Notes under the pieces: generated by a model
What the model was told of the DNA's origin: nothing
The model's input: only the letters and a program-made list of their open reading frames with translations
Database searches by the model: none
Position numbers and translations under genes: made by a program
Assembly (NCBI RefSeq): GCF_014207745.1
Contig: NZ_JACHJB010000002.1
Coordinates: 2,480,001-2,544,000, forward strand
DNA from: Nonomuraea muscovyensis
GTDB taxonomy: Bacteria; Actinomycetota; Actinomycetes; Streptosporangiales; Streptosporangiaceae
Direction of reading: 5' to 3'
DNA: 64,000 nt
Part shown: piece by piece, positions 1 through 64,000 of the stretch
Layout: every line of letters begins with the position of its first letter
How positions within the stretch are numbered: the stretch's first letter is position 1

Positions 1-1120
1 TCTCCGGCTCGCGCATGCCGCGCGAGGTGACCGACGGCGTGCCGATGCGGATGCCGGACGGGTCGAACGGCTTGCGGGTGTCGAACGGCACCGCGTTGTA
101 GTTGGTCTCCAGGCCGGCCCGGTCGAGCGCCTGGGCGGCGGGCTTGCCGCCGATGCCCTTGGGCGTGAGGTCGACGAGGATCAGGTGGTTGTCGGTGCCG
201 CCGGACACCAGGTCGAAGCCGCGGCTCGCGAGCTCCTCGGCCAGCGCCTTGGCGTTGGCCACCACCTGGTGGGCGTAGGCCTTGAAGTCGTCCGTCGAGG
301 CCTCGTGCAGGGCCACGGCGATGGCGGCGGTGGTGTGGTTGTGCGGGCCGCCCTGCAGGCCGGGGAAGACGGCCTTGTTGAGCGCGGTGGCGTGCTCGTC
401 GGTCGTCGCCATCAGCATGGCGCCGCGCGGGCCGCGCAGCGTCTTGTGGGTGGTGGTGGAGATGACGTCGGCGTGGCCCACCGGCGACGGGTGCGCACCG
501 CCCGCGACCAGGCCCGCGATGTGCGCGATGTCGGCCGCGAGCACGGCGTCCACCTCGCGGGCGATCGAGGCGAAGCCCTCGAAGTCGATCGTGCGCGGGA
601 TCGCCGTGCCACCGCAGAAGATCACCTTGGGCCGGTGCTCCAGAGCCAGCTCGCGCACCTCGTCGAGGTCGACGCGGCCGGTGTCCTTGCGCACGCCGTA
701 GCGGACCGGGTTGAACCACTTGCCGGTGGCCGAGACGGACCAGCCGTGGGTGAGGTGACCGCCGAACGGCAGGCCCATGCCCATCACGGTGTCGCCGGGC
801 TGCATGAACGCCAGGTAGATGGCGAGGTTGGCCGGCGAGCCGGAGTAGGGTTGGACGTTGGCGTGGTTGACGCCGAACAGCGCCTTGGCCCGCTCGATCG
901 CGAGGGTCTCGATCTGGTCGATGACCTGCTGGCCCTCGTAGTAGCGCTTGCCCGCGTAGCCCTCGGAGTACTTGTTCGTCAGGACCGTGCCGGTGGCCTC
1001 GAGGACCGCCTTGGAGACGTAGTTCTCCGAAGCGATCAGCTTGACGGTGTCGGCCTGGCGACGCTCTTCGGCCTGGATGAGCTCGGCGATCTGCGGGTCG
1101 ACGCTAGCGAGAGAACTCAT
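1..1120 (-). CDS. glyA: Serine hydroxymethyltransferase, C-terminus cut by window edge
   Basis: PLP enzyme that interconverts serine and glycine while loading one-carbon units on tetrahydrofolate in the cytoplasm. About 373 codons are visible from the ATG at 1118-1120 (MSSLASVDPQIAEL). The last roughly 45-50 residues lie beyond position 1. Family hallmarks are the N-terminal KLIASENYVS and YAEG-like NKYSEGYAG stretches, and the STTTHKTLRGPRG block holding the PLP lysine. A ZTP riboswitch lies just upstream, so expression should follow folate and purine one-carbon status. The call is secure. Only the missing C-terminus is unseen. Confidence 0.96.
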   Translation of the reverse strand, partial: MSSLASVDPQIAELIQAEERRQADTVKLIASENYVSKAVLEATGTVLTNKYSEGYAGKRYYEGQQVIDQIETLAIERAKALFGVNHANVQPYSGSPANLAIYLAFMQPGDTVMGMGLPFGGHLTHGWSVSATGKWFNPVRYGVRKDTGRVDLDEVRELALEHRPKVIFCGGTAIPRTIDFEGFASIAREVDAVLAADIAHIAGLVAGGAHPSPVGHADVISTTTHKTLRGPRGAMLMATTDEHATALNKAVFPGLQGGPHNHTTAAIAVALHEASTDDFKAYAHQVVANAKALAEELASRGFDLVSGGTDNHLILVDLTPKGIGGKPAAQALDRAGLETNYNAVPFDTRKPFDPSGIRIGTPSVTSRGMREPE

Positions 1121-1150
1121 GACTCTCCTGTCATCATTGACATGGCGAAG

Positions 1151-1229
1151 ACCCAGGCGCACGGCCTCCGCTCCTTTCGCTCCCTGGTGGTGGTCCACCT
1201 TCATGCGCCAGTCGCGTCGCTTCCGACCC
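1151..1229 (-). promoter_or_regulatory. ZTP (pfl-motif) riboswitch upstream of glyA
   Basis: Read on the minus strand, the leader shows the ZTP-riboswitch elements in order: GACTGGCG (complement of 1206-1213), a GGTGG/CCACC hairpin (1195-1199 with 1186-1190), GGGAGCG (1178-1184), then GCGCCTGGGT (1151-1160). GGCGC of the first element can pair with GCGCC of the last, which is the expected pseudoknot. The class senses ZTP/ZMP, which accumulates when 10-formyl-THF is low, and switches on one-carbon genes such as glyA. The match is by eye to the known consensus. No covariance model was run. Confidence 0.85.
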
Positions 1230-1250
1230 TATCGGAAGTGGTGGGCCGGC

Positions 1251-2198
1251 TCACTTCGGCATCACGACCGGCAGCCGGCCGACCCCCGGCCACAGCCGGT
1301 CCACCTCGGCGTTCAGGATGGCCCCGATGAGCACGGCCAGGGCGGTGATGTACAGCCACAGCAGCAGGGCGATCGGCGCGGCCAGCGAGCCGTACACCGA
1401 CACGGGCGAGAACCACGCGGCGAGGACGGCGCGCAGCACGGCGGCGCAGGCGATCCACAGCATCAGCGCCAGGATCGCCCCGGGCAGCTCCCGGAACCAC
1501 CTGGTGCGCAGCGGCACGCTCACGTGGTAGAGCACGGTGAGGAACAGCACCGACCCGATGATCACGACCGGCCAGTAGAGCAGGTCGATCATGACGCCGT
1601 ACTCGCCGGGCAGGGCGTCCTTGAGCAGCGTGGGCCCGATGACGAGGATCGGCATGACGATGATGCCGACGACGAGCCCCACCACGTACAGGCCGAACGA
1701 CATCAGCCGGGTGCGGACGATGCCACGCTCCTCGCCCAGCCCGTAGGCGACGGAGATGAGGTCGACGTACACGTAGAGGGCCCGCGAACCCGACCACAGC
1801 GACAGCAGGAAGCCCAGCGAGATGATCGACACCTTGCTGGCGTCGTCTCTCAGCACGTCGTTGATGAGCGGGTCGACCACGGTGATGATCGTGTCCTGCG
1901 TGAACAGCACGCCCGCCTGGTCGATCACCCACCGGTGGACCTCTTCGACGCGGTCCTTGCCGAGCCAGGTGCCCAGCTTGGCCAGCACGCCGATGAGGCC
2001 CAGCACGAAGGGCGGCAGCGACAGCAGGGCGAAGAACGCCGCCTCGCCCGCCAGGCCCGTCACCCGGTAGGTGACGCCGGCGTTGGTGGCCGCGCGCAGG
2101 ATCGCGAAGTGCTTGGTGTCGCACACCCAGTTGAGGCCGGCCCGCACATTGGCGGCGAGCCGCCTCTTCGGCCGCACGGGAGCGTCGGTGGACGTCAT
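1251..2198 (-). CDS. YihY/BrkB family inner-membrane protein
   Basis: Integral membrane protein of 315 residues, usual for the YihY/virulence-factor-BrkB family. Several hydrophobic helices start near residue 45 (GEAAFFALLSLPPFVLGLIG) and continue through the C-terminal half (LLWLYITALAVLIGAIL). The GEAAFFALLSLPPF stretch corresponds to the family's conserved first-helix motif. The biochemical role of the family is unsettled, and the old label ribonuclease BN for YihY is wrong. The ATG at 2196-2198 is chosen because it starts the N-terminal cytoplasmic tail. Its 3' end lies about 20 bp upstream of the glyA riboswitch, so the glyA promoter must lie in or next to this gene. Confidence 0.9.
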   Translation of the reverse strand: MTSTDAPVRPKRRLAANVRAGLNWVCDTKHFAILRAATNAGVTYRVTGLAGEAAFFALLSLPPFVLGLIGVLAKLGTWLGKDRVEEVHRWVIDQAGVLFTQDTIITVVDPLINDVLRDDASKVSIISLGFLLSLWSGSRALYVYVDLISVAYGLGEERGIVRTRLMSFGLYVVGLVVGIIVMPILVIGPTLLKDALPGEYGVMIDLLYWPVVIIGSVLFLTVLYHVSVPLRTRWFRELPGAILALMLWIACAAVLRAVLAAWFSPVSVYGSLAAPIALLLWLYITALAVLIGAILNAEVDRLWPGVGRLPVVMPK

Positions 2199-2343
2199 GG
2201 CATCCAGGTGTTCTCGCAGAAACGTTCAGCACAGCTTACGTCCGCAGTGCACTACCCTGCCCCGTCTCCGCCATGCGGGACCGCTGCCGCTTCCCCTCGG
2301 CCCGCCGCGCCGTGACAATCTCCTCAGCGGAAAGGGAGGTCCG

Positions 2344-3771
2344 GTGCGCAGACGTCTGCTCGTGATCGTGATCGGCCTGGTCGCCGGGCTGGTGGCGGCG
2401 CTCGGGCTGCCACTGGCCGTGGCGGGCGCCGACCAGGCGTCGCAGGAGCTGTTCATCAGCCGGGCCGACGACACGGCGCGGTTCGCGGACGTGGCCGAGG
2501 CGGCGCTGTCCACCGGCCGGACCCGGCGCCTGACGGCCGACCTGCTGCGCTACGACGCGCTGTACGACACCCCGGTGATGGTGGTGAACTCCGACGGTCA
2601 GGTGGTGGCCTCCTCCCGCGAGGGGATGTCCCCGGAGCAGGACGAGGTGCGCCTCCCGCTGCTGCGGGGGCTCGCCGGGCGGCCGCCGCAGCGGCCGCAC
2701 GTGCTGTGGCCGTGGGACGACCGGCCGTATGTGGTGGTCGAGCCGGTGGTGCGCGACGGCCGGGTGCTCGGCGCGGCCGTGACGATCTCGCCGACGGACC
2801 GGGCGCGCGACGAGGTCGCCGGGAGGCTCGCCTACCTCGCCCTCGGCGGTGTGGTGGCGCTGCTCGTGGTGGCGCTGGCGGTGGCGGTTCCGGTGGTGCG
2901 GTGGGTGCTGCGCCCGGTGCACGAGCTGGACGAGGCCGCGCACGCCGTGGGGTCCGGCCGGCACACCGCCCACGTGTCCGACCGGACCGGGCCGCCCGAG
3001 CTGCGGCGGCTGGCCGCGAGCTTCAACGTGATGGCCGACGGCGTCGCCGCCGCCGTGCTCAAGCAGCAGGCGTTCGTCGCCCAGGCCTCGCACCAGCTCC
3101 GCAACCCGCTCACGGCGCTGCGGCTGCGCGTGGAGAACGCCGAGTCCACCATCTCCGACCCGCACGGGCGGGAGGAGCTGCGGCTCGCCCTGGAGGAGGC
3201 CGACCGGCTCGGCGAGAGCGTGGACGCGTTGCTGCAGCTCGCCCGGGCCGAGTCCACGCACGAGGAGCCCGGCCCGCTCGACGTGTCGGCCGCCGTGCAC
3301 CGGCGCGCGGTGGCGTGGCGGGCCGCCTACGACAGCTCGGCGACGCCGCTGGCGGTGGACGTGCCGGAGGGGCTGACCGTCACCGGTGTGCCCGACCTGC
3401 TCGACCACGCCCTGGACGCGCTGCTCGACAACGCGCTGAAGTTCGGGCAGGGCAGCCCGGTGGAGGTGACGGCCCGCCTTCGGGGCGAGGCGGTGGAGAT
3501 CCGGGTCCGGGACGGCGGGCCGGGGCTGCCCGCCGGCGAGCTGGCCCGCGCGGGCGACAGGTTCTGGCGCAGCCCGCGGCATCAGAACGTGCCCGGCACG
3601 GGCCTCGGCCTGGCGATCACCCGGACCCTGGCCGAGCGGAGCGGCGGGTCGATGACGCTGGCGACGGCCCGGCCCCACGGGCTGGAGGTGCTCCTCACGC
3701 TGCCCGTCAGCGGTGCGCCGAGCGGTACCAGCGCGCCGCGCCCTGGTGCAGCTCCAGCGGGAACGTCATGA
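2344..3771 (+). CDS. Sensor histidine kinase (TctE-like architecture)
   Basis: Membrane histidine kinase of 475 residues. In order: an N-terminal TM helix (about residues 5-28), an extracytoplasmic sensor of about 130 residues, a second TM helix (LAYLALGGVVALLVVALAVA), a HAMP linker, a HisKA domain with phospho-acceptor His250 in QASHQLRNPLTALRLR, and an ATPase domain with N box DALLDNALKFG and G boxes DGGPGLP and GTGLGLAI. GTG 2344 is chosen because GGGAGG sits 5 nt upstream; in-frame codons further upstream would overrun the divergent promoter region. Its 3' end overlaps the convergent TAXI gene by 65 bp. It is the likely partner of the response regulator at 4668-5324, in the style of TctD/TctE. 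Pairing is inferred from position. Confidence 0.92.
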   Translation: MRRRLLVIVIGLVAGLVAALGLPLAVAGADQASQELFISRADDTARFADVAEAALSTGRTRRLTADLLRYDALYDTPVMVVNSDGQVVASSREGMSPEQDEVRLPLLRGLAGRPPQRPHVLWPWDDRPYVVVEPVVRDGRVLGAAVTISPTDRARDEVAGRLAYLALGGVVALLVVALAVAVPVVRWVLRPVHELDEAAHAVGSGRHTAHVSDRTGPPELRRLAASFNVMADGVAAAVLKQQAFVAQASHQLRNPLTALRLRVENAESTISDPHGREELRLALEEADRLGESVDALLQLARAESTHEEPGPLDVSAAVHRRAVAWRAAYDSSATPLAVDVPEGLTVTGVPDLLDHALDALLDNALKFGQGSPVEVTARLRGEAVEIRVRDGGPGLPAGELARAGDRFWRSPRHQNVPGTGLGLAITRTLAERSGGSMTLATARPHGLEVLLTLPVSGAPSGTSAPRPGAAPAGTS

Positions 3772-4666
3772 TCGCCGAGCCGGGGTCGAGGCGGCGGGCC
3801 TCGGGATGGACCTCGGCGAGCCGGGGCTGGCCCTCGAAGAGCAGCCGGGTGAGCCAGTAGGCCGTGGCCGGCGGCAGGTCGCGCCGGGCGACGAGGTAGG
3901 TGGGCACGCTCACGGTCGTCACCGCGTTGGACAGCCCGTAGACGGAGGCGGGCACGGTGGTCCTGGTGTAGAGGTCGCCGTACTCGCGGACCAGCGGCTC
4001 GATCGTGGAGCCGAGGTCGATCAGCCGCATGTCCGTTCCGCGGCGCAGGTCGGTGATGGCGGCGCTGGGCAGCCCCCCGCTCCAGAAGAACGCGTCGATC
4101 TCCCGGGCCGCGAGCGCCCGGGCCGAGGCGACGACGTCGAGACGGCGCAGCTCGACGTCGTCGGTGAGCCCGGCGACGCGCAGGATGCGCTCGCCGGCGA
4201 CCGCCGTGCCCGACCCTTCGCCGCCGACCGAGACGCGCCGCCCCCTGAGGTCCTTGACCTTGCGGATGGGCCCGTCGTCGCGCACGACGAGCTGGACGTA
4301 GTTGTCGTACAGCCGGGCCAGGGCGACGACGGGGCGCGGCGTGCCGAACTCCTCCCGGCCGGCGAGGGCGTCGGCCGCCACGTCGGCGAGCGTGAACCCC
4401 GTCTCCGCGCGGCCGGACACGACCCTCTCGATGTTGTCCACGCTGCCGCCCGAGGGCAGGACCTCGGCGTCAGCGGGGAACCGCTCGCCGAGCACCCGGG
4501 CGTACGCCGAGCCGTACACCTCGTAGACGCCGCCCTCGGCGCCCGTGGCGATCCTGACGGGGCCCTCCGGGACGGCCGGCACGTCGGCGGCGGCGCACCC
4601 GCTCGCCGGCAGCACGGTCACGAGCACGGCCATGAGGAGGAGCCGGAGCGGCCGCAGTCGCGTCAT
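3707..4666 (-). CDS. TAXI-family solute-binding lipoprotein (orphan, with signalling genes)
   Basis: Extracytoplasmic binding protein of 319 residues of the TRAP-associated TAXI family. A lipobox ends PASGC at Cys24 after a hydrophobic signal, so it should be anchored to the outer face of the membrane. Family features include RIATGAEGGVYEVYG near the mature N-terminus, SGGSVDNIERVVSG, GFTLADVAADA and FFWSGGLPSAAI. It is a paralogue of the TAXI protein at 10319-11293. It starts 1 nt after the response-regulator stop codon, so it is the last gene of the kinase-regulator operon and has no permease beside it. That suggests a role as ligand sensor rather than transporter subunit, which is inference. 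Confidence 0.9.
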   Translation of the reverse strand: MTRLRPLRLLLMAVLVTVLPASGCAAADVPAVPEGPVRIATGAEGGVYEVYGSAYARVLGERFPADAEVLPSGGSVDNIERVVSGRAETGFTLADVAADALAGREEFGTPRPVVALARLYDNYVQLVVRDDGPIRKVKDLRGRRVSVGGEGSGTAVAGERILRVAGLTDDVELRRLDVVASARALAAREIDAFFWSGGLPSAAITDLRRGTDMRLIDLGSTIEPLVREYGDLYTRTTVPASVYGLSNAVTTVSVPTYLVARRDLPPATAYWLTRLLFEGQPRLAEVHPEARRLDPGSAIMTFPLELHQGAARWYRSAHR

Positions 4667-4667
4667 G

Positions 4668-5324
4668 TCAGGCGGCCGTGGCCAGCCGGTAGCCGACGCC
4701 GCGGACGGTCTCGATCACGACGGGCTCGCCGAGCTTGGCGCGCAGGGTCGCCATGTGCACGTCGAGGGTGCGGCCCGCGCCCGGCCAGGCCGTGCCCCAG
4801 ACCTCGATGAGCAGGCGTTCGCGTGGCACGACGACGCCCGGGTCGCGGGCCAGGCAGGCGAGCAGGTCGAACTCCTTGCGGGTCAGCACCACCGCCTCCT
4901 CCTTGCGGCTGACGGTGTGGGCGGCCAGGTCGACGCGCAGGTCGCCGATCTGCGCGGCGGGGCGCGGGGCGGGCCGCACCCGGCGCATCACGGCCTCCAT
5001 GCGGGCCACCAGCTCGGCCATCGAGAACGGCTTGACCAGGTAGTCGTCGGCTCCGGAGCGCAGCCCGGCGACGCGGTCGCGTTCCTCGCCCCGGGCGGTG
5101 ACGGCGATGATGGCGACCTCGGCGCCGTCGCGGCGCAGCCTCCTGCACAGGTCGAGCCCGTCGCCGTCGGGCAGGTTGAGGTCGAGCAGGATCATGTCGA
5201 CGGGGGGCGCGGCCAGCGCCTCGGCCGCGCCTGCGGCGCGGTGCACCTCGAACCCGTGGCGGCACAGCGCCGCGTCAAGGGCGGCGGCGACTCGGGAGTC
5301 GTCTTCCACGACAAGCACGCGCAT
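4668..5324 (-). CDS. OmpR/TctD-type response regulator
   Basis: Two-component response regulator of 218 residues. The receiver domain has acidic residues E7-D9 (VVEDD), phospho-acceptor Asp48 (ILLDLNLPDGDG), and the conserved lysine in YLVKPFS. The C-terminal winged helix ends with RTLDVHMATLRAKLGEP and TVRGVGYRLA, typical of OmpR-like DNA binding. ATG 5324 (MRVLVVEDD) is preferred over an in-frame upstream codon because the receiver domain begins immediately. The kinase stop codon lies 4 nt upstream and the TAXI gene 1 nt downstream, so the three genes are almost certainly one operon. Plausible target: the TRAP operon at 8292-11293. Confidence 0.93.
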   Translation of the reverse strand: MRVLVVEDDSRVAAALDAALCRHGFEVHRAAGAAEALAAPPVDMILLDLNLPDGDGLDLCRRLRRDGAEVAIIAVTARGEERDRVAGLRSGADDYLVKPFSMAELVARMEAVMRRVRPAPRPAAQIGDLRVDLAAHTVSRKEEAVVLTRKEFDLLACLARDPGVVVPRERLLIEVWGTAWPGAGRTLDVHMATLRAKLGEPVVIETVRGVGYRLATAA

Positions 5325-5328
5325 GATC

Positions 5329-8034
5329 TCACGCCTGGGTTCGGCTGCTGGGGCGCATCCCATCGTGCCATGGACCGCCGTCGCCGTCTTCGGTCCCGTA
5401 CCCGCCGATGTCCCGTACGGGTCCCCCGGGGTCCGTCGTGGGGCCGGTCGTGGGGCCGGTCGTGGGGCCGGTCGCGGGGCCGGTCGCGGGGTCCGTCGTG
5501 CCCAGGAGGTCGGCGACCTGGAGGCCGAGCCGGCCGGCCTCGTAGGCGACGTCCCCGTAGTCGGTGTCGCCGCGGGTCAGGACGCCCAGCAGGACGGGAC
5601 CGGCGGCGAAGGCCAGGAGGGCGCCCTCGTCCATGTCCACCGCGGTCTGGCGGACGTGACCGGTCGCCAGCGAGCGGGCGGTGCCGGCGCTCAGCCCGGC
5701 GATGCCCGCCACGGCCGCGGCCAGGTGGACGGAGCGCTCCCGGGACAGCGCGCCGGAGGAGGCGAGGGCGACCCCGTCGGCGGAGACGGCGACGGCGTGG
5801 GCCACGCCGGGCACCTGGTTGGTGAACCGGGTCAGCAGCCAGCCGAGCCGGTCGGCCAGCATCCCGGCCTCGTGGCCGCCGGCGGTCGCCGCCGAGCGCC
5901 CCCTGAGCACCCCCGCCACCTCGTGACCGCCGGGCGCCTCGGGTTCCGCCGGCATCGCGGCGGGAAGACCCCCGGGCGCCCCGGCCCCGAGGCTCCCGAA
6001 CGTCCCGGTCCCGTGGCCGCCGGGCGTCCCGACCGCGCCCGGGCCGCCCGCGGTCCCCGTCCCGGCCCGGCGGGACGTGGCCGCGAGGAGCGGGGGCGGG
6101 ATCAGGACGGTGGCGATGACGCCCCGGCCCCGGCTGGACAGCCGGACCGTGACCCCGTGACGGTCCGCCAGCCGGGCGACCACGAGCAGCCCCATGGTGC
6201 CGCCCAGCCCGGCCACCGGGGCGTCGGGCCGCGCGAGGCGGGTGTTGGCCTGGTCGAGCGCCACGGGGTCCATGCCGGTGCCCTGGTCCTGGATGGTCAC
6301 GGTGCACCCGTCACCGGAGGTGTAGGCGCGGACCACGACCGGGGTGTCGGGCGGCGAGTGGTGCGTGGCGTTCTCCAGCAGCTCGGCGATCAGGTGCACC
6401 AGGTCGCCGACGGCCTCCGCGGCGACCGGCGTCCCGGCCAGGGCGATGGGCTGGATCCGCCGGTACTCCTCGATCTCGGCCAGGGCGCCGCGGACGACGT
6501 CGTACAGCGGCACGGCCGACCCGAACCTGCGGACCGGCTCGCCGCCCGCCAGCACGAGCAGGCTCTCGTCGTTGCGGCGCATCCGCGCCGCCAGGTGGTC
6601 GAGCTGGTAGAGCCAGCCGAGCGTGTCGGGATCGGTCTCGCCGGCCTCCAGCCGGTCGATGAGGTCGAGCTGACGGGCGACCAGCGTCTGGCCGCGCCGG
6701 GCCATCGCCTCGAACACGGCCGCCGAGTCCCGGCGCAGCAGCGCCTGCCCGGTGGCCAGGTCGAGCGCGCGGGCGTGCACGACGGTCAGCGCGCTGCCCA
6801 CGTCGCCGATCTCGTCGGGGCCGTGCTGCTCGCCGAGGGCGTGCCGGGCGAGCTGGTCGGTACGGGCCGCGACGGGGTCGGGGGCGGCCCCGATGGCCTT
6901 GATGGCCTCGGGCAGCCGGACGTCGGCCAGGGCCAGCGCCGAGGCGCGCAGCCGCCTCAGCCGGCGGGCGAGATCCGCGGCGACCAGGGCCGTCACGCCG
7001 AGGGTGAGGGCGAGCGCGCCCGCCGTCAGCCCGATGGTGACCACGAGGCCGCGGCGGGCGTCGCCCAGCACCTCGGCGGCGGTCGCGTCGAGCCGTTCGG
7101 TGAGGTCGAGCTCGACGTCGTGCAACCGCTTGATCGTGTGCGAGGCGGCCACGTACCAGGCGTCGGCGTCGGCGATCAGCACCCGGCCGCTCGCGGGGTC
7201 CGTCCGGCCCGTCGCGGGGTCCTGCCCGCCCGTGGCGGCGCCGGTCCGGCCCAGGGTGCGCTCCATGGCGGCGCGGGTGGCGCGGGTGGCCTCGACGTCG
7301 GGCCCGGCGAACCGGGAGGCGAGCCGGCCGCGCGCCCAGGGGTCGGCCGCGGCCTCGAACCCCCGCAGGTGCGCCGCCTCGGTCGCCGCCAGCCGTACCA
7401 GCTCGCGGGCCTCGGCCGGCCGGAGCCGCCCACGCGTGAGCGCGCCGCGCAGCAGCTCGCGCTGCTCGGCGAGCGCGTGCTTGGCTCCGGCCAGCTCCGC
7501 GACGGCGTGGGCCTGGTTGGCCAGCCGCTGGTCGTCGATCTGGCGGGGCAGCGCGGTGGCGACGGTGAGCAGGGCGGTCACCGCGGCGCCGTAGCGGTCC
7601 TCGCCCGCGGCGTCCTGCGCGGCGCCGTCGCGGGTTTTGGCGAGCGCCTGCTCGGCGCCGCGCAGGGCGGCGGCGAGGCCGGGCGCGGCCTCCTGGGCGG
7701 TGCGGCCGGCCTCGGTGAAGGCCCGCCGCGCGGCGTCGGTGCGCTGCCGGGCGGCCGTCACCAGCACCCGGCCGCTGGTGCCACCGCGCGCCGTCAGCGC
7801 CTGCGCCTCCGCCTTCTCCCGTTCGAGCTGGTGCACCAGGCCGGAGGTGGCGGTGGACAGGGAGGCCAGGTCGCGGGTGCGCTGGCCGCCGTCGGCCACC
7901 CCCATGACGGTGCCGGCCTGCGTCACGGCGAAGGCGAGCAGCCCCAGGACGGGCAGCGCGACGAGGAGTCCGAGCCGCGCTCGTACCGTCCACCACCTCC
8001 AGGGACGCGGGGAGATCGGGACTTTGAGCGCCAT
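5329..8034 (-). CDS. NIT-domain histidine kinase fused to a roadblock/LC7 domain (CvnA-CvnB fusion)
   Basis: Protein of 901 residues. An N-terminal TM helix (LGLLVALPVLGLLAFAV) is followed by a nitrate/nitrite-sensing-like helical region to about residue 325, a second TM helix (about 331-352), a dimerisation region containing LDHLAARMRRNDESLLVLAG, and an ATPase domain (ELLENATHHS near 550, GGTMGLLVVARLADR near 611). A Gly/Pro linker leads to a roadblock/LC7-like domain (about 715-840) and a Pro/Thr/Gly tail. In actinobacterial conservons CvnA (kinase) and CvnB (roadblock) are separate genes followed by CvnC and CvnD. Here A and B are fused and no C or D follows. Instead an ordinary response regulator starts 4 nt after the stop. 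Confidence 0.9.
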   Translation of the reverse strand: MALKVPISPRPWRWWTVRARLGLLVALPVLGLLAFAVTQAGTVMGVADGGQRTRDLASLSTATSGLVHQLEREKAEAQALTARGGTSGRVLVTAARQRTDAARRAFTEAGRTAQEAAPGLAAALRGAEQALAKTRDGAAQDAAGEDRYGAAVTALLTVATALPRQIDDQRLANQAHAVAELAGAKHALAEQRELLRGALTRGRLRPAEARELVRLAATEAAHLRGFEAAADPWARGRLASRFAGPDVEATRATRAAMERTLGRTGAATGGQDPATGRTDPASGRVLIADADAWYVAASHTIKRLHDVELDLTERLDATAAEVLGDARRGLVVTIGLTAGALALTLGVTALVAADLARRLRRLRASALALADVRLPEAIKAIGAAPDPVAARTDQLARHALGEQHGPDEIGDVGSALTVVHARALDLATGQALLRRDSAAVFEAMARRGQTLVARQLDLIDRLEAGETDPDTLGWLYQLDHLAARMRRNDESLLVLAGGEPVRRFGSAVPLYDVVRGALAEIEEYRRIQPIALAGTPVAAEAVGDLVHLIAELLENATHHSPPDTPVVVRAYTSGDGCTVTIQDQGTGMDPVALDQANTRLARPDAPVAGLGGTMGLLVVARLADRHGVTVRLSSRGRGVIATVLIPPPLLAATSRRAGTGTAGGPGAVGTPGGHGTGTFGSLGAGAPGGLPAAMPAEPEAPGGHEVAGVLRGRSAATAGGHEAGMLADRLGWLLTRFTNQVPGVAHAVAVSADGVALASSGALSRERSVHLAAAVAGIAGLSAGTARSLATGHVRQTAVDMDEGALLAFAAGPVLLGVLTRGDTDYGDVAYEAGRLGLQVADLLGTTDPATGPATGPTTGPTTGPTTDPGGPVRDIGGYGTEDGDGGPWHDGMRPSSRTQA
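5434..5493. repeat. 12-bp in-frame tandem repeat in kinase C-terminal tail
   Basis: Five consecutive copies of a 12-mer close to GGTCGTGGGGCC (units start at 5434, 5446, 5458, 5470, 5482). The repeat is in frame in the kinase-roadblock gene and encodes repeated Gly-Pro-(Ala/Thr)-Thr in the disordered C-terminal tail. Because the period is a multiple of three, copy-number changes would only lengthen or shorten the tail. Confidence 0.85.
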
Positions 8035-8291
8035 GCTGACGTACCTCGGTTCGGGGAGTGCAGCGCCGCCCGGACCGCGTGCGCGGACGAGTGGCTTGCG
8101 CGCACCTTAGTGGCATGGGTCACATCACGAACATGGACGGACATCAGGATTTGATCTGCCCTTAACACAACCGCGCGGCTTTCCTAAGAGTTCATCAAAT
8201 AGAGGCGTCCGGACCTTCATGGGTGGGCCAGGTCACATCTACGTTTCACGCAACCGGCGGCCGGTGTGCCGCGGACGTGAGGAGGTTAGAG
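8035..8291. promoter_or_regulatory. Divergent control region between kinase operon and TRAP operon
   Basis: This 257-bp region separates the two divergent operons and must hold both promoters. A 9-bp direct repeat GGTCACATC occurs at 8118-8126 and 8231-8239, a candidate for regulator half-sites. The centre (about 8145-8205) is much more AT-rich than its surroundings. A clear GGAGG ribosome-binding site (8281-8285) precedes the GTG start at 8292. I could not assign -35/-10 boxes with confidence. Confidence 0.45.
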
Positions 8292-10319
8292 GTGACATCC
8301 GCCGACCAGGGCGCCGCCCCGGCACGCAGTGCCGAAGAGCTCATCGCCGAGTACGACGCCGAGCGGCCGGCGCGGCACCTGACGGGCCGGCTGGCGATCG
8401 TCGTCGGGGCGATCGCGCTCGGCGTCTCGCTCTACGCGCTCTACGTGGTGTTCAACCCGATGTCCGTGCTGCCGTACCGGATGAGCTTCCTGGCGGCGGT
8501 GCTGCCCCTGACGTTCCTGGCCTACCGGCCGGGCCTGCCTCGGTGGCTCACCCGCCGGCGGGCCGAGGCGGCGGCAGCGCAGCCGGACGGGGCGCCTCCC
8601 GTCACCAGGCGCGACGTGCCCGGTGTCTCCGACTGGGTGCTGGCGGCGCTGTCCCTCGCGGTGTGCGCGTACCCGCTGTTCGGGTTCGACGACTTCATCC
8701 GGCGCACCTTCGAGCCCTCGACGCTGGACCTCGTCATGGGGGCCGGCTGTCTGCTGCTGGTGCTGGAGGCCACGCGCCGCACCGTGGGGCCGATCCTGCC
8801 GGGGATCTGCGTGGCGTTCCTGGCCTACGCCTACTACGGCGGCTACCTGCCGGTGGACTCCGTCCTCGGGCACCGCGGCTACGGCATCGAGCGGATCGTG
8901 GTGCAGCTCTACATGGGCACCGAGGGCCTGTTCGGGGTGCCCCTGGACGTGGCGGCGACGTACATCGTGCTGTTCACGATCTACGGGGCGGTGCTGGAGT
9001 ACTCGGGGGCGGGCGCGTTCTTCGTCAACATCTCGTTCGCGGCGTTCCGCCGCTCGGCCGCCGCGCCGGGCCGTACGGTGACGCTGGCGGGGTTCCTGCT
9101 CGGCACGGTGTCGGGGTCGGGCACGGCCACGGCGGTGTCGCTGGGCAGCGTGGCCTGGCCGATCCTGCGGCGGGCCGGCTATCCGCGCGAGCACGGCGGC
9201 GGCATCCTCGCCGCGGCGGGGATCGGCGCGATCCTGTCGCCGCCGACGCTGGGGGCGGCGGCGTTCATCATCGCCGAGTACCTCAAGGTGTCCTACCTGA
9301 CGGTGCTGCTGTACGCGACCGTGCCGACGGTCCTGTACTACCTCGGGATCATCCTGGCGGTCGAGATCGACGCCCGCCGGTTCGGCACCCACGGCGTCGA
9401 GATGGAGACCGGCTCGGCCTGGCGGCTGCTCGGCCGGTTCGGCTACCACTTCTCCTCGCTGGTCGCGATCGTGGTGCTGATGGCCTTCGGGGTGTCGCCG
9501 TTCCGCGCGGTCGTCTACGCCACCGTGCTGGCCTTCCTGCTGTCGTTCCTCGACCGCGAGCACCGTCTCGGGCCGCGGCGGGCGGCGCAGGCGCTGTCGG
9601 CCGGGACGCTCGGCGTGCTGCCCGTGGCGGCCACCACCGCGGCGGCCGGGGTGATCGTGGCGATGGTGACGCTCACCGGGCTCGGACTGAAGGCGTCGCG
9701 GATCATCGTGGACCTGGCCGGCGGCCACCTCGCGCTGACCGCCCTGGTGGCGGCGCTGGCGGTGCTGCTGCTGGGTCTGGCCGTGCCGGTGACCGCGTCG
9801 TTCATCATCGCGGCCGTCATCATCGGCCCGGCCCTGCAGACGCTGGGGGTGCCGCCGGACGCGGCGTACATGTTCATCTTCTACTACGCGGTCCTGTCGG
9901 AGGTGACGCCGCCGACCGCGCTCGCGGCGGTCGCCGCGGCGGCCATCACGGGCGGCAACGCCTTCCGGACCATGATGATGACCTGGAAGTACACCCTGCC
10001 GGCGTTCCTGGTGCCGTTCGCCTTCGTGCTGGCGCCGGCCGGGCGGGCCCTGCTGCTGCAGGCCCCGCTGCCGGAGGTGCTCCTGGCTCTCGCGGTCTCG
10101 GCGGTCGCCGTGGCCGCGCTGGCCGCCGCCACCGGCGGCTGGATGGTACGGCGGGCCGGCTGGCCCGAGCGTGTCCTGGCGGCGGGCGCGGCCGTCGCCC
10201 TGCTCTTCCTCGAACCGGTGAGCGTCGTGGCCGGACTGGCCCTGCTCGCCGTGGCGCTGCTCGTCCACCTGGCGCTGCGCCGCCCCGTTCCCGTACAAGG
10301 TACGCAGAAAGGAACCTGA
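8292..10319 (+). CDS. TRAP transporter permease, fused 4TM/12TM subunit (TAXI type)
   Basis: Large polytopic membrane protein of 675 residues that fuses the small and large TRAP membrane subunits, as is standard for TAXI-type systems. TRAP systems take up organic acids using ion gradients and a binding protein. The N-terminal helices (LAIVVGAIALGVSLYALYVV and following) correspond to the small subunit. The remainder carries the DctM-like core, including GTVSGSGTATAVSLGSVAWP and GIGAILSPPTLGAAAFIIAE. GTG 8292 is chosen for its GGAGG 6 nt upstream. The stop overlaps the ATG of the TAXI gene by 1 nt (TGATG), so the two are translationally coupled. The substrate cannot be read from sequence. Confidence 0.94.
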   Translation: MTSADQGAAPARSAEELIAEYDAERPARHLTGRLAIVVGAIALGVSLYALYVVFNPMSVLPYRMSFLAAVLPLTFLAYRPGLPRWLTRRRAEAAAAQPDGAPPVTRRDVPGVSDWVLAALSLAVCAYPLFGFDDFIRRTFEPSTLDLVMGAGCLLLVLEATRRTVGPILPGICVAFLAYAYYGGYLPVDSVLGHRGYGIERIVVQLYMGTEGLFGVPLDVAATYIVLFTIYGAVLEYSGAGAFFVNISFAAFRRSAAAPGRTVTLAGFLLGTVSGSGTATAVSLGSVAWPILRRAGYPREHGGGILAAAGIGAILSPPTLGAAAFIIAEYLKVSYLTVLLYATVPTVLYYLGIILAVEIDARRFGTHGVEMETGSAWRLLGRFGYHFSSLVAIVVLMAFGVSPFRAVVYATVLAFLLSFLDREHRLGPRRAAQALSAGTLGVLPVAATTAAAGVIVAMVTLTGLGLKASRIIVDLAGGHLALTALVAALAVLLLGLAVPVTASFIIAAVIIGPALQTLGVPPDAAYMFIFYYAVLSEVTPPTALAAVAAAAITGGNAFRTMMMTWKYTLPAFLVPFAFVLAPAGRALLLQAPLPEVLLALAVSAVAVAALAAATGGWMVRRAGWPERVLAAGAAVALLFLEPVSVVAGLALLAVALLVHLALRRPVPVQGTQKGT

Positions 10320-11293
10320 TGCGATCCGTCATCCGTCTCGGCGCCGCCGCGCTGGCCCTCGTGGCCGGCCTCACGGCGTGCGGCGGCGAGCGCCAGACCG
10401 CCGCGGGCGATGGCGCCCTCTACAACAGCGGGCGGCTGTCCATCGCCACCGGCAACACCACCGGCGTCTACTACCAGCTCGGCGGCGGCTACGCCGACCT
10501 GGTCACCAAGAACCTGCAGGGTTACCAGGTCACGGCGGAGGCCACCGGCGCCTCGGTGGAGAACATCCAGCGGGTGGTCCGCGGCGACTCCGACATCGCC
10601 TTCACCCTGGCCGACGCGGCGAGCGACGCCGCGACCGGCAAGGGCGCCTTCGACAGCCCGCAGCCGATCAGGGCGCTGGCGAGGATCTACACGAACTACA
10701 CCCATGTGATCGCGCGCGCCGACGCCGGCATCCGCACCGTCGCCGACATGAAGGGCAAGCGCGTCTCCACCGGCTCCCCGAACTCGGGCACCGAGAACAT
10801 CGCCCTGCGCCTGCTCAAGGCCGCCGGGCTCAACCCCGATTCCGACATCAAGAAGCAGGCGCTGTCGCTGCCCGAGACGGTGCAGGGCGTCAAGGACGGC
10901 ACCCTGGACGCGCTGTTCTGGTCGGGCGGCCTGCCGACGGGCGGCGTCACGGACCTGACGACGAGCCTGAAGGACGACGTCGTGTTCGTGCCGATCGACG
11001 ACCTGCTGCCCAAGCTCGTCGCCGAGTACGGGCCGGTCTACCAGGCCAGCACGCTGAAGAAGGACGTGTACGCCACGGCGGCCGACGTGCCGACCATCGC
11101 CGTGCCCAACCTGCTGATCGTGTCGGACAAGATGCCGGCCGACCTCGCCGGGAACCTCACCAAGATCCTCTTCGACAAGCAGGCGGAGCTGGCGAAGGTC
11201 CACCCGGAGGCGAAGAACATCAGCCGCGAGGAGGCGCCGAAGACCGACCCGGTCCCCCTGCACGACGGTTCCAAGAAGTACTTCCAGCCCTGA
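10319..11293 (+). CDS. TAXI-family solute-binding lipoprotein of the TRAP transporter
   Basis: Binding protein of 324 residues, co-encoded with the TRAP permease. The signal peptide ends in a lipobox (LTACGG; Cys21), so it is a lipoprotein. Family motifs include LSIATGNTTGVYYQLGGGYA, ATGASVENIQRVVRGD, IAFTLADAASDAATG and ALFWSGGLPTGGV. ATG 10319 overlaps the permease stop and has GAAAGGA 6-10 nt upstream. It is clearly a paralogue of the TAXI protein at 3707-4666. Its position next to the permease makes it the transport-competent copy. A strong hairpin terminator follows. The ligand is unknown; TAXI proteins are linked to glutamate and dicarboxylate-type substrates. Confidence 0.94.
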   Translation: MRSVIRLGAAALALVAGLTACGGERQTAAGDGALYNSGRLSIATGNTTGVYYQLGGGYADLVTKNLQGYQVTAEATGASVENIQRVVRGDSDIAFTLADAASDAATGKGAFDSPQPIRALARIYTNYTHVIARADAGIRTVADMKGKRVSTGSPNSGTENIALRLLKAAGLNPDSDIKKQALSLPETVQGVKDGTLDALFWSGGLPTGGVTDLTTSLKDDVVFVPIDDLLPKLVAEYGPVYQASTLKKDVYATAADVPTIAVPNLLIVSDKMPADLAGNLTKILFDKQAELAKVHPEAKNISREEAPKTDPVPLHDGSKKYFQP

Positions 11294-11299
11294 CCGCCC

Positions 11300-11329
11300 C
11301 CCGGGCCCCGGAACGCTCCGGGGCCCGGG
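11300..11329 (+). terminator. Terminator hairpin after TRAP-TAXI operon
   Basis: Perfect 13-bp inverted repeat CCCGGGCCCCGGA / TCCGGGGCCCGGG with a 4-nt loop, starting 6 nt after the TAXI stop. It lacks a T-tract, as is common in high-GC actinomycetes. It lies between convergent genes and could act in both directions. Confidence 0.8.
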
Positions 11330-11358
11330 ACGGCTGAGAGGTCCTCTCAGAGGTCCTC

Positions 11359-11730
11359 TCAGATGTCCTCGATGCGGGCGCCCAGCGGCAGCAGCGAGAC
11401 GGGCACCATCTTGATGTTGGCGACGCCGAGCGGGATCCCGATGACCGAGATGAACAGCGGGATCGAGGTCAGCACGTGCCCGACGGCCAGCCAGATGCCG
11501 GCGACGAGGCACCAGATGATGTTGCCGAGCAGGGAGAACGCGCCGGCGTCGGGGTCACGGACGACGGTCCTGCCGAAGGGCCACAGCGCGTACGCGGCGA
11601 TCCGGAACGAGGCGATGCCGAACGGGATCGTGATGATCAGGATGCAGCAGATCACCCCGGCCACCGCGTAGCCGAGGGCGAGCCAGATTCCCGCGAAGAG
11701 CAGCCAGATGACGTTCAGAAGCGTCCGCAT
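11359..11730 (-). CDS. YccF domain-containing membrane protein
   Basis: Small integral membrane protein of 123 residues with two YccF repeats. The pattern NxIWxxxAGIWLAxG occurs twice (NVIWLLFAGIWLALG near residues 6-20, NIIWCLVAGIWLAVG near 69-83), each followed by a hydrophobic hairpin and an I-P-F/L-G turn (ITIPFGIASF, IGIPLGVANI). This duplicated layout is diagnostic for the family, whose function is unknown. ATG 11728-11730 starts the first repeat directly. It faces the TRAP-TAXI operon and shares the terminator region. Confidence 0.92.
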   Translation of the reverse strand: MRTLLNVIWLLFAGIWLALGYAVAGVICCILIITIPFGIASFRIAAYALWPFGRTVVRDPDAGAFSLLGNIIWCLVAGIWLAVGHVLTSIPLFISVIGIPLGVANIKMVPVSLLPLGARIEDI

Positions 11731-11762
11731 GACCTCAGCATGTCACCGGTCGCGCGAGCGGA

Positions 11763-12560
11763 TCATCGGGCATCCCCCTGAGAGTTCCCCGACTTCGGGG
11801 CGCGCCCCTTCCCGGGTGGGCCGGCGAACGCCTGGGCGATCGCCATCCAGGCGCGGGCCGTCGGGCCGGTGATCCGGAGCGCGGTGTCGGCCAGGTGGAC
11901 GCGCTGCGTGACGAGCAGGCAGAAGTCGAGCATCGGGCCGCGCACCACGTCGGCGGCGCCGGCGGGCCCGGCCGTCCACGGCTCGCCGCCGGGCGCCGTC
12001 AGCTCCACCCGCACCGGCTCGGCGGGCACGGGCAGCCCGCGCACGGCGAAGCTGTACGGCAGCGCCCGGTGGCCGATGGTGGCCACGTGGCGCAGCCTGG
12101 CCGTGGGCTCGCGGACGACGCCGAGGGCGTCGGCCACGTCCTGGCCGTGCGCCCACGTCTCCATCAGGCGGGCGGTGACGAACGAGGCGGCCGACATGTC
12201 CGGCCCGTACCACGGCACCCGGTCGCGCGCCCCGAGCCGGGCGAACGCCTCCAGGCTCGCGGCGCGGGCCGTGCGGAACCAGGCCAGCAGCTCGCCGGCG
12301 GCCAGGCCGCGCGCCTGGAGCGCCAGGTCGTCCACGGAGGTGAGCGCGGCCAGCGAGGCGCGGAAGGCCCCGGGGTCGGTCACGGCCGTGCGGGCCGCGT
12401 CGTCGAACCAGGCCAGGTGGCTCACCTGGTCGCGCACCGCCCATCCCGCGGCGGGCGTGGGCAGCTCCCACTGCTCCGGCCGCAGCGGCTCCAGCAGGAG
12501 CTCCAGGGACGCGCTCTCCGCGCGCAGGTCGTCGAGCAGCCCGGCCATGAGATCCACCAC
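11763..12560 (-). CDS. TIGR03084-type DinB/maleylpyruvate-isomerase-like protein
   Basis: Protein of 265 residues with an N-terminal DinB-like four-helix bundle (AGWAVRDQVSHLAWFDDAAR, then RLMETWAHGQDVADALG). The histidines in these stretches are spaced like the metal ligands of the superfamily. The overall layout matches the actinobacterial TIGR03084 family of putative metal-binding proteins related to mycothiol-dependent maleylpyruvate isomerase. A mycothiol-linked reaction is possible but not shown. The start is GTG 12560 or ATG 12548; neither has a strong ribosome-binding site. The last 30 residues (GPPGKGRAPKSGNSQGDAR) are polar and probably disordered. Confidence 0.8.
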   Translation of the reverse strand: MVDLMAGLLDDLRAESASLELLLEPLRPEQWELPTPAAGWAVRDQVSHLAWFDDAARTAVTDPGAFRASLAALTSVDDLALQARGLAAGELLAWFRTARAASLEAFARLGARDRVPWYGPDMSAASFVTARLMETWAHGQDVADALGVVREPTARLRHVATIGHRALPYSFAVRGLPVPAEPVRVELTAPGGEPWTAGPAGAADVVRGPMLDFCLLVTQRVHLADTALRITGPTARAWMAIAQAFAGPPGKGRAPKSGNSQGDAR

Positions 12561-12605
12561 GCCGCCACCCTAACCGAACCCCGTTCTACGGGGAATAATG
12601 CAGGT

Positions 12606-12731
12606 GTGATCTGCGACGACTGCAAGGACCGGCGCCACGACGACTGCCGTGGCGGCTCCTGGTGCGACTGCCAGCACCAGAGCGCGCCGGAGGCCAAGGA
12701 GTCGCCGCTCGACTGGCCGCGGCAGGGATGA
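12606..12731 (+). CDS. Tiny Cys-rich protein, probable zinc-binding
   Basis: Predicted 41-residue protein beginning ICDDCKDRRHDDCRGGSWCD. It has five cysteines (C3, C6, C14, C20, C22) and two histidines packed into the first 24 residues. GTG 12606 is preceded by GGGGAA about 10 nt upstream. Short proteins with a C-DxC...H..CRGGxWCDCQH core recur in actinobacteria to my knowledge, and codon bias matches the neighbours, so I treat it as real. Function unknown. The cysteine spacing suggests a structural zinc or redox site. It is divergent from the DinB-like gene. Confidence 0.7.
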   Translation: MICDDCKDRRHDDCRGGSWCDCQHQSAPEAKESPLDWPRQG

Positions 12732-12792
12732 TCACGTCCAGACTCTGGACCCCTTGTTGGACATCCCGGGCGGCTCGCGTATCTTCGTATAC

Positions 12793-12879
12793 ATGTTGCC
12801 AGCGGACCCCATGCTCGTCGGTCGACGCCACGTCGACCTCCAGCGTGTCCGCAGCGCCATCTGTCGCGACGCCCGTTGA
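12793..12879 (+). CDS. Putative cysteine-attenuation leader peptide
   Basis: A 28-codon reading frame (ATG 12793, or 22 codons from ATG 12811) ends with the core GRRHVDLQRVRSAICRDAR. This HVDLxRVxSAxC core is the one seen in the short putative leader peptides that precede sulfur-assimilation genes in actinomycetes. The cysteine codon near the end would let ribosome stalling report Cys-tRNA supply. It sits 108 nt upstream of the sulfite reductase start, and a hairpin (12927-12949) lies between. Ribosome-binding sites at both candidate starts are weak, so which ATG is used is open. Confidence 0.7.
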   Translation: MLPADPMLVGRRHVDLQRVRSAICRDAR

Positions 12880-12926
12880 CCGACCCCTGTTTGTCACCCT
12901 GAGCGCGTCGCATCTCTCCTGACACC

Positions 12927-12949
12927 CCCGCACTCGACGTCGAGGCGGG
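12927..12949 (+). promoter_or_regulatory. Hairpin between leader peptide and sulfite reductase
   Basis: CCCGC and CTCG (separated by one bulged A) pair with CGAG-GCGGG across an ACGT loop, giving a 9-bp stem centred on the palindrome CTCGACGTCGAG (12933-12944). Position after the leader peptide and before the structural genes fits an attenuator or anti-attenuator arm. No T-tract follows. Confidence 0.5.
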
Positions 12950-12987
12950 AGGAAGCCTGCGCGCGCCCATGATCCGAAGGACGCGCA

Positions 12988-14661
12988 ATGAGCACTCCTG
13001 CCAGCCGGCATCACAAGCGCCCGCGCGGCGAGGGTCAGTGGGCTCTCGGTTACCGCGAGCCGCTCAACAAGAACGAAGAGAACAAGAAGAACGACGACGG
13101 CCTCAACGTCCGCCAGCGCATCATCGACATCTACGCCAAGGGCGGCTTCGACTCGATCGACCCCGCCGACCTGCGCGGCCGCATGCGCTGGTACGGCCTC
13201 TACACCCAGCGCAAGCCCGGCATCGACGGCGGCAAGACGGCGATCCTCGACCCCGAGGAGCTCGACGACCGCTACTTCATGATGCGGGTCAGGATCGACG
13301 GCGGCCAGCTCGACCTGCGCCAGCTGCGGACGATCGCCGACATCTCCAACGAGTACGGCAGGGGCACGGCCGACCTGACCGACCGGCAGAACGTGCAGCT
13401 CCACTGGGTGGGCATCGAGTCGGTGCCCGACATCTGGGAGCGGCTGGAGGCCGTGGGCCTGTCCACCACCGAGGCGTGCGGCGACACCCCGCGCGTGATC
13501 CTGGGCTGCCCGCTGGCCGGCATCGACACCGAGGAGGTGCTCGACGCCACCGAGCAGATCCGCGAGGTGCACGACCGCTTCATCGGCGACCCCGCCTACT
13601 CCAACCTGCCGCGCAAGTTCAAGGCGGCGGTCAGCGGCTGCCCGGCCCACTGCACCGTCCACGAGATCAACGACGTGGCGTTCGTCGGGGTGGAGCTGCC
13701 GACCGGCGAGAAGGGCTACGACCTGTGGGTCGGCGGCGGCCTGTCGACCAACCCGATGTTCGGCAAGCGGCTCGGCGTCTTCGTCCGGCCCGACCAGGTG
13801 GGTGACGTCTTCGGCGGCGTGATCGGCATCTTCCGCGACTACGGCTACCGGCGGCTGCGGCACCGGGCGCGGCTCAAGTTCCTGGTCAGCGACTGGGGCC
13901 CGGAGAAGTTCCGCGAGGTGCTGGAGACCGAATACCTCAAGGAGGCGCTGCCCGACGGCCCGGCCCCGGCCGAGCCGCGCAACTCCCGCCGTGACCACGT
14001 GGGCGTCTTCCCGCAGCGTGACGGCAACTTCTACGTCGGCTTCGCGCCCAGGGTGGGCCGCCTCGACGGCGACCGGCTGCACCTGATCGCCGACATCGCC
14101 GAGCGGCACGGCTCCGACCGGGTCCGCACGACGGTCGAGCAGAAGATGGTCATCCTCGACGTGGCGCCCGACCGGGTCGACTCGCTGGTCGCCGAGCTGG
14201 AGGCCAACGACCTGCAGGTCAACCCGTCCACGTTCCGCCGCCAGACGATGGCCTGCACCGGCATCGAATACTGCAAGCTGGCCATCGTCGAGACCAAGGC
14301 CACCGCCTCCGACCTGATCGACGAGCTGGAGCGGCGGCTGCCCGACTTCAAGGAGCCGCTGACGATCAACGTCAACGGCTGCCCCAACTCCTGCGCCCGC
14401 ATCCAGGTGGCCGACATCGGCCTGAAGGGCCAGCTCGTCGTCGACGAGAACGGCGAGCAGGTCGAGGGCTTCCAGATCCACCTGGGCGGCTCGCTCGGCG
14501 TCAACGCGGGCTTCGGCCGCAAGGTGCGCGGCCTGAAGACGACGGCCGCCGCGCTGCCCGACTACGTGGAGCGGGTCGTCACCCACTACGACGCCCAGAA
14601 GAAGGAAGGCGAGTCCTTCGCCGACTGGGTGCAGCGCGCCGACGACACGGACCTGCGATGA
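12988..14661 (+). CDS. Ferredoxin-type nitrite/sulfite reductase, probably assimilatory sulfite reductase
   Basis: Siroheme enzyme of 557 residues reducing sulfite to sulfide with six electrons from ferredoxin. The siroheme-[4Fe-4S] ligands are visible as C423-x5-C429 (ACTGIEYC) and C465-x3-C469 (NGCPNSC). Two pseudo-repeated ferrite-reductase halves surround them, with TDRQNVQLHWVG in the first. Sequence alone does not fully separate sulfite from nitrite reductases. The co-transcribed APS reductase and chelatase, and the cysteine-type leader, argue for sulfite. ATG 12988 follows GAAGGA. The ATGA overlap with the zinc-ribbon gene shows an operon. Confidence 0.94.
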   Translation: MSTPASRHHKRPRGEGQWALGYREPLNKNEENKKNDDGLNVRQRIIDIYAKGGFDSIDPADLRGRMRWYGLYTQRKPGIDGGKTAILDPEELDDRYFMMRVRIDGGQLDLRQLRTIADISNEYGRGTADLTDRQNVQLHWVGIESVPDIWERLEAVGLSTTEACGDTPRVILGCPLAGIDTEEVLDATEQIREVHDRFIGDPAYSNLPRKFKAAVSGCPAHCTVHEINDVAFVGVELPTGEKGYDLWVGGGLSTNPMFGKRLGVFVRPDQVGDVFGGVIGIFRDYGYRRLRHRARLKFLVSDWGPEKFREVLETEYLKEALPDGPAPAEPRNSRRDHVGVFPQRDGNFYVGFAPRVGRLDGDRLHLIADIAERHGSDRVRTTVEQKMVILDVAPDRVDSLVAELEANDLQVNPSTFRRQTMACTGIEYCKLAIVETKATASDLIDELERRLPDFKEPLTINVNGCPNSCARIQVADIGLKGQLVVDENGEQVEGFQIHLGGSLGVNAGFGRKVRGLKTTAAALPDYVERVVTHYDAQKKEGESFADWVQRADDTDLR

Positions 14662-14828
14662 GCACGCGGGCCGTTCCGTTCCACTGCCCCTACTGCGGCG
14701 ACGAGGACCTGGAGCCCTACGAGGGCGAGCCGGACGCCGCCGGGCCCGCGGCGCACGGCGGCTGGTACTGCCGTTCCTGTGCCCGCGCTTTCAAGCTGAA
14801 GTTCCTCGGAATCGGAGTGAAGATATGA
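14658..14828 (+). CDS. Small zinc-ribbon protein in sulfur operon
   Basis: Predicted protein of 56 residues with two CxxC knuckles: CPYC (residues 10-13) and CRSC (38-41), the pattern of a zinc ribbon. It ends AFKLKFLGIGVKI. Its ATG overlaps the sulfite reductase stop (ATGA), and its TGA overlaps the ATG of the APS reductase in the same way, so it is embedded in the operon and certainly translated with it. Role unknown. An electron-transfer or assembly helper for the neighbouring iron-sulfur enzymes would fit, but that is inference. Confidence 0.88.
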   Translation: MSTRAVPFHCPYCGDEDLEPYEGEPDAAGPAAHGGWYCRSCARAFKLKFLGIGVKI

Positions 14829-15553
14829 CGCTGGTCGACATCGAGATCGGTCTGGGACAACAGCGCGGCACTCTCGACCTGCAGGACATCGTGGCGTCCG
14901 CCGCCGAGTTCCTGGAGGAGGCCTCGGCCCGCGAGATCATCCGCTGGGCGGCGGCGACGTTCGGCGACCGGTTGTGCCTGACGTCCTCCATGAGCGACGC
15001 GCTGCTGATCGATCTGGTGAGCCGGGTCAAGCCCGGGGTGGACGTGCTGTTCATCGACACGGGCTACCACTTCGCCGAGACGATCGGCACCCGTGACGCG
15101 GTCCAGCAGGTCTATGACGTCAACGTGATCAACGTGGAGCCGTCGCGGACGGTGGCCGAGCAGGACCGCGACCTGGGGCCGCGCCTGTTCGGCCGCAACC
15201 CCGACCTGTGCTGCTACCTGCGCAAGGTGGAGCCGCTCAACCGGGCGCTGGAGCCCTACCTGGCGTGGATCTCCGGCATCCGCCGCGACGAGTCGCCCAC
15301 CCGGACCGGCACCAAGGTCGTCGAGTGGGACGCCAAGCGGCAGATGGTCAAGGTCAACCCGATCGCCCGCTGGACCCAGGACGACGTCGACAACTACATG
15401 GCCGACAACGGCGTGCTGATCAACCCGTTGCACTACGACAACTACCCCTCGATCGGCTGCGCCCCCTGCACCCGCCAGGTGGCGCCCGGCGAGGACCCGC
15501 GCAGCGGCCGCTGGGCGGGGCTGGGGAAGGTCGAATGCGGCATTCACCTGTAG
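14825..15553 (+). CDS. cysH: Adenylyl-sulfate (APS) reductase, assimilatory
   Basis: Thioredoxin-dependent reductase of 242 residues that turns activated sulfate into sulfite. It has the P-loop-like TSSMSDALLIDL region, and both Cys pairs that bind a [4Fe-4S] cluster: C129-C130 (PDLCCYLRK) and C212-x2-C215 (GCAPC). The catalytic Cys238 is in the C-terminal ECGIHL. Presence of the paired cysteines marks the APS-type enzyme rather than cluster-free PAPS reductase. ATG 14825 overlaps the preceding stop. The next gene, sirohydrochlorin chelatase, begins inside the last 19 nt. Confidence 0.95.
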   Translation: MTLVDIEIGLGQQRGTLDLQDIVASAAEFLEEASAREIIRWAAATFGDRLCLTSSMSDALLIDLVSRVKPGVDVLFIDTGYHFAETIGTRDAVQQVYDVNVINVEPSRTVAEQDRDLGPRLFGRNPDLCCYLRKVEPLNRALEPYLAWISGIRRDESPTRTGTKVVEWDAKRQMVKVNPIARWTQDDVDNYMADNGVLINPLHYDNYPSIGCAPCTRQVAPGEDPRSGRWAGLGKVECGIHL

Positions 15554-16377
15554 TCCCCGGCATCCGGCCGGCCGCGCCGGCAGGCGAGGCCGGCCGCCCG
15601 GCCGCGGGCTCCGCCGTGGGAGCGGACCGCGCCGGACGTGCCGGTGACGTGCCGCTGGTCGCCGTGGCGCACGGGTCGCGTGATCCGCGTGCCGCCGCGA
15701 CCGTGGAGGCGCTGCTGGACGAGGTGCGCCGGGCCCGGCCCGGCCTGCCGGTGCGCACCGCCTACCTCGACCACGCCGCCCCGTCCCTCGGCCTGGCCCT
15801 GCGCGGGCTGGGCGAGGCCGTGGTGCTGCCGCTGCTGCTCACCGAGGCGTACCACTCGCGGGTGGACCTGCCCGCGGCGCTCAACGAGGCACGGGCGCGC
15901 GACCCGCGGCTGCGCGTCCACTACGGGTCCACCCTCGGCCCGCACCGGCTGATGCCGGCGGCGCTCGAACGCCGGCTGACCGAGGCCGGCGTGGCGGCGG
16001 GAGACCCGGACACGGCGGTGGTGCTGGTGTCGGCGGGTTCGAGCGACGCCCGTGCCAACGCGGTCGTGGCGGGCCTGGCCCGCGCGTGGGCCGCCCGTTC
16101 GGGCTGGTGGGCCGTGACGGCGGCGTACGCGTCGGCGGCGGGGCCGGTGCCCGAGGAGGCGGTCGCGGCGCTGCGCGCGGCGGGCGCGCCGCGCGTCGCC
16201 GTCGCGCCCTACCTGCTGGCGCCCGGCCACTTCTCCGACAAGGTCCGCCGCGCGAGCCTGGCGGCGGGCGCCGATGTGGTCGCCGACGTGCTGGGCCCGG
16301 CCCCCGAGCTGGCCCAGGTCCTCCTGGAGCGCTACACGGCGGCCCTGCGCACCCCCGTCGGGGCCGCCGCCTCGTAG
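15535..16377 (+). CDS. Sirohydrochlorin ferrochelatase/CbiX-like chelatase
   Basis: Protein of 280 residues with two chelatase-like halves. The first half begins PLVAVAHGSRDPRA with the metal-binding histidine and includes LLLTEAYHSRVDLP; the second ends PYLLAPGHFSDKVR. This duplicated-half layout is that of CbiX/SirB-type enzymes inserting iron (or cobalt) into sirohydrochlorin. Next to a siroheme enzyme the likely job is siroheme supply. ATG 15535 has GGGGAAGG 5 nt upstream and overlaps cysH by 19 nt. About 38 N-terminal residues before the domain are Ala/Gly/Pro-rich, so a start further in cannot be excluded. Confidence 0.88.
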   Translation: MRHSPVVPGIRPAAPAGEAGRPAAGSAVGADRAGRAGDVPLVAVAHGSRDPRAAATVEALLDEVRRARPGLPVRTAYLDHAAPSLGLALRGLGEAVVLPLLLTEAYHSRVDLPAALNEARARDPRLRVHYGSTLGPHRLMPAALERRLTEAGVAAGDPDTAVVLVSAGSSDARANAVVAGLARAWAARSGWWAVTAAYASAAGPVPEEAVAALRAAGAPRVAVAPYLLAPGHFSDKVRRASLAAGADVVADVLGPAPELAQVLLERYTAALRTPVGAAAS

Positions 16378-16578
16378 CCGCGGCACGCCCCGCTGCCTCC
16401 CCGAGCATCCCCTGACGCCGGACTCCGCCCGGGGGCCCGCACTCCCGCCTCCACCGGGTGGCGGGGCGGTCAGGCGTCGCGGCCCGGCCGGCGGGCAGAG
16501 CTGGGGATGGGGATGGGCCGCGGGCGTGACGGGGCCGGAGACGGGTGAGGCCGGAGACGGGGCGCGCGGGTGAGGGGG

Positions 16579-17280
16579 TCAGGTGTCGCGGCGGGGGAGG
16601 GCGTCGGGGCCTGGCATCGGATGGTGGGGCGGGGAGGCTATGCCGTGCAGACGGTTCCAGTGCTCGCGCCAGGCCGCCAGCCCGCGCCGCAGCGGTTCGG
16701 CCCGGGAGTCGCCGAGCACCTTGACGTCGCCCATCACCGCGTAGGCGTGCACCCGCACGACCGGCACGTTCTGCCCGGCCGGGGCCTCCTGCACGTCCAC
16801 GCGCTTGCTCCCCATGACGGCCATCCCGTCGAGGTCCACGTGGACGCCGTCCGGAACGATGATCTTCACATCGCCCATCACCGAGACGGCCGTGATGTCG
16901 ACCAGGTTCGTGCGCACCTCGGCCTCGCGCAGGTCGAGCACGACGTCGCCCATCACGGCCACCGCGCCGAGCTCCTCGTCGACGCGCCAGGTGCCGCGCC
17001 GCTTGGTGTCGCCCATGATGCCGACGAACCACCGCCGCCTGCGCCCGTCGCGCGGCCGGGCCGGCGCCGAACCGGTCACAGCGCCGGGGGCGGCGTCGGC
17101 GGCGGGCAGGTCCTCGGTGATCACGGCCAGCTCGGCCCGCGTGGTCGCGGTGTAGGCGGCCTCGGTGCGGTCGGCCAGCTCGGCCAGGGTGAGCCTGCCG
17201 TCCACGGAGGCGACGCGGAGCCGCTCGACGACGGCCTCACGTTCGGCGTCGGACGCGCGAACGCCACCAGGGTCAGTCAT
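16579..17280 (-). CDS. DUF1707 protein with LiaF-like C-terminal domain
   Basis: Protein of 233 residues. The N-terminus carries the DUF1707 signature (ASDAEREAVVERLRVASVDG through LAELADRTEAAYTATTRAEL), a short motif common in actinobacterial envelope-linked proteins. The C-terminal half shows the repeated beta pattern of the LiaF-like cell-wall-stress domain: the unit VMGD or VMGS recurs four times (AVMGDVVLDL, SVMGDVKIIV, AVMGSKRVDV, AVMGDVKVLG). No transmembrane helix is evident, unlike many DUF1707 proteins. ATG 17280 is chosen because DUF1707 normally starts the protein. Role unknown, possibly sensing of envelope stress. Confidence 0.88.
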   Translation of the reverse strand: MTDPGGVRASDAEREAVVERLRVASVDGRLTLAELADRTEAAYTATTRAELAVITEDLPAADAAPGAVTGSAPARPRDGRRRRWFVGIMGDTKRRGTWRVDEELGAVAVMGDVVLDLREAEVRTNLVDITAVSVMGDVKIIVPDGVHVDLDGMAVMGSKRVDVQEAPAGQNVPVVRVHAYAVMGDVKVLGDSRAEPLRRGLAAWREHWNRLHGIASPPHHPMPGPDALPRRDT

Positions 17281-17389
17281 GAACGCAACATATCGCGTTT
17301 CGGGGCGAACCGGCTCCTCCGGGAGGAGGAACCTCCCCGGGCGGCGGCGTAGTCCGTGGGACGGGCACGGCTCGGCTAGGGTCCGATGC

Positions 17390-18739
17390 ATGCATGAGGA
17401 CAAGCTCTACCGGGCCGCGTTGAACGGCGAGCAGGACGAGGTCGGCGAGTTGCTCGCCGGGGGCGCCGACCCCAATCAGGTCGCCGAGGGCGAGGAGGAG
17501 GGGCTGCCGCTGTGCGCGGCGGCCGCGTGGGACCGTCTGGAGGTGATCCGGACGCTGCTCGCCGCCGGCGCCGAGGTGAACGGCCGTGAGAGCGGCGGCT
17601 GGACGGCGCTGCTGTGGGCGGCGGCCAACGGCCACGCCGACGCCGCCGAGTTGCTCGTCGAGGCGGGGGCGGAGGTGGACGCCGCGAACGACGACGGCGA
17701 CACGCCGCTGACGCTCGCGGCCCGGCGGGGCGCGCTGGGCGTGGTGCGGGTCCTGCTGGACAGCGGGGCGGACGCGGCCAAGTACGACGGCGACGGCGAC
17801 ACCCCGCTCGACATCGCCGTCGACTGGGTGGGCGTGCACCTGGAGAGCGCTCTGCTCGACCAGATCGGCCAGGAGGGCTGGGAGTACGTCGTGGGCCGCC
17901 AGTTCGCCAAGGACGGCACCGAGCTGGTCACCGTGGCGGGCCGCTCCCCCGACGGCACCGAGACCGAGCAGGTGCAGGCGCAGCGCGGCCACGCCGCCGT
18001 CGCGACGCTCCTGGAGGAGGCCACCGACGCCCGTCCGCCGGTCGAACGGCTGGTCGCGCGGGCCCTGGCGCATCGCGACACCGACGAGGACGCCGAGACG
18101 TGGTGGATCGTGGCCGACACGCTGGGCAAGCGGGCCGACGACGAGACCTACGAGGCGCTGGCCGCGCTGTGCGTGAGCGAGGACGCCCGGGAGCGGGAGT
18201 TCGGGGTGGACGCGATCGCCCAGTTCGGGGTGACCGAGGACGCCAAGCCCTACCGGGAGCGCACGCTGCCCCTGCTGCAGCGGATGGCCACCACCGAGAG
18301 CAACCCGCAGGTGGTCCGCTCGGTGCTGGCGGCCCTCGGCCACCAGGGCGACCCGCGGGCGCTGCCGCAGGTGCTCGACATCATCGGCCGGCCCGGGCAC
18401 CAGCGCACGATGACCGACGCGATCGCGCTGGCCGACGTGCTGCCCGCCGACCACGCCGAGGGCCTGGAGCTGCTCATCTCGATGACGGAGGACGCCGACG
18501 ACGAGGTGCGCGACTGGGCCACGTCGGGCCTGGCCTCGCTGGAGGCCGACACCCCGCGGATCCGCGAGGCGCTGGCCGCCCGCCTGGACGACGCCGACAT
18601 GCGCACGGTCGCCGAGGCCACCCGCGGCCTGGCCGAGCGCGGCGACGACCGGGCCAGGCGGGGGGCGGAGCGGGTGCTCAAGGAGAGCGACGACGACTAC
18701 GCCCGCGATCTGGTGACCGAGGCCCTGGCCAAGCTCTGA
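17390..18739 (+). CDS. Ankyrin-repeat plus HEAT-like repeat protein
   Basis: Cytoplasmic scaffold-like protein of 449 residues. The first roughly 150 residues form about four ankyrin repeats (GGWTALLWAAANGHADAAEL, DGDTPLTLAARRGALGVVRV, DGDTPLDIAVDW). After a linker, the C-terminal 250 residues look like alpha-helical HEAT-type repeats (VRSVLAALGHQGDPRALPQV, DEVRDWATSGLASLEADTP, RTVAEATRGLAERGDDRARR). No enzymatic motif is seen. The ATG at 17390 starts just before the first ankyrin repeat, with only a weak GGG upstream. Partner unknown. It is divergent from the DUF1707 gene with 109 bp between them. Confidence 0.88.
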   Translation: MHEDKLYRAALNGEQDEVGELLAGGADPNQVAEGEEEGLPLCAAAAWDRLEVIRTLLAAGAEVNGRESGGWTALLWAAANGHADAAELLVEAGAEVDAANDDGDTPLTLAARRGALGVVRVLLDSGADAAKYDGDGDTPLDIAVDWVGVHLESALLDQIGQEGWEYVVGRQFAKDGTELVTVAGRSPDGTETEQVQAQRGHAAVATLLEEATDARPPVERLVARALAHRDTDEDAETWWIVADTLGKRADDETYEALAALCVSEDAREREFGVDAIAQFGVTEDAKPYRERTLPLLQRMATTESNPQVVRSVLAALGHQGDPRALPQVLDIIGRPGHQRTMTDAIALADVLPADHAEGLELLISMTEDADDEVRDWATSGLASLEADTPRIREALAARLDDADMRTVAEATRGLAERGDDRARRGAERVLKESDDDYARDLVTEALAKL

Positions 18740-18776
18740 CCCGGCCTGAGCCTGACCCGGCCCGTGCCCCGAGCCT

Positions 18777-18848
18777 GGCGCGGGCGTGGGTCGCGGCCTG
18801 GGCCGGCGAGCCTGAGCCGGCGCGGGTGTGGGTCGCGGCCTGGGCCGG
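18777..18848. repeat. 30-bp direct repeat after the ankyrin gene
   Basis: Two near-identical copies of a 30-bp unit (18777-18806 and 18819-18848), starting GGCGCGGGCGTGGG and ending CCTGGGCCGG, differ at one base. They fill the gap between convergent genes. Likely slipped-strand duplication. No hairpin partner is visible. Confidence 0.75.
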
Positions 18849-18854
18849 GTGTGG

Positions 18855-20018
18855 TCAGCGGGCGAGGATGTCGTCGAGGTCGTAGGAGACGGGCCGTTCG
18901 AGCTGCTCGTACGTGCACGACCGCGGGGTGCGGTCGGGCCGCCAGCGGCGCCACTGCGCGGTGTGGCGGAACCGGTCGCCCTCCATCTGGTCGTAGGCCA
19001 CCTCGATCACCAGCTCGGGCCGGAGCGGGATGAACGACAGGTCCTTCTTGGCGTTCCACCGCGACACCGCGCCGGGCACCCGCTGCCCGCCCGTCGCCGG
19101 GCTCGGCGTGGGCCGGCCGACGGTGCCGGCCGCCTGCTCGGCCCAGTGGCCCCACGGGTGCTCGCCCAGGTCGGCGAGGTAGGGCCGGAGCTCCTCCACC
19201 AGCTCGGCGCGGCGCGCCATCGGGAACGACGCGGCCACACCCACGTGGTGGAGCCGGCCGTCGTCGCCGTAGAGGCCGAGCAGGAGGGAGCCCACGATGG
19301 GGCCGGTCTTGTGCTCGCGATAACCGGCGATCACCACGTCGGCGGTGCGCTCGTGCTTGACCTTGAACATGGCGCGCTTGTCGGGCACGTACGGCTGGTC
19401 GCCGGGCTTGACGATGATGCCGTCGAGCCCGGCCCCCTCGAACGTCTCGAACCACTCGGCCGCTTGCCCGTCGTCACGCGTGACCGGGGTCAGGCGGATC
19501 GAGCGGCCGGCGGCGCCGAAGATGCCCTCCAGCCGCTCGCGCCGTTCGGCGAAGGGCGTCTCCATCAGGGACTCGGAGCCGAGCGCCAGCAGGTCGAAGG
19601 CCACGAACGACGCCGGGGTCTGCTCCGACAGCATCCGCACCCGGGAGGTCGCCGGGTGGATGCGCTGCTGGAGCGCCTCGAAGTCGAGCTGGGAGCCGCG
19701 CGGCAGGACGATCTCGCCGTCGACCACCACCCGGTCGGGCAGCTCGGCGCGGACGGCCTCGACCAGCTCCGGGAAGTAGCGGGTGAACGGCCGCTCGTTG
19801 CGGCTGCCCAGGTAGACCTCGTCGCCGTCGCGGAAGACGATGCAGCGGAAGCCGTCCCACTTCGGCTCGTAGATCAGGGTGCCGTCCTGCTTGGGCATGG
19901 CCTTGACCGGCTTGGCCAGCATGGGCGGCACGGGCGGGCGCACCGGCAGGTTGGGCACCGGCTCCGGCTCGACCTGCGCTGGTGTGGGCCCGGAGGTGGG
20001 TGTGGTGGCGTCGGTCAT
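18855..20018 (-). CDS. ligC: ATP-dependent DNA ligase, LigC type
   Basis: Ligase of 387 residues with the adenylation motif EPKWDGFR (nucleophile Lys53) and downstream nucleotidyltransferase motifs (SRNERPFTRYFPELVEAV, VDGEIVLP, FDLLAL, DGIIVKPGDQPYVPDKRAMFKVKHERTADV split over motifs IV-V). The OB-fold region runs to the C-terminus. Size and order match actinobacterial LigC, a back-up ligase for break repair that works with polymerase-domain proteins like the one at 27599-28606. ATG 20018 overlaps the upstream RibD-like stop (ATGA), indicating co-transcription. A 35-residue Pro-rich N-terminal extension precedes the catalytic core. Confidence 0.92.
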   Translation of the reverse strand: MTDATTPTSGPTPAQVEPEPVPNLPVRPPVPPMLAKPVKAMPKQDGTLIYEPKWDGFRCIVFRDGDEVYLGSRNERPFTRYFPELVEAVRAELPDRVVVDGEIVLPRGSQLDFEALQQRIHPATSRVRMLSEQTPASFVAFDLLALGSESLMETPFAERRERLEGIFGAAGRSIRLTPVTRDDGQAAEWFETFEGAGLDGIIVKPGDQPYVPDKRAMFKVKHERTADVVIAGYREHKTGPIVGSLLLGLYGDDGRLHHVGVAASFPMARRAELVEELRPYLADLGEHPWGHWAEQAAGTVGRPTPSPATGGQRVPGAVSRWNAKKDLSFIPLRPELVIEVAYDQMEGDRFRHTAQWRRWRPDRTPRSCTYEQLERPVSYDLDDILAR

Positions 20019-20737
20019 GCGTCGGTTCCCCTCGTGTAGCGGCAGAAGAGGACGCCGTCCTCCTCCAGCACGTGGCCCAGGCGCAGCTCGGCCCGGGCCG
20101 GCTCGCCGTCGAGCACGCGCGCCGCCCCGCCGCCGACCAGCATCGGGCTGATCGTCAGGCACAGCTCGTCCAGCAGCCCGGCGGCGGCGATTTGGGCGTT
20201 GAGCCGCGGCCCGCCCTCGCACAGCACCCTGGTCAGCCCCCGGGCGTGCAGCTCTCGGACGGCCGCCGTCAGGTCCACCTCGGCGTCGCCGGCCACGACC
20301 ACGTCGGCCCGTTCGGCGGCGTACTCGAGGCGCTTACGGGGCGCGGCCTCGCAGGTGAGGACGATCGTCCGGGCGAGCGCCCCCTCGAACAGCGGGCCGT
20401 CGAGGTCGAGGTCGAGGCTGCGGGTGACCACCGCGATGGGCGGCACGGGCGGCCGGCCCTCGCGCAGCGCCCGCCACGACTCGCGCGGCTCGACGGCGCC
20501 GTAGCCCTCGGCCCGCACGGTGGCGGCCCCCGCGACGATCACGTCGGCCATTCCGCGCAGGACGCCGAAGATCCGCCGGTCGCCCTTGCTGGACAGGCCG
20601 CCTGACCTGCCCTCGACCCAGGTGGCGCCGTCGGCGCTGGCGACCATGTTGACGCGCAGCCACGGCCGCCCCTCAGGGTAGGCGTAAGCCCAGGAAATGT
20701 CTGGATCGTCCTGTATGTCCGGATAGATGCGACGCAC
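20015..20737 (-). CDS. RibD C-terminal/dihydrofolate-reductase-like pyrimidine reductase
   Basis: Protein of 240 residues with the RibD_C fold. Landmarks are RVNMVASADGATWVEGRSGG near the N-terminus, VIVAGAATVRAEGYG (nucleotide-binding strand), VLCEGGPRLNAQIAAAGLLD, and LVGGG near the end. Family members reduce a ribosylamino-pyrimidine or related pteridine with NADPH. Actinomycete homologues are called pyrimidine reductases, but the exact substrate is unproved. GTG 20737 (RRIYPDIQ) is preferred, with AAGG 8-11 nt upstream; an in-frame codon at 20755 is possible. It is the first gene of a two-gene unit with ligC. Confidence 0.88.
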   Translation of the reverse strand: MRRIYPDIQDDPDISWAYAYPEGRPWLRVNMVASADGATWVEGRSGGLSSKGDRRIFGVLRGMADVIVAGAATVRAEGYGAVEPRESWRALREGRPPVPPIAVVTRSLDLDLDGPLFEGALARTIVLTCEAAPRKRLEYAAERADVVVAGDAEVDLTAAVRELHARGLTRVLCEGGPRLNAQIAAAGLLDELCLTISPMLVGGGAARVLDGEPARAELRLGHVLEEDGVLFCRYTRGTDA

Positions 20738-20868
20738 TCCTCTACCTTGGCACACACCCCCGACAACCAGGCGGCATGCCCGCCCTGGCCGGTATTGCCG
20801 TATCTGCTGGCATACAGGGAGTAATCGGCATAACGTTCTCGGCAGAGATCGGGACCGAAGGAGGCCCA

Positions 20869-21273
20869 GTGGGGCTGGTCACCACGGTGACATGGGCGTT
20901 CACCGCGCTCGTCGGGATCTACCTGCTCTACCTGTGGCTGTCGGGCGGCGGACTGCGCCAGCAGGCCGCCAAGGTCACCCGCTTCCCGCTGACGCTGGTC
21001 CTGTCCCATCCCACCCTGGCCGTCACGGCGCTCGCCTGCTGGGCCGGCCACCTCCTGACGGGGTCGCGGACGCTGGCCTGGACGGCGTTCGGGGTGCTCG
21101 CGGCGGCGGCCCTGCTCGGGTTCGTCATGTTCACCCGCTGGCTGGGGGGCGGGCGGCACGCCCGGGGCGCCGAGCGCCGCTTCCCCGTGGTGGCGGTGGC
21201 GCTGCACGGCGTGGCGGGCGTGGCCACGTTCGTCCTGCTCCTGCTCACCGCCGGCGCGCCAGGGGAGCCCTGA
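20869..21273 (+). CDS. Small four-helix integral membrane protein, function unknown
   Basis: Predicted protein of 134 residues with about four transmembrane helices: residues 3-22 (VTTVTWAFTALVGIYLLYLW), 37-58, 65-85 (TAFGVLAAAALLGFVMF) and 105-128 (VVAVALHGVAGVATFVLLLL). GTG 20869 has AAGGAGG 4 nt upstream, which decides the start over in-frame codons further 5'. No motif beyond hydrophobicity is recognised. It is divergent from the RibD-like gene. Similar small conserved membrane proteins are widespread in actinobacteria without known roles. Confidence 0.8.
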   Translation: MGLVTTVTWAFTALVGIYLLYLWLSGGGLRQQAAKVTRFPLTLVLSHPTLAVTALACWAGHLLTGSRTLAWTAFGVLAAAALLGFVMFTRWLGGGRHARGAERRFPVVAVALHGVAGVATFVLLLLTAGAPGEP

Positions 21274-21298
21274 GCGCGCGGCGGAGGCAGGTGGGCCG

Positions 21299-23422
<2,124 letters not shown>

Positions 23423-23455
23423 GTGACCCGATTGTCGCACGCGATCGCGATCGCG

Positions 23456-23881
23456 CTAGAGGAGCGAGGCCTTGAGGGTGATCGTCGTGCCGGTGAGGGC
23501 CTTGCTCACCGGGCAGTTGGCCTTGGCCGTCTCGGCCGCCTCCTGGAACTGCTCGGCGCTGATGCCCGGCACCTGGCCCTCGACGGTGATCACGATGCCG
23601 GTGATGCCCTCGCCCGGCTGGAACGTCACGTCGGCACTGGTGCGCAGTGACTCCGGCGGCGTGCCGGCCCCGTTGAGGCCGTGGGCCAGCGCCATCGAGA
23701 AGCACGAGGAGTGAGCCGCGGCGATCAGTTCCTCCGGGGAGGTCTTGCCGTTGGCGGCCTCGGCCCTGGACGGCCAGGAGACCTCGAACGTGCCCACGCC
23801 CGAACTGTCGAGCGAGACCGTGCCGGAACCGTCGAGCAGGGCGCCCTTCCACTGGGTGGTGGCGGTGCGGGTGGTGGCCAT
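23456..23881 (-). CDS. OsmC-family organic hydroperoxide reductase
   Basis: Cytoplasmic thiol peroxidase of 141 residues. The two redox cysteines of the OsmC/Ohr family are present: Cys60 in AAHSSCFSMAL and Cys123 in KANCPVSKAL. The spacing and the N-terminal TATTQWKG with a strand-rich domain match the OsmC branch rather than Ohr. It should detoxify organic hydroperoxides by a Cys-Cys cycle recharged by dihydrolipoamide-type or low-molecular-weight thiols. ATG 23881 follows a GGAGGGA site. It lies 33 bp upstream of glgX on the same strand and may be co-transcribed with it. Confidence 0.95.
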   Translation of the reverse strand: MATTRTATTQWKGALLDGSGTVSLDSSGVGTFEVSWPSRAEAANGKTSPEELIAAAHSSCFSMALAHGLNGAGTPPESLRTSADVTFQPGEGITGIVITVEGQVPGISAEQFQEAAETAKANCPVSKALTGTTITLKASLL

Positions 23882-24016
23882 GCGAAAACTCCCTCCGTAG
23901 TGGTCCTCCGACCCTATCGCGCGTTCCCGGCACGATCGTCTTCCGGGGCGTCAGGGCATTCGCGGCGAACCGTGGCATGCTCGGGCGCCTCCCGCCCTCT
24001 CCGGGCCCCGACCCCG

Positions 24017-24724
24017 TCACTCCAGCCAGATGAGCCCGGCGAACCGCCCGCAGGCGCGCTCGCGCCGATGGGAGTAGAGCTCCGCCGACTCGATCGTGCA
24101 CCGGGCGTCGTGCCGCACGTCCGGGACGCCCGCCGCCCGCAGCTGCGCCTCGATCCCGGCGCGCAGGTCGAGGGCCGGGGTGTCCCAGGAGGTGGTGGAC
24201 CACGTCTCGGGCACCCGCGCGGCCACCCGCTCGCGCAGCTCGGCGGGCACCTCGTAGCAGCGGCCGCACGCACCGGGCCCGACGAGCGCCGCCATCCGCT
24301 CCGGCCGCGCGCCCTTGGCCGCCATGGCCAGGACGAGCTCCGTCGCCACGCCCGCCTCGGTGCCGGGACGGCCGGAGTGGGCGGCGCCCACCAGGCGCGC
24401 CACCGGGTCGGCCACCAGCACCGCCGGGCAGTCGGCGCCCAGCGAGGCGAGCGCGAGGCCCGGCTCGCCGGTGAAGATCCCGTCGAGGGGCGGCGGGTCG
24501 TCGCCGAACGGCTCGCTCACGTACGCGACGTCCGCGCCGTGCACCTGCCGCATGAACACCACGGCCCGCACGCCGAGGTCGGCCACAAGTGCGGCGCGGT
24601 TGGCCCGGACGGCCGCGGGGTCGTCGCCCACCAGCCCTCCGAGGTTGCGCGAGCCGTACGGCGGGGCGCTCACGCCCCCGCGGCGGTCGGTGACGGCGGC
24701 GTGCACGCCGGGAGCCAGCAGCAT
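24017..24724 (-). CDS. pgeF: Peptidoglycan editing factor / multicopper-polyphenol-oxidase-like (YfiH/DUF152)
   Basis: Protein of 235 residues with the YfiH/PgeF metal-site triad: His62 (FMRQVHGADV), Cys99 (LGADCPAVLV) and His116 (GAAHSGRPGTEAGV). Family members bind zinc or copper. E. coli PgeF removes mis-incorporated serine from peptidoglycan precursors, and others act on purine nucleosides. The usual HAGWRGT motif is altered here to HSGRPGT, losing the Trp. In many actinobacteria the gene sits by ftsZ; here it does not, so it may be a second, diverged copy. Confidence 0.85.
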   Translation of the reverse strand: MLLAPGVHAAVTDRRGGVSAPPYGSRNLGGLVGDDPAAVRANRAALVADLGVRAVVFMRQVHGADVAYVSEPFGDDPPPLDGIFTGEPGLALASLGADCPAVLVADPVARLVGAAHSGRPGTEAGVATELVLAMAAKGARPERMAALVGPGACGRCYEVPAELRERVAARVPETWSTTSWDTPALDLRAGIEAQLRAAGVPDVRHDARCTIESAELYSHRRERACGRFAGLIWLE

Positions 24725-24763
24725 GCCTCGATCCTAGAGGTGCTCTGGCTCCCGCAAGGCAAG

Positions 24764-24777
24764 CAAGCATATGCTTG
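24764..24777. promoter_or_regulatory. Perfect 14-bp palindrome over the aldehyde dehydrogenase start
   Basis: CAAGCATATGCTTG is perfectly self-complementary and contains the ATG at 24771. It lies between divergent genes (pgeF and aldehyde dehydrogenase). Such a site could be an operator; if GTG 24783 is the true start, it would lie fully upstream of the coding region. No regulator gene is adjacent. Confidence 0.5.
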
Positions 24778-26222
24778 GTCTCGTGGCTGACTATCGCAAC
24801 CTCATCGGCGGCAGGCTCGTCCCCGCGGCCGACGGCAGGACCATGGACTCGGTCAACCCCGCCACCGGCGAGGCGTGGGCCACGGTGCCGGCGAGCGGCC
24901 CGCGCGACGCGGACGCGGCGGTGGAGGCCGCACGGCGGGCGTTCCCCCGCTGGTCGGCCATGCCCGCCCTGGGCCGGGCACACCTGCTGCGCCGGGTCGC
25001 CGCCGTCTTCACCGAGCACGCCGACGAACTGGCCCGGCTGGAGACCCGCGACAACGGCCGGATCCTGCGCGACACCCTGCACAAGGACCTGCCCGGCATG
25101 GCCCACCTGTGGCAGCTCGCCGCCGGCCAGTGCCTGGACGCCGTCAAGGGCGGCACCGTCATCCTGGGCCCCGACACGCTCGGCCTGACCCGCCGCGAAC
25201 CGTACGGCGTGGCCCTGTGCGTCATCCCGTGGAACTCCCCCGTCTCGACGTTCTCCGCCAAGGCCGCCTACGCGCTGGCCGCGGGCAACACGGTGATCGT
25301 CAAGCCCGCCGAGCAGGCGAGCGTGTCGGTGCTGCGGCTGGGCGAGCTGCTGGCGGAGGTGCTGCCGCCGGGCGTGCTGAACATCGTCAGCGGCCTCGGC
25401 GAGGAGGTCGGGGACGCCCTGGTGCGGCACCGCGGCGTGCACAAGATCAGCCTGACCGGGTCCACGGACACCGCCCGGGTCATCACCCGGGCCTCGGCGG
25501 ACGCGCTCAAGCCGATGACGTTCGAGCTGGGCGGCAAGTCGCCGAACATCGTCTTCCCCGACGCCGACCTGGACGCCGCCACCCAGGGGGTCACCGTGAA
25601 CTCCGTCTACACGGGCAACGCCGGGCAGGTGTGCGTGGCCGGCTCCCGCATCCTGCTGCACCGGTCGATCTGGGACGAGATGCTGGAACGCATCGAGCAC
25701 GCGGCGGCGGGCCTGGTGCTCGACGACCCGCTCGACCCGGGCACCACCATGGGCCCGATCGTCTCCCAGGGCCAGTACGAGCGGGTCACCTCCTACCTCG
25801 ACCTCGCCGAGAAGGAGGGAGCGCGGCTCGTCTTCGGCGGCCGGCGCGGGGCCGAGGTGGTGCCGCGCCTGCCGGGCGGCTACTGGGTCGCGCCCACCCT
25901 GTACGCCACGTCCGACAACCGGCTGCGCGTCTGCCAGGAGGAGATCTTCGGGCCGGTGGCGGTGGCGATCCCGTTCGAGAGCGACGAGGAGGCGCTGAGC
26001 GTCGCCAACGACTCGCCGTACGGGCTGGCCGCCGGGGTCTGGACGCGCGACCTGGGCCGCGCCCACCGCTTCGTCCGCGACCTGCAGACGGGCACGGTGT
26101 GGGTGAACACCTTCCGCCAGATGCCGCCCGGCCTGCCGTTCGGCGGCGTGAAGGACAGCGGGTACGGGCACGACGCGGTGCTGGAGTACACCCGCGAGAA
26201 GGCGGCCGTCATCCAGATCTAG
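24771..26222 (+). CDS. NAD(P)-dependent aldehyde dehydrogenase
   Basis: Aldehyde dehydrogenase of 483 residues. Catalytic landmarks are Asn in VIPWNSPVS, the cofactor-binding KPAEQASVSVLRLGELL, GSTDTARVI, the general base Glu252 in TFELGGKSPNI, and nucleophile Cys288 in GNAGQVCVAGSRI. EEIFGPVA and PFGGVKDSGYGHD near the C-terminus complete the fold. It oxidises an aldehyde to a carboxylate; the substrate is not deducible, though the sequence resembles the broad betaine/aromatic-aldehyde group. The start is ATG 24771 (AAGG 11 nt upstream) or GTG 24783. A 14-bp palindrome covers the start. Confidence 0.93.
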   Translation: MLGLVADYRNLIGGRLVPAADGRTMDSVNPATGEAWATVPASGPRDADAAVEAARRAFPRWSAMPALGRAHLLRRVAAVFTEHADELARLETRDNGRILRDTLHKDLPGMAHLWQLAAGQCLDAVKGGTVILGPDTLGLTRREPYGVALCVIPWNSPVSTFSAKAAYALAAGNTVIVKPAEQASVSVLRLGELLAEVLPPGVLNIVSGLGEEVGDALVRHRGVHKISLTGSTDTARVITRASADALKPMTFELGGKSPNIVFPDADLDAATQGVTVNSVYTGNAGQVCVAGSRILLHRSIWDEMLERIEHAAAGLVLDDPLDPGTTMGPIVSQGQYERVTSYLDLAEKEGARLVFGGRRGAEVVPRLPGGYWVAPTLYATSDNRLRVCQEEIFGPVAVAIPFESDEEALSVANDSPYGLAAGVWTRDLGRAHRFVRDLQTGTVWVNTFRQMPPGLPFGGVKDSGYGHDAVLEYTREKAAVIQI

Positions 26223-26240
26223 TTCGGATACATTCCCGGC

Positions 26241-27233
26241 ATGAGCGAGGAGATCATCGCCGGGCGCGGCGCCGAGCCTGCCGCCCCAACCGGCCCGCTG
26301 CCCGGCCCACTGCCCCCTGTGCCGCCCCCCGTGCCGCCCGACGCCGTCCTGCCCCCCGCACCGCCCGAGGCGCTGCCCGAGGCGCTGCCCGAGGCGGCCG
26401 CCCGGTCGCGGGCCTCCGTGCTGCGCAGCCGGGCCGAGTCGTACATCGCGCTGTCCCGCCATGACGCGGCCATCGCCGACCTGACCGAGGCGATCGCGCT
26501 GGAGCCCGACAGCGCGCGGGCCTGGCGGATGCGCGGCGAGAGCCACCGCCTGATCGCGCGCTACGAGGCGGCGCTGTCCGACTTCGGCGAGGCGCTGCGG
26601 CTGGAGCCCGACAGCGCCTACGCCCTCGGCTCGCGCGGCCAGGCCTACGCCTCGCTCGGCCGCCACGACGAGGCCCTGGACGACTTCGAGCACGCGCTCA
26701 CCCTGTCGCCGGAGTCGCTGTGGATCCTGGAGGCCAGGGCGGACACCCTGGCCGACCTCGACCGCCTGGACGAGGCGCTGGACGAGCACGCCAGGATCAT
26801 CGCGCTGAACGGGAAGCTGGCCTACTCCTGGCTGGCTCGCGGCGACCTCTACCAGCGCATGCACCTGTACCCGGAGGCCATCGACGACTACACCAAGGCG
26901 CTGGAGCTCGACACCGCGTACGTGCGCGGCTACAGCCGGCGCGGCGAGGCGTACCGGATGATCGACCGCTACGAGGAGGCCCTCGCCGACCTGAACAGGG
27001 CGATCGAGCTGGACCCCGACCACGACCGGGCGCTGGGCAGCCGCGGCGCGGTGCTGAGCGAGCTGGGCGACAACGAGGGCGCGCTGCGCGACCTCGACCG
27101 GGCCATCGAGCTGGACCCCGACTACATCTGGGCGTTCCGGGTGCGCGGCGAGATCCTGCAGGAGCTCGACCGGCACGAGGAGGCGGTCGCCGACTTCACG
27201 AGGGCGCTGGACCTGGAGTTCGGCGACTCCTGA
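26241..27233 (+). CDS. Tetratricopeptide-repeat protein
   Basis: Protein of 330 residues. A Pro/Ala-rich N-terminus (residues 10-50, runs of PLPPVPPPVPPDAV) is followed by about eight TPR units, recognisable as 34-residue repeats such as DLTEAIALEPDSARAWRMRG, DFGEALRLEPDSAYALGSRG, DLNRAIELDPDHDRALGSRG and DLDRAIELDPDYIWAFRVRG. It should be a protein-protein adaptor. ATG 26241 lies 6 nt after a TACATT hexamer, so a leaderless transcript is possible. It starts 18 bp after the aldehyde dehydrogenase stop. No enzymatic domain is seen. Confidence 0.9.
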   Translation: MSEEIIAGRGAEPAAPTGPLPGPLPPVPPPVPPDAVLPPAPPEALPEALPEAAARSRASVLRSRAESYIALSRHDAAIADLTEAIALEPDSARAWRMRGESHRLIARYEAALSDFGEALRLEPDSAYALGSRGQAYASLGRHDEALDDFEHALTLSPESLWILEARADTLADLDRLDEALDEHARIIALNGKLAYSWLARGDLYQRMHLYPEAIDDYTKALELDTAYVRGYSRRGEAYRMIDRYEEALADLNRAIELDPDHDRALGSRGAVLSELGDNEGALRDLDRAIELDPDYIWAFRVRGEILQELDRHEEAVADFTRALDLEFGDS

Positions 27234-27598
27234 CGCGGCCGGCCGCCCGCGCCGGACCGGGCGCCCGCCCCGGCGCCCGGCAACCGGGATTCCGCGCCCC
27301 CGATCGCGGTCGTCGTGCTGTGCGTGGAGTCGCCCGGGTCTCGCGGGCAGCGGAGCCGGCGTCACGGAGGAGACTTCCGCCGTGGGGAGAAATCCCCTCC
27401 TGGCGGCAGAGGATTCTCCCTCCAGATAGAAGGTCTTTCACCCCGGTAAAGCGGCAGATGTGACCGTGTGGAGTTACGTTCCGGGCACGTGCGCGGTTCA
27501 GCGCCGCCACGGGTCCGCACGGCCGGTGAGCCCGGGCGTCACGGCGGCCGGAGGGGGCCGGCCGTGCGGACCCGGGCAGCGGACCCGGTGCCCGGGTG
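27234..27598. other. 365-bp convergent gap with structured elements
   Basis: No coding frame is convincing here. Two structures stand out. First, CCGCC..GGGGA-gaaa-TCCCC..GGCGG (27377-27406) is a hairpin with a GAAA tetraloop. A following GGATTCTCC (27411-27419) could instead pair with GGAGAAATCC inside it. Second, a long terminator-like inverted repeat lies at 27511-27573. An untranslated RNA is possible but unproved. Confidence 0.45.
27511..27573. terminator. Bidirectional terminator-like inverted repeat
   Basis: Perfect 16-bp arms GGGTCCGCACGGCCGG (27511-27526) and its complement (27558-27573), separated by 31 nt. It lies between convergent genes (TPR protein and LigD polymerase-domain gene), where a shared terminator is expected. 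Confidence 0.7.
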
Positions 27599-28606
27599 TC
27601 AGCCGTCCTCGGCCGGCCGCGCCTTGCTGGGCTGCACGCGCTTCGGCTCGCCGGGCATCTTCGGGTAGTTGGGCGGGTACGGCAGGTCGCCGCGGTCGTC
27701 GGAGGCGTACCGTTCGAGCAGCGGCTCGATCGAGTAGGCATGGTCGTCGATGGCCGCGTGCACGTCGCCCAGCTTGGCGAAGCGGGCCGGGACGGTGCGG
27801 ATGTCGAAGTCGGCCGGCTCGGCGTCCGGCAGCTCGTCCCAGGTCAGCGGGGCGGAGACGGTCGCCGCCGGCCTGGCGCGCACCGAGTAGGCGCTCACCA
27901 CGGTGCGGTCGCGGGCGTTCTGGTTGAAATCGACGAACACCCGCTCGCCCCGCTCCTCCTTCCACCAGGCGGTCGTCACCAGGTGGGGGGCGCGGTCCTC
28001 CACGGCGCGGGCCAGGGCGATGCCGGCGTGCCGCACCTCGACGAAGTCCCAGCGCGGCTCGATGCGGACGGCGATGTGCAGGCCGCGGTTGCCGGAGGTC
28101 TTCACGAACCCCGTCATGCCCAGCTCGCCGAGCACCTCGCGGGTCAGGAACGCGGCCTCGCGGGCGGCGGCGAACGCGACGCCCGGCTGCGGGTCGAGGT
28201 CGATCCGCAGCTCGTCGGGGCGCTCGACGTCGCCGGCGCGGACCTGCCAGGGGTGGAAGTCGATGGTGCCGAGGTTGGCGCAGTAGGCGATGGCGGCCAC
28301 CTCGGTCACCCGCAGCGAGTCGGCCTTGCGCCCGCTGGGGAAGGTGACGGTCACGGTCTGCAGCCAGTCGGGGTGCTTGGCGGGCATCCGCTTCTGGTAG
28401 ATGGCCTCGGTGTGGATGCCGTCGGGATGGCGCTTGAGATTGGTGGGGCGGTCGCGCATCGCCCGGAGCGCGCCCTCGCCCACGCTCACGTAGTACTCGA
28501 CGAGCTCGCGCTTGGTGGCGCCGAGCTCCGGGAAGTAGACCTTGTCGGGGTTGGTGACCTTGACGGTCCGCTCCCCCACCTTGAGCTCGATGAACGGCGA
28601 TGCCAT
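27599..28606 (-). CDS. LigD-type polymerase/primase domain protein (NHEJ)
   Basis: Stand-alone archaeo-eukaryotic primase-like polymerase of 335 residues, the domain found in LigD. Motif I has the two catalytic aspartates (ELRIDLDPQPG). Motif II is TSGNRGLHIAVRI. A later DFNQNARDRTVVSAYSVRAR matches the conserved C-terminal catalytic stretch. Such proteins add nucleotides, preferably ribonucleotides, at breaks during end joining. No Ku gene or ligase domain is attached; ligC at 18855-20018 is the plausible partner in this window. ATG 28606 starts ASPFIELKVG, typical of the family. Confidence 0.93.
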   Translation of the reverse strand: MASPFIELKVGERTVKVTNPDKVYFPELGATKRELVEYYVSVGEGALRAMRDRPTNLKRHPDGIHTEAIYQKRMPAKHPDWLQTVTVTFPSGRKADSLRVTEVAAIAYCANLGTIDFHPWQVRAGDVERPDELRIDLDPQPGVAFAAAREAAFLTREVLGELGMTGFVKTSGNRGLHIAVRIEPRWDFVEVRHAGIALARAVEDRAPHLVTTAWWKEERGERVFVDFNQNARDRTVVSAYSVRARPAATVSAPLTWDELPDAEPADFDIRTVPARFAKLGDVHAAIDDHAYSIEPLLERYASDDRGDLPYPPNYPKMPGEPKRVQPSKARPAEDG

Positions 28607-28917
28607 GCCCCGAACCTACCCCGAGTGGGTGGGTCCGTCCCGGAGCCCGCCTCGGTGGCGGGACCGAGGGCTCGACGGGACGGACCACGATCACCCGCCC
28701 ACCGGCCGGTCCGGGCGCTGGCGCGCCACCCGGTCGGCCTGTGATCACCAGCGGCTCCAGCACGGGCGTGGGCTGTGCCGCTCGGGCGATCCGGCGAGCG
28801 ATCCCACCCTGAGCAGGAGGTGATGACACCCCCTTGCCTACAAAGACGCGAATTCGCCGCAGAAAGGATGCTCTCCCGGCGGAGATCTCTTTTTGCCACA
28901 TCTCGTACGCTGAAGGT
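28607..28917. promoter_or_regulatory. Divergent region between polymerase-domain gene and msrB, with nested inverted repeat
   Basis: This 311-bp gap holds both promoters. Perfect 11-bp arms GGTCCGTCCCG (28632-28642) and CGGGACGGACC (28676-28686) flank an inner hairpin CCCGCC-tcggt-GGCGGG (28646-28662). CTCGGT (28651-28656) can alternatively pair with ACCGAG (28663-28668). This may be a cruciform or a 5' leader structure of the polymerase-domain gene. GAAGG precedes the msrB ATG. Confidence 0.45.
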
Positions 28918-29319
28918 ATGGACAAGGTGGTCAAGAGCGAAGCCGAGTGGCGGGTCCAGCTCTCGCCGGAGGAGTTCCACGTCCTCCGGCAGGCGGGGAC
29001 CGAACGGCCGTTCACCGGGGAGTACGTCGACACCAAGACCGAGGGCGTCTACTCCTGCCGCGCGTGCGGAGCGGAGCTGTTCAGGTCGGACGCCAAGTTC
29101 GAGTCGCACTGCGGCTGGCCGAGCTTCTTCGAGCCGTCGAAGTCGGAGGCGGTGACGCTGATCGAGGACCGCAGCCTCGGCATGGCGCGGACCGAGGTCC
29201 GCTGCGCCCGCTGCGACTCCCACCTGGGCCACGTCTTCCACGGCGAGGGCTACGCCACGCCCACCGACGACCGCTACTGCATCAACTCGGTCTCCCTGCG
29301 CCTCGAACCCGGGTCGTGA
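28918..29319 (+). CDS. msrB: Peptide-methionine (R)-S-oxide reductase
   Basis: Repair enzyme of 133 residues that reduces the R epimer of methionine sulfoxide in proteins. Zinc ligands are Cys47, Cys50 (SCRAC) and Cys96, Cys99 (RCARC); the catalytic Cys121 lies in RYCINSVSL. The GGWP-like CGWPSFFEP and GHVFHGEG motifs are present. ATG 28918 is preferred: the upstream in-frame extension has a different, lysine/arginine-rich character, and GAAGG sits just before this ATG. It is monocistronic. Confidence 0.97.
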   Translation: MDKVVKSEAEWRVQLSPEEFHVLRQAGTERPFTGEYVDTKTEGVYSCRACGAELFRSDAKFESHCGWPSFFEPSKSEAVTLIEDRSLGMARTEVRCARCDSHLGHVFHGEGYATPTDDRYCINSVSLRLEPGS

Positions 29320-29575
29320 GCCCGCCGTCCCGGCGCGTGGCGGTCGCACGCCGGGGGTAGGGATCGGCGGTTGAGGCTGATCCATCTCCGGCACAGGTGG
29401 GTGACGGTCGAGGCCATCGGCCGGGTCGTCACCCAGCGGTGCGAGCGGTGCTTCAGAAGCCGGGTGCGCGTGCGGTAGCTCGGGGCCAGGGCCGTTTCCT
29501 GCCGGTCGGCCCGCCTCGCGAACGGCTGCCAGGCCGTTCTTTACGGCGGCCGAGGGGGTTGAGCACCCGCGGCAC

Positions 29576-30472
29576 TCAGCATGACGAGGGATCCGCCGCC
29601 GTCCCCTCGGCGCAGGCCGCGGCGACCAGCGTCGAGCGCAGGGCCGTCAGGCTCGGCGGGACGGTGCTAGCCGGCTCTGTGCCGCCCACGGGAACCGAGG
29701 TCGCCGTGGCCGAGGGCTTGCTCGTCGGCGTGTAGCACGGATCGAGGTCGTCACAGGTGGGCGTGGGAGACGGCTCCGCCTCGCTGTCCTCGGAGACGTA
29801 CGTGTACCCGAGAAGCTGCGCCGCCCGCTGGCCGTCCATGAGCGGTGCGGTCACCGGGCTGCCCGCCGACTCCTCGACGAACAGTCCTTCGCCGATCGGC
29901 GTGTGGACCGACTGGGCGTAGGCGAGTTGGACGGGGTCGGTGACGGGGCGGCCGAGAAGCTGCTGCCGTTCCGCCAGGTTGTGGACGAACATCAGGCCCG
30001 TCCCCGCCGTACCGATGGACTCCTTGAGCTCGGCGAGGGTGGTGGTGGCCGGCTGCTCGACCCGGATCCGGACCGTGCCGTCGGTGTACCCCTGGCCGAG
30101 CCGACCGGCCAGCACCTTGTCAACGCGCACCACCAGGCTGGCGTACCGCATGGCCGCGTCCGCGCTGTCGTAGGCCACGACGGGCGAGCCGCTCTCCCCG
30201 TCGTCGGAGGCGTAGGCGATGCCGGGCTCGATGTCCACGACGGTGCCCTGGATGAGCGCTCCGGCGGCCTTGAAGGCGCCGGAGTCGGATGCTCCGGGGA
30301 CGATGTCGGCCACCGAGTCGAACAGATACTCGCCGTCCGAGACGCTGGCGCCGTAGCGGAGCTGCACCCAGAAGGAGGGCTCCGGGCTGTTGAGTAACGC
30401 GCCCGCGCAGGTCCCGGTGACGACGGCGGCGACGAGGGTGAGGATCAGCGAGAAGCGCTTGTTCACGCTCAC
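29576..30472 (-). CDS. Exported or membrane-anchored hypothetical protein
   Basis: Unrecognised protein of 298 residues. An N-terminal hydrophobic segment (RFSLILTLVAAVVTGTCAGALL) suggests a signal peptide or anchor. A soluble domain of about 190 residues follows (FWVQLRYGASVSDGEY, ALIQGTVVDIEPG, TGLMFVHNLAERQQLLG). The C-terminus is Ser/Thr/Pro-rich with two spaced Cys (PTCDDLDPCYTPTSKP). GTG 30472 overlaps the stop of the matrixin protease gene (GTGA), so the two are co-expressed. It could be a partner, inhibitor or substrate of that protease. Confidence 0.75.
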   Translation of the reverse strand: MSVNKRFSLILTLVAAVVTGTCAGALLNSPEPSFWVQLRYGASVSDGEYLFDSVADIVPGASDSGAFKAAGALIQGTVVDIEPGIAYASDDGESGSPVVAYDSADAAMRYASLVVRVDKVLAGRLGQGYTDGTVRIRVEQPATTTLAELKESIGTAGTGLMFVHNLAERQQLLGRPVTDPVQLAYAQSVHTPIGEGLFVEESAGSPVTAPLMDGQRAAQLLGYTYVSEDSEAEPSPTPTCDDLDPCYTPTSKPSATATSVPVGGTEPASTVPPSLTALRSTLVAAACAEGTAADPSSC

Positions 30473-31068
30473 CACGCCCCGTTGACGTGCGAGCGGTCGT
30501 GGCTGCTGTAGCTCTGGGTGGTGGACGTGCCCTGCTTCATGCAGGAGGTCAGGTTGGTGTGCCCCAGGCCGATGGCATGCCCGACCTCGTGGCAGGCCGT
30601 CTTCTTGCGGACGGTGGCGGTGGTCATGTCGGCCAGGTCGAAGCGAAGCTCGGCACGGTCGCAGGTGTACTCACCGCCGATCTGCGCGAGCACTCTGACG
30701 CACTTGGTCGAGGCGGTGATGTTGACGCCCGTACTCGAGCCGTCCCAGTCCTTGCCCCAGTAGTCGACGTAGCGCGCGTCGAACATCACCAGATCGGTGT
30801 GCGTGCCCGCGGTGCTGTCGTAACCGCCGATTCGCAGGTCGGTCTGGTAGTCCAGGTTGGCCATCCCGTAGTCGGCCGCTGTGATCATGTTGCTGGTGAG
30901 AGTGGAGCCGTTCCAGTAGACATCGCGGTTGTCCGTCTTGGGGCAGCACCAAGTGGGGTGGTAAGCGAAGAAGCCGAACGTGTTGGCGGCCACCGGGGTG
31001 GCGGCCGCGAGCCCGGCGGAGAGTGCCGCCACGATGGCGAACACCAGGGCGAGTGCTGACTTGCGCAT
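30469..31068 (-). CDS. Secreted matrixin-type zinc metalloprotease
   Basis: Exported protease of 199 residues. A signal peptide (SALALVFAIVAALSAGLAAA) is followed by a domain with the metzincin zinc site HEVGHAIGLGH (His160, His164, His170) and a Met-turn methionine in SCMKQG (Met177). Six cysteines in the mature part could form disulfides. It is shorter than eukaryotic matrixins and has no visible pro-domain or hemopexin part. ATG 31068 fits the signal peptide. It is the first gene of a two-gene unit with the exported protein downstream. Confidence 0.9.
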   Translation of the reverse strand: MRKSALALVFAIVAALSAGLAAATPVAANTFGFFAYHPTWCCPKTDNRDVYWNGSTLTSNMITAADYGMANLDYQTDLRIGGYDSTAGTHTDLVMFDARYVDYWGKDWDGSSTGVNITASTKCVRVLAQIGGEYTCDRAELRFDLADMTTATVRKKTACHEVGHAIGLGHTNLTSCMKQGTSTTQSYSSHDRSHVNGAW

Positions 31069-31190
31069 GGCTGATCAATTTAGGCACGGGCCGAGGTGGC
31101 CAAAAGACCAAAAAGGGGAAGTCAACACCAACGGAACATGTACGACGGCTGACGGCCGCACGGGCGAGGACGCGGCACGGTGCGGACTAG

Positions 31191-32300
31191 CTAGCCGGGG
31201 TCCGGATGCGTCACCCGGCAGGTCGTGTCGCCGGGGCCGAGGATGTTCGCCAGCACCGGGCTGCCGTTCTCGCCCGGCCTGGCCTGCACGAACACCACCG
31301 GCTCTTTCGTGCCCCGCTCGCCGAGGTAGGCCAGGCCGCGCTCGCACAGGGCCAGGGCGGCGGCCGAGTCGTCGGCCGACTCGGGCAGATCGGTGTAAAT
31401 GCGCAGATATCCGCCGACCGTGCGGATGTCCTTCACGTGCCTGGCGGCGGCGTCGCCGGAGCCCCAACGGGCGCGGAAGTACTCGATCGCTTGGTGGTCG
31501 GTGTCCTTCGAGGCCTCCCCGGTCGCGGTACGCCCGCCGGCGGAGACCTCCGGGTCGCCGCCCGCCGTCCCCTTCCCAGCCGCGCCGCTGTCGCCTGCCC
31601 CGCCGCCGTCCGACCTACCGTCCGCGTTACCGTCCGAGCTGCCGTCCGTGCCACCTGCCGCCGCGGCCTCCTGCCCGGAGCCCGCTGAACGGGGGCCGCG
31701 GGTGTCGCCGCCGCGTGCCGCCGCTGCCGGGTCGTCCGGCCGGGCTCGCTGCCCGCCGTCCGTGGCCCCGGCCGTTCCGGGCGGGGCGCTGGTGAGTGGG
31801 CCGCCGGTGCCGAGCAGCAGCGCGATCCCGCCGGCCAGCGTCAGCGTGCCCGCCGACACCCATCCGACCCAGGACCTGCCGGGCTTGGCGTGCCTGCGCC
31901 CGTCGTCCGGACCGCCACCGCCGTCCCGGTGCCTCCCCCCGTCCGGGCGCCTGCCGCGCAGTCCCCGCCCGCCGTAGGTGGCGCGCCGGCCCTGCCTGCC
32001 GTGCGTGCCGCGGGCCCCGCGCCCGGCGCGCGTGCCCGGAGTGCCGTGCCGTCCGGCCCGTGCCGCCCCCTGCTCGTCCTCGCGGCCATCACCGCGCCCC
32101 CCGCTGTGGCCGATACCGTGACCCCCGCCGTGGCCATCATCGCGGCCATCACGGTGGCCCCCGCCATGACCATCGCCGTGACGATCGCCGTCGCCGCCGT
32201 CATCCTCGTCACCGGTGCCCCGGCCGGTCGGCGCGGCCGCTGCGAAGAGGTTCGACCGTTCGTACGGATGCCGCCTGCGTTTCCCCGAACCCCCGGCCAT
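31191..32300 (-). CDS. Single-pass membrane protein with His/Gly/Asp-rich cytoplasmic region
   Basis: Protein of 369 residues, function unknown. The N-terminal 145 residues are extremely rich in His, Gly, Asp and Arg (for example GDGHGGGHRDGRDDGHGGGH) and may bind metal or nucleic acid. One TM helix follows (WVGWVSAGTLTLAGGIALLL). Next comes a long disordered Gly/Ser/Asp linker, and a compact C-terminal domain (YFRARWGSGDAAARHVKDIR to the end) with two cysteines. By the positive-inside rule the C-terminal domain is outside. ATG 32300 has GGGGGC 5 nt upstream. Confidence 0.75.
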   Translation of the reverse strand: MAGGSGKRRRHPYERSNLFAAAAPTGRGTGDEDDGGDGDRHGDGHGGGHRDGRDDGHGGGHGIGHSGGRGDGREDEQGAARAGRHGTPGTRAGRGARGTHGRQGRRATYGGRGLRGRRPDGGRHRDGGGGPDDGRRHAKPGRSWVGWVSAGTLTLAGGIALLLGTGGPLTSAPPGTAGATDGGQRARPDDPAAAARGGDTRGPRSAGSGQEAAAAGGTDGSSDGNADGRSDGGGAGDSGAAGKGTAGGDPEVSAGGRTATGEASKDTDHQAIEYFRARWGSGDAAARHVKDIRTVGGYLRIYTDLPESADDSAAALALCERGLAYLGERGTKEPVVFVQARPGENGSPVLANILGPGDTTCRVTHPDPG

Positions 32301-32386
32301 GCGACGCCCCCTGGACCGTGACGACCTGCCATCCTCTGCCGATTGTCACTCGCGGCGCGGATCCGTGCAGGCGTATGCGCGAAGCG

Positions 32387-33088
32387 CTAGGGCAGGGCGG
32401 CGAGCAGTTCCTGCACGGGCTTGCGGGCGCCGGTGTAGAAGGGGATCTCCAGCCGGGTGTGCCGGCGCGCCTGGGCGCCGCGCAGCTCGCGCATCAGGTC
32501 GACGATCCGGTGCAGCTCGTCGGCCTCGAACGCCAGCATCCACTCGTAGTCGTTGAGCGCGAAGCACGCCACGGTGTTGGCCCGCACGTCGGGGTACTCG
32601 CGCGCCATCTGGCCGTGCTCGGCCAGCATCGCCCGCCGGTCCTTGTCCTCCAGGAGGTACCACTCCAGCGAGCGGACGAACGGGTAGACGCTCACGTACG
32701 CCCGGGGCTCCTCCTCGGCGAGGAACGCCGGGATGTGCGACTTGTTGAACTCGGCCGGCCGGTGCAGCGCCATCGCCGACCAGACGGGCGCGCTGTGGCG
32801 GCCGAGCGTGGTGCGGCGGAACCGGGAGTAGACGTCCTGCAGGTCCTCGGGCGTGGGCGCGTGCCACCAGAACATGTAGTCGGCGTCGGCGCGGAAGCCG
32901 GCCACGTCGTAGAGGCCGCGCGTCACGACGTCCTTCAGGGCCGCCTGCTCCAGCAGCTCGGTGACCTCCTCGCCCGCCTGGTCGCGGCCTGCGGGCAGCG
33001 GCGCGGTGGCCTTGAAGACGGACCACATCGTGTAACGGATCACCTGGTTGAGATCGCGGGCCCTGGGCCGCGCGGCGCCTTCAGTCAT
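32387..33088 (-). CDS. hemQ: Coproheme decarboxylase (HemQ/ChdC)
   Basis: Chlorite-dismutase-family protein of 233 residues that completes heme b by peroxide-dependent oxidative decarboxylation of coproheme. Actinobacterial HemQ features include [14 protein letters not shown] near the N-terminus, [18 protein letters not shown], the catalytic-tyrosine region [17 protein letters not shown], and [20 protein letters not shown]. It lies 13 bp downstream of hemY on the same strand and surely shares its transcript. Together with hemY and hemE it places the organism in the coproporphyrin-dependent pathway. Confidence 0.96.
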
Positions 33089-33101
33089 GCTGCCATTCTC
33101 C

Positions 33102-34505
33102 TCAACGCGACAGGTGGTCCAGAATCCGGGCCGCGGCGGTGCGGCCGGTCGCGATGCACGCGGGGATGCCGAGGCCGTCGTAGGCGGCGCCGCACACGGC
33201 CAGGCCCGGCTGCGGCGCGACGGCGGCGCGCACCCGGGCGACCCGGTCGAGGTGACCGACGTTGTACTGCGGCAGCGAGCCGCCCCAGCGGGTGACGCGG
33301 GTGTCGAGCGGCAGCCCGCGCGCGCCGAGCACGCCGGCCAGCTCGGCCGTGGCGAGCGAGACCAGCTCGGCGTCGTCGCGCTGCAGCAGGTGCTCCTCGC
33401 CGATGCGGCCGATCGACAGGCGCACCACGAACACGTCGCCGCCGAGGTGGGGCCACTTGATCGAGCTGAACGTCGCCGCCTTGACCGGCCGGCCCTCCAC
33501 GGGCGGCACCAGGTAGCCGCTGCCGGTGGGCAGCTCGGGGAAGGCGGTGGGGGCGTAGGCGAGCGTGACGATGGCCATGCTGGCGTAGTCGATCCTGGCC
33601 AGCTCGGCCGCGGCGGCCGGCACCTCGGCCTTGAGCAGCCGGGCGGCCGCGGGGCCGGGGGCGGCGACGATGACGGCGTCGGCCTCGATGGTCTCGGGGT
33701 GCGGCACCGGGCCGGCCACCAGCCGCCAGCCGTCGGCGGTCCTGTGCAGCTCGCGGACGGTGACGCCGGTGCGCACGTCGGCCTCCGACGCCTTGGCCAC
33801 GGCCTCCGGCAGGCTGCCCATGCCGGAGCGGAGCGAGGTGAAGACCGGGCCCCCGCCGCCGGAGGCGTCCTGGACGATCTGCCTGGCCGCCGTGAGCAGC
33901 GAGCGCTCGGAGCGGGCGGCGGCGGCCACCCGCGGCATCGTGGCCTCCAGTGACAGCCTGTCGGCGTGGCCCGCGTAGACGCCGCCGAGCAGCGGCTCGA
34001 CGAGCCGGTCGAGGACCTCGCCGCCCATCCGCGCCCGGATGTAGGCGGCGACGGACACGTCGGTCCGCACGAGGGTGGCCGGCAGGATCTGGTCCATCGG
34101 CACCCGCAGCAGCCCGCCGGGCGAGAGGATTCCGGAGCGGGCCAGCTCGGCCAGATCGGCGGGCACGCCCATCACCTGGGACCTCGGCATCGGCCGCAGC
34201 GTGCCCCGGCTCAGGATGGCGGCCCGCGTGATGCCCGGATCGACCAGGTCGCCGCCGAGCCCGGCCGCTGCGGCCAGGTCCTTGCCCTCGGGCCGCCTGG
34301 CCAGCATGGACTCCGCTCCGGCGTCGACCATGACCCCGCCGACCTCGGAGGCGTACAGCTTGCCGCCGACGCGCGGGCTCGCTTCGAGGACCGTCACCCT
34401 GATGCGCGGGCCCTGCCCGGCATGGGCGTGGCGCAGGTGCCACGCCGCGGCCAGGCCCGAGATCCCGCCCCCGATGACGACCACGTGCGCGTGATTGCCT
34501 TCCAC
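33102..34505 (-). CDS. hemY: Coproporphyrinogen III oxidase (HemY/CgoX)
   Basis: FAD enzyme of 467 residues that oxidises coproporphyrinogen III to coproporphyrin III; often annotated as protoporphyrinogen oxidase. It shows the Rossmann motif [17 protein letters not shown] at the N-terminus, the amine-oxidase-like [20 protein letters not shown] stretch, and the C-terminal FAD-binding [23 protein letters not shown] 34505 puts the FAD motif 6-7 residues in, as usual, with GAAGG just upstream. It runs into hemQ and is divergent from the DUF4349 gene. Confidence 0.94.
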
Positions 34506-34629
34506 GCCTTCAGACGCTACCGCCTCCGTGCCCCGCCCCTCCGCCCGGGGCACGCGGCCGTCGCGGGTGTGTGACCGTACCGTGACGGGCCCTTTCAAAC
34601 CCGCGCGGAGCGGGGTTCGTCTTAGGGGC

Positions 34630-35565
34630 ATGAGGACATTCCAGTACGGCGTGGCGTTATCGGCCGCGTGCGCGGCCCTGCTCCTGACCGGCTGCGCCGG
34701 CGACGCCGGGACCATGTCGGACAGACAGATCGCGCCCGCGGCGGCCGACGAGGCCCGCGGTGAGGCGGCCGGTCCGACCGGGACGTCCGTCCCGACCCCG
34801 CGCAAGCAGCCGCAGCAGGGCCGGAGCGTCACCGCCGGGGTGGAGGTCGCCCGCCAGGAGCGCCAGGTCATCTACGTGGCGCGGCTGAGCGTGCGGGTCA
34901 AGGAGGTCGCGGCGGCGGCGCAGCGGGCCAAGCAGCTCGTCACGACGGCCGGCGGGCACCTGGCGAAGGAGGAGTCCCGTTCCGGAAACCGGGGCGGAGG
35001 CTCGGCCACGCTGGAGTTCAAGGTGCCGCCCGCCCGCTATCCCGAGGTGCTGGCCGGCCTCGGCAGGGACCTCGGCGAGCAGATCTCCCTCACCCAGAAC
35101 ACCGAGGACGTCACCCTGCGGGTGGCCGACGTGGAGAGCCGGCTCGCCTCGGCCCGGCAGTCGCTCGAGTCGCTGCGCGCGCTGATGAAGAAGGCCGACA
35201 CGATCGGCGAGGTGCTGCAGGTGGAGCGGGAGATCTCCGCCCGGGAGGCCGACCTCGAGTCGCTGCAGGCCCAGCAGAAGGAGCTGTCGGCCCAGGTGGG
35301 CATGGCCACGCTCACGCTCGAGCTGCTGGGACCGCGCGCCGTCGTGAAGACGCCCTCGGCGGAGCCGCCCGGGTTCCTCGGCGGGCTCGCCGCGGGGTGG
35401 GCGTCGCTGGTGATGTTCGGCAAAGTGGCGCTGACCGTGCTCGGCGCGGTGCTGCCGTGGCTGGCCGTCATCGTGGCGCTCGTCGCGCTCCCCGTGCTCG
35501 CCGTACGGCGGCGCGTGCGCAGGCGCGCGACCCCGCCCGCCCCGCCGGCGCCTCAGGCTTCGTGA
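34630..35565 (+). CDS. DUF4349 lipoprotein with C-terminal TM helix
   Basis: Envelope protein of 311 residues. The signal peptide ends in a lipobox (LLLTGCAG; Cys22). A disordered linker precedes the DUF4349 domain ([20 protein letters not shown], then [20 protein letters not shown]), a long coiled-coil-prone helix (about residues 170-230, [20 protein letters not shown] onwards), and a TM helix near the C-terminus ([20 protein letters not shown]). Dual anchoring would tether the coiled coil to the outer face of the membrane. Function unknown. Its 3' end overlaps convergent hemE by 13 bp. Confidence 0.9.
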
Positions 35566-36575
35566 ACGAGGTCGGTCAGGCGCTTGAGCTGGTCGGGGTC
35601 GGTGCCGGGCAGGACGCCGTGGCCGAGGTTGAACACGTGGCCCTCGGCCGCCTCGCCGCGGCGCAGCACCTCGCGGGCCTTGCGCTCGACGACCTCCCAC
35701 GGGGCCATGAGGATGGCCGGGTCGAGGTTGCCCTGCAGCGCCTTGCCGGGCCCGACGCGGCGCGCGGCCTCGTCGAGTGGGACCCGCCAGTCGACGCCGA
35801 CCACGTCGGCCCCGGCCTCGCCGAGCAGGCCGAGCAACTCGCCGGTGCCGACGCCGAAGTGGATGCGCGGCACGCCGAGGTCGGCCAGGCCGTCGAAGAT
35901 GCGGCGCGTGTGGGGCAGGACGAACTCGCGGTAGTCGTCGGGGGCGACCGCGCCCACCCAGGAGTCGAAGAGCTGGATCGCCGAGGCGCCCGCCCGCACC
36001 TGGATGCGCAGGTGCTCCAGGACGATGCCGGCCAGGCGGTCCATGAGGTCGTGCCAGAGCCGGGGTTCGCCGTACATCATGGCCTTGGTGCGATCGTGGT
36101 GGCGGGAAGGGCCGCCCTCGATGAGGTAGGAGCCGAGGGTGAACGGCGCCCCGGCGAAGCCGATCAGAGGCGTGCCGCCCAGCTCGCCGACCAGCGCCCG
36201 GATCGCCTCGGTGACGTAGGAGACGTCGTCCGGCTCGATGGGGCGCAGCGCGTCGAGCGCCGCGGCGTCGCGGATGGGCTGGGCGACGACCGGGCCGACG
36301 CCCGGCTTGATGTCGAGGTCGACGCCGATGGCCTTGAGCGGCACGACGATGTCGCTGAAGAAGATGGCCGCGTCGACGCCGTAGCGGCGGACCGGCTGCA
36401 GGGTGATCTCGACGACCAGGTCGGGCGTCTCGCACGCCGTCAGCATGGGCACGCCTTCGCGCACCTTGAGGTATTCGGGCAGCGATCGGCCGGCCTGCCG
36501 CATGTACCACACGGGCGGGTGGGGGACGGGCTGCCGGCGGCAGGCGCGCAGGAACGTTGACTCGGCGAGATTCAC
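35553..36575 (-). CDS. hemE: Uroporphyrinogen decarboxylase
   Basis: Cytoplasmic enzyme of about 340 residues removing four acetate carboxyls from uroporphyrinogen III to give coproporphyrinogen III. Hallmarks are [18 protein letters not shown] (substrate-binding Arg residues), [12 protein letters not shown] (essential Asp), and [20 protein letters not shown] 36575 ([13 protein letters not shown]) gives the family length, though GGGAGG lies almost adjacent; an in-frame start up to 36677 would add 34 unusual residues. It feeds hemY and hemQ, which lie 1 kb further on the same strand beyond the oppositely oriented DUF4349 gene. Confidence 0.93.
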
Positions 36576-36915
36576 CCTCCCAGGGTGCCATGCTCCGGTG
36601 CCCGTCCCGGCATCCGGTACGCGGCACTCCCCCAGCCTTGTCCACCTGTCGAGAAAAACCCTCATAAGTAGGCTCAAATCATGATCAGATAGCCGAATGG
36701 ATGTTTACCCGCCGACCGGCCATGGACCGCACACTCGGGTCGAACACCTCCCATGGAGGGCCATACGGCCGGTCTTGAGTGGACCATTTCTTCACCAAGG
36801 CCCCGCGCGGCAGCGATTCAGCATCCACTTTCGGGACACGCCGAGCGCGTTGCGCGGAATTGTCGCCGCGGCGTGCCACCGTCGGAGCGACGATCCGACG
36901 AAAGGCCTCGGTGCG
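36576..36915. promoter_or_regulatory. Divergent region between hemE and a small Cys-rich gene
   Basis: A 340-bp gap with no supported gene. A 7-bp inverted repeat CGTCGGA/TCCGACG (36880-36886 and 36894-36900) sits just upstream of the GAAAGG ribosome-binding site of the small Cys-rich gene and could be an operator or leader hairpin. The segment 36655-36700 is AT-rich (GTCGAGAAAAACCCTCATAA and on) and probably contains the hemE promoter. Confidence 0.4.
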
Positions 36916-37140
36916 ATGACCGCGTTGTGGAGTTCACCAGAGCGCCGCATGGAGACCTGCGCCTCCTGCGCGGGTGAGCGGCCGTTCGAGCAGCCGCCGA
37001 GCCCCGCCGGGCACGTGCCCGGCGAGTGCCCGGAGTTGACGTGCCTCGCCTGCGGCCACGTCCTGCCGGCGCTCCCGCCCGCGCGCGCCCGGCTGGTGCC
37101 CGCGCCGCGGATCCCGCAGCTGGCAGCGGCAGCGGTTTGA
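36916..37140 (+). CDS. Small double-CxxC protein
   Basis: Predicted 74-residue protein with CASC (residues 15-18) and CLAC (residues 44-47) knuckles plus an extra Cys at 39 (GECPELTC), suggesting a zinc ribbon. The C-terminal 25 residues are Pro/Ala-rich. ATG 36916 follows GAAAGG about 11 nt upstream; an internal ATG (Met12, METCASC) could also serve. It ends 60 bp before the DUF3000 gene on the same strand. Function unknown. Confidence rests on cysteine pattern and codon bias. Confidence 0.65.
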   Translation: MTALWSSPERRMETCASCAGERPFEQPPSPAGHVPGECPELTCLACGHVLPALPPARARLVPAPRIPQLAAAAV

Positions 37141-37200
37141 GCACCTACGATGAGCACCCCCGTGGTCCCCTTCCGTTCCCTCTCGACCTACTCTTCGGCT

Positions 37201-37797
37201 ATGACCCACGGTGACCTGCCACCGGCCCCCGCGGCGTTCAGGCGCGCGGTCGAGAGTCTCCGGCCGGCCGAGGTCAGACCGGAGATCGAGCTCGAAGACC
37301 TGCCCGCCCCGCAGCGGCTGGCCCCGCACTCCGCCGCCATCGGCGCATCCGTCTACCGCGACGACGACGAGCTCGCCGTCGGGCGGCTGATCCTGCTCTA
37401 CGACCCCGACGGCCAGCGCGGCTGGGACGGGCCGTTCCGGCTGGTGGCCTACGTGCGCGCCGACATGGAGCCCGAGATCACCTCCGACCCGCTGCTCGGC
37501 CCGGTCGCGTGGAGCTGGCTCACCGACGCCCTCGACGCCCACCACGCCGACTACTCCGCCGCTGGCGGTACCGTGACTAGAGCTGTGTCCGAGGGGTTCG
37601 GCAACAAGGCCGACGACCCGGTCACCACCGAGCTCGAGCTGCGGGCGTCCTGGTCGCCGACCCAGGAAGACCTCTCCGGCCACGTCGCCGCCTGGTGCGA
37701 CCTCATGTGCGTGGCGGCGGGGCTGCCACCGCTCCCGCCCGATGTGGCCGCCCTGCCCCGTAGACGCGATGATCCGGAGAGTGACCGAACGAAGTGA
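37201..37797 (+). CDS. DUF3000 family protein
   Basis: Actinobacteria-specific protein of 198 residues, unknown function. It matches the DUF3000 layout: PPAPAAFRRAVESLRPAEVR at the start, ELEDLPAPQRLAPHSAAIGA, GWDGPFRLVAYVRADMEPEI, and WSWLTDALDAHHADYSAAGG, with a late LRASWSPTQEDLSGHVAAW. ATG 37201 lies 6 nt after TACTCT (37189-37194), so transcription may start at the ATG (leaderless). It directly precedes RNase D, a conserved pairing in the phylum to my knowledge. Confidence 0.85.
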   Translation: MTHGDLPPAPAAFRRAVESLRPAEVRPEIELEDLPAPQRLAPHSAAIGASVYRDDDELAVGRLILLYDPDGQRGWDGPFRLVAYVRADMEPEITSDPLLGPVAWSWLTDALDAHHADYSAAGGTVTRAVSEGFGNKADDPVTTELELRASWSPTQEDLSGHVAAWCDLMCVAAGLPPLPPDVAALPRRRDDPESDRTK

Positions 37798-37842
37798 GGG
37801 CACCAGTCAACACCACATCCGCGTCATGAGAGCGGTGGACTC

Positions 37843-39057
37843 ATGACAGAAGAACGCACCATCGTCCCGCTGCTGGAGCCGCGCGAGGGCATCCCTGCCG
37901 TCATCGCCGACGACGCCGCCCTGACCAGGGTGGTCGAGGCCTTCGCCCGCGGCGAGGGGCCGGTGGCGGTCGACGCCGAGCGCGCCTCCGGCTACCGCTA
38001 CGGCAACCGCGCCTACCTGGTGCAACTGCGCAGGGAGGGCGCGGGCACGGCGCTGATCGACCCGATCTCCTGTCCCGACCTGTCGAGCCTCGACACGGCC
38101 CTGGCCGAGGCGGAGATCGTGCTGCACGCCGCCTCGCAGGACCTGCCCTGCCTGTTCGAGGTGGGCTTCAGTCCGAGGCGGCTGTTCGACACCGAGCTGG
38201 CCGGCCGGCTGCTCGGTTACGAGCGGGTGGGGCTCGGCACGATGGTCGAGACGGTGCTGGGGTTGCGGCTGGAGAAGGGCCACTCGGCCGCCGACTGGTC
38301 CACCAGGCCGCTGCCCGAAGACTGGCTGCGCTACGCGGCCCTCGACGTCGAGGTGCTGGTCGAGCTGCGCGACTCCCTGCACGCCGAGCTGACGGAGAGC
38401 GGCAAGCTGGAGTGGGCGCGCGAGGAGTTCGCCGCCGTGCTGGGCATGCCGCCGGCGCCGCCCCGCTCCGACCCGTGGCGCCGCACGTCCGGCATCCACA
38501 AGGTGCGCAACGTCCGGGCCCTGGCCATCGTCCGCGAGCTGTGGACGATGCGCGACCGCATCGCGCGGGAGAACGACCTGGCCCCCGGCCGGGTGCTGCC
38601 CGACTCGGCGATCGTCGCCGCCGCCCTCGACGTGCCGCGCACCCGCAAGGCGCTCACCGAGATCTCCGCGTTCACCGGCCGCAGCGCGCGCCGGCACATG
38701 AGCGACTGGCTCAACGCGGTCAACCGGGCGCGGGCCCTGCCCGACGGCCAGTTGCCGCAGCCCAGCACGCCGGGCGACGGCCCCCCACCGGCCAACCGGT
38801 GGCCCGACCGCGACCCGGCGGCGGCCAAGCGGCTGGCCGCCGCCCGCGCGGTGGTGACGGCCCTCGCCGAGGAGCACCACATGCCGGCGGAGAACCTCCT
38901 GCAGCCCGACGTCGTACGCCGGCTCACCTGGGAGCCGCCCGAGCCGGTCACCGACGAGACCGTGACCGAGCGGCTGCGCGCCCTGGGCGCCCGCGCCTGG
39001 CAGGTCTCCCTCACCGCGGATCCGCTCGCCACGGCCCTGTCCCGGCTGGCAGGCTGA
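37843..39057 (+). CDS. rnd: Ribonuclease D family 3'-5' exonuclease with HRDC domain
   Basis: DEDDy exonuclease of 404 residues acting in tRNA/RNA 3' processing. The exonuclease domain has VAVDAERASGYRYGN (first Asp/Glu), AASQDLPCLFEVG, and the late YAALDVEVLVEL with the catalytic Tyr/Asp arrangement. An HRDC helical domain follows (RNVRALAIVRELWTMRDRIA, LPDSAIVAAA). The C-terminal 80 residues resemble the second HRDC-like domain of RNase D. It starts 45 bp after DUF3000 and ends at a hairpin terminator. Confidence 0.93.
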   Translation: MTEERTIVPLLEPREGIPAVIADDAALTRVVEAFARGEGPVAVDAERASGYRYGNRAYLVQLRREGAGTALIDPISCPDLSSLDTALAEAEIVLHAASQDLPCLFEVGFSPRRLFDTELAGRLLGYERVGLGTMVETVLGLRLEKGHSAADWSTRPLPEDWLRYAALDVEVLVELRDSLHAELTESGKLEWAREEFAAVLGMPPAPPRSDPWRRTSGIHKVRNVRALAIVRELWTMRDRIARENDLAPGRVLPDSAIVAAALDVPRTRKALTEISAFTGRSARRHMSDWLNAVNRARALPDGQLPQPSTPGDGPPPANRWPDRDPAAAKRLAAARAVVTALAEEHHMPAENLLQPDVVRRLTWEPPEPVTDETVTERLRALGARAWQVSLTADPLATALSRLAG

Positions 39058-39069
39058 CTCTGGCTCCAC

Positions 39070-39093
39070 GCCCTGCCCGGCTCCGGGCAGGGC
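39070..39093 (+). terminator. Terminator hairpin after RNase D
   Basis: GCCCTGCCC (39070-39078) pairs perfectly with GGGCAGGGC (39085-39093) across a 6-nt loop, 12 bp after the RNase D stop and 6 bp before the next -35 box. No T-tract. Confidence 0.7.
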
Positions 39094-39099
39094 AGGCAC

Positions 39100-39129
39100 T
39101 TGACGCCCCGATATGGGCGGCCTTACGGT
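39100..39129 (+). promoter_or_regulatory. Sigma-70-type promoter of the oxidoreductase operon
   Basis: TTGACG (39100-39105) and TACGGT (39124-39129) separated by 18 bp, placing the start near 39136, inside the LacI-type palindrome. This arrangement fits repression by steric block. Confidence 0.7.
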
Positions 39130-39132
39130 TCG

Positions 39133-39146
39133 GGAAAGCGCTTTCC
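39133..39146. promoter_or_regulatory. LacI-family operator
   Basis: GGAAAGCGCTTTCC is a perfect 14-bp palindrome with the central CG of LacI/GalR operators. It lies 4 bp after the -10 box and 16 bp before the first start codon. A one-mismatch copy (GGAAAGCGGTTTCC) lies upstream of the LacI-family gene at 54021-55013. Confidence 0.8.
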
Positions 39147-39161
39147 ACGAAAGGGAACCTC

Positions 39162-40307
39162 ATGAGCGTGCGGTCCATCGGCGTCGTGATGAACGGCGTC
39201 ACCGGCAGGATGGGTTATCGCCAGCACCTGGTCCGGTCGGTTCTGGCCATCAACGAGCAGGGCGGCGTCACCCTCTCGGACGGCAGCCGGGTCACGCTGC
39301 GGCCGGTCCTCGTCGGCCGCAACGCCGCCAAGCTCGCCGACCTCGCCGCCAGGCACGGCATCGCCGACCACACCACCGACCTCGACGCGGCCCTGGCCGA
39401 CGACGACAACCTCATCTACTTCGACGCCCAGGTCACCTCGGCCCGCGTCAAGTCCGTGCTGAAGGCCATCGAGGCGGGCAAGCACGTCTACACCGAGAAG
39501 CCGACGGCCGAGTCGGTCGAGGAGGCCGCCGCGCTGGCCGAGGCCGCCGCGACCCGGGGCATCAAGAACGGCGTGGTGCAGGACAAGCTGTTCCTGCCGG
39601 GCCTGCTCAAGCTCAAGCGGCTGATCGACGGCGGCTTCTTCGGCCGGATCCTGTCGGTGCGCGGCGAGTTCGGCTACTGGGTGTTCGAGGGCGACTGGCA
39701 GGAGGCGCAGCGCCCGTCCTGGAACTACCGCGCCGAGGACGGCGGCGGCATCGTGCTCGACATGTTCCCGCACTGGCACTACGTCATGGAGAACCTCTTC
39801 GGCCGGGTCCGCTCGGTCTACGCCCAGGCCGTGACGCACGTCCCGGAGCGGGTCGACGAGCAGGGTCGCGCCTACCCGGCCACCGCCGACGACGCCGCGT
39901 ACGGGGTGTTCGAGCTGGAGGACGGCGTGATCGCGCAGATCAACTCGTCCTGGACGGTGCGCGTCAACCGCGACGAGCTGGTGGAGTTCCAGGTGGACGG
40001 CACCGAGGGCAGCGCCGTCGCCGGCCTGCGCAACTGCCGGGTCCAGCACCGCGCCACCACCCCGAAGCCGGTCTGGAACCCCGACCTGCCCGTCACCGCC
40101 CGCTTCCGCGACGGCTGGCAGGAGGTGCCGGACAACGCCGAGTTCGACAACGGCTTCAAGATCCAGTGGGAGCTGTTCGTCCGGCACGTGCTGGAGGACG
40201 CGCCGTTCCCGTACGACTTCGCCGCGGGCGCCCGCGGCGTGCAGCTCGCCGAGCTGGGCATGCGCTCCTCGGCCGAGGGACGCCGGATCGAGGTGCCCGA
40301 GCTGTGA
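39162..40307 (+). CDS. Gfo/Idh/MocA-family NAD(P) oxidoreductase
   Basis: Sugar- or polyol-type dehydrogenase of 381 residues. The N-terminus SIGVVMNGVTGRMGYRQHLV is a glycine-rich nucleotide site of slightly unusual form (GVTGRMG instead of GxGxxG). The family lysine is in VYTEKPTAESVEEA. The C-terminal domain carries GGGIVLDMFPHWHYVMENLF with the conserved Asp/His pair. ATG 39162 follows AAGGGAA. First gene of a three-gene operon with GTGA overlaps, behind a promoter and LacI operator. Likely oxidises a carbohydrate or cyclitol; the substrate is unknown. Confidence 0.92.
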   Translation: MSVRSIGVVMNGVTGRMGYRQHLVRSVLAINEQGGVTLSDGSRVTLRPVLVGRNAAKLADLAARHGIADHTTDLDAALADDDNLIYFDAQVTSARVKSVLKAIEAGKHVYTEKPTAESVEEAAALAEAAATRGIKNGVVQDKLFLPGLLKLKRLIDGGFFGRILSVRGEFGYWVFEGDWQEAQRPSWNYRAEDGGGIVLDMFPHWHYVMENLFGRVRSVYAQAVTHVPERVDEQGRAYPATADDAAYGVFELEDGVIAQINSSWTVRVNRDELVEFQVDGTEGSAVAGLRNCRVQHRATTPKPVWNPDLPVTARFRDGWQEVPDNAEFDNGFKIQWELFVRHVLEDAPFPYDFAAGARGVQLAELGMRSSAEGRRIEVPEL

Positions 40308-41467
40308 GGATCGACCTGCCCGGTGGGGCCTACACGCTGCGCGAGCGGGTGAGCTGGCCGGTGCCCGACGGCCCGGCCGCCAGCCGGATCGTCTACGCGG
40401 CGGCGCACGTGGTGGCCGACCCGCTCGGCGACAACACGCCCGGCTCTCCCGCCGCCGTCGACTGGGACGCCACGCTGCGCTTCCGCCGCCATCTGTGGTC
40501 GTACGGGCTGCGCATCGCCGACGCCATGGACACCGCCCAGCGCAACATGGGTCTCGACTGGGCCGCGACGAAGGAGCTGATCAGGCGCAGCGCCGCCGAG
40601 GCACGCGACTACGGCGACCCCGCCACGCTGGTGTCCTGCGGCGCCGGCACCGACCACGCGCCCGGCGCCGCCGACCTGGACGCCATCACCGCCGCGTACA
40701 CCGAGCAGATCGAGACCGTGCAGACGGCGGGCGCCGGCGTGATCATCATGGCGTCGCGTCAGCTCGCGCGGGTGGCGACCGGCCCGAAGGACTACCACGA
40801 GGTGTACGGCAGGCTGCTCGGGCTGGCCGAGCGGCCGGTGGTGCTGCACTGGCTGGGCGAGATGTTCGACCCGCAGCTCGCCGGCTACTGGGGATCGTCC
40901 GACGTGGCGGCCGCGACCGAGTCGTTCCTGGAGCTGATCCACGCCCACGCCTCGAAGGTCGACGGGGTGAAGGTCTCGCTGCTGGACGAGCAGCACGAGA
41001 TCGGGCTGCGCGCGGCGCTGCCCGCGGGCGTGAAGCTCTACACCGGCGACGACTTCAACTACCCGTCGCTGATCAGGACGGGCTCCCACGCGCTGCTCGG
41101 CATCTTCGACGCGATCGCCCCGGCCGCCGCGGCGGCCCTGCAGGTGCTCGACGCGGCCGAGGCCGCCTGCGACACCGCCGGGCGCGACCGGCTGCTCGCC
41201 TCCTACGACGAGATCCTCGCGCCGACGGTCCCGCTGTCCCGCAAGATCTTCGAGACCCCGACCTACAACTACAAGACCGGCATCGTCTTCCTGGCCTGGC
41301 TGAACGGTCACCAGGACGCGTTCGCCATGGTGAACGGCGCCCAGTCGGCCCGCTCCCTGACGCACCTGGCCGAGGTGTTCCGCCTGGCCGACCAGGCGGG
41401 GCTGCTCGCCGATCCCGAGCTGGCCGTCCACCGGATGAAGGCGCTGCTGGCGGTGAACGGACTGTGA
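40304..41467 (+). CDS. DUF993 / dihydrodipicolinate-synthase-like aldolase
   Basis: Predicted TIM-barrel lyase of 387 residues of the DUF993 group related to DapA. Recognisable parts are SRIVYAAAHVVADPLGDN, GLRIADAMDTAQRNMGLDWA, GVKVSLLDEQHEIGLRAALP (with the lysine expected for Schiff-base chemistry), and LYTGDDFNYPSLIRTGSHAL. GTG 40304 overlaps the oxidoreductase stop. In the operon it probably cleaves the keto product made by the dehydrogenase. Catalytic assignment is inferred from the DapA family and not proved for DUF993. Confidence 0.88.
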   Translation: MRIDLPGGAYTLRERVSWPVPDGPAASRIVYAAAHVVADPLGDNTPGSPAAVDWDATLRFRRHLWSYGLRIADAMDTAQRNMGLDWAATKELIRRSAAEARDYGDPATLVSCGAGTDHAPGAADLDAITAAYTEQIETVQTAGAGVIIMASRQLARVATGPKDYHEVYGRLLGLAERPVVLHWLGEMFDPQLAGYWGSSDVAAATESFLELIHAHASKVDGVKVSLLDEQHEIGLRAALPAGVKLYTGDDFNYPSLIRTGSHALLGIFDAIAPAAAAALQVLDAAEAACDTAGRDRLLASYDEILAPTVPLSRKIFETPTYNYKTGIVFLAWLNGHQDAFAMVNGAQSARSLTHLAEVFRLADQAGLLADPELAVHRMKALLAVNGL

Positions 41468-42372
41468 GCCTGTCACTGAACCAGTGGACGACCAGGCGCT
41501 GGTCCGTGGCCGAGGCCGTGGCCGGCTGCGTGCGCCACGACCTGGAGGCCATCGGCCTGTGGCGGCAGGACGTCGCCGAGCAGGGCCTGGCCGAGACGGT
41601 CAAGCTGGTGCGCGCGGCCGGGCTGCGGGTGTCGTCGCTGTGCCGGGGCGGGTTCCTCACCGCGGGCGGGCTGCCCGGCGAGGAGGGCCGCCGGGCGTTC
41701 GCCGAGGCGCTCGACGACAACCGCCGTGCCGTGGACGAGGCGGCCGAACTGGGCGCCGCCTGCCTGGTCATGGTGGTGGGCGGGCTGCCGGGCGTGCGTC
41801 CCGGCGAGCCGCTCGGCGAGCGCATCGGCCGGACGCCGGGCGAGGGCCCGGCCGAGCCGTCCCCGTTCTCCCGTGACCTCGCGGGCGCCCGCGAACGGGT
41901 GGCCGAGGGGCTGGCCGAGCTGGCCCCGTACGCCGGGGAACGGGGCGTGAAGCTGGCGCTGGAGCCGCTGCACCCGATCTACTGCCCCGACCGGGCCGTC
42001 ATCTCCACCCTCGGCCAGGCGCTCGACCTGAGCCTGCCGTTCCCGCAGGAGCAGGTGGGGGTGGTGGTCGACACCTTCCACGTGTGGTGGGACCCCCAGC
42101 TGTTCGAGCAGATCGCCCGGGCGGGCGACCGGATCGCCTCCTACCAGGTGTGCGACTACCTGCACCCGCTCCCGGCCGACGTGTTGCTGGGGCGCGGCAT
42201 GATGGGCGACGGGGTGATCGACTTCCGGCCGATCACCCGGGCGGTCCTGGAGGCCGGCTACCGGGGCGACGTCGAGGTCGAGATCTTCAACGCCGACGTG
42301 TGGGCGGCCGACCCGGACGAGGTGCTCGCCACGATGAAGGCCCGCTACGCCGACGTGGTGCTCCCGGCCTGA
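41464..42372 (+). CDS. Sugar phosphate isomerase/epimerase-like TIM barrel
   Basis: Xylose-isomerase-like TIM-barrel protein of 302 residues. Metal and substrate features include VKLALEPLHPIYCPDR (Glu of the metal site), VGVVVDTFHVWWDP (Asp/His), and YRGDVEVEIFNADVWAAD (late Glu). GTG 41464 overlaps the previous stop (GTGA), so it is tightly coupled. It probably isomerises or epimerises the sugar acted on by the upstream enzymes. No transporter accompanies the operon, so uptake must be encoded elsewhere. A 155-bp gap follows. Confidence 0.9.
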   Translation: MSLSLNQWTTRRWSVAEAVAGCVRHDLEAIGLWRQDVAEQGLAETVKLVRAAGLRVSSLCRGGFLTAGGLPGEEGRRAFAEALDDNRRAVDEAAELGAACLVMVVGGLPGVRPGEPLGERIGRTPGEGPAEPSPFSRDLAGARERVAEGLAELAPYAGERGVKLALEPLHPIYCPDRAVISTLGQALDLSLPFPQEQVGVVVDTFHVWWDPQLFEQIARAGDRIASYQVCDYLHPLPADVLLGRGMMGDGVIDFRPITRAVLEAGYRGDVEVEIFNADVWAADPDEVLATMKARYADVVLPA

Positions 42373-42527
42373 CCGGATCGCCACGGAAAGTCCCGTGAGC
42401 GGGTGGCCACCTCGGGCCGATCAGGAACGGCAGTTCCGGGGCGCGGTCAGCTTGGCCACGTGCAGGCGTCCTTCCGCGTCCACAATCAGGTTCACCCGTC
42501 CGGTGCCCGCGGTGCTTGAATGTCAGG

Positions 42528-43568
42528 ATGGAGATCTTGGTTCTGGGCGGGACGGCGTGGGTGGGGCGGGAGGCCTCGCGGCAGGCGCTCTCACGTGGCC
42601 ATCGGGTGACGTGCCTGGCGCGCGGCGAGAGCGGAGCGGTCGCGGAGGGAGCGACGCTGGTGGCCGCCGACCGGCGTGATCCTGCCGCGTACGCGCCGCT
42701 GCTCGGCCGCGAGTGGGATGCGGTCATCGAGGTGTCCTGGCAGCCCGGCTTCGTCAGGGCGGCGCTCGACGCGCTGGGTGACCGGGCCGGCCACTGGGCT
42801 TATGTCTCGTCCGTCAGCGCCTACGCCTCACATGCCACACCGGGCGCCGACGAGTCCGCGCCCCTTCTGCCGCCGGACGACCGGAGCGAGGTCGATCGCG
42901 CGGCGTACGGGGAGGCGAAGGTGGCCTGCGAGCAGGCGTCGGCGGCCGCCGTGGGTGATCGCCTGCTGGTCGCGCGGGCCGGCCTGATCGGCGGTCCGGG
43001 CGACCACAGCGGGCGCTCGGGCTACTGGGTGGCGCGGGCCGCCCGGGATCCGCGGGGGCCGATGCTGGTTCCCGACGAGCCGGCCATGCCGACGCAGGCG
43101 GTGGACGTGCGAGACCTCACCGCCTGGCTGCTCGACGCCGCGGAGAAGGGGACCGTCGGCACGTACGACGCCGTCGGCCCGGTCGTCCCGTTCGGGGAGT
43201 GGGTCGAGCTGTCCCGCTCCGTCGGCGGGCACACCGGGCCGATGGTCACCGCCGGCTCGGCGTGGCTGCGCGCCAACGGCGTGGCCGGGTACATGGGGCC
43301 CGAGTCGCTGCCGATGTGGCTGGCCGAGCCGGGCTGGGAGGGGTTCTCGGCCCGTGACGGATCCGCGGCGCGCGCCGCGGGCCTGCGCCACCGGCCGCGG
43401 ACGGATGTGCTGGCCGACACGCTGCGATGGGAACGAGAGCAGGGCCTGGACCGGCCACGGCGTTCCGGGCTCAGCGCCGGTCGCGAGCGCGAGCTGCTCG
43501 ACACGCTCGGCCTCGACGGGACGGGCACGGGCGCACACGGAGACCAGGGCACGGCCCCGCACCGGTAG
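42528..43568 (+). CDS. NAD-dependent epimerase/dehydratase-family protein
   Basis: Extended short-chain dehydrogenase of 346 residues. The N-terminal Rossmann motif is [33 protein letters not shown] and [14 protein letters not shown] (Tyr-x3-Lys is YGEAK) mark the catalytic site, and [14 protein letters not shown] follows. The C-terminal half includes a dimer-like region ending in low-complexity Gly/Thr. Resembles isoflavone-reductase-like and nucleoside-sugar epimerase relatives; the substrate is not predictable. ATG 42528 places the motif at residue 3. Confidence 0.88.
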
Positions 43569-43674
43569 GCGGGAGGCGCGGCGTGACGTGACCCGACCGC
43601 GATGTCGCGAACCTTCCGCCGCTCCCGCTCATCCAACCAAGGACAGATCACCTGCCACGAGATGCGGGGGCACC

Positions 43675-44214
43675 ATGAATCACCGAACGAGCCGACCGGC
43701 GCTGGCGATCGCGGCGCTGGCGACGGGTGTGGCGCTGCTGGCCACCGCGACACCCGCGGCGGCCGGCACAGCGGCACGCGCCGCGGCCGAAGCCGCGACC
43801 GCCGCCCCGAAGGGCACCTTCGGCCCGTACGGCTACGGCGGTGTCCGGCTGGGCATGACGGCCAAGCAGGCCAAGGCCACCGGCAAGATCGTGCTGAAGT
43901 GGCGCGACCACTGCTCCGGCTGGGACTACAAGGCCCACCGCAACCCGCGCGACGAGATAGGGCTCTACATCTCGGCCAGGCGCGGCGTGGCCGTCATCTT
44001 CGCGCCGAAGGGCGTCCGGACTCCCCGGGGCATCGGCACCGGCGCCACCCTGCGCCAGGTCCGCAAGGCGTACCCGGGCGTCAAGGAGGAGGTGAGCGGC
44101 TGGTACGCCACCGCGCCGGGCAACCCGAAGGCGTACTACTACTTCGGCGTCAACCGGCGCGGCAAGGTCGAGGCGCTGGCCCTGGGCCTGAAGAACCAGG
44201 ACTGCGTCAACTGA
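43675..44214 (+). CDS. Secreted hypothetical protein
   Basis: Exported protein of 179 residues. The signal peptide LAIAALATGVALLATATPAAA likely cleaves near Ala30. The mature part is basic and Gly/Tyr-rich (GTFGPYGYGGVRLGMTAKQA, YISARRGVAVIFAPKGVRTP) with two cysteines, in CSGWDY and the C-terminal QDCVN, that could form a disulfide. The GYGGVRLGMTAKQAKATGKI and LRQVRKAYPGV stretches resemble small secreted domains common in Streptomyces-type genomes. GGGGG precedes the ATG. Function unknown. Confidence 0.82.
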   Translation: MNHRTSRPALAIAALATGVALLATATPAAAGTAARAAAEAATAAPKGTFGPYGYGGVRLGMTAKQAKATGKIVLKWRDHCSGWDYKAHRNPRDEIGLYISARRGVAVIFAPKGVRTPRGIGTGATLRQVRKAYPGVKEEVSGWYATAPGNPKAYYYFGVNRRGKVEALALGLKNQDCVN

Positions 44215-44401
44215 CCGGCCGGGCCCGGCCGGACAGCAGCGTCATCAGCCGCCACCGGGCGGCGCGCGTAGCCGCCGCCGAGGGGGTGCGACGTGCACGT
44301 ACGGACCGGGCGATCCCGGCAGGGCGGCCCAGCGGCGGGCCGGTCTCGATGGACGCGGCCATGAGGCGGCTGTCGGCCCCTGACGCAGGGGCAGGGCAGG
44401 G

Positions 44402-45235
44402 TCAGGCGTCGGGTGACGACAGGTCGCGGGTGAGGGCGTCGAGGTCGGCGAGGCGGGCGGCCGGGGCGAGGCGGGCCGCGGCGGCGACGAGGATCAGCTC
44501 GGTGACGGCGATCTCGTGGGTGAGGGGCGCGATGGGGCCACCCGCCTCGCGGGGCAGGCGGACCAGCACCTCGGCGTGTTCCGCCAGGGGTGACTCCCAG
44601 GCGTCCGTGACGAGGACCAGCCGGGCCCCGCGCGCGCGGGCGGCGTCGACGAACCGGGCCGTGGCGGCGGAGTAGCGGCGGAAGTCGTAGGCGACGACGA
44701 CGTCCGGCGGCCCCAGGTCGAGCAGGACACGGGCGCGGGCGGCGGGCTGCTCGGGGACCCGGTGCGCGCCGGGGCGCAGGCCGGCGAGCTGGCGGACGAG
44801 GTAGTCGGCGGCCAGCTCGCTGAGCGGCCCGCCGAGCGCCCACACCGCTCCGGCCTCGGCCAGGCGGGTGGCGACGGCGTCGAGCAGCGGCCCGGTCATG
44901 GCGGCGAGCGTGCCCGCGAGGCCGGAGCGCAGCTCCTCGGCCGCCCCGTGGGGGTCGGGTGGCCGGGTGACGAACTCGCTCAGCCGCGACCGGTCGTGCT
45001 CGCGGGCGCCGGCCCGTACGGCGGCCTGGAAGTCGGCGAAGCCGGCGAACCCGAGCCGGCCGACCAGGCGCGAGGCGGTGGGCGGGCTGACCCCGGCCCG
45101 CTCGGCGAGGGCGCGCAGCGAGCCGAGGGCCGCGAACGGGTAGTCGTCGAGCAGCACCCGGGCGATGGCCCGCTCCCCCGGCGGCAACCCGGGATACATC
45201 TCGCCCAGCCGGGTCACCGGCGTGTCCGCTTCCAT
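44402..45235 (-). CDS. MurR/RpiR-family transcriptional regulator
   Basis: Regulator of 277 residues. The N-terminal RpiR helix-turn-helix is LGSLRALAERAGVSPPTASR with LGFAGFADFQAAV following. The C-terminal SIS-type sugar-phosphate-binding domain (AVATRLAEAGAVWALGGPLS, VVAYDFRRYSAATARFVDAA, LVLVTDAWESPLAEHAEVLV) is present. Such regulators respond to sugar phosphates or cell-wall sugars. It is divergent from threonine synthase, with a direct-repeat-containing 65-bp gap, so it probably controls that gene and itself, an unusual pairing. Confidence 0.92.
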   Translation of the reverse strand: MEADTPVTRLGEMYPGLPPGERAIARVLLDDYPFAALGSLRALAERAGVSPPTASRLVGRLGFAGFADFQAAVRAGAREHDRSRLSEFVTRPPDPHGAAEELRSGLAGTLAAMTGPLLDAVATRLAEAGAVWALGGPLSELAADYLVRQLAGLRPGAHRVPEQPAARARVLLDLGPPDVVVAYDFRRYSAATARFVDAARARGARLVLVTDAWESPLAEHAEVLVRLPREAGGPIAPLTHEIAVTELILVAAAARLAPAARLADLDALTRDLSSPDA

Positions 45236-45239
45236 GTTG

Positions 45240-45290
45240 ACGAATGTTACATCAACCCCGTATTGACGTCTTTGGCGAAACGAATGTTAT
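45240..45290. promoter_or_regulatory. Direct repeats and promoter between rpiR-like gene and threonine synthase
   Basis: ACGAATGTTA occurs at 45240-45249 and 45280-45289, 40 bp apart (about four helical turns), a good layout for a dimer of dimers. TTGACG (45263-45268) and TATGGT (45288-45293) resemble -35/-10 boxes with a long 19-bp spacer. TATGGT ends 7 nt before the ATG at 45301, so the threonine synthase mRNA may be leaderless. Confidence 0.6.
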
Positions 45291-45300
45291 GGTCCGGCAC

Positions 45301-46365
45301 ATGAGCACCTGGCAAGGACTGATCGACAGCCGCTATCGGCGCTGGCTCCCCGTCACCGACGCCACCCCGTCCGTCTCCCTCCACGAGGGCGCCACACCAC
45401 TGCTGCGCTCCACTCACCTGTCCGCATTGACCGGCTGCGAGGTGTGGCTCAAGGCGGAGGGCGCCAACCCCACCGGATCGTTCAAGGATCGCGGGATGAC
45501 CGTGGCCGTGAGCAGGGCCGCCGAGTCCGGCGCGGAGCTGGTGCTGTGCGCCTCGACGGGCAACACCAGCGCCTCGGCAGCGGCCTACGCGGCCCGCGCC
45601 GGCCTGGCCGCGGCCGTGCTGGTGCCCAGGGGCGCGGTCGCCCTCGGCAAGCTCGGCCAGGCCGTCCGCTACGGCGCGCGGATCGTGGAGATCGCCGGCA
45701 CGTTCGACGACTGCCTGCGCGCCGCCCGCGACCTGGCGGCGCACCATCCCGTCGCGCTGGTCAACTCCGTGCGCAACGAGCTGCGGCTGGCGGGGCAGCG
45801 GACGGTGGCGTACGAGATCGTGGACGCGCTCGGCGACGCGCCGGACGTGCACTGCCTGCCGGTGGGCAACGGCGGGAACATCACCGCCACCTGGCAGGGC
45901 TACCGCGCCTACGCCGCCGAGGGCCTGGCCGGACGGGTGCCGCGCATGTGGGGGTTCCAGGCGGCCGGCGCGGCGCCGCTCGTCCACGGCGCGCCCGTCG
46001 CCGAGCCGGTGACGGCGGCCAGCGCCATCCGCGTCGGGCATCCGGCGACCTGGGACGGCGCGGTCGGCGCCCGCGACGAGTCCGGCGGACTCATCGCCGC
46101 CGTGACGGACGAGCAGATCTTCGAGGCCTACCGGATGGTGGCCCGCCACGACGGCGTCTTCGCCGAGCCGGCCTCGGCGGCGGGCATCGCCGGCCTGCTC
46201 GACCGGCACCGCCGGGGGCTCCTCTCCCCCGGGCTGCGCGTCGTGATCACACTCAGCGGCAACGGGCTCAAGGACGGCGACGCCGCGCTGCGCGACGGGT
46301 ACGAGCCGGTGGAGACGTCGGCCGCCACCGCGGACGTGGCCCGCGCCCTCCACCTGGCCGCCTGA
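45301..46365 (+). CDS. thrC: Threonine synthase
   Basis: PLP enzyme of 354 residues that converts O-phosphohomoserine to threonine. The PLP lysine is Lys62 in NPTGSFKDRGM. CASTGNTSASAAAYAARAGL and the phosphate-binding LPVGNGGNITATWQGY are typical of the short bacterial ThrC class. EPASAAGIAGLL follows near the C-terminus. ATG 45301 (MSTWQGLIDSR) is the classic family N-terminus. It stands alone, not with hom and thrB, and faces an RpiR-type regulator, so it may be a second copy under different control. Confidence 0.94.
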   Translation: MSTWQGLIDSRYRRWLPVTDATPSVSLHEGATPLLRSTHLSALTGCEVWLKAEGANPTGSFKDRGMTVAVSRAAESGAELVLCASTGNTSASAAAYAARAGLAAAVLVPRGAVALGKLGQAVRYGARIVEIAGTFDDCLRAARDLAAHHPVALVNSVRNELRLAGQRTVAYEIVDALGDAPDVHCLPVGNGGNITATWQGYRAYAAEGLAGRVPRMWGFQAAGAAPLVHGAPVAEPVTAASAIRVGHPATWDGAVGARDESGGLIAAVTDEQIFEAYRMVARHDGVFAEPASAAGIAGLLDRHRRGLLSPGLRVVITLSGNGLKDGDAALRDGYEPVETSAATADVARALHLAA

Positions 46366-46399
46366 GGCGACGGGGGCCCGGCCTCTCGGCCGCCCGGGG

Positions 46400-47014
46400 T
46401 CACCCCAGGGAGCGGGCCAGCCGGTGCAGGCCGGCCCGGATGCGCCGCTCGCCGAGCTCGGGCAGCACCGCGCTCACGTGCTCGGCCGCCAGGGCGGCGA
46501 GCAAGGCGTGGGCGGTGTGCTCGGGGTCGGGCGTCCCGTCCAGCAGGATCGCCACGTGCCGATGCCAGAACCGGTACGCCCCTATGCGGTAGCGGGCGCC
46601 GGGAGCGGCCGTCTCCGACATGCGCACCAGCGCCAGATGCCTGAGCAGGTAGTCGAGGTAGGCGTCGACGAACGCGGCGAGACGCTCGGCCGGCGGCGCG
46701 CCAGGGCCGAGCGGCGCGGGGCCGGACAGGATCGCCTCCTGCAGCACCCGCTCGCGCGTGTCGAGCAGCGCCGCCGCCAGCCCCGCCTTGTCGCCGAACC
46801 GGCGGAACAGCGTGCCCTTGCCGACGCCGGCGGCCGCGGCCACCTGGTCCATGGACACCGCCTCGACGCCGTGCTCGGCGAACAGCCGGGCGGCGGCCTC
46901 CAGCACGGCGGCCCGGTTGCGGGAGGCGTCCGCCCGCTCCTTGACGGGCGGGGTGCGCAGCAGTTCCAGCGGGATTGCAGAACCGGACCGCAGTCCGCTA
47001 TTGTCCTGAGCCAT
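46400..47014 (-). CDS. TetR-family repressor
   Basis: Regulator of 204 residues. The HTH is VSMDQVAAAAGVGKGTLFRR preceded by RAAVLEAAARLFAEHGVEA. The ligand-binding domain includes PAERLAAFVDAYLDYLLRHL. ATG 47014 is chosen because the domain starts shortly after and the paired palindromes lie around it. It is divergent from the rhodanese gene, which it probably represses. It is a close paralogue of the TetR at 56615-57181 (shared ARNRAKIL/SRNRAAVL, GTLxRRFGD, PLGPGAxPxERxxAF). Confidence 0.92.
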   Translation of the reverse strand: MAQDNSGLRSGSAIPLELLRTPPVKERADASRNRAAVLEAAARLFAEHGVEAVSMDQVAAAAGVGKGTLFRRFGDKAGLAAALLDTRERVLQEAILSGPAPLGPGAPPAERLAAFVDAYLDYLLRHLALVRMSETAAPGARYRIGAYRFWHRHVAILLDGTPDPEHTAHALLAALAAEHVSAVLPELGERRIRAGLHRLARSLG

Positions 47015-47031
47015 AGCCGGACTATAGTCCG
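46984..47031. promoter_or_regulatory. Paired TetR operators CGGAC-N4-GTCCG
   Basis: CGGACCGCAGTCCG (46984-46997) and CGGACTATAGTCCG (47018-47031), the second a perfect 14-bp palindrome, share the 5-4-5 layout and are 34 bp apart centre to centre. One lies in the first codons of the TetR gene, the other in the divergent gap. Confidence 0.75.
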
Positions 47032-47050
47032 ATTCTTTGGAGGGAACGAC

Positions 47051-47377
47051 ATGAACGCACGCATCACCCGCGAGGAGCTCAGGTCGGCGATCGACGCGGG
47101 CACGGTGACCGTCGTCGACGCGCTGGGCGGCGAGTACCACGCCCAGCGACACCTGCCGGGCGCCGTCCCGCTCGCCCCGGCGGAGGTGGACGCCCGCGCG
47201 GCCGACCTGCTGCCGGACCGCGACGCCGCCATCGTCACCTACTGCTCCAACCCGGCCTGCCCCAACAGCGGCCAGGTGGCCGGCCGGCTCACCGCTCTCG
47301 GCTACACGAACGTCCGCACCTACAAGGAGGGCATCCAGGACTGGGTGGAGGCCGGCCTGCCCACCGAGTCCGCCTGA
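47051..47377 (+). CDS. Single-domain rhodanese-like protein
   Basis: Sulfurtransferase-fold protein of 108 residues. The active-site cysteine is Cys65 in IVTYCSNPACPNSGQVA, followed by the conserved helix and the late YTNVRTYKEGIQDWVEAGLP. A second cysteine (Cys70) lies close by. ATG 47051 follows GGAGGGA. It is under apparent control of the divergent TetR. Possible roles are sulfur transfer or cyanide/thiosulfate handling; the redox or sulfur ligand of the TetR is unknown. Confidence 0.93.
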   Translation: MNARITREELRSAIDAGTVTVVDALGGEYHAQRHLPGAVPLAPAEVDARAADLLPDRDAAIVTYCSNPACPNSGQVAGRLTALGYTNVRTYKEGIQDWVEAGLPTESA

Positions 47378-47416
47378 GCCACCAGGCGGTCGAGCATCGC
47401 ACCGTGGCGCAGACGG

Positions 47417-47457
47417 GCGGACCGCCCGGCCCGTGGAGGGTGAACCGGGCGGTCCGC
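47417..47457. terminator. Terminator-like inverted repeat between convergent genes
   Basis: Perfect 13-bp arms GCGGACCGCCCGG (47417-47429) and CCGGGCGGTCCGC (47445-47457) with a 15-nt loop, between the rhodanese gene and the convergent dikinase-like gene. Confidence 0.75.
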
Positions 47458-47492
47458 GGGCCCGGCGAGGTGAGGAGGGGGGCGCCGGGCGG

Positions 47493-47521
47493 TCCTGGTA
47501 CGTACCGCTGCGGTACCAGGA
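47493..47521. repeat. Inverted repeat TCCTGGTAC / GTACCAGGA
   Basis: Perfect 9-bp arms separated by 11 nt that themselves contain GTACC. It lies 51-79 bp beyond the dikinase-like gene stop, in the convergent gap. It may be a second terminator arm or a protein site. Confidence 0.5.
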
Positions 47522-47571
47522 TGCGGGCGAGGCGCACAGGAAACGTCCAGAAGCCGCGCACGGGCGCCCGG

Positions 47572-50238
47572 TCAGTCCTCCTGGAGGGTGACGGTGCCGG
47601 CGGCGCCGTCCACGGTGATGAGGTCCCCGGTGCCGATGCGGTGGGTGGCGTCGGCGACGCCGACCACGGCCGGGATGCCGTACTCACGGGCGACGACCGC
47701 GCCGTGCGACATCGCGCCGCCCATCTCCATCACCAGCCCGCCGGCGGTGAGGAAGAGCGGGGTCCAGCCGGGGTCGGTGGACGGGCAGACCAGGATCTCG
47801 CCGGGCTCCAGGTGGGCGCCGACCGGGTCGAGCACCACCCTGGCCGGGCCGGTGACGGTCCCCGCCGAGGCCGCGCTCCCGCTCAGGGAGCCGGGGTCGG
47901 CGGTGGTCGCGGCCTGGGCCTCCGGTTCGGTGCCGTCGGACAGCATGACCCGGGGGACGTGCCTGCGGCGCGCCTCCCGCTCGTGGCTCGCCCGCCGCTC
48001 GGCGACCAGCTCGCGCCGGTCGCCGCCGGCCAGCGCCGCCCTGGCTTCGGCGAAGGTCAGGAAGAACACGTCGTGCGACTCGGCGAGCACCCCGGTGGCG
48101 ACGAGGTGCTCGCCGACGGCGAGCATGCTGCGCCGCACCCCGGCGAGCGTCTGCACGAGGAAGAACTTCGGCATCTCCCGCAGCCCCGCGTACGCTCTCG
48201 TCCGGCGCAGCGCGAAGCGGGTGACCGCGCCCCGCAGCCGCCCTCTGCGACGGGCCCGGGTCACGACGGCGGCCATGGCCGTCTCCGCGTCGGCGGCACC
48301 CCGGGCGAAGAGCGCGTCGGGGGCGATGGCCGGCACGCCGCCCGCGGCGCCGGTGCGCAGGTAGTTGGCCAGCACGCCGAGGATGTGCGCGGGGTCCTCC
48401 GACCAGCGCGGCAGCCCCAGGTCGATCTCGGCGACGCCGCGGTGCCCGTACCGGTCCAGGAAGCCGGTGATCTCACGCTGCGCCTTCGGGGGCAGCGTGC
48501 CCTCCCGGTAGCGGCGCGCCAGCTCGTGCACCGGCAGCTCGCGGAAGGGCTCGGGCTCGATGCGGCCGGCCAGCCCCCACAGCTCCAGGTCCATCTCCGT
48601 GGTGGGGTTGGCGGGCAGGCTGCGCAGCACGTCCTGCATCTCCCCCACGGGCACCCCGGACAGCCGGGAGGCCAGCCCGAACAGGCCGTAGCCGGTGATG
48701 GCGATGGGCATGACGGACACGGCGAGCGGGAACGTGCCGGCGAGCACCCGTTCGGCGTGGTCGAGGCGCTGCGCGGGCGTGGCCCCGGCGGGCACACGCA
48801 GCCGCCGGTCGATCCGCTCGCCGAGGTCGCGGACGTGGCCGAGCGACCGGCGGGGGCTGGTGAGCGCCAGCAGCACGCGGGCGGGCGCGTGGATCCGGCG
48901 GGCGAAGCGGGCAGCGGCCCGCACGACCGGCAGGCGCCCGGTGTGGATGACCGGCAGGCGCGGGTCGGCCATCAGCCGGTCCACGACGACGGCCGTCCTG
49001 GCCTCGGCGATCCGCAGCAGCCTGGGCAGGATCGTCCGGCCCGCCCGGCTGCGCAGGGCCGTCGTCAGGTCGAGCCACAGCCGCCCGCCCGAGACCGCCA
49101 TGAACGCCGGCCCGTCACCCAGCTCCGCCGGCCCGTGGCCGAACAGCCGGGCCGCGCCCGCGCCCGCCAGCTTGAACGCGGCCAGACCCATCGGCGTGAT
49201 CGGCCCCATGACGCCCTGGGCCACGTTGAAGCTGAAGTAGACCCGCAGGCCCTCGCGCGTGGCCTCGGGCAGCGGGTAGAGCGTGGTGATGGGCCTGGCC
49301 TGGGTGAGCCAGAGCGTGCCGTCGCCGTCCACCGCCCACTCCGTGTCCTGCGGCGCGCCGTAGTGCCGCTCCACCCGGGCGCCCAGCTCGGCCAGCTCGC
49401 GCGCCTGCGTGTCGGTGAGGCAGAGGCCGGCGGGCAGGTCCCCGTCGCGCAGGGCGCCGGGCAGGGTGTCGCGCAGAGTGCCGCCGCCGGGGGCGGCACG
49501 GATGGCCAGGCGCTTGTCGCCCTCGTGCCGGTCCAGGACGCGGCCGGTGACGGTGTCCACGACGAATCGGTCGGGGTTCACCGCGCCGGACACCACGGCC
49601 TCACCGAGACCCGGGGCGGCGTCGATGACCGCCTCGCGCCGCCTGCCCGTGACCGGGTTCGCGGTGAACATCACCCCCGCCACCCGCGCGTCCACCATGA
49701 CCTGCACGACCACCGCGAGCCGCACGCCGGCGTGGTCGATGCCGTTGGCCTCGCGGTAGGCGACGGCCCGGTCGGTCCACAACGACGCCCAGCAGCGGCG
49801 GACGGCGTCGAGCACGTCGTCGGCGCCGACGACGTTGAGGTAGGTGTCCTGCTGCCCGGCGAAGCTGGCGAACGGCAGGTCCTCGGCCGTCGCCGACGAG
49901 CGCACCGCGACCGGACCGCCGCCCAGCCCCTCGTACGCGGCCGCGACCGCCTTGGCCACCTCGTCCGGGACGGGCGTCTCCAGCAGCCGCGACCGGGCCG
50001 CCTCGGCCAGGCCCTCCGCCGCCTGCCCTTCGGTCCGGCCGCCCGCCTGCCGGCGGGCGGCGATGACCTCGGCCAGGCCCGCCGCCTCGGCGACCTGGCG
50101 GTAGGCCTCGGTGGTCAGCGCCCAGCCCGCCGGGACGGGCAGGCCGGCCCTGGTCAGCTCGCCGAGGTTGGCGGCCTTGCCGCCCACCTCGGCCACCATC
50201 CCGGCGTCGATCTCGGCGAACTGCAGCACGGTGGTCAT
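47572..50238 (-). CDS. PEP-synthase / rifampin-phosphotransferase-like ATP-dependent dikinase
   Basis: Protein of 888 residues with an N-terminal ATP-grasp domain (VGGKAANLGELTRAGLPVPA, VAVRSSATAEDLPFASFAGQ), a long central substrate domain, and a C-terminal swivelling domain with phospho-His845 in GGAMSHGAVVAREYGIPAVV. The length and the ATP-substrate-His order match rifampin phosphotransferases (about 865 residues) and PEP-synthase relatives. The central motif VAQGVMGPITPMGLAAFKLA is typical of the actinobacterial PEP-synthase/RPH paralogues. The promoter region lacks the rifamycin-associated palindrome known upstream of some rph genes, so drug resistance is only one possibility. Confidence 0.85.
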   Translation of the reverse strand: MTTVLQFAEIDAGMVAEVGGKAANLGELTRAGLPVPAGWALTTEAYRQVAEAAGLAEVIAARRQAGGRTEGQAAEGLAEAARSRLLETPVPDEVAKAVAAAYEGLGGGPVAVRSSATAEDLPFASFAGQQDTYLNVVGADDVLDAVRRCWASLWTDRAVAYREANGIDHAGVRLAVVVQVMVDARVAGVMFTANPVTGRRREAVIDAAPGLGEAVVSGAVNPDRFVVDTVTGRVLDRHEGDKRLAIRAAPGGGTLRDTLPGALRDGDLPAGLCLTDTQARELAELGARVERHYGAPQDTEWAVDGDGTLWLTQARPITTLYPLPEATREGLRVYFSFNVAQGVMGPITPMGLAAFKLAGAGAARLFGHGPAELGDGPAFMAVSGGRLWLDLTTALRSRAGRTILPRLLRIAEARTAVVVDRLMADPRLPVIHTGRLPVVRAAARFARRIHAPARVLLALTSPRRSLGHVRDLGERIDRRLRVPAGATPAQRLDHAERVLAGTFPLAVSVMPIAITGYGLFGLASRLSGVPVGEMQDVLRSLPANPTTEMDLELWGLAGRIEPEPFRELPVHELARRYREGTLPPKAQREITGFLDRYGHRGVAEIDLGLPRWSEDPAHILGVLANYLRTGAAGGVPAIAPDALFARGAADAETAMAAVVTRARRRGRLRGAVTRFALRRTRAYAGLREMPKFFLVQTLAGVRRSMLAVGEHLVATGVLAESHDVFFLTFAEARAALAGGDRRELVAERRASHEREARRRHVPRVMLSDGTEPEAQAATTADPGSLSGSAASAGTVTGPARVVLDPVGAHLEPGEILVCPSTDPGWTPLFLTAGGLVMEMGGAMSHGAVVAREYGIPAVVGVADATHRIGTGDLITVDGAAGTVTLQED

Positions 50239-50313
50239 AGGTCACTTCCAGGCGTCCGGTGTCGTCGTTACGAGTGTCACCCGAGACGCGCTAAAATTCA
50301 ACACCTGATGACT

Positions 50314-51231
50314 TCAGTATCTCAGCGGCTCTCCGTCCAGGTCCCAGGCCGGGTCCGGGTCGATGCCGAGGGCGGCCAGCGCGGTGGGCGCCACGTCCAC
50401 CGGCCGTGGCGCGCCGAGCGAGACGCCGCCCAGGTCCTCGCCCAGGCGGCCGGCGACGACGAACACCGTGCGCTCGGCGTCGGAGACGCCGCCGTGACCA
50501 CCCCCGTCCACGTGACCGTGGTCGGTGGTGACCAGCACCGTCCAGCGCTCCTCCGGGTAGGAGGGGCGGGCGCGGACCGTGTCGAGCAGCGCGCCGAACT
50601 GGGCGTCCTGGGTGCGGAGGGCGTCGGCGTACTCCTGGCCGAGCGGGCCGAGGGCGTGGGCGACCTCGTCGGTGTCGCCCAGGTACACGAAGGACAGGTC
50701 CGCGGCCGTGTCCGCCAGGTGCCGCAGGGCGGCCGCGGCGACCTGCTCGTCGGCCGCGCCCCAGGTGGTGGCGTAGCCGTCGTAGACGCCGCGGGCGCCG
50801 ATGCCGGGGCCGAAGGCGCCGTGCTCGTCCAGGGCGGGCCAGGAGAAGAACGCCCCGGTGACCAGGTCGGAGCGCGCCTCCTGCGCCCGCGTCAGGAAGT
50901 CCGGATATTTCGTGAACTGGGCACCCGCGAAACCGTTGTCCACCACGCCGTGCTTGTCCGGCCACACGCCCGTCGCGACCGACGACCATCCCGGCCCGGA
51001 GTCCGTCCGCGCCGAGATGACCCGCCCACCTGCCGCGACTCCGCTGTGGTGACCTTCGGGGACCACCTCACCGGGCGACTCGGTGCGGGGCTCGCCGGTC
51101 ACCCCGTACGGGAGCAGGCTCGTGCCGTACGCGCCCGCCTCGATGAGGGCGGTGAGCACCGGTGGCCGGAGCGCGGTGAGCCGGTCGAAGCGCAGGCCGT
51201 CCATGCCGACGACCAGGACCTTGGGCCTCAC
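50314..51231 (-). CDS. Alkaline-phosphatase-superfamily phosphodiesterase/nucleotide pyrophosphatase
   Basis: Metal-dependent phosphohydrolase of 305 residues. Superfamily motifs are KVLVVGMDGLRFDRL (first metal Asp), SGPGWSSVATGVWPDKHGVV (nucleophile region), LGDTDEVAHALGP and TTDHGHVDGGGHGG (metal Asp/His pairs). It resembles the type-I phosphodiesterase/NPP branch. No signal peptide is visible, so it is probably cytoplasmic. GTG 51231 overlaps the stop of the upstream TIM-barrel gene (GTGA), so the two act in one pathway, perhaps releasing and rearranging a sugar or polyol phosphate. Confidence 0.9.
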   Translation of the reverse strand: MRPKVLVVGMDGLRFDRLTALRPPVLTALIEAGAYGTSLLPYGVTGEPRTESPGEVVPEGHHSGVAAGGRVISARTDSGPGWSSVATGVWPDKHGVVDNGFAGAQFTKYPDFLTRAQEARSDLVTGAFFSWPALDEHGAFGPGIGARGVYDGYATTWGAADEQVAAAALRHLADTAADLSFVYLGDTDEVAHALGPLGQEYADALRTQDAQFGALLDTVRARPSYPEERWTVLVTTDHGHVDGGGHGGVSDAERTVFVVAGRLGEDLGGVSLGAPRPVDVAPTALAALGIDPDPAWDLDGEPLRY

Positions 51232-52010
51232 CGGAGGGCCCCGCCGAAGCGCCGGACCCAGGCGGCCGCGCCCGGCAGGATCTCCTCGACCGGGGCGACG
51301 TGGGGGTACCAGGTGCGCTCCCACTCCAGCGACACCCACCCCTCGTAGCCGGCCCCGCGCAACAGCTCGCCGCACTCCTCCAGCGGCACCGAGCCGGTCC
51401 CCATCGGCACCGGGGTGGTGTCCTCGGCCGAGACGGCGTCCTTGACCTGCACGTACGCCAGCCACGGGCCGAGCGCCCGCAGCGTCTCGGCGGGCGGTTC
51501 GCCGTGCCGCCACGGGTGCAGCAGGTCCCAGATCACGCCCGTGGTCTCCGGGCAGGCCGCCTCGTCCAGCACCCGGGCCACGCCCGCGCCGGTGGCCAGG
51601 GCGTCGTGCGTCTCGACCAGCACCCGCACGCCCAGGTCACGGGCCGCACCGGAGACGGCCTTCAGGCGGCGCGCTCCCACGGCGGGGTCCGCACCGCGCG
51701 GGAAGACCCGCACGCCCGGCGCGCCGAGGTCGGCGGCGAGGGCCAGGTCGCCGAGGATCTGCTCCACCACCGGCTCGTCGGGGCCCGGCTCGCACACCCC
51801 CGCGTACCCGGCGAGCGCCGCGATCTCCAGGCCGGCCGCCGCCACCCGCTCGCGCACCGACCGCCGCTCCTCCGGGCCGAGTCCCGCGTGCACCCCGGTG
51901 TCGGGGTGCAGGCGCAGTTCCAGCCCCTGGCAGCCGTGTTCGGTGGCCGCCTCCACCGCCCTGTCGAGCCCCTCGCCGGGCATTCCCAGCGTGCTGACCG
52001 CCAGCTTCAC
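51228..52010 (-). CDS. Sugar phosphate isomerase/epimerase-like TIM barrel
   Basis: Xylose-isomerase-like protein of 260 residues. Features include KLAVSTLGMPGEGLDRAVEA, GVRVLVETHDALATGAGVAR (metal Glu/His region), TGVIWDLLHPWRHGE (Asp/His) and YVQVKDAV (His/Lys region), with a late GWVSLEWERTWYP providing the last Glu. GTG 52010 follows GGAGG. It is the first gene of a two-gene unit with the phosphodiesterase-like gene. The substrate is unknown. Confidence 0.9.
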   Translation of the reverse strand: MKLAVSTLGMPGEGLDRAVEAATEHGCQGLELRLHPDTGVHAGLGPEERRSVRERVAAAGLEIAALAGYAGVCEPGPDEPVVEQILGDLALAADLGAPGVRVFPRGADPAVGARRLKAVSGAARDLGVRVLVETHDALATGAGVARVLDEAACPETTGVIWDLLHPWRHGEPPAETLRALGPWLAYVQVKDAVSAEDTTPVPMGTGSVPLEECGELLRGAGYEGWVSLEWERTWYPHVAPVEEILPGAAAWVRRFGGALR

Positions 52011-52073
52011 CGCGCCTCCACATCACGTTCTCGCGTCACGTTCTCCCGTCCGCACGCTATCGCGGAGGTTTCC

Positions 52074-53319
52074 TCACGATTCGGCCAGCCACCGGGCGAC
52101 GTCCTCCACCACATCGGGGTCGACGTGCTGCGCCCGGGCGTAGTCGGCGGGCGTGGACGGGCCCGCGCCGGGGAAGAACAGATGATCGTCGGCGTCGTAG
52201 ACGCGGATCGTGACGTCCGGCCGGTGCTCCAGTCCCGCCCTCCACCGTGCGAGATCGTCCTCGACGGTCACCTGATAGTCCCGGGCGCCCTGGAGGATGA
52301 GCATCGGCCGCTCCAGTGCCGCGGCCGTGCCCACCGGGTCGTAGCCGCGCAGGTCCAGCCAGTAGGAACCGGGCCACAAGCCGAACGGCAGATCGGCCGC
52401 CGCGGTGGCGGGAGAAAGCTCCGGGCTGTCGGCCAGCGCGGCCTGCCGGGTGACGGTCTCCAGGAGATCCGCCGCACGCGGGTCCCCGCTCACCGAGGCG
52501 AGGTGGCGGACCACCCGCACGGCGGCCCGGTGCATCGGCTCGGCGTCACCCGCCATGATCACCAGCCCGGCCACCGACGGCTCCGCCGCCGCCACCCGCG
52601 GCGCCACTTTGCCGCCCATGCTGTGCCCGGCCACGAACACCCGCGCCGCGTCCACGTCCGGCCGGTCCCGCAGCAGGCGGACCGCCGCGACCGCGTGCGG
52701 CACGTACTCCTCGGTCATGGTGAAACCCTCGAGCGCGGCCACGCGCGCGGCGTGCGCGTGGGTCACCTTGTCGAACCGCACCACCGCCACACCACGGCCG
52801 GCCAGCCCCCACGCCAGGTCCTTGAGCGGCTTGTTCGGCCCGCTGGTGGCGTCACGGTCGAACGGCCCACCGCCGCCGAGCAGGACCACGCCGGGCCACG
52901 GGCCGCGACCTCGCGGCACGCTCAGCGTGCCGGGCACGGCCAGCGCTCCGGAGCCGATCGTGACCTCCTGCTCCCGGAACGTCTCCGGATCCGCGTACGG
53001 CGGAGCCGTCCAGTCCGCGGCCGCCAGCCGCAGACCGTCGAGCAGCCCGGCCTCGTCCAGCGACAGCACCACTGCGAACCCGCCGCGCTCGCAGGTGACC
53101 GGCACCCTCACCCCGGCCGGCCCCGAGCCGTCCGGCTCGCCGACGGCCGAGACCGCCCCCCGCCCCGGCCACCGCACCGGCCCACGCCTCCTCCAGCGCC
53201 GCCGCGGACACCAGCGCCCGCAACGGTGCCGCGAAGAGATCCACGACCTCGGCGAAGCGTCCTTCTCCCAGCATGCTCACCACCGCCCGCGCGGTCTCCC
53301 CCGGCTCGGACGCCACCAT
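52074..53319 (-). pseudogene. Alpha/beta hydrolase with N-terminal DUF3887-like domain, broken by a 1-nt frameshift
   Basis: The N-terminal part starts at ATG 53319 (VASEPGETARAVVSMLGEGR, GGGGAG upstream) and reads through ALEEAWAGAV. The rest lies in another frame, from AVSAVGEP through GHSMGGKVAPRVA (nucleophile Ser) to the end near VEDVARWLAES. The frames meet at a run of six C on the plus strand (53156-53161). Removing one base there restores AVAGAGAVSAVGEPDG and a full-length protein of about 414 residues. The hydrolase half includes LLGGGGPFDRDATSGPNKPL and DADDHLFFPG (late catalytic Asp/His). Cause could be sequencing error, recent mutation or slippage. Confidence 0.8.
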
Positions 53320-53327
53320 CTCCCCAC

Positions 53328-53356
53328 CTACCTTTCTCAATTGGCGAGAAAGGTAG
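53328..53356. promoter_or_regulatory. Operator: 11-bp perfect inverted repeat between hydrolase and HTH regulator
   Basis: CTACCTTTCTC (53328-53338) and GAGAAAGGTAG (53346-53356) are perfect complements separated by 7 bp (AATTGGC). The site ends 22 bp before the HTH regulator start and 9 bp after the hydrolase start, a classic place for an autoregulated repressor that controls both genes. Confidence 0.78.
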
Positions 53357-53378
53357 CACAACGTGAGATCGTATAGGG

Positions 53379-53948
53379 GTGGATCCTCTTGAACTTCTCG
53401 GGCATCCGGTACGGCTGCGGATCGTCCACGCGATGCGGGGCGGGCACACGCTGACGACGGCCCAGTTGTGCGCGCGCATCCCCGACGTCTCCAAGGCCAC
53501 CGTCTACCGGCACATCGACCTGCTCGCGAGGGGCGCAGTCCTGGAGGTGGCCGGCGAACGACGCGTCAGGGGCGCCGTGGAGCGCCACTACCGGCTTCGC
53601 CAGGACCGGGCCACGATCGACGACGACACGATCGCCTCGCTCACTCCCGACGACCACCGGCGCGGCTTCGCCGCCGCCATGGCCGCCCTCATCGCGGAGT
53701 TCGACGCCTACCTCGACCGCGACCACGCCGACCCGGTGGCCGACCTCGTCGGCTACCGCCAGCACGCCGTCTGGCTCAGCCGTGACGAACTGCTCCAGAT
53801 GATCAGCCGCCTGCGTGCGGCGATCGCGCCCGTGCTGGCGAATCCCCCCACGCCGGACCGCGGCCCCTACCTGCTCAGCCCCATCCTGTTCCCGCTCGAC
53901 GAGCCGCCCCAGGGGCGGACGACGAGAGCGGATGACGAGAGCGGATGA
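53379..53948 (+). CDS. ArsR-like winged-helix transcriptional regulator
   Basis: Regulator of 189 residues. The N-terminal wHTH runs LLGHPVRLRIVHAMRGGHTL and TTAQLCARIPDVSKATVYRH, the pattern of ArsR/HTH_20-type regulators paired with DUF3887 hydrolases. The C-terminal 90 residues form a helical dimer or effector region (FAAAMAALIAEFDAYLDRDH). GTG 53379 lies close behind GTATAGG, suggesting a leaderless message. It is divergent from the frameshifted hydrolase over the 11-bp inverted repeat, its likely operator. The effector is unknown. Confidence 0.88.
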   Translation: MDPLELLGHPVRLRIVHAMRGGHTLTTAQLCARIPDVSKATVYRHIDLLARGAVLEVAGERRVRGAVERHYRLRQDRATIDDDTIASLTPDDHRRGFAAAMAALIAEFDAYLDRDHADPVADLVGYRQHAVWLSRDELLQMISRLRAAIAPVLANPPTPDRGPYLLSPILFPLDEPPQGRTTRADDESG

Positions 53949-54020
53949 CGGGTCCGGGCCCGGGGCCGTCACGGGGTCCGCTCCCCGTCGCCGCCCGCGA
54001 GGGCGAGCGGTGACCCGGCG

Positions 54021-55013
54021 TCAGCGGATGTCGCGGACGCTCTCGCGCAGGACGACCTCGCCGGCGACGTGCTCGACGACCGCCGTGTCGCCCTCGCCCA
54101 GCGCCAGGTCCAGCGCCAGGGCACCCATGTCGGCCAGCGGCAGCCGCACGGTGGTCAGCGCCGGCACGTGGTCGCGCAGCGTGGCGATGTCGTCGAAGCC
54201 CGCCACGGACACGTCGTCGGGCACCCGCACGCCCTGCTCGCGGTAGGCGGCCAGCGCGCCCACGGCCATCACGTCGTTGACCGCGAACACGCACGTCGCG
54301 TCGCCCGTCTGCCGCGCCGCCGCGTAACCGCCGTCGCGGTCGAAGGGGCCGTGGACGACACGCGGCTCGGGCAGCCCGAGCTCCTCCAGTGCCGCCATGA
54401 AACCGGCGCACCGGTCGCGGGCGGTCATCAGGTGGGGCGGCCCCGCCAGCACGGCGAAACGGGTGTGGCCGAGGGCGGCCAGCGACCGGGCGAGCGCGGC
54501 CCCGCCCTCGTAGTTGGCGGGCGCCACCGTGTCGACGCCGAGCAGGTCCTGGCCGACGCAGGCGACCCGGCCGCCGCTGGCCCGGTAGCGGTCGAGCTCG
54601 CGGCGCAGCCGGCCCGTGACGTCCGGCTCGTCGACGCGCGAGCCGGCGAGCAGCACGGCCCGCACGCGCTGGGCGTTCATCGTGGCCACGTAGGCGATCT
54701 CCTGCTCGGGGTCGCGGTGGGTGGTGCCCACCATCACGAGCAGGCCCTGGCCCGCCGCGGCGCGCATGGCGCCGTCGGCGAGCGCGGCGAAGTAGGGGTC
54801 GGTCAGGTCGTGCACCACGATGCCGATGACGTTGCTGGCCCCGCGGGCCAGCGTCTGGGCGGCCATGTTGGCGCGGTAGCCCAGCTCGTCGGCGGCCCGT
54901 TCGACCCGCGCGCGCAGGGCGGCGCCCACCTGGCGGGTGCTGCCGTTGAGCACGCGCGAGGCGGTCGCGAGCGAGACGCCCGCCTGTTTGGCGACGTCCT
55001 CCAGCGTGACCAC
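54021..55013 (-). CDS. LacI-family transcriptional regulator
   Basis: Regulator of 330 residues. The N-terminal HTH is VTLEDVAKQAGVSLATASRV with NGSTRQVG and the hinge AAQTLARGAS. The periplasmic-binding-protein-like core (IGIVVHDLTDPYFAALADGA, GVRVPDDVSVAGFDDIATLR) binds an effector, probably a sugar or related small molecule. GTG 55013 follows GGGAGG. No catabolic genes lie beside it. An operator-like palindrome sits 11 bp upstream and recurs over the 39.1-kb operon, so that operon is its most likely target. Confidence 0.94.
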   Translation of the reverse strand: MVTLEDVAKQAGVSLATASRVLNGSTRQVGAALRARVERAADELGYRANMAAQTLARGASNVIGIVVHDLTDPYFAALADGAMRAAAGQGLLVMVGTTHRDPEQEIAYVATMNAQRVRAVLLAGSRVDEPDVTGRLRRELDRYRASGGRVACVGQDLLGVDTVAPANYEGGAALARSLAALGHTRFAVLAGPPHLMTARDRCAGFMAALEELGLPEPRVVHGPFDRDGGYAAARQTGDATCVFAVNDVMAVGALAAYREQGVRVPDDVSVAGFDDIATLRDHVPALTTVRLPLADMGALALDLALGEGDTAVVEHVAGEVVLRESVRDIR

Positions 55014-55023
55014 GACACCTCCC

Positions 55024-55037
55024 GGAAAGCGGTTTCC
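55024..55037. promoter_or_regulatory. LacI-type operator upstream of the lacI-like gene
   Basis: GGAAAGCGGTTTCC, a 14-bp palindrome with one mismatch, differs at a single base from the site at 39133-39146. It lies 11 bp upstream of the LacI-family start, implying autoregulation. Confidence 0.7.
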
Positions 55038-55235
55038 AAAGTTTGTCAGACCTGTCCCGGGAACGCATCCTTACATGCCGCGCGCCCGGGGGACAGCCCA
55101 CCCCGGGCACGGTGTCCAGCCGTTCCCGGCCTGCCGTCCGGACCCAGAGGAAGATTCACGGTCCGGCCGGTCAACTCCGCGCCGGCCCCCGGGAGCCTCC
55201 TGGTTCGTTGAAGCCGTGGAGGGTTCCCGACCCGG

Positions 55236-55265
55236 CGGGCGGGAGCGTCTTCGGGGTCCCGCCCG
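55236..55265 (-). terminator. Terminator hairpin after the repeat-bearing membrane protein
   Basis: Arms CGGGCGGGA (55236-55244) and TCCCGCCCG (55257-55265), 12-nt loop, starting one base past the stop codon of the minus-strand gene at 55267. Confidence 0.7.
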
Positions 55266-55266
55266 G

Positions 55267-56460
55267 TCAGGCCCAGGGGAACAGGATGTCGAACAGCCCT
55301 CCCCCGCTGCTCTTCGTCGGGGCCGGCGCCGGCGCCTGGGTCGACGGCTGCGTGGGCTGGGTCGTCGGCTCCTGCGGCTGCCCGGTCCCCCGGGGCTCCG
55401 GCTGCTGCGTGGCGGCCTGCCGCCTGTCCGTGCCGGTGTCCTCGATGACGTCCGGCTCCTGAGTGGCCCTCCTGGTCGGCCGGACCGTGGGCTCGGTCTC
55501 CCGGGTGCGGGTGGCGCGGGGCGTCGGCGTACGGGTGACGCGCGCCCTGACGGTGGTGGGCGTCGGGGCCGTGGTCTGCGAGGCCGTCGGCTCGGTCGTC
55601 GGCGTGTCCGCGGAGTCGTCGATCGCCTCGTCCGTCTCCTGGGGAGCGGGCGACTCCGCGGCCGGCGCGCTCACCTGCCCGGCGCTCGCGCACCGGTCCC
55701 CCCGGCAGGGGTCGTCGGAGGACGTGCCGGTCAGCATCCAGCCCGCTCCCACGCCGAGGAGCACGACCGCGACGGCACCCGCCACCAGCACCTTGGTCCG
55801 GCGGCGCACCTCCTTGTCGCCGGCCTCCCGGTCGTCGCCGGCGTCGGTCCAGCCGGAGCCGAGGAATCCGCGCCGGGTCTCGCCGGACCCGTCGTCGTCG
55901 TGACCGTCATAGCCCTTGTCGAGCGGGAGGTAGGCGGGGTCGTGCGGCTCCGGGGTGTCGTCGTGACCGACGTCCTGCAGGAGGTGCGCGCCGCTGTCGG
56001 AGTCGGCGTAGCCGCCCATCTCGCCCGTGACGTAGTGGGCGCCGCTGTCGCTGTCGGCGTACGGGACGGCACCGTCCTGGACCCGGTGCGCACCGCTGTC
56101 GGCGTCGGCGTACCCGCCCACCTCGACCCGGGGCCCGGTCTCGGCGCCGGTGTACCCGGCCGCCTGGCCCAGGGCGGCGCCGTCCACCCCGCCGGCCGCG
56201 GAGGAGGGGGTGTCCAACGCGTCCCCGCCGTCCACCGCGGGGTAGGAGGTGTCCAAGGCGTCCTTCGGCGGGACGTACGGCTCGGCCGGGCCCCCGCCGG
56301 GCGGCATGATGTACGTCTCGTTGCCGGACACCACGATGGCGGGTTGCTCGTCGGTGTCGTCCGTGCTCCACCGCGGCGACAGGACGTCTCCGGTCAGCTC
56401 CGGGTTCAACGACCTCCCCTGGCCATCTTCGTATGACCTGTCGTTCTCGTCGCGCGCCAC
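55267..56460 (-). CDS. Single-pass membrane protein with YADxDSGAH repeats
   Basis: Protein of 397 residues, function unknown. The N-terminal 225 residues are acidic and disordered and carry three copies of YADxDSGAH (GYADADSGAHRVQDG, PYADSDSGAHYVTGE, GYADSDSGAHLLQDV) about 19 residues apart. One TM helix follows (VLVAGAVAVVLLGVGAGWML), then an exported Thr/Pro-rich stalk with CRGDRC and a hydrophobic C-terminal end GGGLFDILFPWA. GTG 56460 has GAGAGG upstream. It could connect an intracellular partner to the wall; the conserved-looking C-terminal motif may be the functional part. Confidence 0.78.
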   Translation of the reverse strand: MARDENDRSYEDGQGRSLNPELTGDVLSPRWSTDDTDEQPAIVVSGNETYIMPPGGGPAEPYVPPKDALDTSYPAVDGGDALDTPSSAAGGVDGAALGQAAGYTGAETGPRVEVGGYADADSGAHRVQDGAVPYADSDSGAHYVTGEMGGYADSDSGAHLLQDVGHDDTPEPHDPAYLPLDKGYDGHDDDGSGETRRGFLGSGWTDAGDDREAGDKEVRRRTKVLVAGAVAVVLLGVGAGWMLTGTSSDDPCRGDRCASAGQVSAPAAESPAPQETDEAIDDSADTPTTEPTASQTTAPTPTTVRARVTRTPTPRATRTRETEPTVRPTRRATQEPDVIEDTGTDRRQAATQQPEPRGTGQPQEPTTQPTQPSTQAPAPAPTKSSGGGLFDILFPWA

Positions 56461-56614
56461 TACAGAACCTCTCTCATACGACTCCGAAACGTCACCTTTA
56501 CTAACAGATCCGACCCCAGTTGTCCGGATATTTCACATCATCACCACGAATTGTTGTCGAGCCCTTACACGCCACCTGTTTCACCCGGACGGCGACAGGG
56601 CAGGACAGTCTGGA

Positions 56615-57181
56615 TCAGAGGCCGTCGACCAGGACGTCGAGCGCGGCCTTGACGCGGTCGAGCCCGATCCCGCACTCCCGCGTCCGATACGCGACGAGCG
56701 GCGCGGCCAGGGGCGCGAGCAGCGCGTCGGCCAGGCAGGCGGCGTCGGCGCCGGGCCGCAGCCGGGCGACCAGCATCGCCAGGTGACCGTGGTGGGCCGC
56801 GTAGGCGCCGCCGAAGCGGGACAGCGGCGCGGCCGAGTCGGCCATCAGGAGCAGGTCGAGCTGCTCCACCGTGCGGTCGGCGAGCGCGTGCAGGAAGGCG
56901 CGGACGCGCTCGCGCGGCTCGGCCCCGGGGCCGAGCGGCGGCGGCCCCTCCAGGAACGCCGCCTGGAACGCGCGCTCGCGGTCGTCGATCAGCGCGTAGG
57001 CCAGCCCGGACCGGTCGCCGAAGCGCCGGTAGAGGGTGCCGACGCCGACACCCGCGGCGGCGGCCACCTCGGCCATGGACAGCCCCTCGACGCCGTGCAC
57101 GGCGACGATCCCCGCCGCGGCGGCGAGGATCTTCGCCCGGTTGCGCGCCGCGTCGCTGCGCTCGCGTTTCACGACCGCCAT
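56615..57181 (-). CDS. TetR-family repressor
   Basis: Regulator of 188 residues. The HTH is LSMAEVAAAAGVGVGTLYRR with RFGDRSGL after it. Ligand-domain landmarks include PLGPGAEPRERVRAFLHALA. ATG 57181 (MAVVKRERS) has GGCAGG just upstream; an in-frame start at 57223 would overrun the operator and is less likely. Divergent from an SDR gene over a 17-bp inverted repeat. Paralogous to the TetR at 46400-47014. Confidence 0.92.
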   Translation of the reverse strand: MAVVKRERSDAARNRAKILAAAAGIVAVHGVEGLSMAEVAAAAGVGVGTLYRRFGDRSGLAYALIDDRERAFQAAFLEGPPPLGPGAEPRERVRAFLHALADRTVEQLDLLLMADSAAPLSRFGGAYAAHHGHLAMLVARLRPGADAACLADALLAPLAAPLVAYRTRECGIGLDRVKAALDVLVDGL

Positions 57182-57195
57182 CCTGCCATCTTGCC

Positions 57196-57241
57196 AACCG
57201 GAACCGATTCCGCTTATGGTCAAACGGAATCAGTTCCGGTT
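57196..57241. promoter_or_regulatory. Paired TetR operators CGGAA-N4-TTCCG
   Basis: AACCGGAACCGATTCCG (57196-57212) and its near-complement (57225-57241) form 17-bp arms with one mismatch. Each arm holds a palindrome CGGAA-N4-TTCCG (57199-57212 and 57225-57238), 26 bp apart centre to centre, filling the gap between the TetR and SDR genes. Confidence 0.78.
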
Positions 57242-57253
57242 AAGGGAGGCATC

Positions 57254-57979
57254 ATGAGAGTCGCGCTCGTCACCGGCGGCAGCAGGGGCATCGGCGCCGC
57301 CATCGCCCGGCGCCTGGCCGCGGACGGCCTGGACGTGGCCATCACCTACGCCCGCGCGGCGGACCGGGCCGCGGAGGTGGTCGGCGACATCGAGGCGACC
57401 GGCCGGCGCGGGCTGGCCCTGCGGGCCGACGCGGCGGACGCCGGGGCGCTGGCCGGCGCCGTCGAGGACACCGTGCGCGCCTTCGGCCGACTCGACGTGG
57501 TGGTGAGCAACGCCGGCATCGCGCCGTCCGGGCCGCTGGCGGAGGTGACACTGGAGGAGGTGGACCGGACGCTCGCCGTGCACGCCCGCGCCGCGTTCGT
57601 CCTCGCCCAGGCCGCCGCCCGGCACCTCGGCGAGGGAGGGCGGATCATCACCATCGGCAGCAGCCTCGCCGAGCGCGTCCCGTACGCCGGCTGGACCCTC
57701 TACGCGATGAGCAAGTCGGCGCTCACCGGGCTCACCAAGGGCCTGGCCCGCGACCTCGGCCCGCGCGGCATCACCGCCAACCTCGTCCATCCCGGCTCCA
57801 CCGACACCGAGATGAACCCGGCCGGCAGCCCGTGGGCCGACGACGAGCGCGCCCTCACCGCCCTCGGACGCTACTGCGCACCCGAGGACGTCGCGGCCAC
57901 GGTGGCACACCTGGCGGGCGACTCGGGCCGCAACATCACCGGCACGGCCATCACCGTCGACGCCGGCACCACCGCCTGA
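57254..57979 (+). CDS. SDR-family oxidoreductase
   Basis: Classical short-chain dehydrogenase of 241 residues. It has the cofactor motif VTGGSRGIG (residues 6-14), VVSNAGIAPSG, the catalytic Ser in ITIGSSLAE, and Tyr150-x3-Lys154 in LYAMSKSAL, ending ITVDAG. NADP preference is suggested by Arg in the motif. Substrate unknown; FabG-like activities are common in the family. ATG 57254 follows GGGAGG. It is probably induced when the divergent TetR binds its ligand. Confidence 0.94.
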   Translation: MRVALVTGGSRGIGAAIARRLAADGLDVAITYARAADRAAEVVGDIEATGRRGLALRADAADAGALAGAVEDTVRAFGRLDVVVSNAGIAPSGPLAEVTLEEVDRTLAVHARAAFVLAQAAARHLGEGGRIITIGSSLAERVPYAGWTLYAMSKSALTGLTKGLARDLGPRGITANLVHPGSTDTEMNPAGSPWADDERALTALGRYCAPEDVAATVAHLAGDSGRNITGTAITVDAGTTA

Positions 57980-57988
57980 CCCCAGACC

Positions 57989-58076
57989 GGCAGCCCGGCA
58001 GCCCGGCAGCCCGGCAGCCCGCCTGACCGCCTGACCGCCTGACCGCCTGACCGCCTGACTGCCTGACCGGCAGCCC
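57989..58076. repeat. 8-bp tandem repeats GGCAGCCC and GCCTGACC
   Basis: Four GGCAGCCC units (57989-58020), six GCCTGACC units with one variant (58021-58068) and one more GGCAGCCC (58069-58076) run without gaps just after the SDR stop. Typical of slipped-strand expansion; copy number may vary between strains. Confidence 0.88.
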
Positions 58077-58193
58077 GCCTTTGCACAAACGCCCCATGGC
58101 CCGGCACGCCCCGGTGGCGGCCCACTGGGGGTCGTCGCGGCGACCGGCCACGTGCGGGTCAGCGGCCGTCTCCCTGGAGGCCCCCGGCCGCGT

Positions 58194-58301
58194 GCGGCGG
58201 GCGGCGTGTCCTTGGCTGTGCCGTAACAGATCCCCCCGAAAGACCCCGCGGCGGGCGGCGTGTCCATGGCTGTGCCGTAACAGATCCCCCTGAAAGGCCC
58301 C
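58194..58301. repeat. 54-bp tandem duplication
   Basis: Two consecutive 54-bp units (58194-58247, 58248-58301), each containing GGCTGTGCCGTAACAGATCC, differ at only a few positions. A partial third copy begins at 58302. The conserved GTGCCGTAACAG core is AT-richer than its surroundings. Confidence 0.85.
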
Positions 58302-58350
58302 GTGTGGCGGGCGGCGGATCCCGGTCGCGGGCCCTTGCGCGGCGAGTAGT

Positions 58351-58362
58351 TACTGACGAGTA
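58351..58362. promoter_or_regulatory. Operator-like inverted repeat upstream of fadA
   Basis: TACT-GACG-AGTA is a 4-4-4 inverted repeat 40 bp upstream of fadA, embedded in CGAGTAGTTACTGACGAGTA, where CGAGTAG also repeats directly (58343-58349, 58357-58363). It resembles sites of acyl-CoA-responsive TetR-type repressors controlling beta-oxidation. No such regulator lies in the window. Confidence 0.5.
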
Positions 58363-58402
58363 GCATGGCCTCGTCAACTGCCTGCCAACGAGGAGCGAAT
58401 CC

Positions 58403-59587
58403 GTGCCTTCCTCTCGTGACGTCGTGTTCGTCGACGGCGTGCGCACGCCCTTCGGCCGGTCGGGGCCGAAGGGCCTGTATGCGGAGACCCGCGCCGACGA
58501 CCTGGTCGTGCGGGTCATCCGCGAGCTGCTCCGGCGCAACCCCGGCCTGCCGCCCGAGCGCGTGGACGAGGTCGCCATCGCCGCGACCACCCAGATCGGC
58601 GACCAGGGCCTGACCATCGGCCGCTCGGCGGCGGTGCTGGCCGGCCTGCCGAAGTCCGTGCCGGGCTACGCGATCGACCGCATGTGCGCCGGCGCGATGA
58701 CCGCGGTCACCACCGTCGCGGGCGGCATCGCCTTCGGCGCGTACGACGTCGCCATCGCGGGCGGGGTCGAGCACATGGGCCGCCACCCGATGGGCGAGGG
58801 CGTCGACCCCAACCCGCGCTTCCTGTCGGAGAAGCTCGTCGACCCGAGCGCGCTCGTCATGGGCATGACGGCCGAGAACCTTCACGACCGCTACCCGACG
58901 ATCACCAAGGAGCGCGCCGACGCCTACGCGGTGCTCTCGCAGGAGAAGGTGGCCAAGGCCTACGCCGACGGCCGGATCCAGCCCGACCTCGTGCCGACCG
59001 CCGTCCGGACGGCCGAGAAGGGCTGGGGGCTCGCGGTCGAGGACGAGGCGCCCCGGCCCGGCACCACGATGGAGGGCCTGCGCGCCCTGAAGACGCCGTT
59101 CCGCCCGCACGGCCACATTACGGCCGGCAACTCCTCCGGCATCAACGACGGCGCGACCGGCTGCGTCGTGGCGGCCCGCGAGGTCGCCGACGAGCTGGGC
59201 CTGGCGCCGAAGATGCGGCTGGTGTCCTACGCGTTCGCGGGCGTGGACCCCGAGGTGATGGGCGTGGGCCCGATCCCGTCCACCGAGCGGGCGCTGCGCC
59301 TGGCCGGACTGTCGATCTCCGACATCGGCCTGTTCGAGATCAACGAGGCGTTCGCCGTGCAGGTGCTGGCGTTCCTGGAGCACTTCGGCATCGCCGACGA
59401 CGACCCCCGGGTCAACCCCTTCGGCGGCGCGATCGCCTTCGGTCACCCGCTGGCCTCCTCGGGCGTGCGGCTGATGACGCAGCTCGCCCGCGAGTTCGCC
59501 GAGCGCCCCGAGGTGCGCTACGGCATCACCACCATGTGCGTCGGCATGGGCATGGGCGGCACCGTGATCTGGGAGAACCTGGCGTGA
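58403..59587 (+). CDS. fadA: Acetyl-CoA acyltransferase (3-ketoacyl-CoA thiolase)
   Basis: Thiolase of 394 residues completing fatty-acid beta-oxidation by CoA-dependent cleavage of 3-ketoacyl-CoA. The nucleophilic Cys is in YAIDRMCAGAMTAV. The NEAFAVQVLAF region and the His in GGAIAFGHPLASSG are present. The C-terminal catalytic Cys is in GITTMCVGMGMGGTVIWE. GTG 58403 follows GAGGAG. The downstream fadB partner begins 59 bp later, giving the usual trifunctional pair. Confidence 0.95.
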   Translation: MPSSRDVVFVDGVRTPFGRSGPKGLYAETRADDLVVRVIRELLRRNPGLPPERVDEVAIAATTQIGDQGLTIGRSAAVLAGLPKSVPGYAIDRMCAGAMTAVTTVAGGIAFGAYDVAIAGGVEHMGRHPMGEGVDPNPRFLSEKLVDPSALVMGMTAENLHDRYPTITKERADAYAVLSQEKVAKAYADGRIQPDLVPTAVRTAEKGWGLAVEDEAPRPGTTMEGLRALKTPFRPHGHITAGNSSGINDGATGCVVAAREVADELGLAPKMRLVSYAFAGVDPEVMGVGPIPSTERALRLAGLSISDIGLFEINEAFAVQVLAFLEHFGIADDDPRVNPFGGAIAFGHPLASSGVRLMTQLAREFAERPEVRYGITTMCVGMGMGGTVIWENLA

Positions 59588-59646
59588 GCGAGCGGAGCGA
59601 GGGAACCGATGAGACACAGCGGCATGCGCCCGGCCAAGGAGGGCCT

Positions 59647-61740
59647 GTGAGCAAGGTCGACACCTGGCGCGCGGTGCTGAGCGAGCGCGACGCCGACGAA
59701 GTCGTCACCAAGGCGCTGGTCCGCGACGTGGAGCTGCCCGGCGGCGCCGGCACGATGGCGCTGATCACGCTGGACAACGGCTTCGACCACACCAAGCCCA
59801 ACACGTTCGGCCCGCGCGGGCTGTTCGCGCTGAACGGCGCGCTGTCGGAGATCGCGCAGCGCACCGACCTCGCGGCGGTCGGCGTGACGGGCAAGCCGTT
59901 CATCTTCGCCGTCGGCGCCGACCTCAAGGGCGCCGCCGCCGTGGCCTCGCGCGAGGAGGCGCTGGCGATCGGCGGGCTCGGCCACCACGTCTTCCGGCGG
60001 CTGGGCGAGCTGCCGATCCCGTCGTTCGCGTTCGTGAACGGCGCGGCCATGGGCGGCGGCCTGGAGATCGCGCTGCACTGCACCTACCGGACGATCTCCT
60101 CGGGCGTGCCGGCGGTGGCGCTGCCCGAGTGCTTCCTCGGCCTGGTGCCGGGCTGGGGCGGCACGCAGCTCCTGCCCCGCCTGATCGGCCCGGAGCAGGC
60201 GCTCAAGCTCATCATCGAGAACCCCCTGTCGCAGAACCGCATGATCAAGGGCGCGCAGGCGTACAAGCTGGGTGTCGCCGACGCGATGTTCGAGCCGGCC
60301 GACTTCCTGGAGGAGTCGCTGCGCTGGGCCGCCAAGGTCGTCGCGGGCGAGGTGGCCGTCGAGCGGCCGTCCCGCGACGGCGACGACTGGGACAAGGCGG
60401 TGGCCGACGCCCGGTTCCTCGTGGACATGAAGCTGCGCGGCGCCTCCCCCGCCCCCTACCGGGCGCTCGACCTGGTGGCCCGGGCCCGGACGGCCTCGCG
60501 CGACGAGGGCTTCGCCGCCGAGGACGAGGCGCTGGCCGACCTGCTGATGGGTGACGAGCTGCGGGCCGGGCTGTACGCGTTCGACCTGGTGCAGCGGCGG
60601 GCCAAGCGCCCGGCGGGCGCGCCCGACAGGTCGCTGGCCCGCAAGGTGACCAAGGTCGGCGTGGTGGGCGCGGGGCTGATGGCCTCGCAGATGGCGCTGC
60701 TGTTCGCCCGCCGCCTGGAGGTGCCGGTCGTGCTGACCGACCTCGACCAGGCCCGGCTCGACAAGGGCGTCGGGTACGTGCACGCCGAGGTGGACAAGCT
60801 GCTCGGCAAGGGCCGGATCTCGGCCGACCAGGCGAACCGGCTCAAGGGCCTGGTGACGGGCTCGCTGACCAAGGACGCCTTCGCCGACGCCGACTTCGTC
60901 ATCGAGGCCGTCTTCGAGGACATGGCGGTCAAGAAGAAGGTGTTCGCCGAGGTGGAGGCCGTCGTCCCCGACGGGTGCACGCTGGCCACCAACACCTCGT
61001 CGCTGTCGCTGACCGAGATGGGCGCCGACCTGGCGCACCCGGAGCGGCTGGTCGGCTTCCACTTCTTCAACCCGGTCGCCGTGATGCCGCTCCTGGAGAT
61101 CGTCAAGGGCGCCGCGACGGACGACGCGACGCTGGCCACGGCCTTCGCCGTCGGCAAGTCGCTGAAGAAGTCGGCGGTGCTGGTCAAGGACGCCCCGGCG
61201 TTCGTGGTCAACCGGCTGCTGACCCGCTTCATGGGCGAGGTGATCGCCGCCGTGGACGAGGGCACACCGCTGGAGACCGCCGAGCACGCCCTCGACGACC
61301 TCGGCCTGCCGATGACGCCGTTCGCGCTGCTGCAGCTCGTCGGCCCGGCCGTCGGGCTGCACGTGGCCGAGACGTTGCACGAGGCGTTCCCCGACCGGTT
61401 CGGGGTCTCGGCCAACATGGCCAAGCTGGTGGCCTCCGGCAAGCCGGGCGTGTACGCGGCCGACTTCTCGCTCGACCCCGAGGCCGTGGCGCTCTTCGCG
61501 GGCGGCGACCGGCCGTCCACCGCCGAGGAGGTGCGCCGGCGCGTGCTGGAGGCGCTGGCCCAGGAGATCAGGATCATGCTGGACGAGGGCGTGGTCGCCG
61601 CCGCCCAGGACATCGACCTGTGCATGATCCTGGGCGCGGGCTGGCCGTTCCACCTGGGCGGCGTCACGCCGTACCTGGACCGGGCCGGCGTCGCCCGGCC
61701 GCGTTTCCTGGAGCCGGGTGTGGCCTCGCTGCCCGCCTGA
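59647..61740 (+). CDS. fadB: Fatty-acid oxidation complex alpha subunit (enoyl-CoA hydratase / 3-hydroxyacyl-CoA dehydrogenase)
   Basis: Bifunctional enzyme of 697 residues. The N-terminal crotonase domain (to about 290) has FIFAVGADLKGAAAV and NGAAMGGGLEIALHCTYRTI forming the oxyanion hole, and the Glu-containing PECFLGLVPGWGGTQLLPRL. The dehydrogenase domain starts near residue 334 with VTKVGVVGAGLMASQMALLF, includes NTSSLSLTEMGADLAHPERL and GFHFFNPVAVMPLLEIV (catalytic His), and ends in two helical C-terminal domains. GTG 59647 has AAGGAGGG upstream. Forms the beta-oxidation complex with FadA. Confidence 0.95.
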   Translation: MSKVDTWRAVLSERDADEVVTKALVRDVELPGGAGTMALITLDNGFDHTKPNTFGPRGLFALNGALSEIAQRTDLAAVGVTGKPFIFAVGADLKGAAAVASREEALAIGGLGHHVFRRLGELPIPSFAFVNGAAMGGGLEIALHCTYRTISSGVPAVALPECFLGLVPGWGGTQLLPRLIGPEQALKLIIENPLSQNRMIKGAQAYKLGVADAMFEPADFLEESLRWAAKVVAGEVAVERPSRDGDDWDKAVADARFLVDMKLRGASPAPYRALDLVARARTASRDEGFAAEDEALADLLMGDELRAGLYAFDLVQRRAKRPAGAPDRSLARKVTKVGVVGAGLMASQMALLFARRLEVPVVLTDLDQARLDKGVGYVHAEVDKLLGKGRISADQANRLKGLVTGSLTKDAFADADFVIEAVFEDMAVKKKVFAEVEAVVPDGCTLATNTSSLSLTEMGADLAHPERLVGFHFFNPVAVMPLLEIVKGAATDDATLATAFAVGKSLKKSAVLVKDAPAFVVNRLLTRFMGEVIAAVDEGTPLETAEHALDDLGLPMTPFALLQLVGPAVGLHVAETLHEAFPDRFGVSANMAKLVASGKPGVYAADFSLDPEAVALFAGGDRPSTAEEVRRRVLEALAQEIRIMLDEGVVAAAQDIDLCMILGAGWPFHLGGVTPYLDRAGVARPRFLEPGVASLPA

Positions 61741-61753
61741 CACCGGTCGGGAG

Positions 61754-61784
61754 AAGGGGATCCGCGCGATGCGGGTCCCCTTTT
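61754..61784 (+). terminator. Rho-independent terminator after fadAB
   Basis: Stem AAGGGGATCCGC (61754-61765) and GCGGGTCCCCTT (61771-61782), one T-G wobble, 5-nt loop, followed by TTTT. A rare canonical terminator with a T-run for this genome. Confidence 0.85.
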
Positions 61785-61879
61785 CTGTGCCCTTTGCCGG
61801 ACAGCCGATCACATGGCCGAACCCGGTACCGATCCATGACCGCGACCGACGAGGGCCCGGGTACCTAAACCGTGCGACA

Positions 61880-61963
61880 CCGTGCACACCATGCACACCG
61901 TGCACATCAGCACACACACGCGGATACCGTGCACACCGGCCACACTGGCACGTCCGTGCACAC
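61880..61963. repeat. Cluster of four CCGTGCACA boxes
   Basis: CCGTGCACA recurs at 61880, 61898, 61927 and 61953 within 84 bp just upstream of the protease-inhibitor gene; each contains the palindrome GTGCAC. Spacing (18, 29, 26 bp) is irregular. Possible regulator sites, or simple sequence drift. Confidence 0.5.
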
Positions 61964-61992
61964 CAGGCTCGCGCTGGCGATGGAGGACACAC

Positions 61993-62373
61993 ATGAGATC
62001 AATGACGGCAACGGCGTTGTGCGGGGCGTTCCTGGTGCTCGCCGCGGCGCCCGCGGTGGCCGACGACGACGTACGGTCGTCGGCCCTGACGATCACCATC
62101 ACGACCGCCGGGCAGGCGCCCCGGACCTACCAGCTCACCTGCGACCCCGACGGGGGCGACCACCCCGCCGCGGCCGTGGCCTGCGCCCGGCTGCGCGCCG
62201 CCGGCGGCAAGCTCGGCGGGCTGCGCGGGCCGGCCACCTCCTGCGGGTGGGTCTACCAGCCGTACAAGGTGGGGGTCACGGGCACCTGGCAGGGCCGCAA
62301 CGTCACCTACAACGGGACCTTCACCAACGCGTGCCGGGCCAAGGCGGCCGGAGCGGGCGTGTTCGCCTTCTGA
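61993..62373 (+). CDS. Secreted subtilisin-inhibitor-like (SSI) protein
   Basis: Exported protease inhibitor of 126 residues. A signal peptide (CGAFLVLAAAPAVA) leads to a mature domain closely patterned on Streptomyces SSI: TYQLTCDPDGGDHPAAAVAC, LRAAGGKLGGL, GTWQGRNVTYNGTFTNAC and the end GVFAF. Cysteines C50-C64 and C84-C114 match the two SSI disulfides. In the reactive loop SCGWVYQP, Trp86 takes the P1 place held by Met in SSI, and Gly85 replaces the P2 Pro. ATG 61993 follows GGAGG. It probably protects against or regulates extracellular subtilases. Confidence 0.93.
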   Translation: MRSMTATALCGAFLVLAAAPAVADDDVRSSALTITITTAGQAPRTYQLTCDPDGGDHPAAAVACARLRAAGGKLGGLRGPATSCGWVYQPYKVGVTGTWQGRNVTYNGTFTNACRAKAAGAGVFAF

Positions 62374-62436
62374 CGCGTCCCCCTGCGGGGTCCCACCGGG
62401 CGTGGCCACGGCCCGGTGTGACCCCGCACCCGGTGC

Positions 62437-63915
62437 TCACGCCTGCGGGGCCTGCCCGGCGTCCTGTCGCGCCATCCGGCTGTGGCGGTAGCCGTAGGCG
62501 AAGTAGAGCACGGCGCCGACGATCATCCAGATCACGAACCTCAGCCACGTCTCGACCGGCAGGTTGAGCATGAGGTAGAGGCAGGCCAGCACCGACAGGA
62601 TCGGCAGCCACGGCACCAGCGGGGTGCGGAACGCGCGCGGCAGGTCGGGCCGGGTGCGGCGCAGAATGATCACACCGGCCGAGACGACCACGAACGCGAA
62701 GAGCGTGCCGATGTTGACCAGCTCGGCCAGCGCCCCCAGCGAGATGAAGCCGGACAGCAGCGCCGACACCACGCCGATGACGACGGTGAGCCGGGCCGGC
62801 GTGCCGAACTTCGGGTGCACCCTGGCCAGCTTGCGGGGCAGCAGCCCGTCGCGGCACATGGCGAACAGCACCCGGGTCTGCCCCATCATGAGGATCATGA
62901 CGACGCTGGTGAGCCCGGCGATGGCGCCGAGGCTGATCAGGCCGGCCGCCCAATTTTGGCCGACGGCGGCGAAGGCGTCGGCGAGCGGCGCGGAGGTGCT
63001 CAGCTCGGTGTACTTCTGCATGCCGACCACGACCAGCGAGACCGCCACGTACAGGATCGTGCAGATGACCAGCGACCCGATGATGCCGCGCGGCATGTCG
63101 CGCTGCGGGTCGATGGTCTCCTCGGCGGCGGTGGCCACGATGTCGAAGCCGATGAAGGCGAAGAACACGATCGCCGCGGCGGAGAAGATGCCGATCACGC
63201 CGAACGACACGGGCGTGATGCCGAACAGCACCTGGATGAGCGGCGCCTTGAGTCCGGCGACCTGCTCCGTGGGCACCGGGGCGGGGATGAACGGCGTGTA
63301 GTTCTGCGCCTTGACGAAGAACAGCCCCGCCAGGATCACCAGCAGGATCACCGCGACCTTGATGGCCACGATCACCGTGTTGACCCGCGACGACAGCTTG
63401 ATCCCGGCCACCAGCACCGCGGTGAGGATGAACACGATCACCATGGCCGGCACGTTCACCACGGGGTCGTCGCCGGCGATGGCGGCCGGCAGCGGCAGGC
63501 CGATCGACTCCAGCAGCGAGGCGAAGTAGCCGGACCAGCCGACCGCGACCACCGCGGCCGCCAGCGCCATCTCCAGCATCAGGTCCCAGCCGATGATCCA
63601 CGCGGGGAACTCGCCGAGCGTGGCGAAGGAGAAGGTGTAGGCGGACCCGGCCACCGGGATCGTCGAGGCGAACTCCGCGTAGCACAGGGCCGCCAGACCG
63701 CACACGATGCCCGCCACGACGAACGAGAGGGCCACGGCCGGACCGGCCGTGAGCTTGGCCACCTGGCCGGTCAGCACGAAGATGCCGGTGCCGATGATCA
63801 CCCCGATGCCGAAGATCGTCAGGTCGACGGCGGTCAGCCTCTTGCGCAGCCGGTGCTCCGGAGCCTCGGTGTCACGGATGGACTGCTCAACGGATTTGGT
63901 GCGAAGGATGTCCAC
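62437..63915 (-). CDS. APC-superfamily amino acid permease (CAT type)
   Basis: Integral membrane transporter of 492 residues with about 12 or more TM helices. Features include the conserved first-helix GIGVIIGTGIFVLTG, FAEFASTIPVAGSAYTFS-like stretch (YAEFASTIPVAGSAYTFSFA), and FFAFIGFDIVATAAEETIDP in the sixth to seventh helix region. Close to the cationic-amino-acid-transporter branch. GTG 63915 gives DILRTKSVEQSIRDTE, a typical N-terminus, with GGAAGG 11 nt upstream; GTG 63954 is an alternative. Amino acid uptake is the likely role; the specific substrate is not set by sequence. Confidence 0.92.
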   Translation of the reverse strand: MDILRTKSVEQSIRDTEAPEHRLRKRLTAVDLTIFGIGVIIGTGIFVLTGQVAKLTAGPAVALSFVVAGIVCGLAALCYAEFASTIPVAGSAYTFSFATLGEFPAWIIGWDLMLEMALAAAVVAVGWSGYFASLLESIGLPLPAAIAGDDPVVNVPAMVIVFILTAVLVAGIKLSSRVNTVIVAIKVAVILLVILAGLFFVKAQNYTPFIPAPVPTEQVAGLKAPLIQVLFGITPVSFGVIGIFSAAAIVFFAFIGFDIVATAAEETIDPQRDMPRGIIGSLVICTILYVAVSLVVVGMQKYTELSTSAPLADAFAAVGQNWAAGLISLGAIAGLTSVVMILMMGQTRVLFAMCRDGLLPRKLARVHPKFGTPARLTVVIGVVSALLSGFISLGALAELVNIGTLFAFVVVSAGVIILRRTRPDLPRAFRTPLVPWLPILSVLACLYLMLNLPVETWLRFVIWMIVGAVLYFAYGYRHSRMARQDAGQAPQA

Positions 63916-63935
63916 GATCTGTGAGCCTTCCCCCA

Positions 63936-63960
63936 CCGGAGGTGTCCATGCCACCTCCGG
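63936..63960. repeat. 9-bp inverted repeat before the APC permease
   Basis: CCGGAGGTG (63936-63944) and CACCTCCGG (63952-63960) are perfect complements with 7 bp between, just upstream of the permease start. It may be an operator or a leader hairpin that hides a GGAGGTG ribosome-binding site. Confidence 0.55.
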
Positions 63961-64000
63961 AGCACCCCTGCGGCGAGCGGGCTCAGCGGCGGGCGGGCGG

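Follow-up and report, generated by a model that had tools for sequence, protein, structure and literature searches.

A CvnA-type sensor kinase and a CvnB-type roadblock, normally two separate proteins, are joined into one 901-residue protein in the 64-kb stretch of Nonomuraea muscovyensis DNA analysed here (the window), and its gene opens a tight operon with an OmpR-type response regulator (RR) and a TAXI-family solute-binding protein, TAXI1 (Table 1). In the most economical reading, which we hold tentatively and at a little under an even chance, a conservon front end has joined a pre-existing RR/HisKA-kinase/TAXI system by a TAXI-TRAP transporter as a second, accessory input.

Table 1. Features of the fusion locus in window coordinates; residue numbers refer to the fusion protein and dN/dS to the comparison with N. 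indica
Feature	Position	Strand	Details
Fusion gene	5329..8034	(-)	901 aa; same fusion in N. indica
NIT sensor domain of fusion	7090..7839	(-)	aa 66-315; Pfam NIT 8.6e-27; dN/dS 0.36
CvnA-type DHp helices of fusion	6541..6723	(-)	about aa 438-498; dN/dS 0.058 over aa 431-500
HATPase catalytic (CA) domain of fusion	6094..6405	(-)	aa 544-647; Pfam HATPase_c 1.3e-14; dN/dS 0.135 over aa 501-650
Disordered linker of fusion	5854..6084	(-)	aa 651-727; pLDDT about 30; dN/dS 0.93
Roadblock/LC7 domain of fusion	5575..5844	(-)	aa 731-820; Pfam Robl_LC7 3.7e-16; dN/dS 0.060 over aa 728-846
OmpR-type response regulator (RR)	4668..5324	(-)	Pfam Response_reg 1e-25, Trans_reg_C 2e-24
TAXI1, TAXI-family solute-binding protein	3707..4666	(-)	TIGR02122 8e-74
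HK2, canonical HisKA/HAMP histidine kinase	2344..3771	(+)	Pfam HisKA 1.6e-12; GTG start
Divergent promoter region	8035..8222	(.)	188 bp, between fusion and TRAP permease
Inverted pair of ATTTGATNNNCNCTTA	8149-8164 and 8185-8200	(+) and (-)	in divergent promoter region; candidate operator
TRAP transporter fused permease (DctQM)	8223..10319	(+)	TIGR02123 1e-134; start codon uncertain
TAXI2, second TAXI solute-binding protein	10319..11293	(+)	TAXI1 search E 6e-59; mapped in relatives

The protein consists, in order, of a transmembrane segment (TM), a NIT domain, a TM/HAMP-like segment, CvnA-type DHp helices, a HATPase domain, a disordered linker, a CvnB-type roadblock and a disordered tail, and its three Pfam matches (NIT, HATPase_c and Robl_LC7) all exceed the curated cut-offs. 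The first-pass annotation had proposed CvnA- and CvnB-like parts in one chain, with a roadblock in residues 700-845 and a NIT domain at the N-terminus; Pfam and the AlphaFold2 folds bear this out, as do PDB matches for the roadblock. In the AlphaFold2 model, which was built from 16 sequences, the NIT, DHp-CA and roadblock folds are present with most of each domain modelled confidently, the linker (654-720) and the tail (847-901) are disordered, and a mean pLDDT of 73.6 with a pTM of 0.42 makes the relative placement of the domains unreliable. A Foldseek search with this model retrieved NasR, HK853-type kinases and a roadblock (target TM 0.88). The fusion as a nitrate sensor was considered and is not supported: the position of the NasR 'ERG' arginine is occupied by Lys74, and by Gln in N. 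indica, in a weak alignment to NasR (E 0.47), and nitrate sensing by the NIT domain thus appears doubtful.

An origin of the fusion from a sequencing artefact or frameshift, the caveat attached to it initially, is ruled out, as the sister species N. indica carries it at the same place and in the same gene order, in one identical frame and with 87.5% identity. Strong purifying selection acts on the kinase and roadblock parts, with neutral drift in the linker and a dN/dS of 1.14 in the tail (own Nei-Gojobori script, two sequences only; Table 1); constrained kinase and roadblock parts with a drifting joint are the pattern expected of a working two-part protein. That the fusion is a decaying conservon leftover without current function would agree with the loss of CvnC, CvnD and the LPxR motif and with the presence of other incomplete conservons in the same genome, but an open frame in two species and a dN/dS of about 0.06 in both DHp and roadblock make this highly improbable.

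A survey of such fusions and their neighbours recovered the fusion in 2 of 54 Nonomuraea genomes, with the same gene order. It was found neither in 59 further genera within the family (E 1e-60), where the matches were ordinary CvnAs ending before the roadblock, nor in 131 genomes of the order outside the two known carriers, nor in 98 genomes of the class, the window's own genome aside; the family, order and class surveys are samples in which only the top candidates were scored. Since the same two genomes only were found, the fusion has probably arisen recently, in a single branch of the genus. Another apparent fusion of the own genome, at C1:2523766, was ruled out, its roadblock being a separate small gene; this gene (L009:1420-1850, G000 C1:2523766) lies behind a 300-aa frame of another family and outside any conservon. 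Possible fusions in the Streptosporangiaceae genome G002 and in N. gerenzanensis were likewise ruled out, A and B being encoded by two genes there. In the open-access literature searched, no account of a fusion of this kind was found, an absence which is not proof.

Aligned with 46 other CvnA-type rows, of which two are the same fusion, the protein shows the CvnA-type core (RR-x-x-QxLV-x-RQ ... LDHLATRMRRN ... HATPase). His480 (in LDHLA of DHp helix 2) is invariant across all aligned CvnAs and the HATPase domain keeps the conserved N555 and D583-x-G-x-G, while neither a HisKA domain nor a HisKA-type H-box was matched in the fusion by Pfam. Position 453 in helix 1 is Ala in the fusion and Glu (32), His (6), Gln (2) or Gly (1) in other CvnAs, the NIT-type CvnAs being mostly without His there (Glu in 32 of 41). 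In CvnA8, with a DHp spanning V168-L228, H183 is required for autophosphorylation (mBio 2026, PMC13343842). Because of these DHp boundaries, H183 would match position 453 and not 480, a correspondence to Ala453 that we infer from the boundaries. NIT-less CvnAs of other actinomycete genomes (probably Streptomyces) carry VFVNLARRLQSLVHRE at the equivalent of 453, and one of them, L121, has Val 15 residues ahead of the His in the VFVNLARRLQSLVHRE region. If the mapping is right, the fusion is without that histidine, as are most NIT-type CvnAs.

The roadblock part matches MfpD/Rv3364c (PDB 9hef, 6e-19) and CvnB5 (3leq, 2e-15) and keeps the D753-G754 motif, which is present in 100% of CvnBs and, in MfpD, is the suggested site of contact with the GTPase (PMC13015309). 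It retains 36 of 58 conserved columns (62%), close to the lowest value among true CvnBs (60%), and deviates from the CvnB consensus by L755V, S780G, M833A and G841A. The LPxR motif, a C-terminal feature of CvnA (PMC4316618), is absent from the fusion, in which the disordered linker replaces the LPxR-bearing C-terminal extension. Of 61 informative non-fusion CvnAs, 59 have LPxR; two further rows without it run off their loci and stand outside the 61. The two informative exceptions, L111 and L113, are both in loci with no CvnD found. As a strict marker of an absent CvnD, loss of LPxR was rejected, as the A-C pairs L036 and L112 are not among the CvnAs without LPxR.

Several incomplete or extended conservon loci were observed alongside. 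CvnA-CvnC pairs in the own genome are L036:3022-6018 (G000 C4), L111:4835-5930 (G000 C2) and L112:6345-7819 (G000 C1), for which CvnB or CvnD was not found directly with them. L113:6313-6987 (G000 C1:3159001-3171000) is a lone CvnA-type core with no B, C or D nearby and one in-frame TGA per the genome search. At L118:2576-4546 a CvnA is apparently split, its NIT and kinase parts lying in different frames; a CvnB gene follows it, and the stretch contains neither C nor D. A second roadblock gene lies past the CvnD of complete conservons at L125:1504-1920 and L126:7359-7712.

The absence of C and D genes at the fusion locus, as first annotated, is confirmed: no DUF742 match was obtained anywhere in the window, and tblastn of the full 64 kb with CvnC and CvnD as queries gave no significant match. 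Seven complete ABCD conservons elsewhere in the own genome are a possible source of CvnD in trans. A G-protein output of this kind, with the roadblock binding a CvnD from one of the seven and RR as a mere co-transcribed neighbour, would account for the retained D753-G754, the dN/dS of 0.06 on the roadblock and the conserved columns; on the other hand, the CvnA LPxR is lost, neither C nor D is linked and conserved roadblock positions have changed, so that we regard it as unlikely, yet a serious contender.

The surroundings of the fusion gene contain more than the adjoining regulator; TAXI1, HK2 and the divergent TRAP and TAXI2 genes were absent from the first-pass annotation. RR starts 4 nt past the fusion stop codon and is separated from TAXI1 by 1 nt, and this tight operon structure is the same in N. 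indica. HK2, convergent with TAXI1 and 0.9 kb beyond RR, is intact, with the H-box ASHQLRNPL and a dN/dS of 0.28; the corresponding value for RR (window against N. indica) is 0.25. The TRAP permease gene is divergent from the fusion, with TAXI2 downstream of it. The divergent promoter region contains an inverted pair of ATTTGATNNNCNCTTA, which is conserved in N. indica and comprises the only ATTTGAT sites in the 64 kb; the two sites themselves served to define the motif, after they had been seen, and it was not found at other RR-HK-TAXI cassettes. The pair is a candidate operator of RR.

Fetching of the best TAXI relatives and subsequent gene mapping gave 15 loci (L093-L103, L106-L109) with an RR directly ahead of an HK2-type kinase, the TAXI gene converging on the kinase gene in most of them and pointing the same way in two. 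This cassette of OmpR-type RR, HisKA kinase and TAXI, in which TAXI may be the sensor partner of the kinase, is widespread in actinomycetes, mostly with no TRAP permease genes alongside. In L102, RR, HK, TAXI, TAXI and TRAP follow in a single run, linking the cassette to transport; the TRAP/TAXI2 relatives L104, L105 and L110 have no such two-component genes within the stretches fetched. Placed in a tree together with 27 further RRs from the own genome and the 15 cassette RRs, the RR of the window falls among the latter, beside that of L099; furthermore, HK2 resembles the L099 kinase around the H-box and RR keeps the cassette-type helix 1. The window thus holds a rearranged cassette, which retains the cassette-clade RR and the HisKA kinase convergent with TAXI, and in which RR is not directly ahead of the HisKA kinase and has been relocated behind the fusion. 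As HK2 and TAXI1 keep their junction while RR has moved, the linkage of RR with the fusion is the derived state, and HK2 is the probable ancestral partner of RR. Since RR precedes its HisKA kinase in the relatives, its relocation into the operon of the fusion points to some functional connection between fusion and RR.

The regulator had rightly been taken for a normal RR adjoining the fusion, and it had been proposed to replace CvnC and CvnD as output and so to re-route a G-protein-type module into a two-component system. The replacement is not supported, as RR belongs to the cassette clade and its partner HK2 is intact nearby. Of the re-routing, the fused A and B parts, the missing C and D and the tight linkage of RR in both species stand; however, RR is not new, HK2 survives, and the fusion has no HisKA and carries Ala453 at the inferred phospho-histidine position. 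A present role of the fusion as a kinase dedicated to RR would be consistent with an adjacency derived relative to the cassettes, with intact HATPase motifs and with the invariant His480; an intact and constrained kinase of the ancestral partner type next door, the cassette-type helix 1 of RR and a core without HisKA, with Ala453 where H183 of CvnA8 would map, render this quite unlikely. Equally doubtful is a two-component capture, in which the CvnA-type core would phosphorylate or dephosphorylate RR under the in-cis roadblock and the former G-protein module would directly drive transcription of a nutrient transporter.

An accessory input is favoured because RR and HK2 are both cassette-type and constrained, because the operon gaps are tight and the RR-fusion linkage is derived, because strong constraint acts on DHp, CA and roadblock but not on the linker, and because L102 ties the cassette to transport. 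Going beyond what is read directly from the sequence, the NIT domain would sense an extracytoplasmic cue, the CvnA-type core would use ATP, and the core would pass on its state in cis to the roadblocks, which would form a dimer tethered through the flexible linker. The fusion might then act as an accessory input on an RR still phosphorylated by HK2, and transporter expression would answer two signals, one through TAXI1 and HK2 and one through NIT and the fusion. Phosphotransfer from His480, phosphatase action or a protein contact of the roadblock are conceivable routes for the second input to RR. On the other hand, the operon could merely co-express unrelated proteins, the GTPase-contact motif in the roadblock would equally suit a G-protein partner acting in trans, and the kinase core, whose action on RR is putative, is of a type not known to phosphorylate any RR.

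CvnA8 autophosphorylates, and its target is an open question (PMC13343842). A natural CvnA-CvnB fusion under strong selection hints, in the manner of a Rosetta stone, at direct signalling from the kinase to the roadblock protein. With C and D absent and RR present at the locus, the fusion uncouples the step between A and B from the one that involves the GTPase. As a rare variant purifiable as a single chain, it might aid in probing what CvnA kinases act on.

With C, D and LPxR absent, the locus falls outside the usual definition of a conservon, and the fusion does not qualify as a classical HisKA kinase either. The conservons CvnA-CvnB-CvnC-CvnD, such as Cvn8 and Cvn9 of Streptomyces coelicolor, have like the fusion a NIT-TM-DHp-HATPase kinase (32-35% identity over the A part) and an MglB-type roadblock (35-47%); unlike in these, A and B are one protein here, C, D and LPxR are missing, an RR is in the operon and the presumed phospho-histidine position has Ala. 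The mfp conservon of Mycobacterium (MfpE kinase, MfpD roadblock, MfpB GTPase) provides with MfpD the closest PDB match and shares the DG motif, whereas the fusion joins kinase and roadblock and has no linked GTPase or MfpA-like effector. Response_reg-Robl_LC7 fusion proteins (PMC4316618) likewise combine a two-component domain with a roadblock, the partner there being a receiver domain and here a membrane sensor kinase. In BctDE-BctC of Bordetella, two-component genes lie beside a transporter and the binding protein is the sensor partner (PMC5812351); the same logic is likely for HK2 and TAXI1, with the difference that the Bordetella system involves the TctC family instead of TAXI and has no conservon part. 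The RR-HisKA kinase-TAXI cassettes have the RR clade, the HK2 type and the convergent TAXI in common with the window, in which RR is parted from HK2, stands behind the fusion and is accompanied by adjacent TRAP genes.
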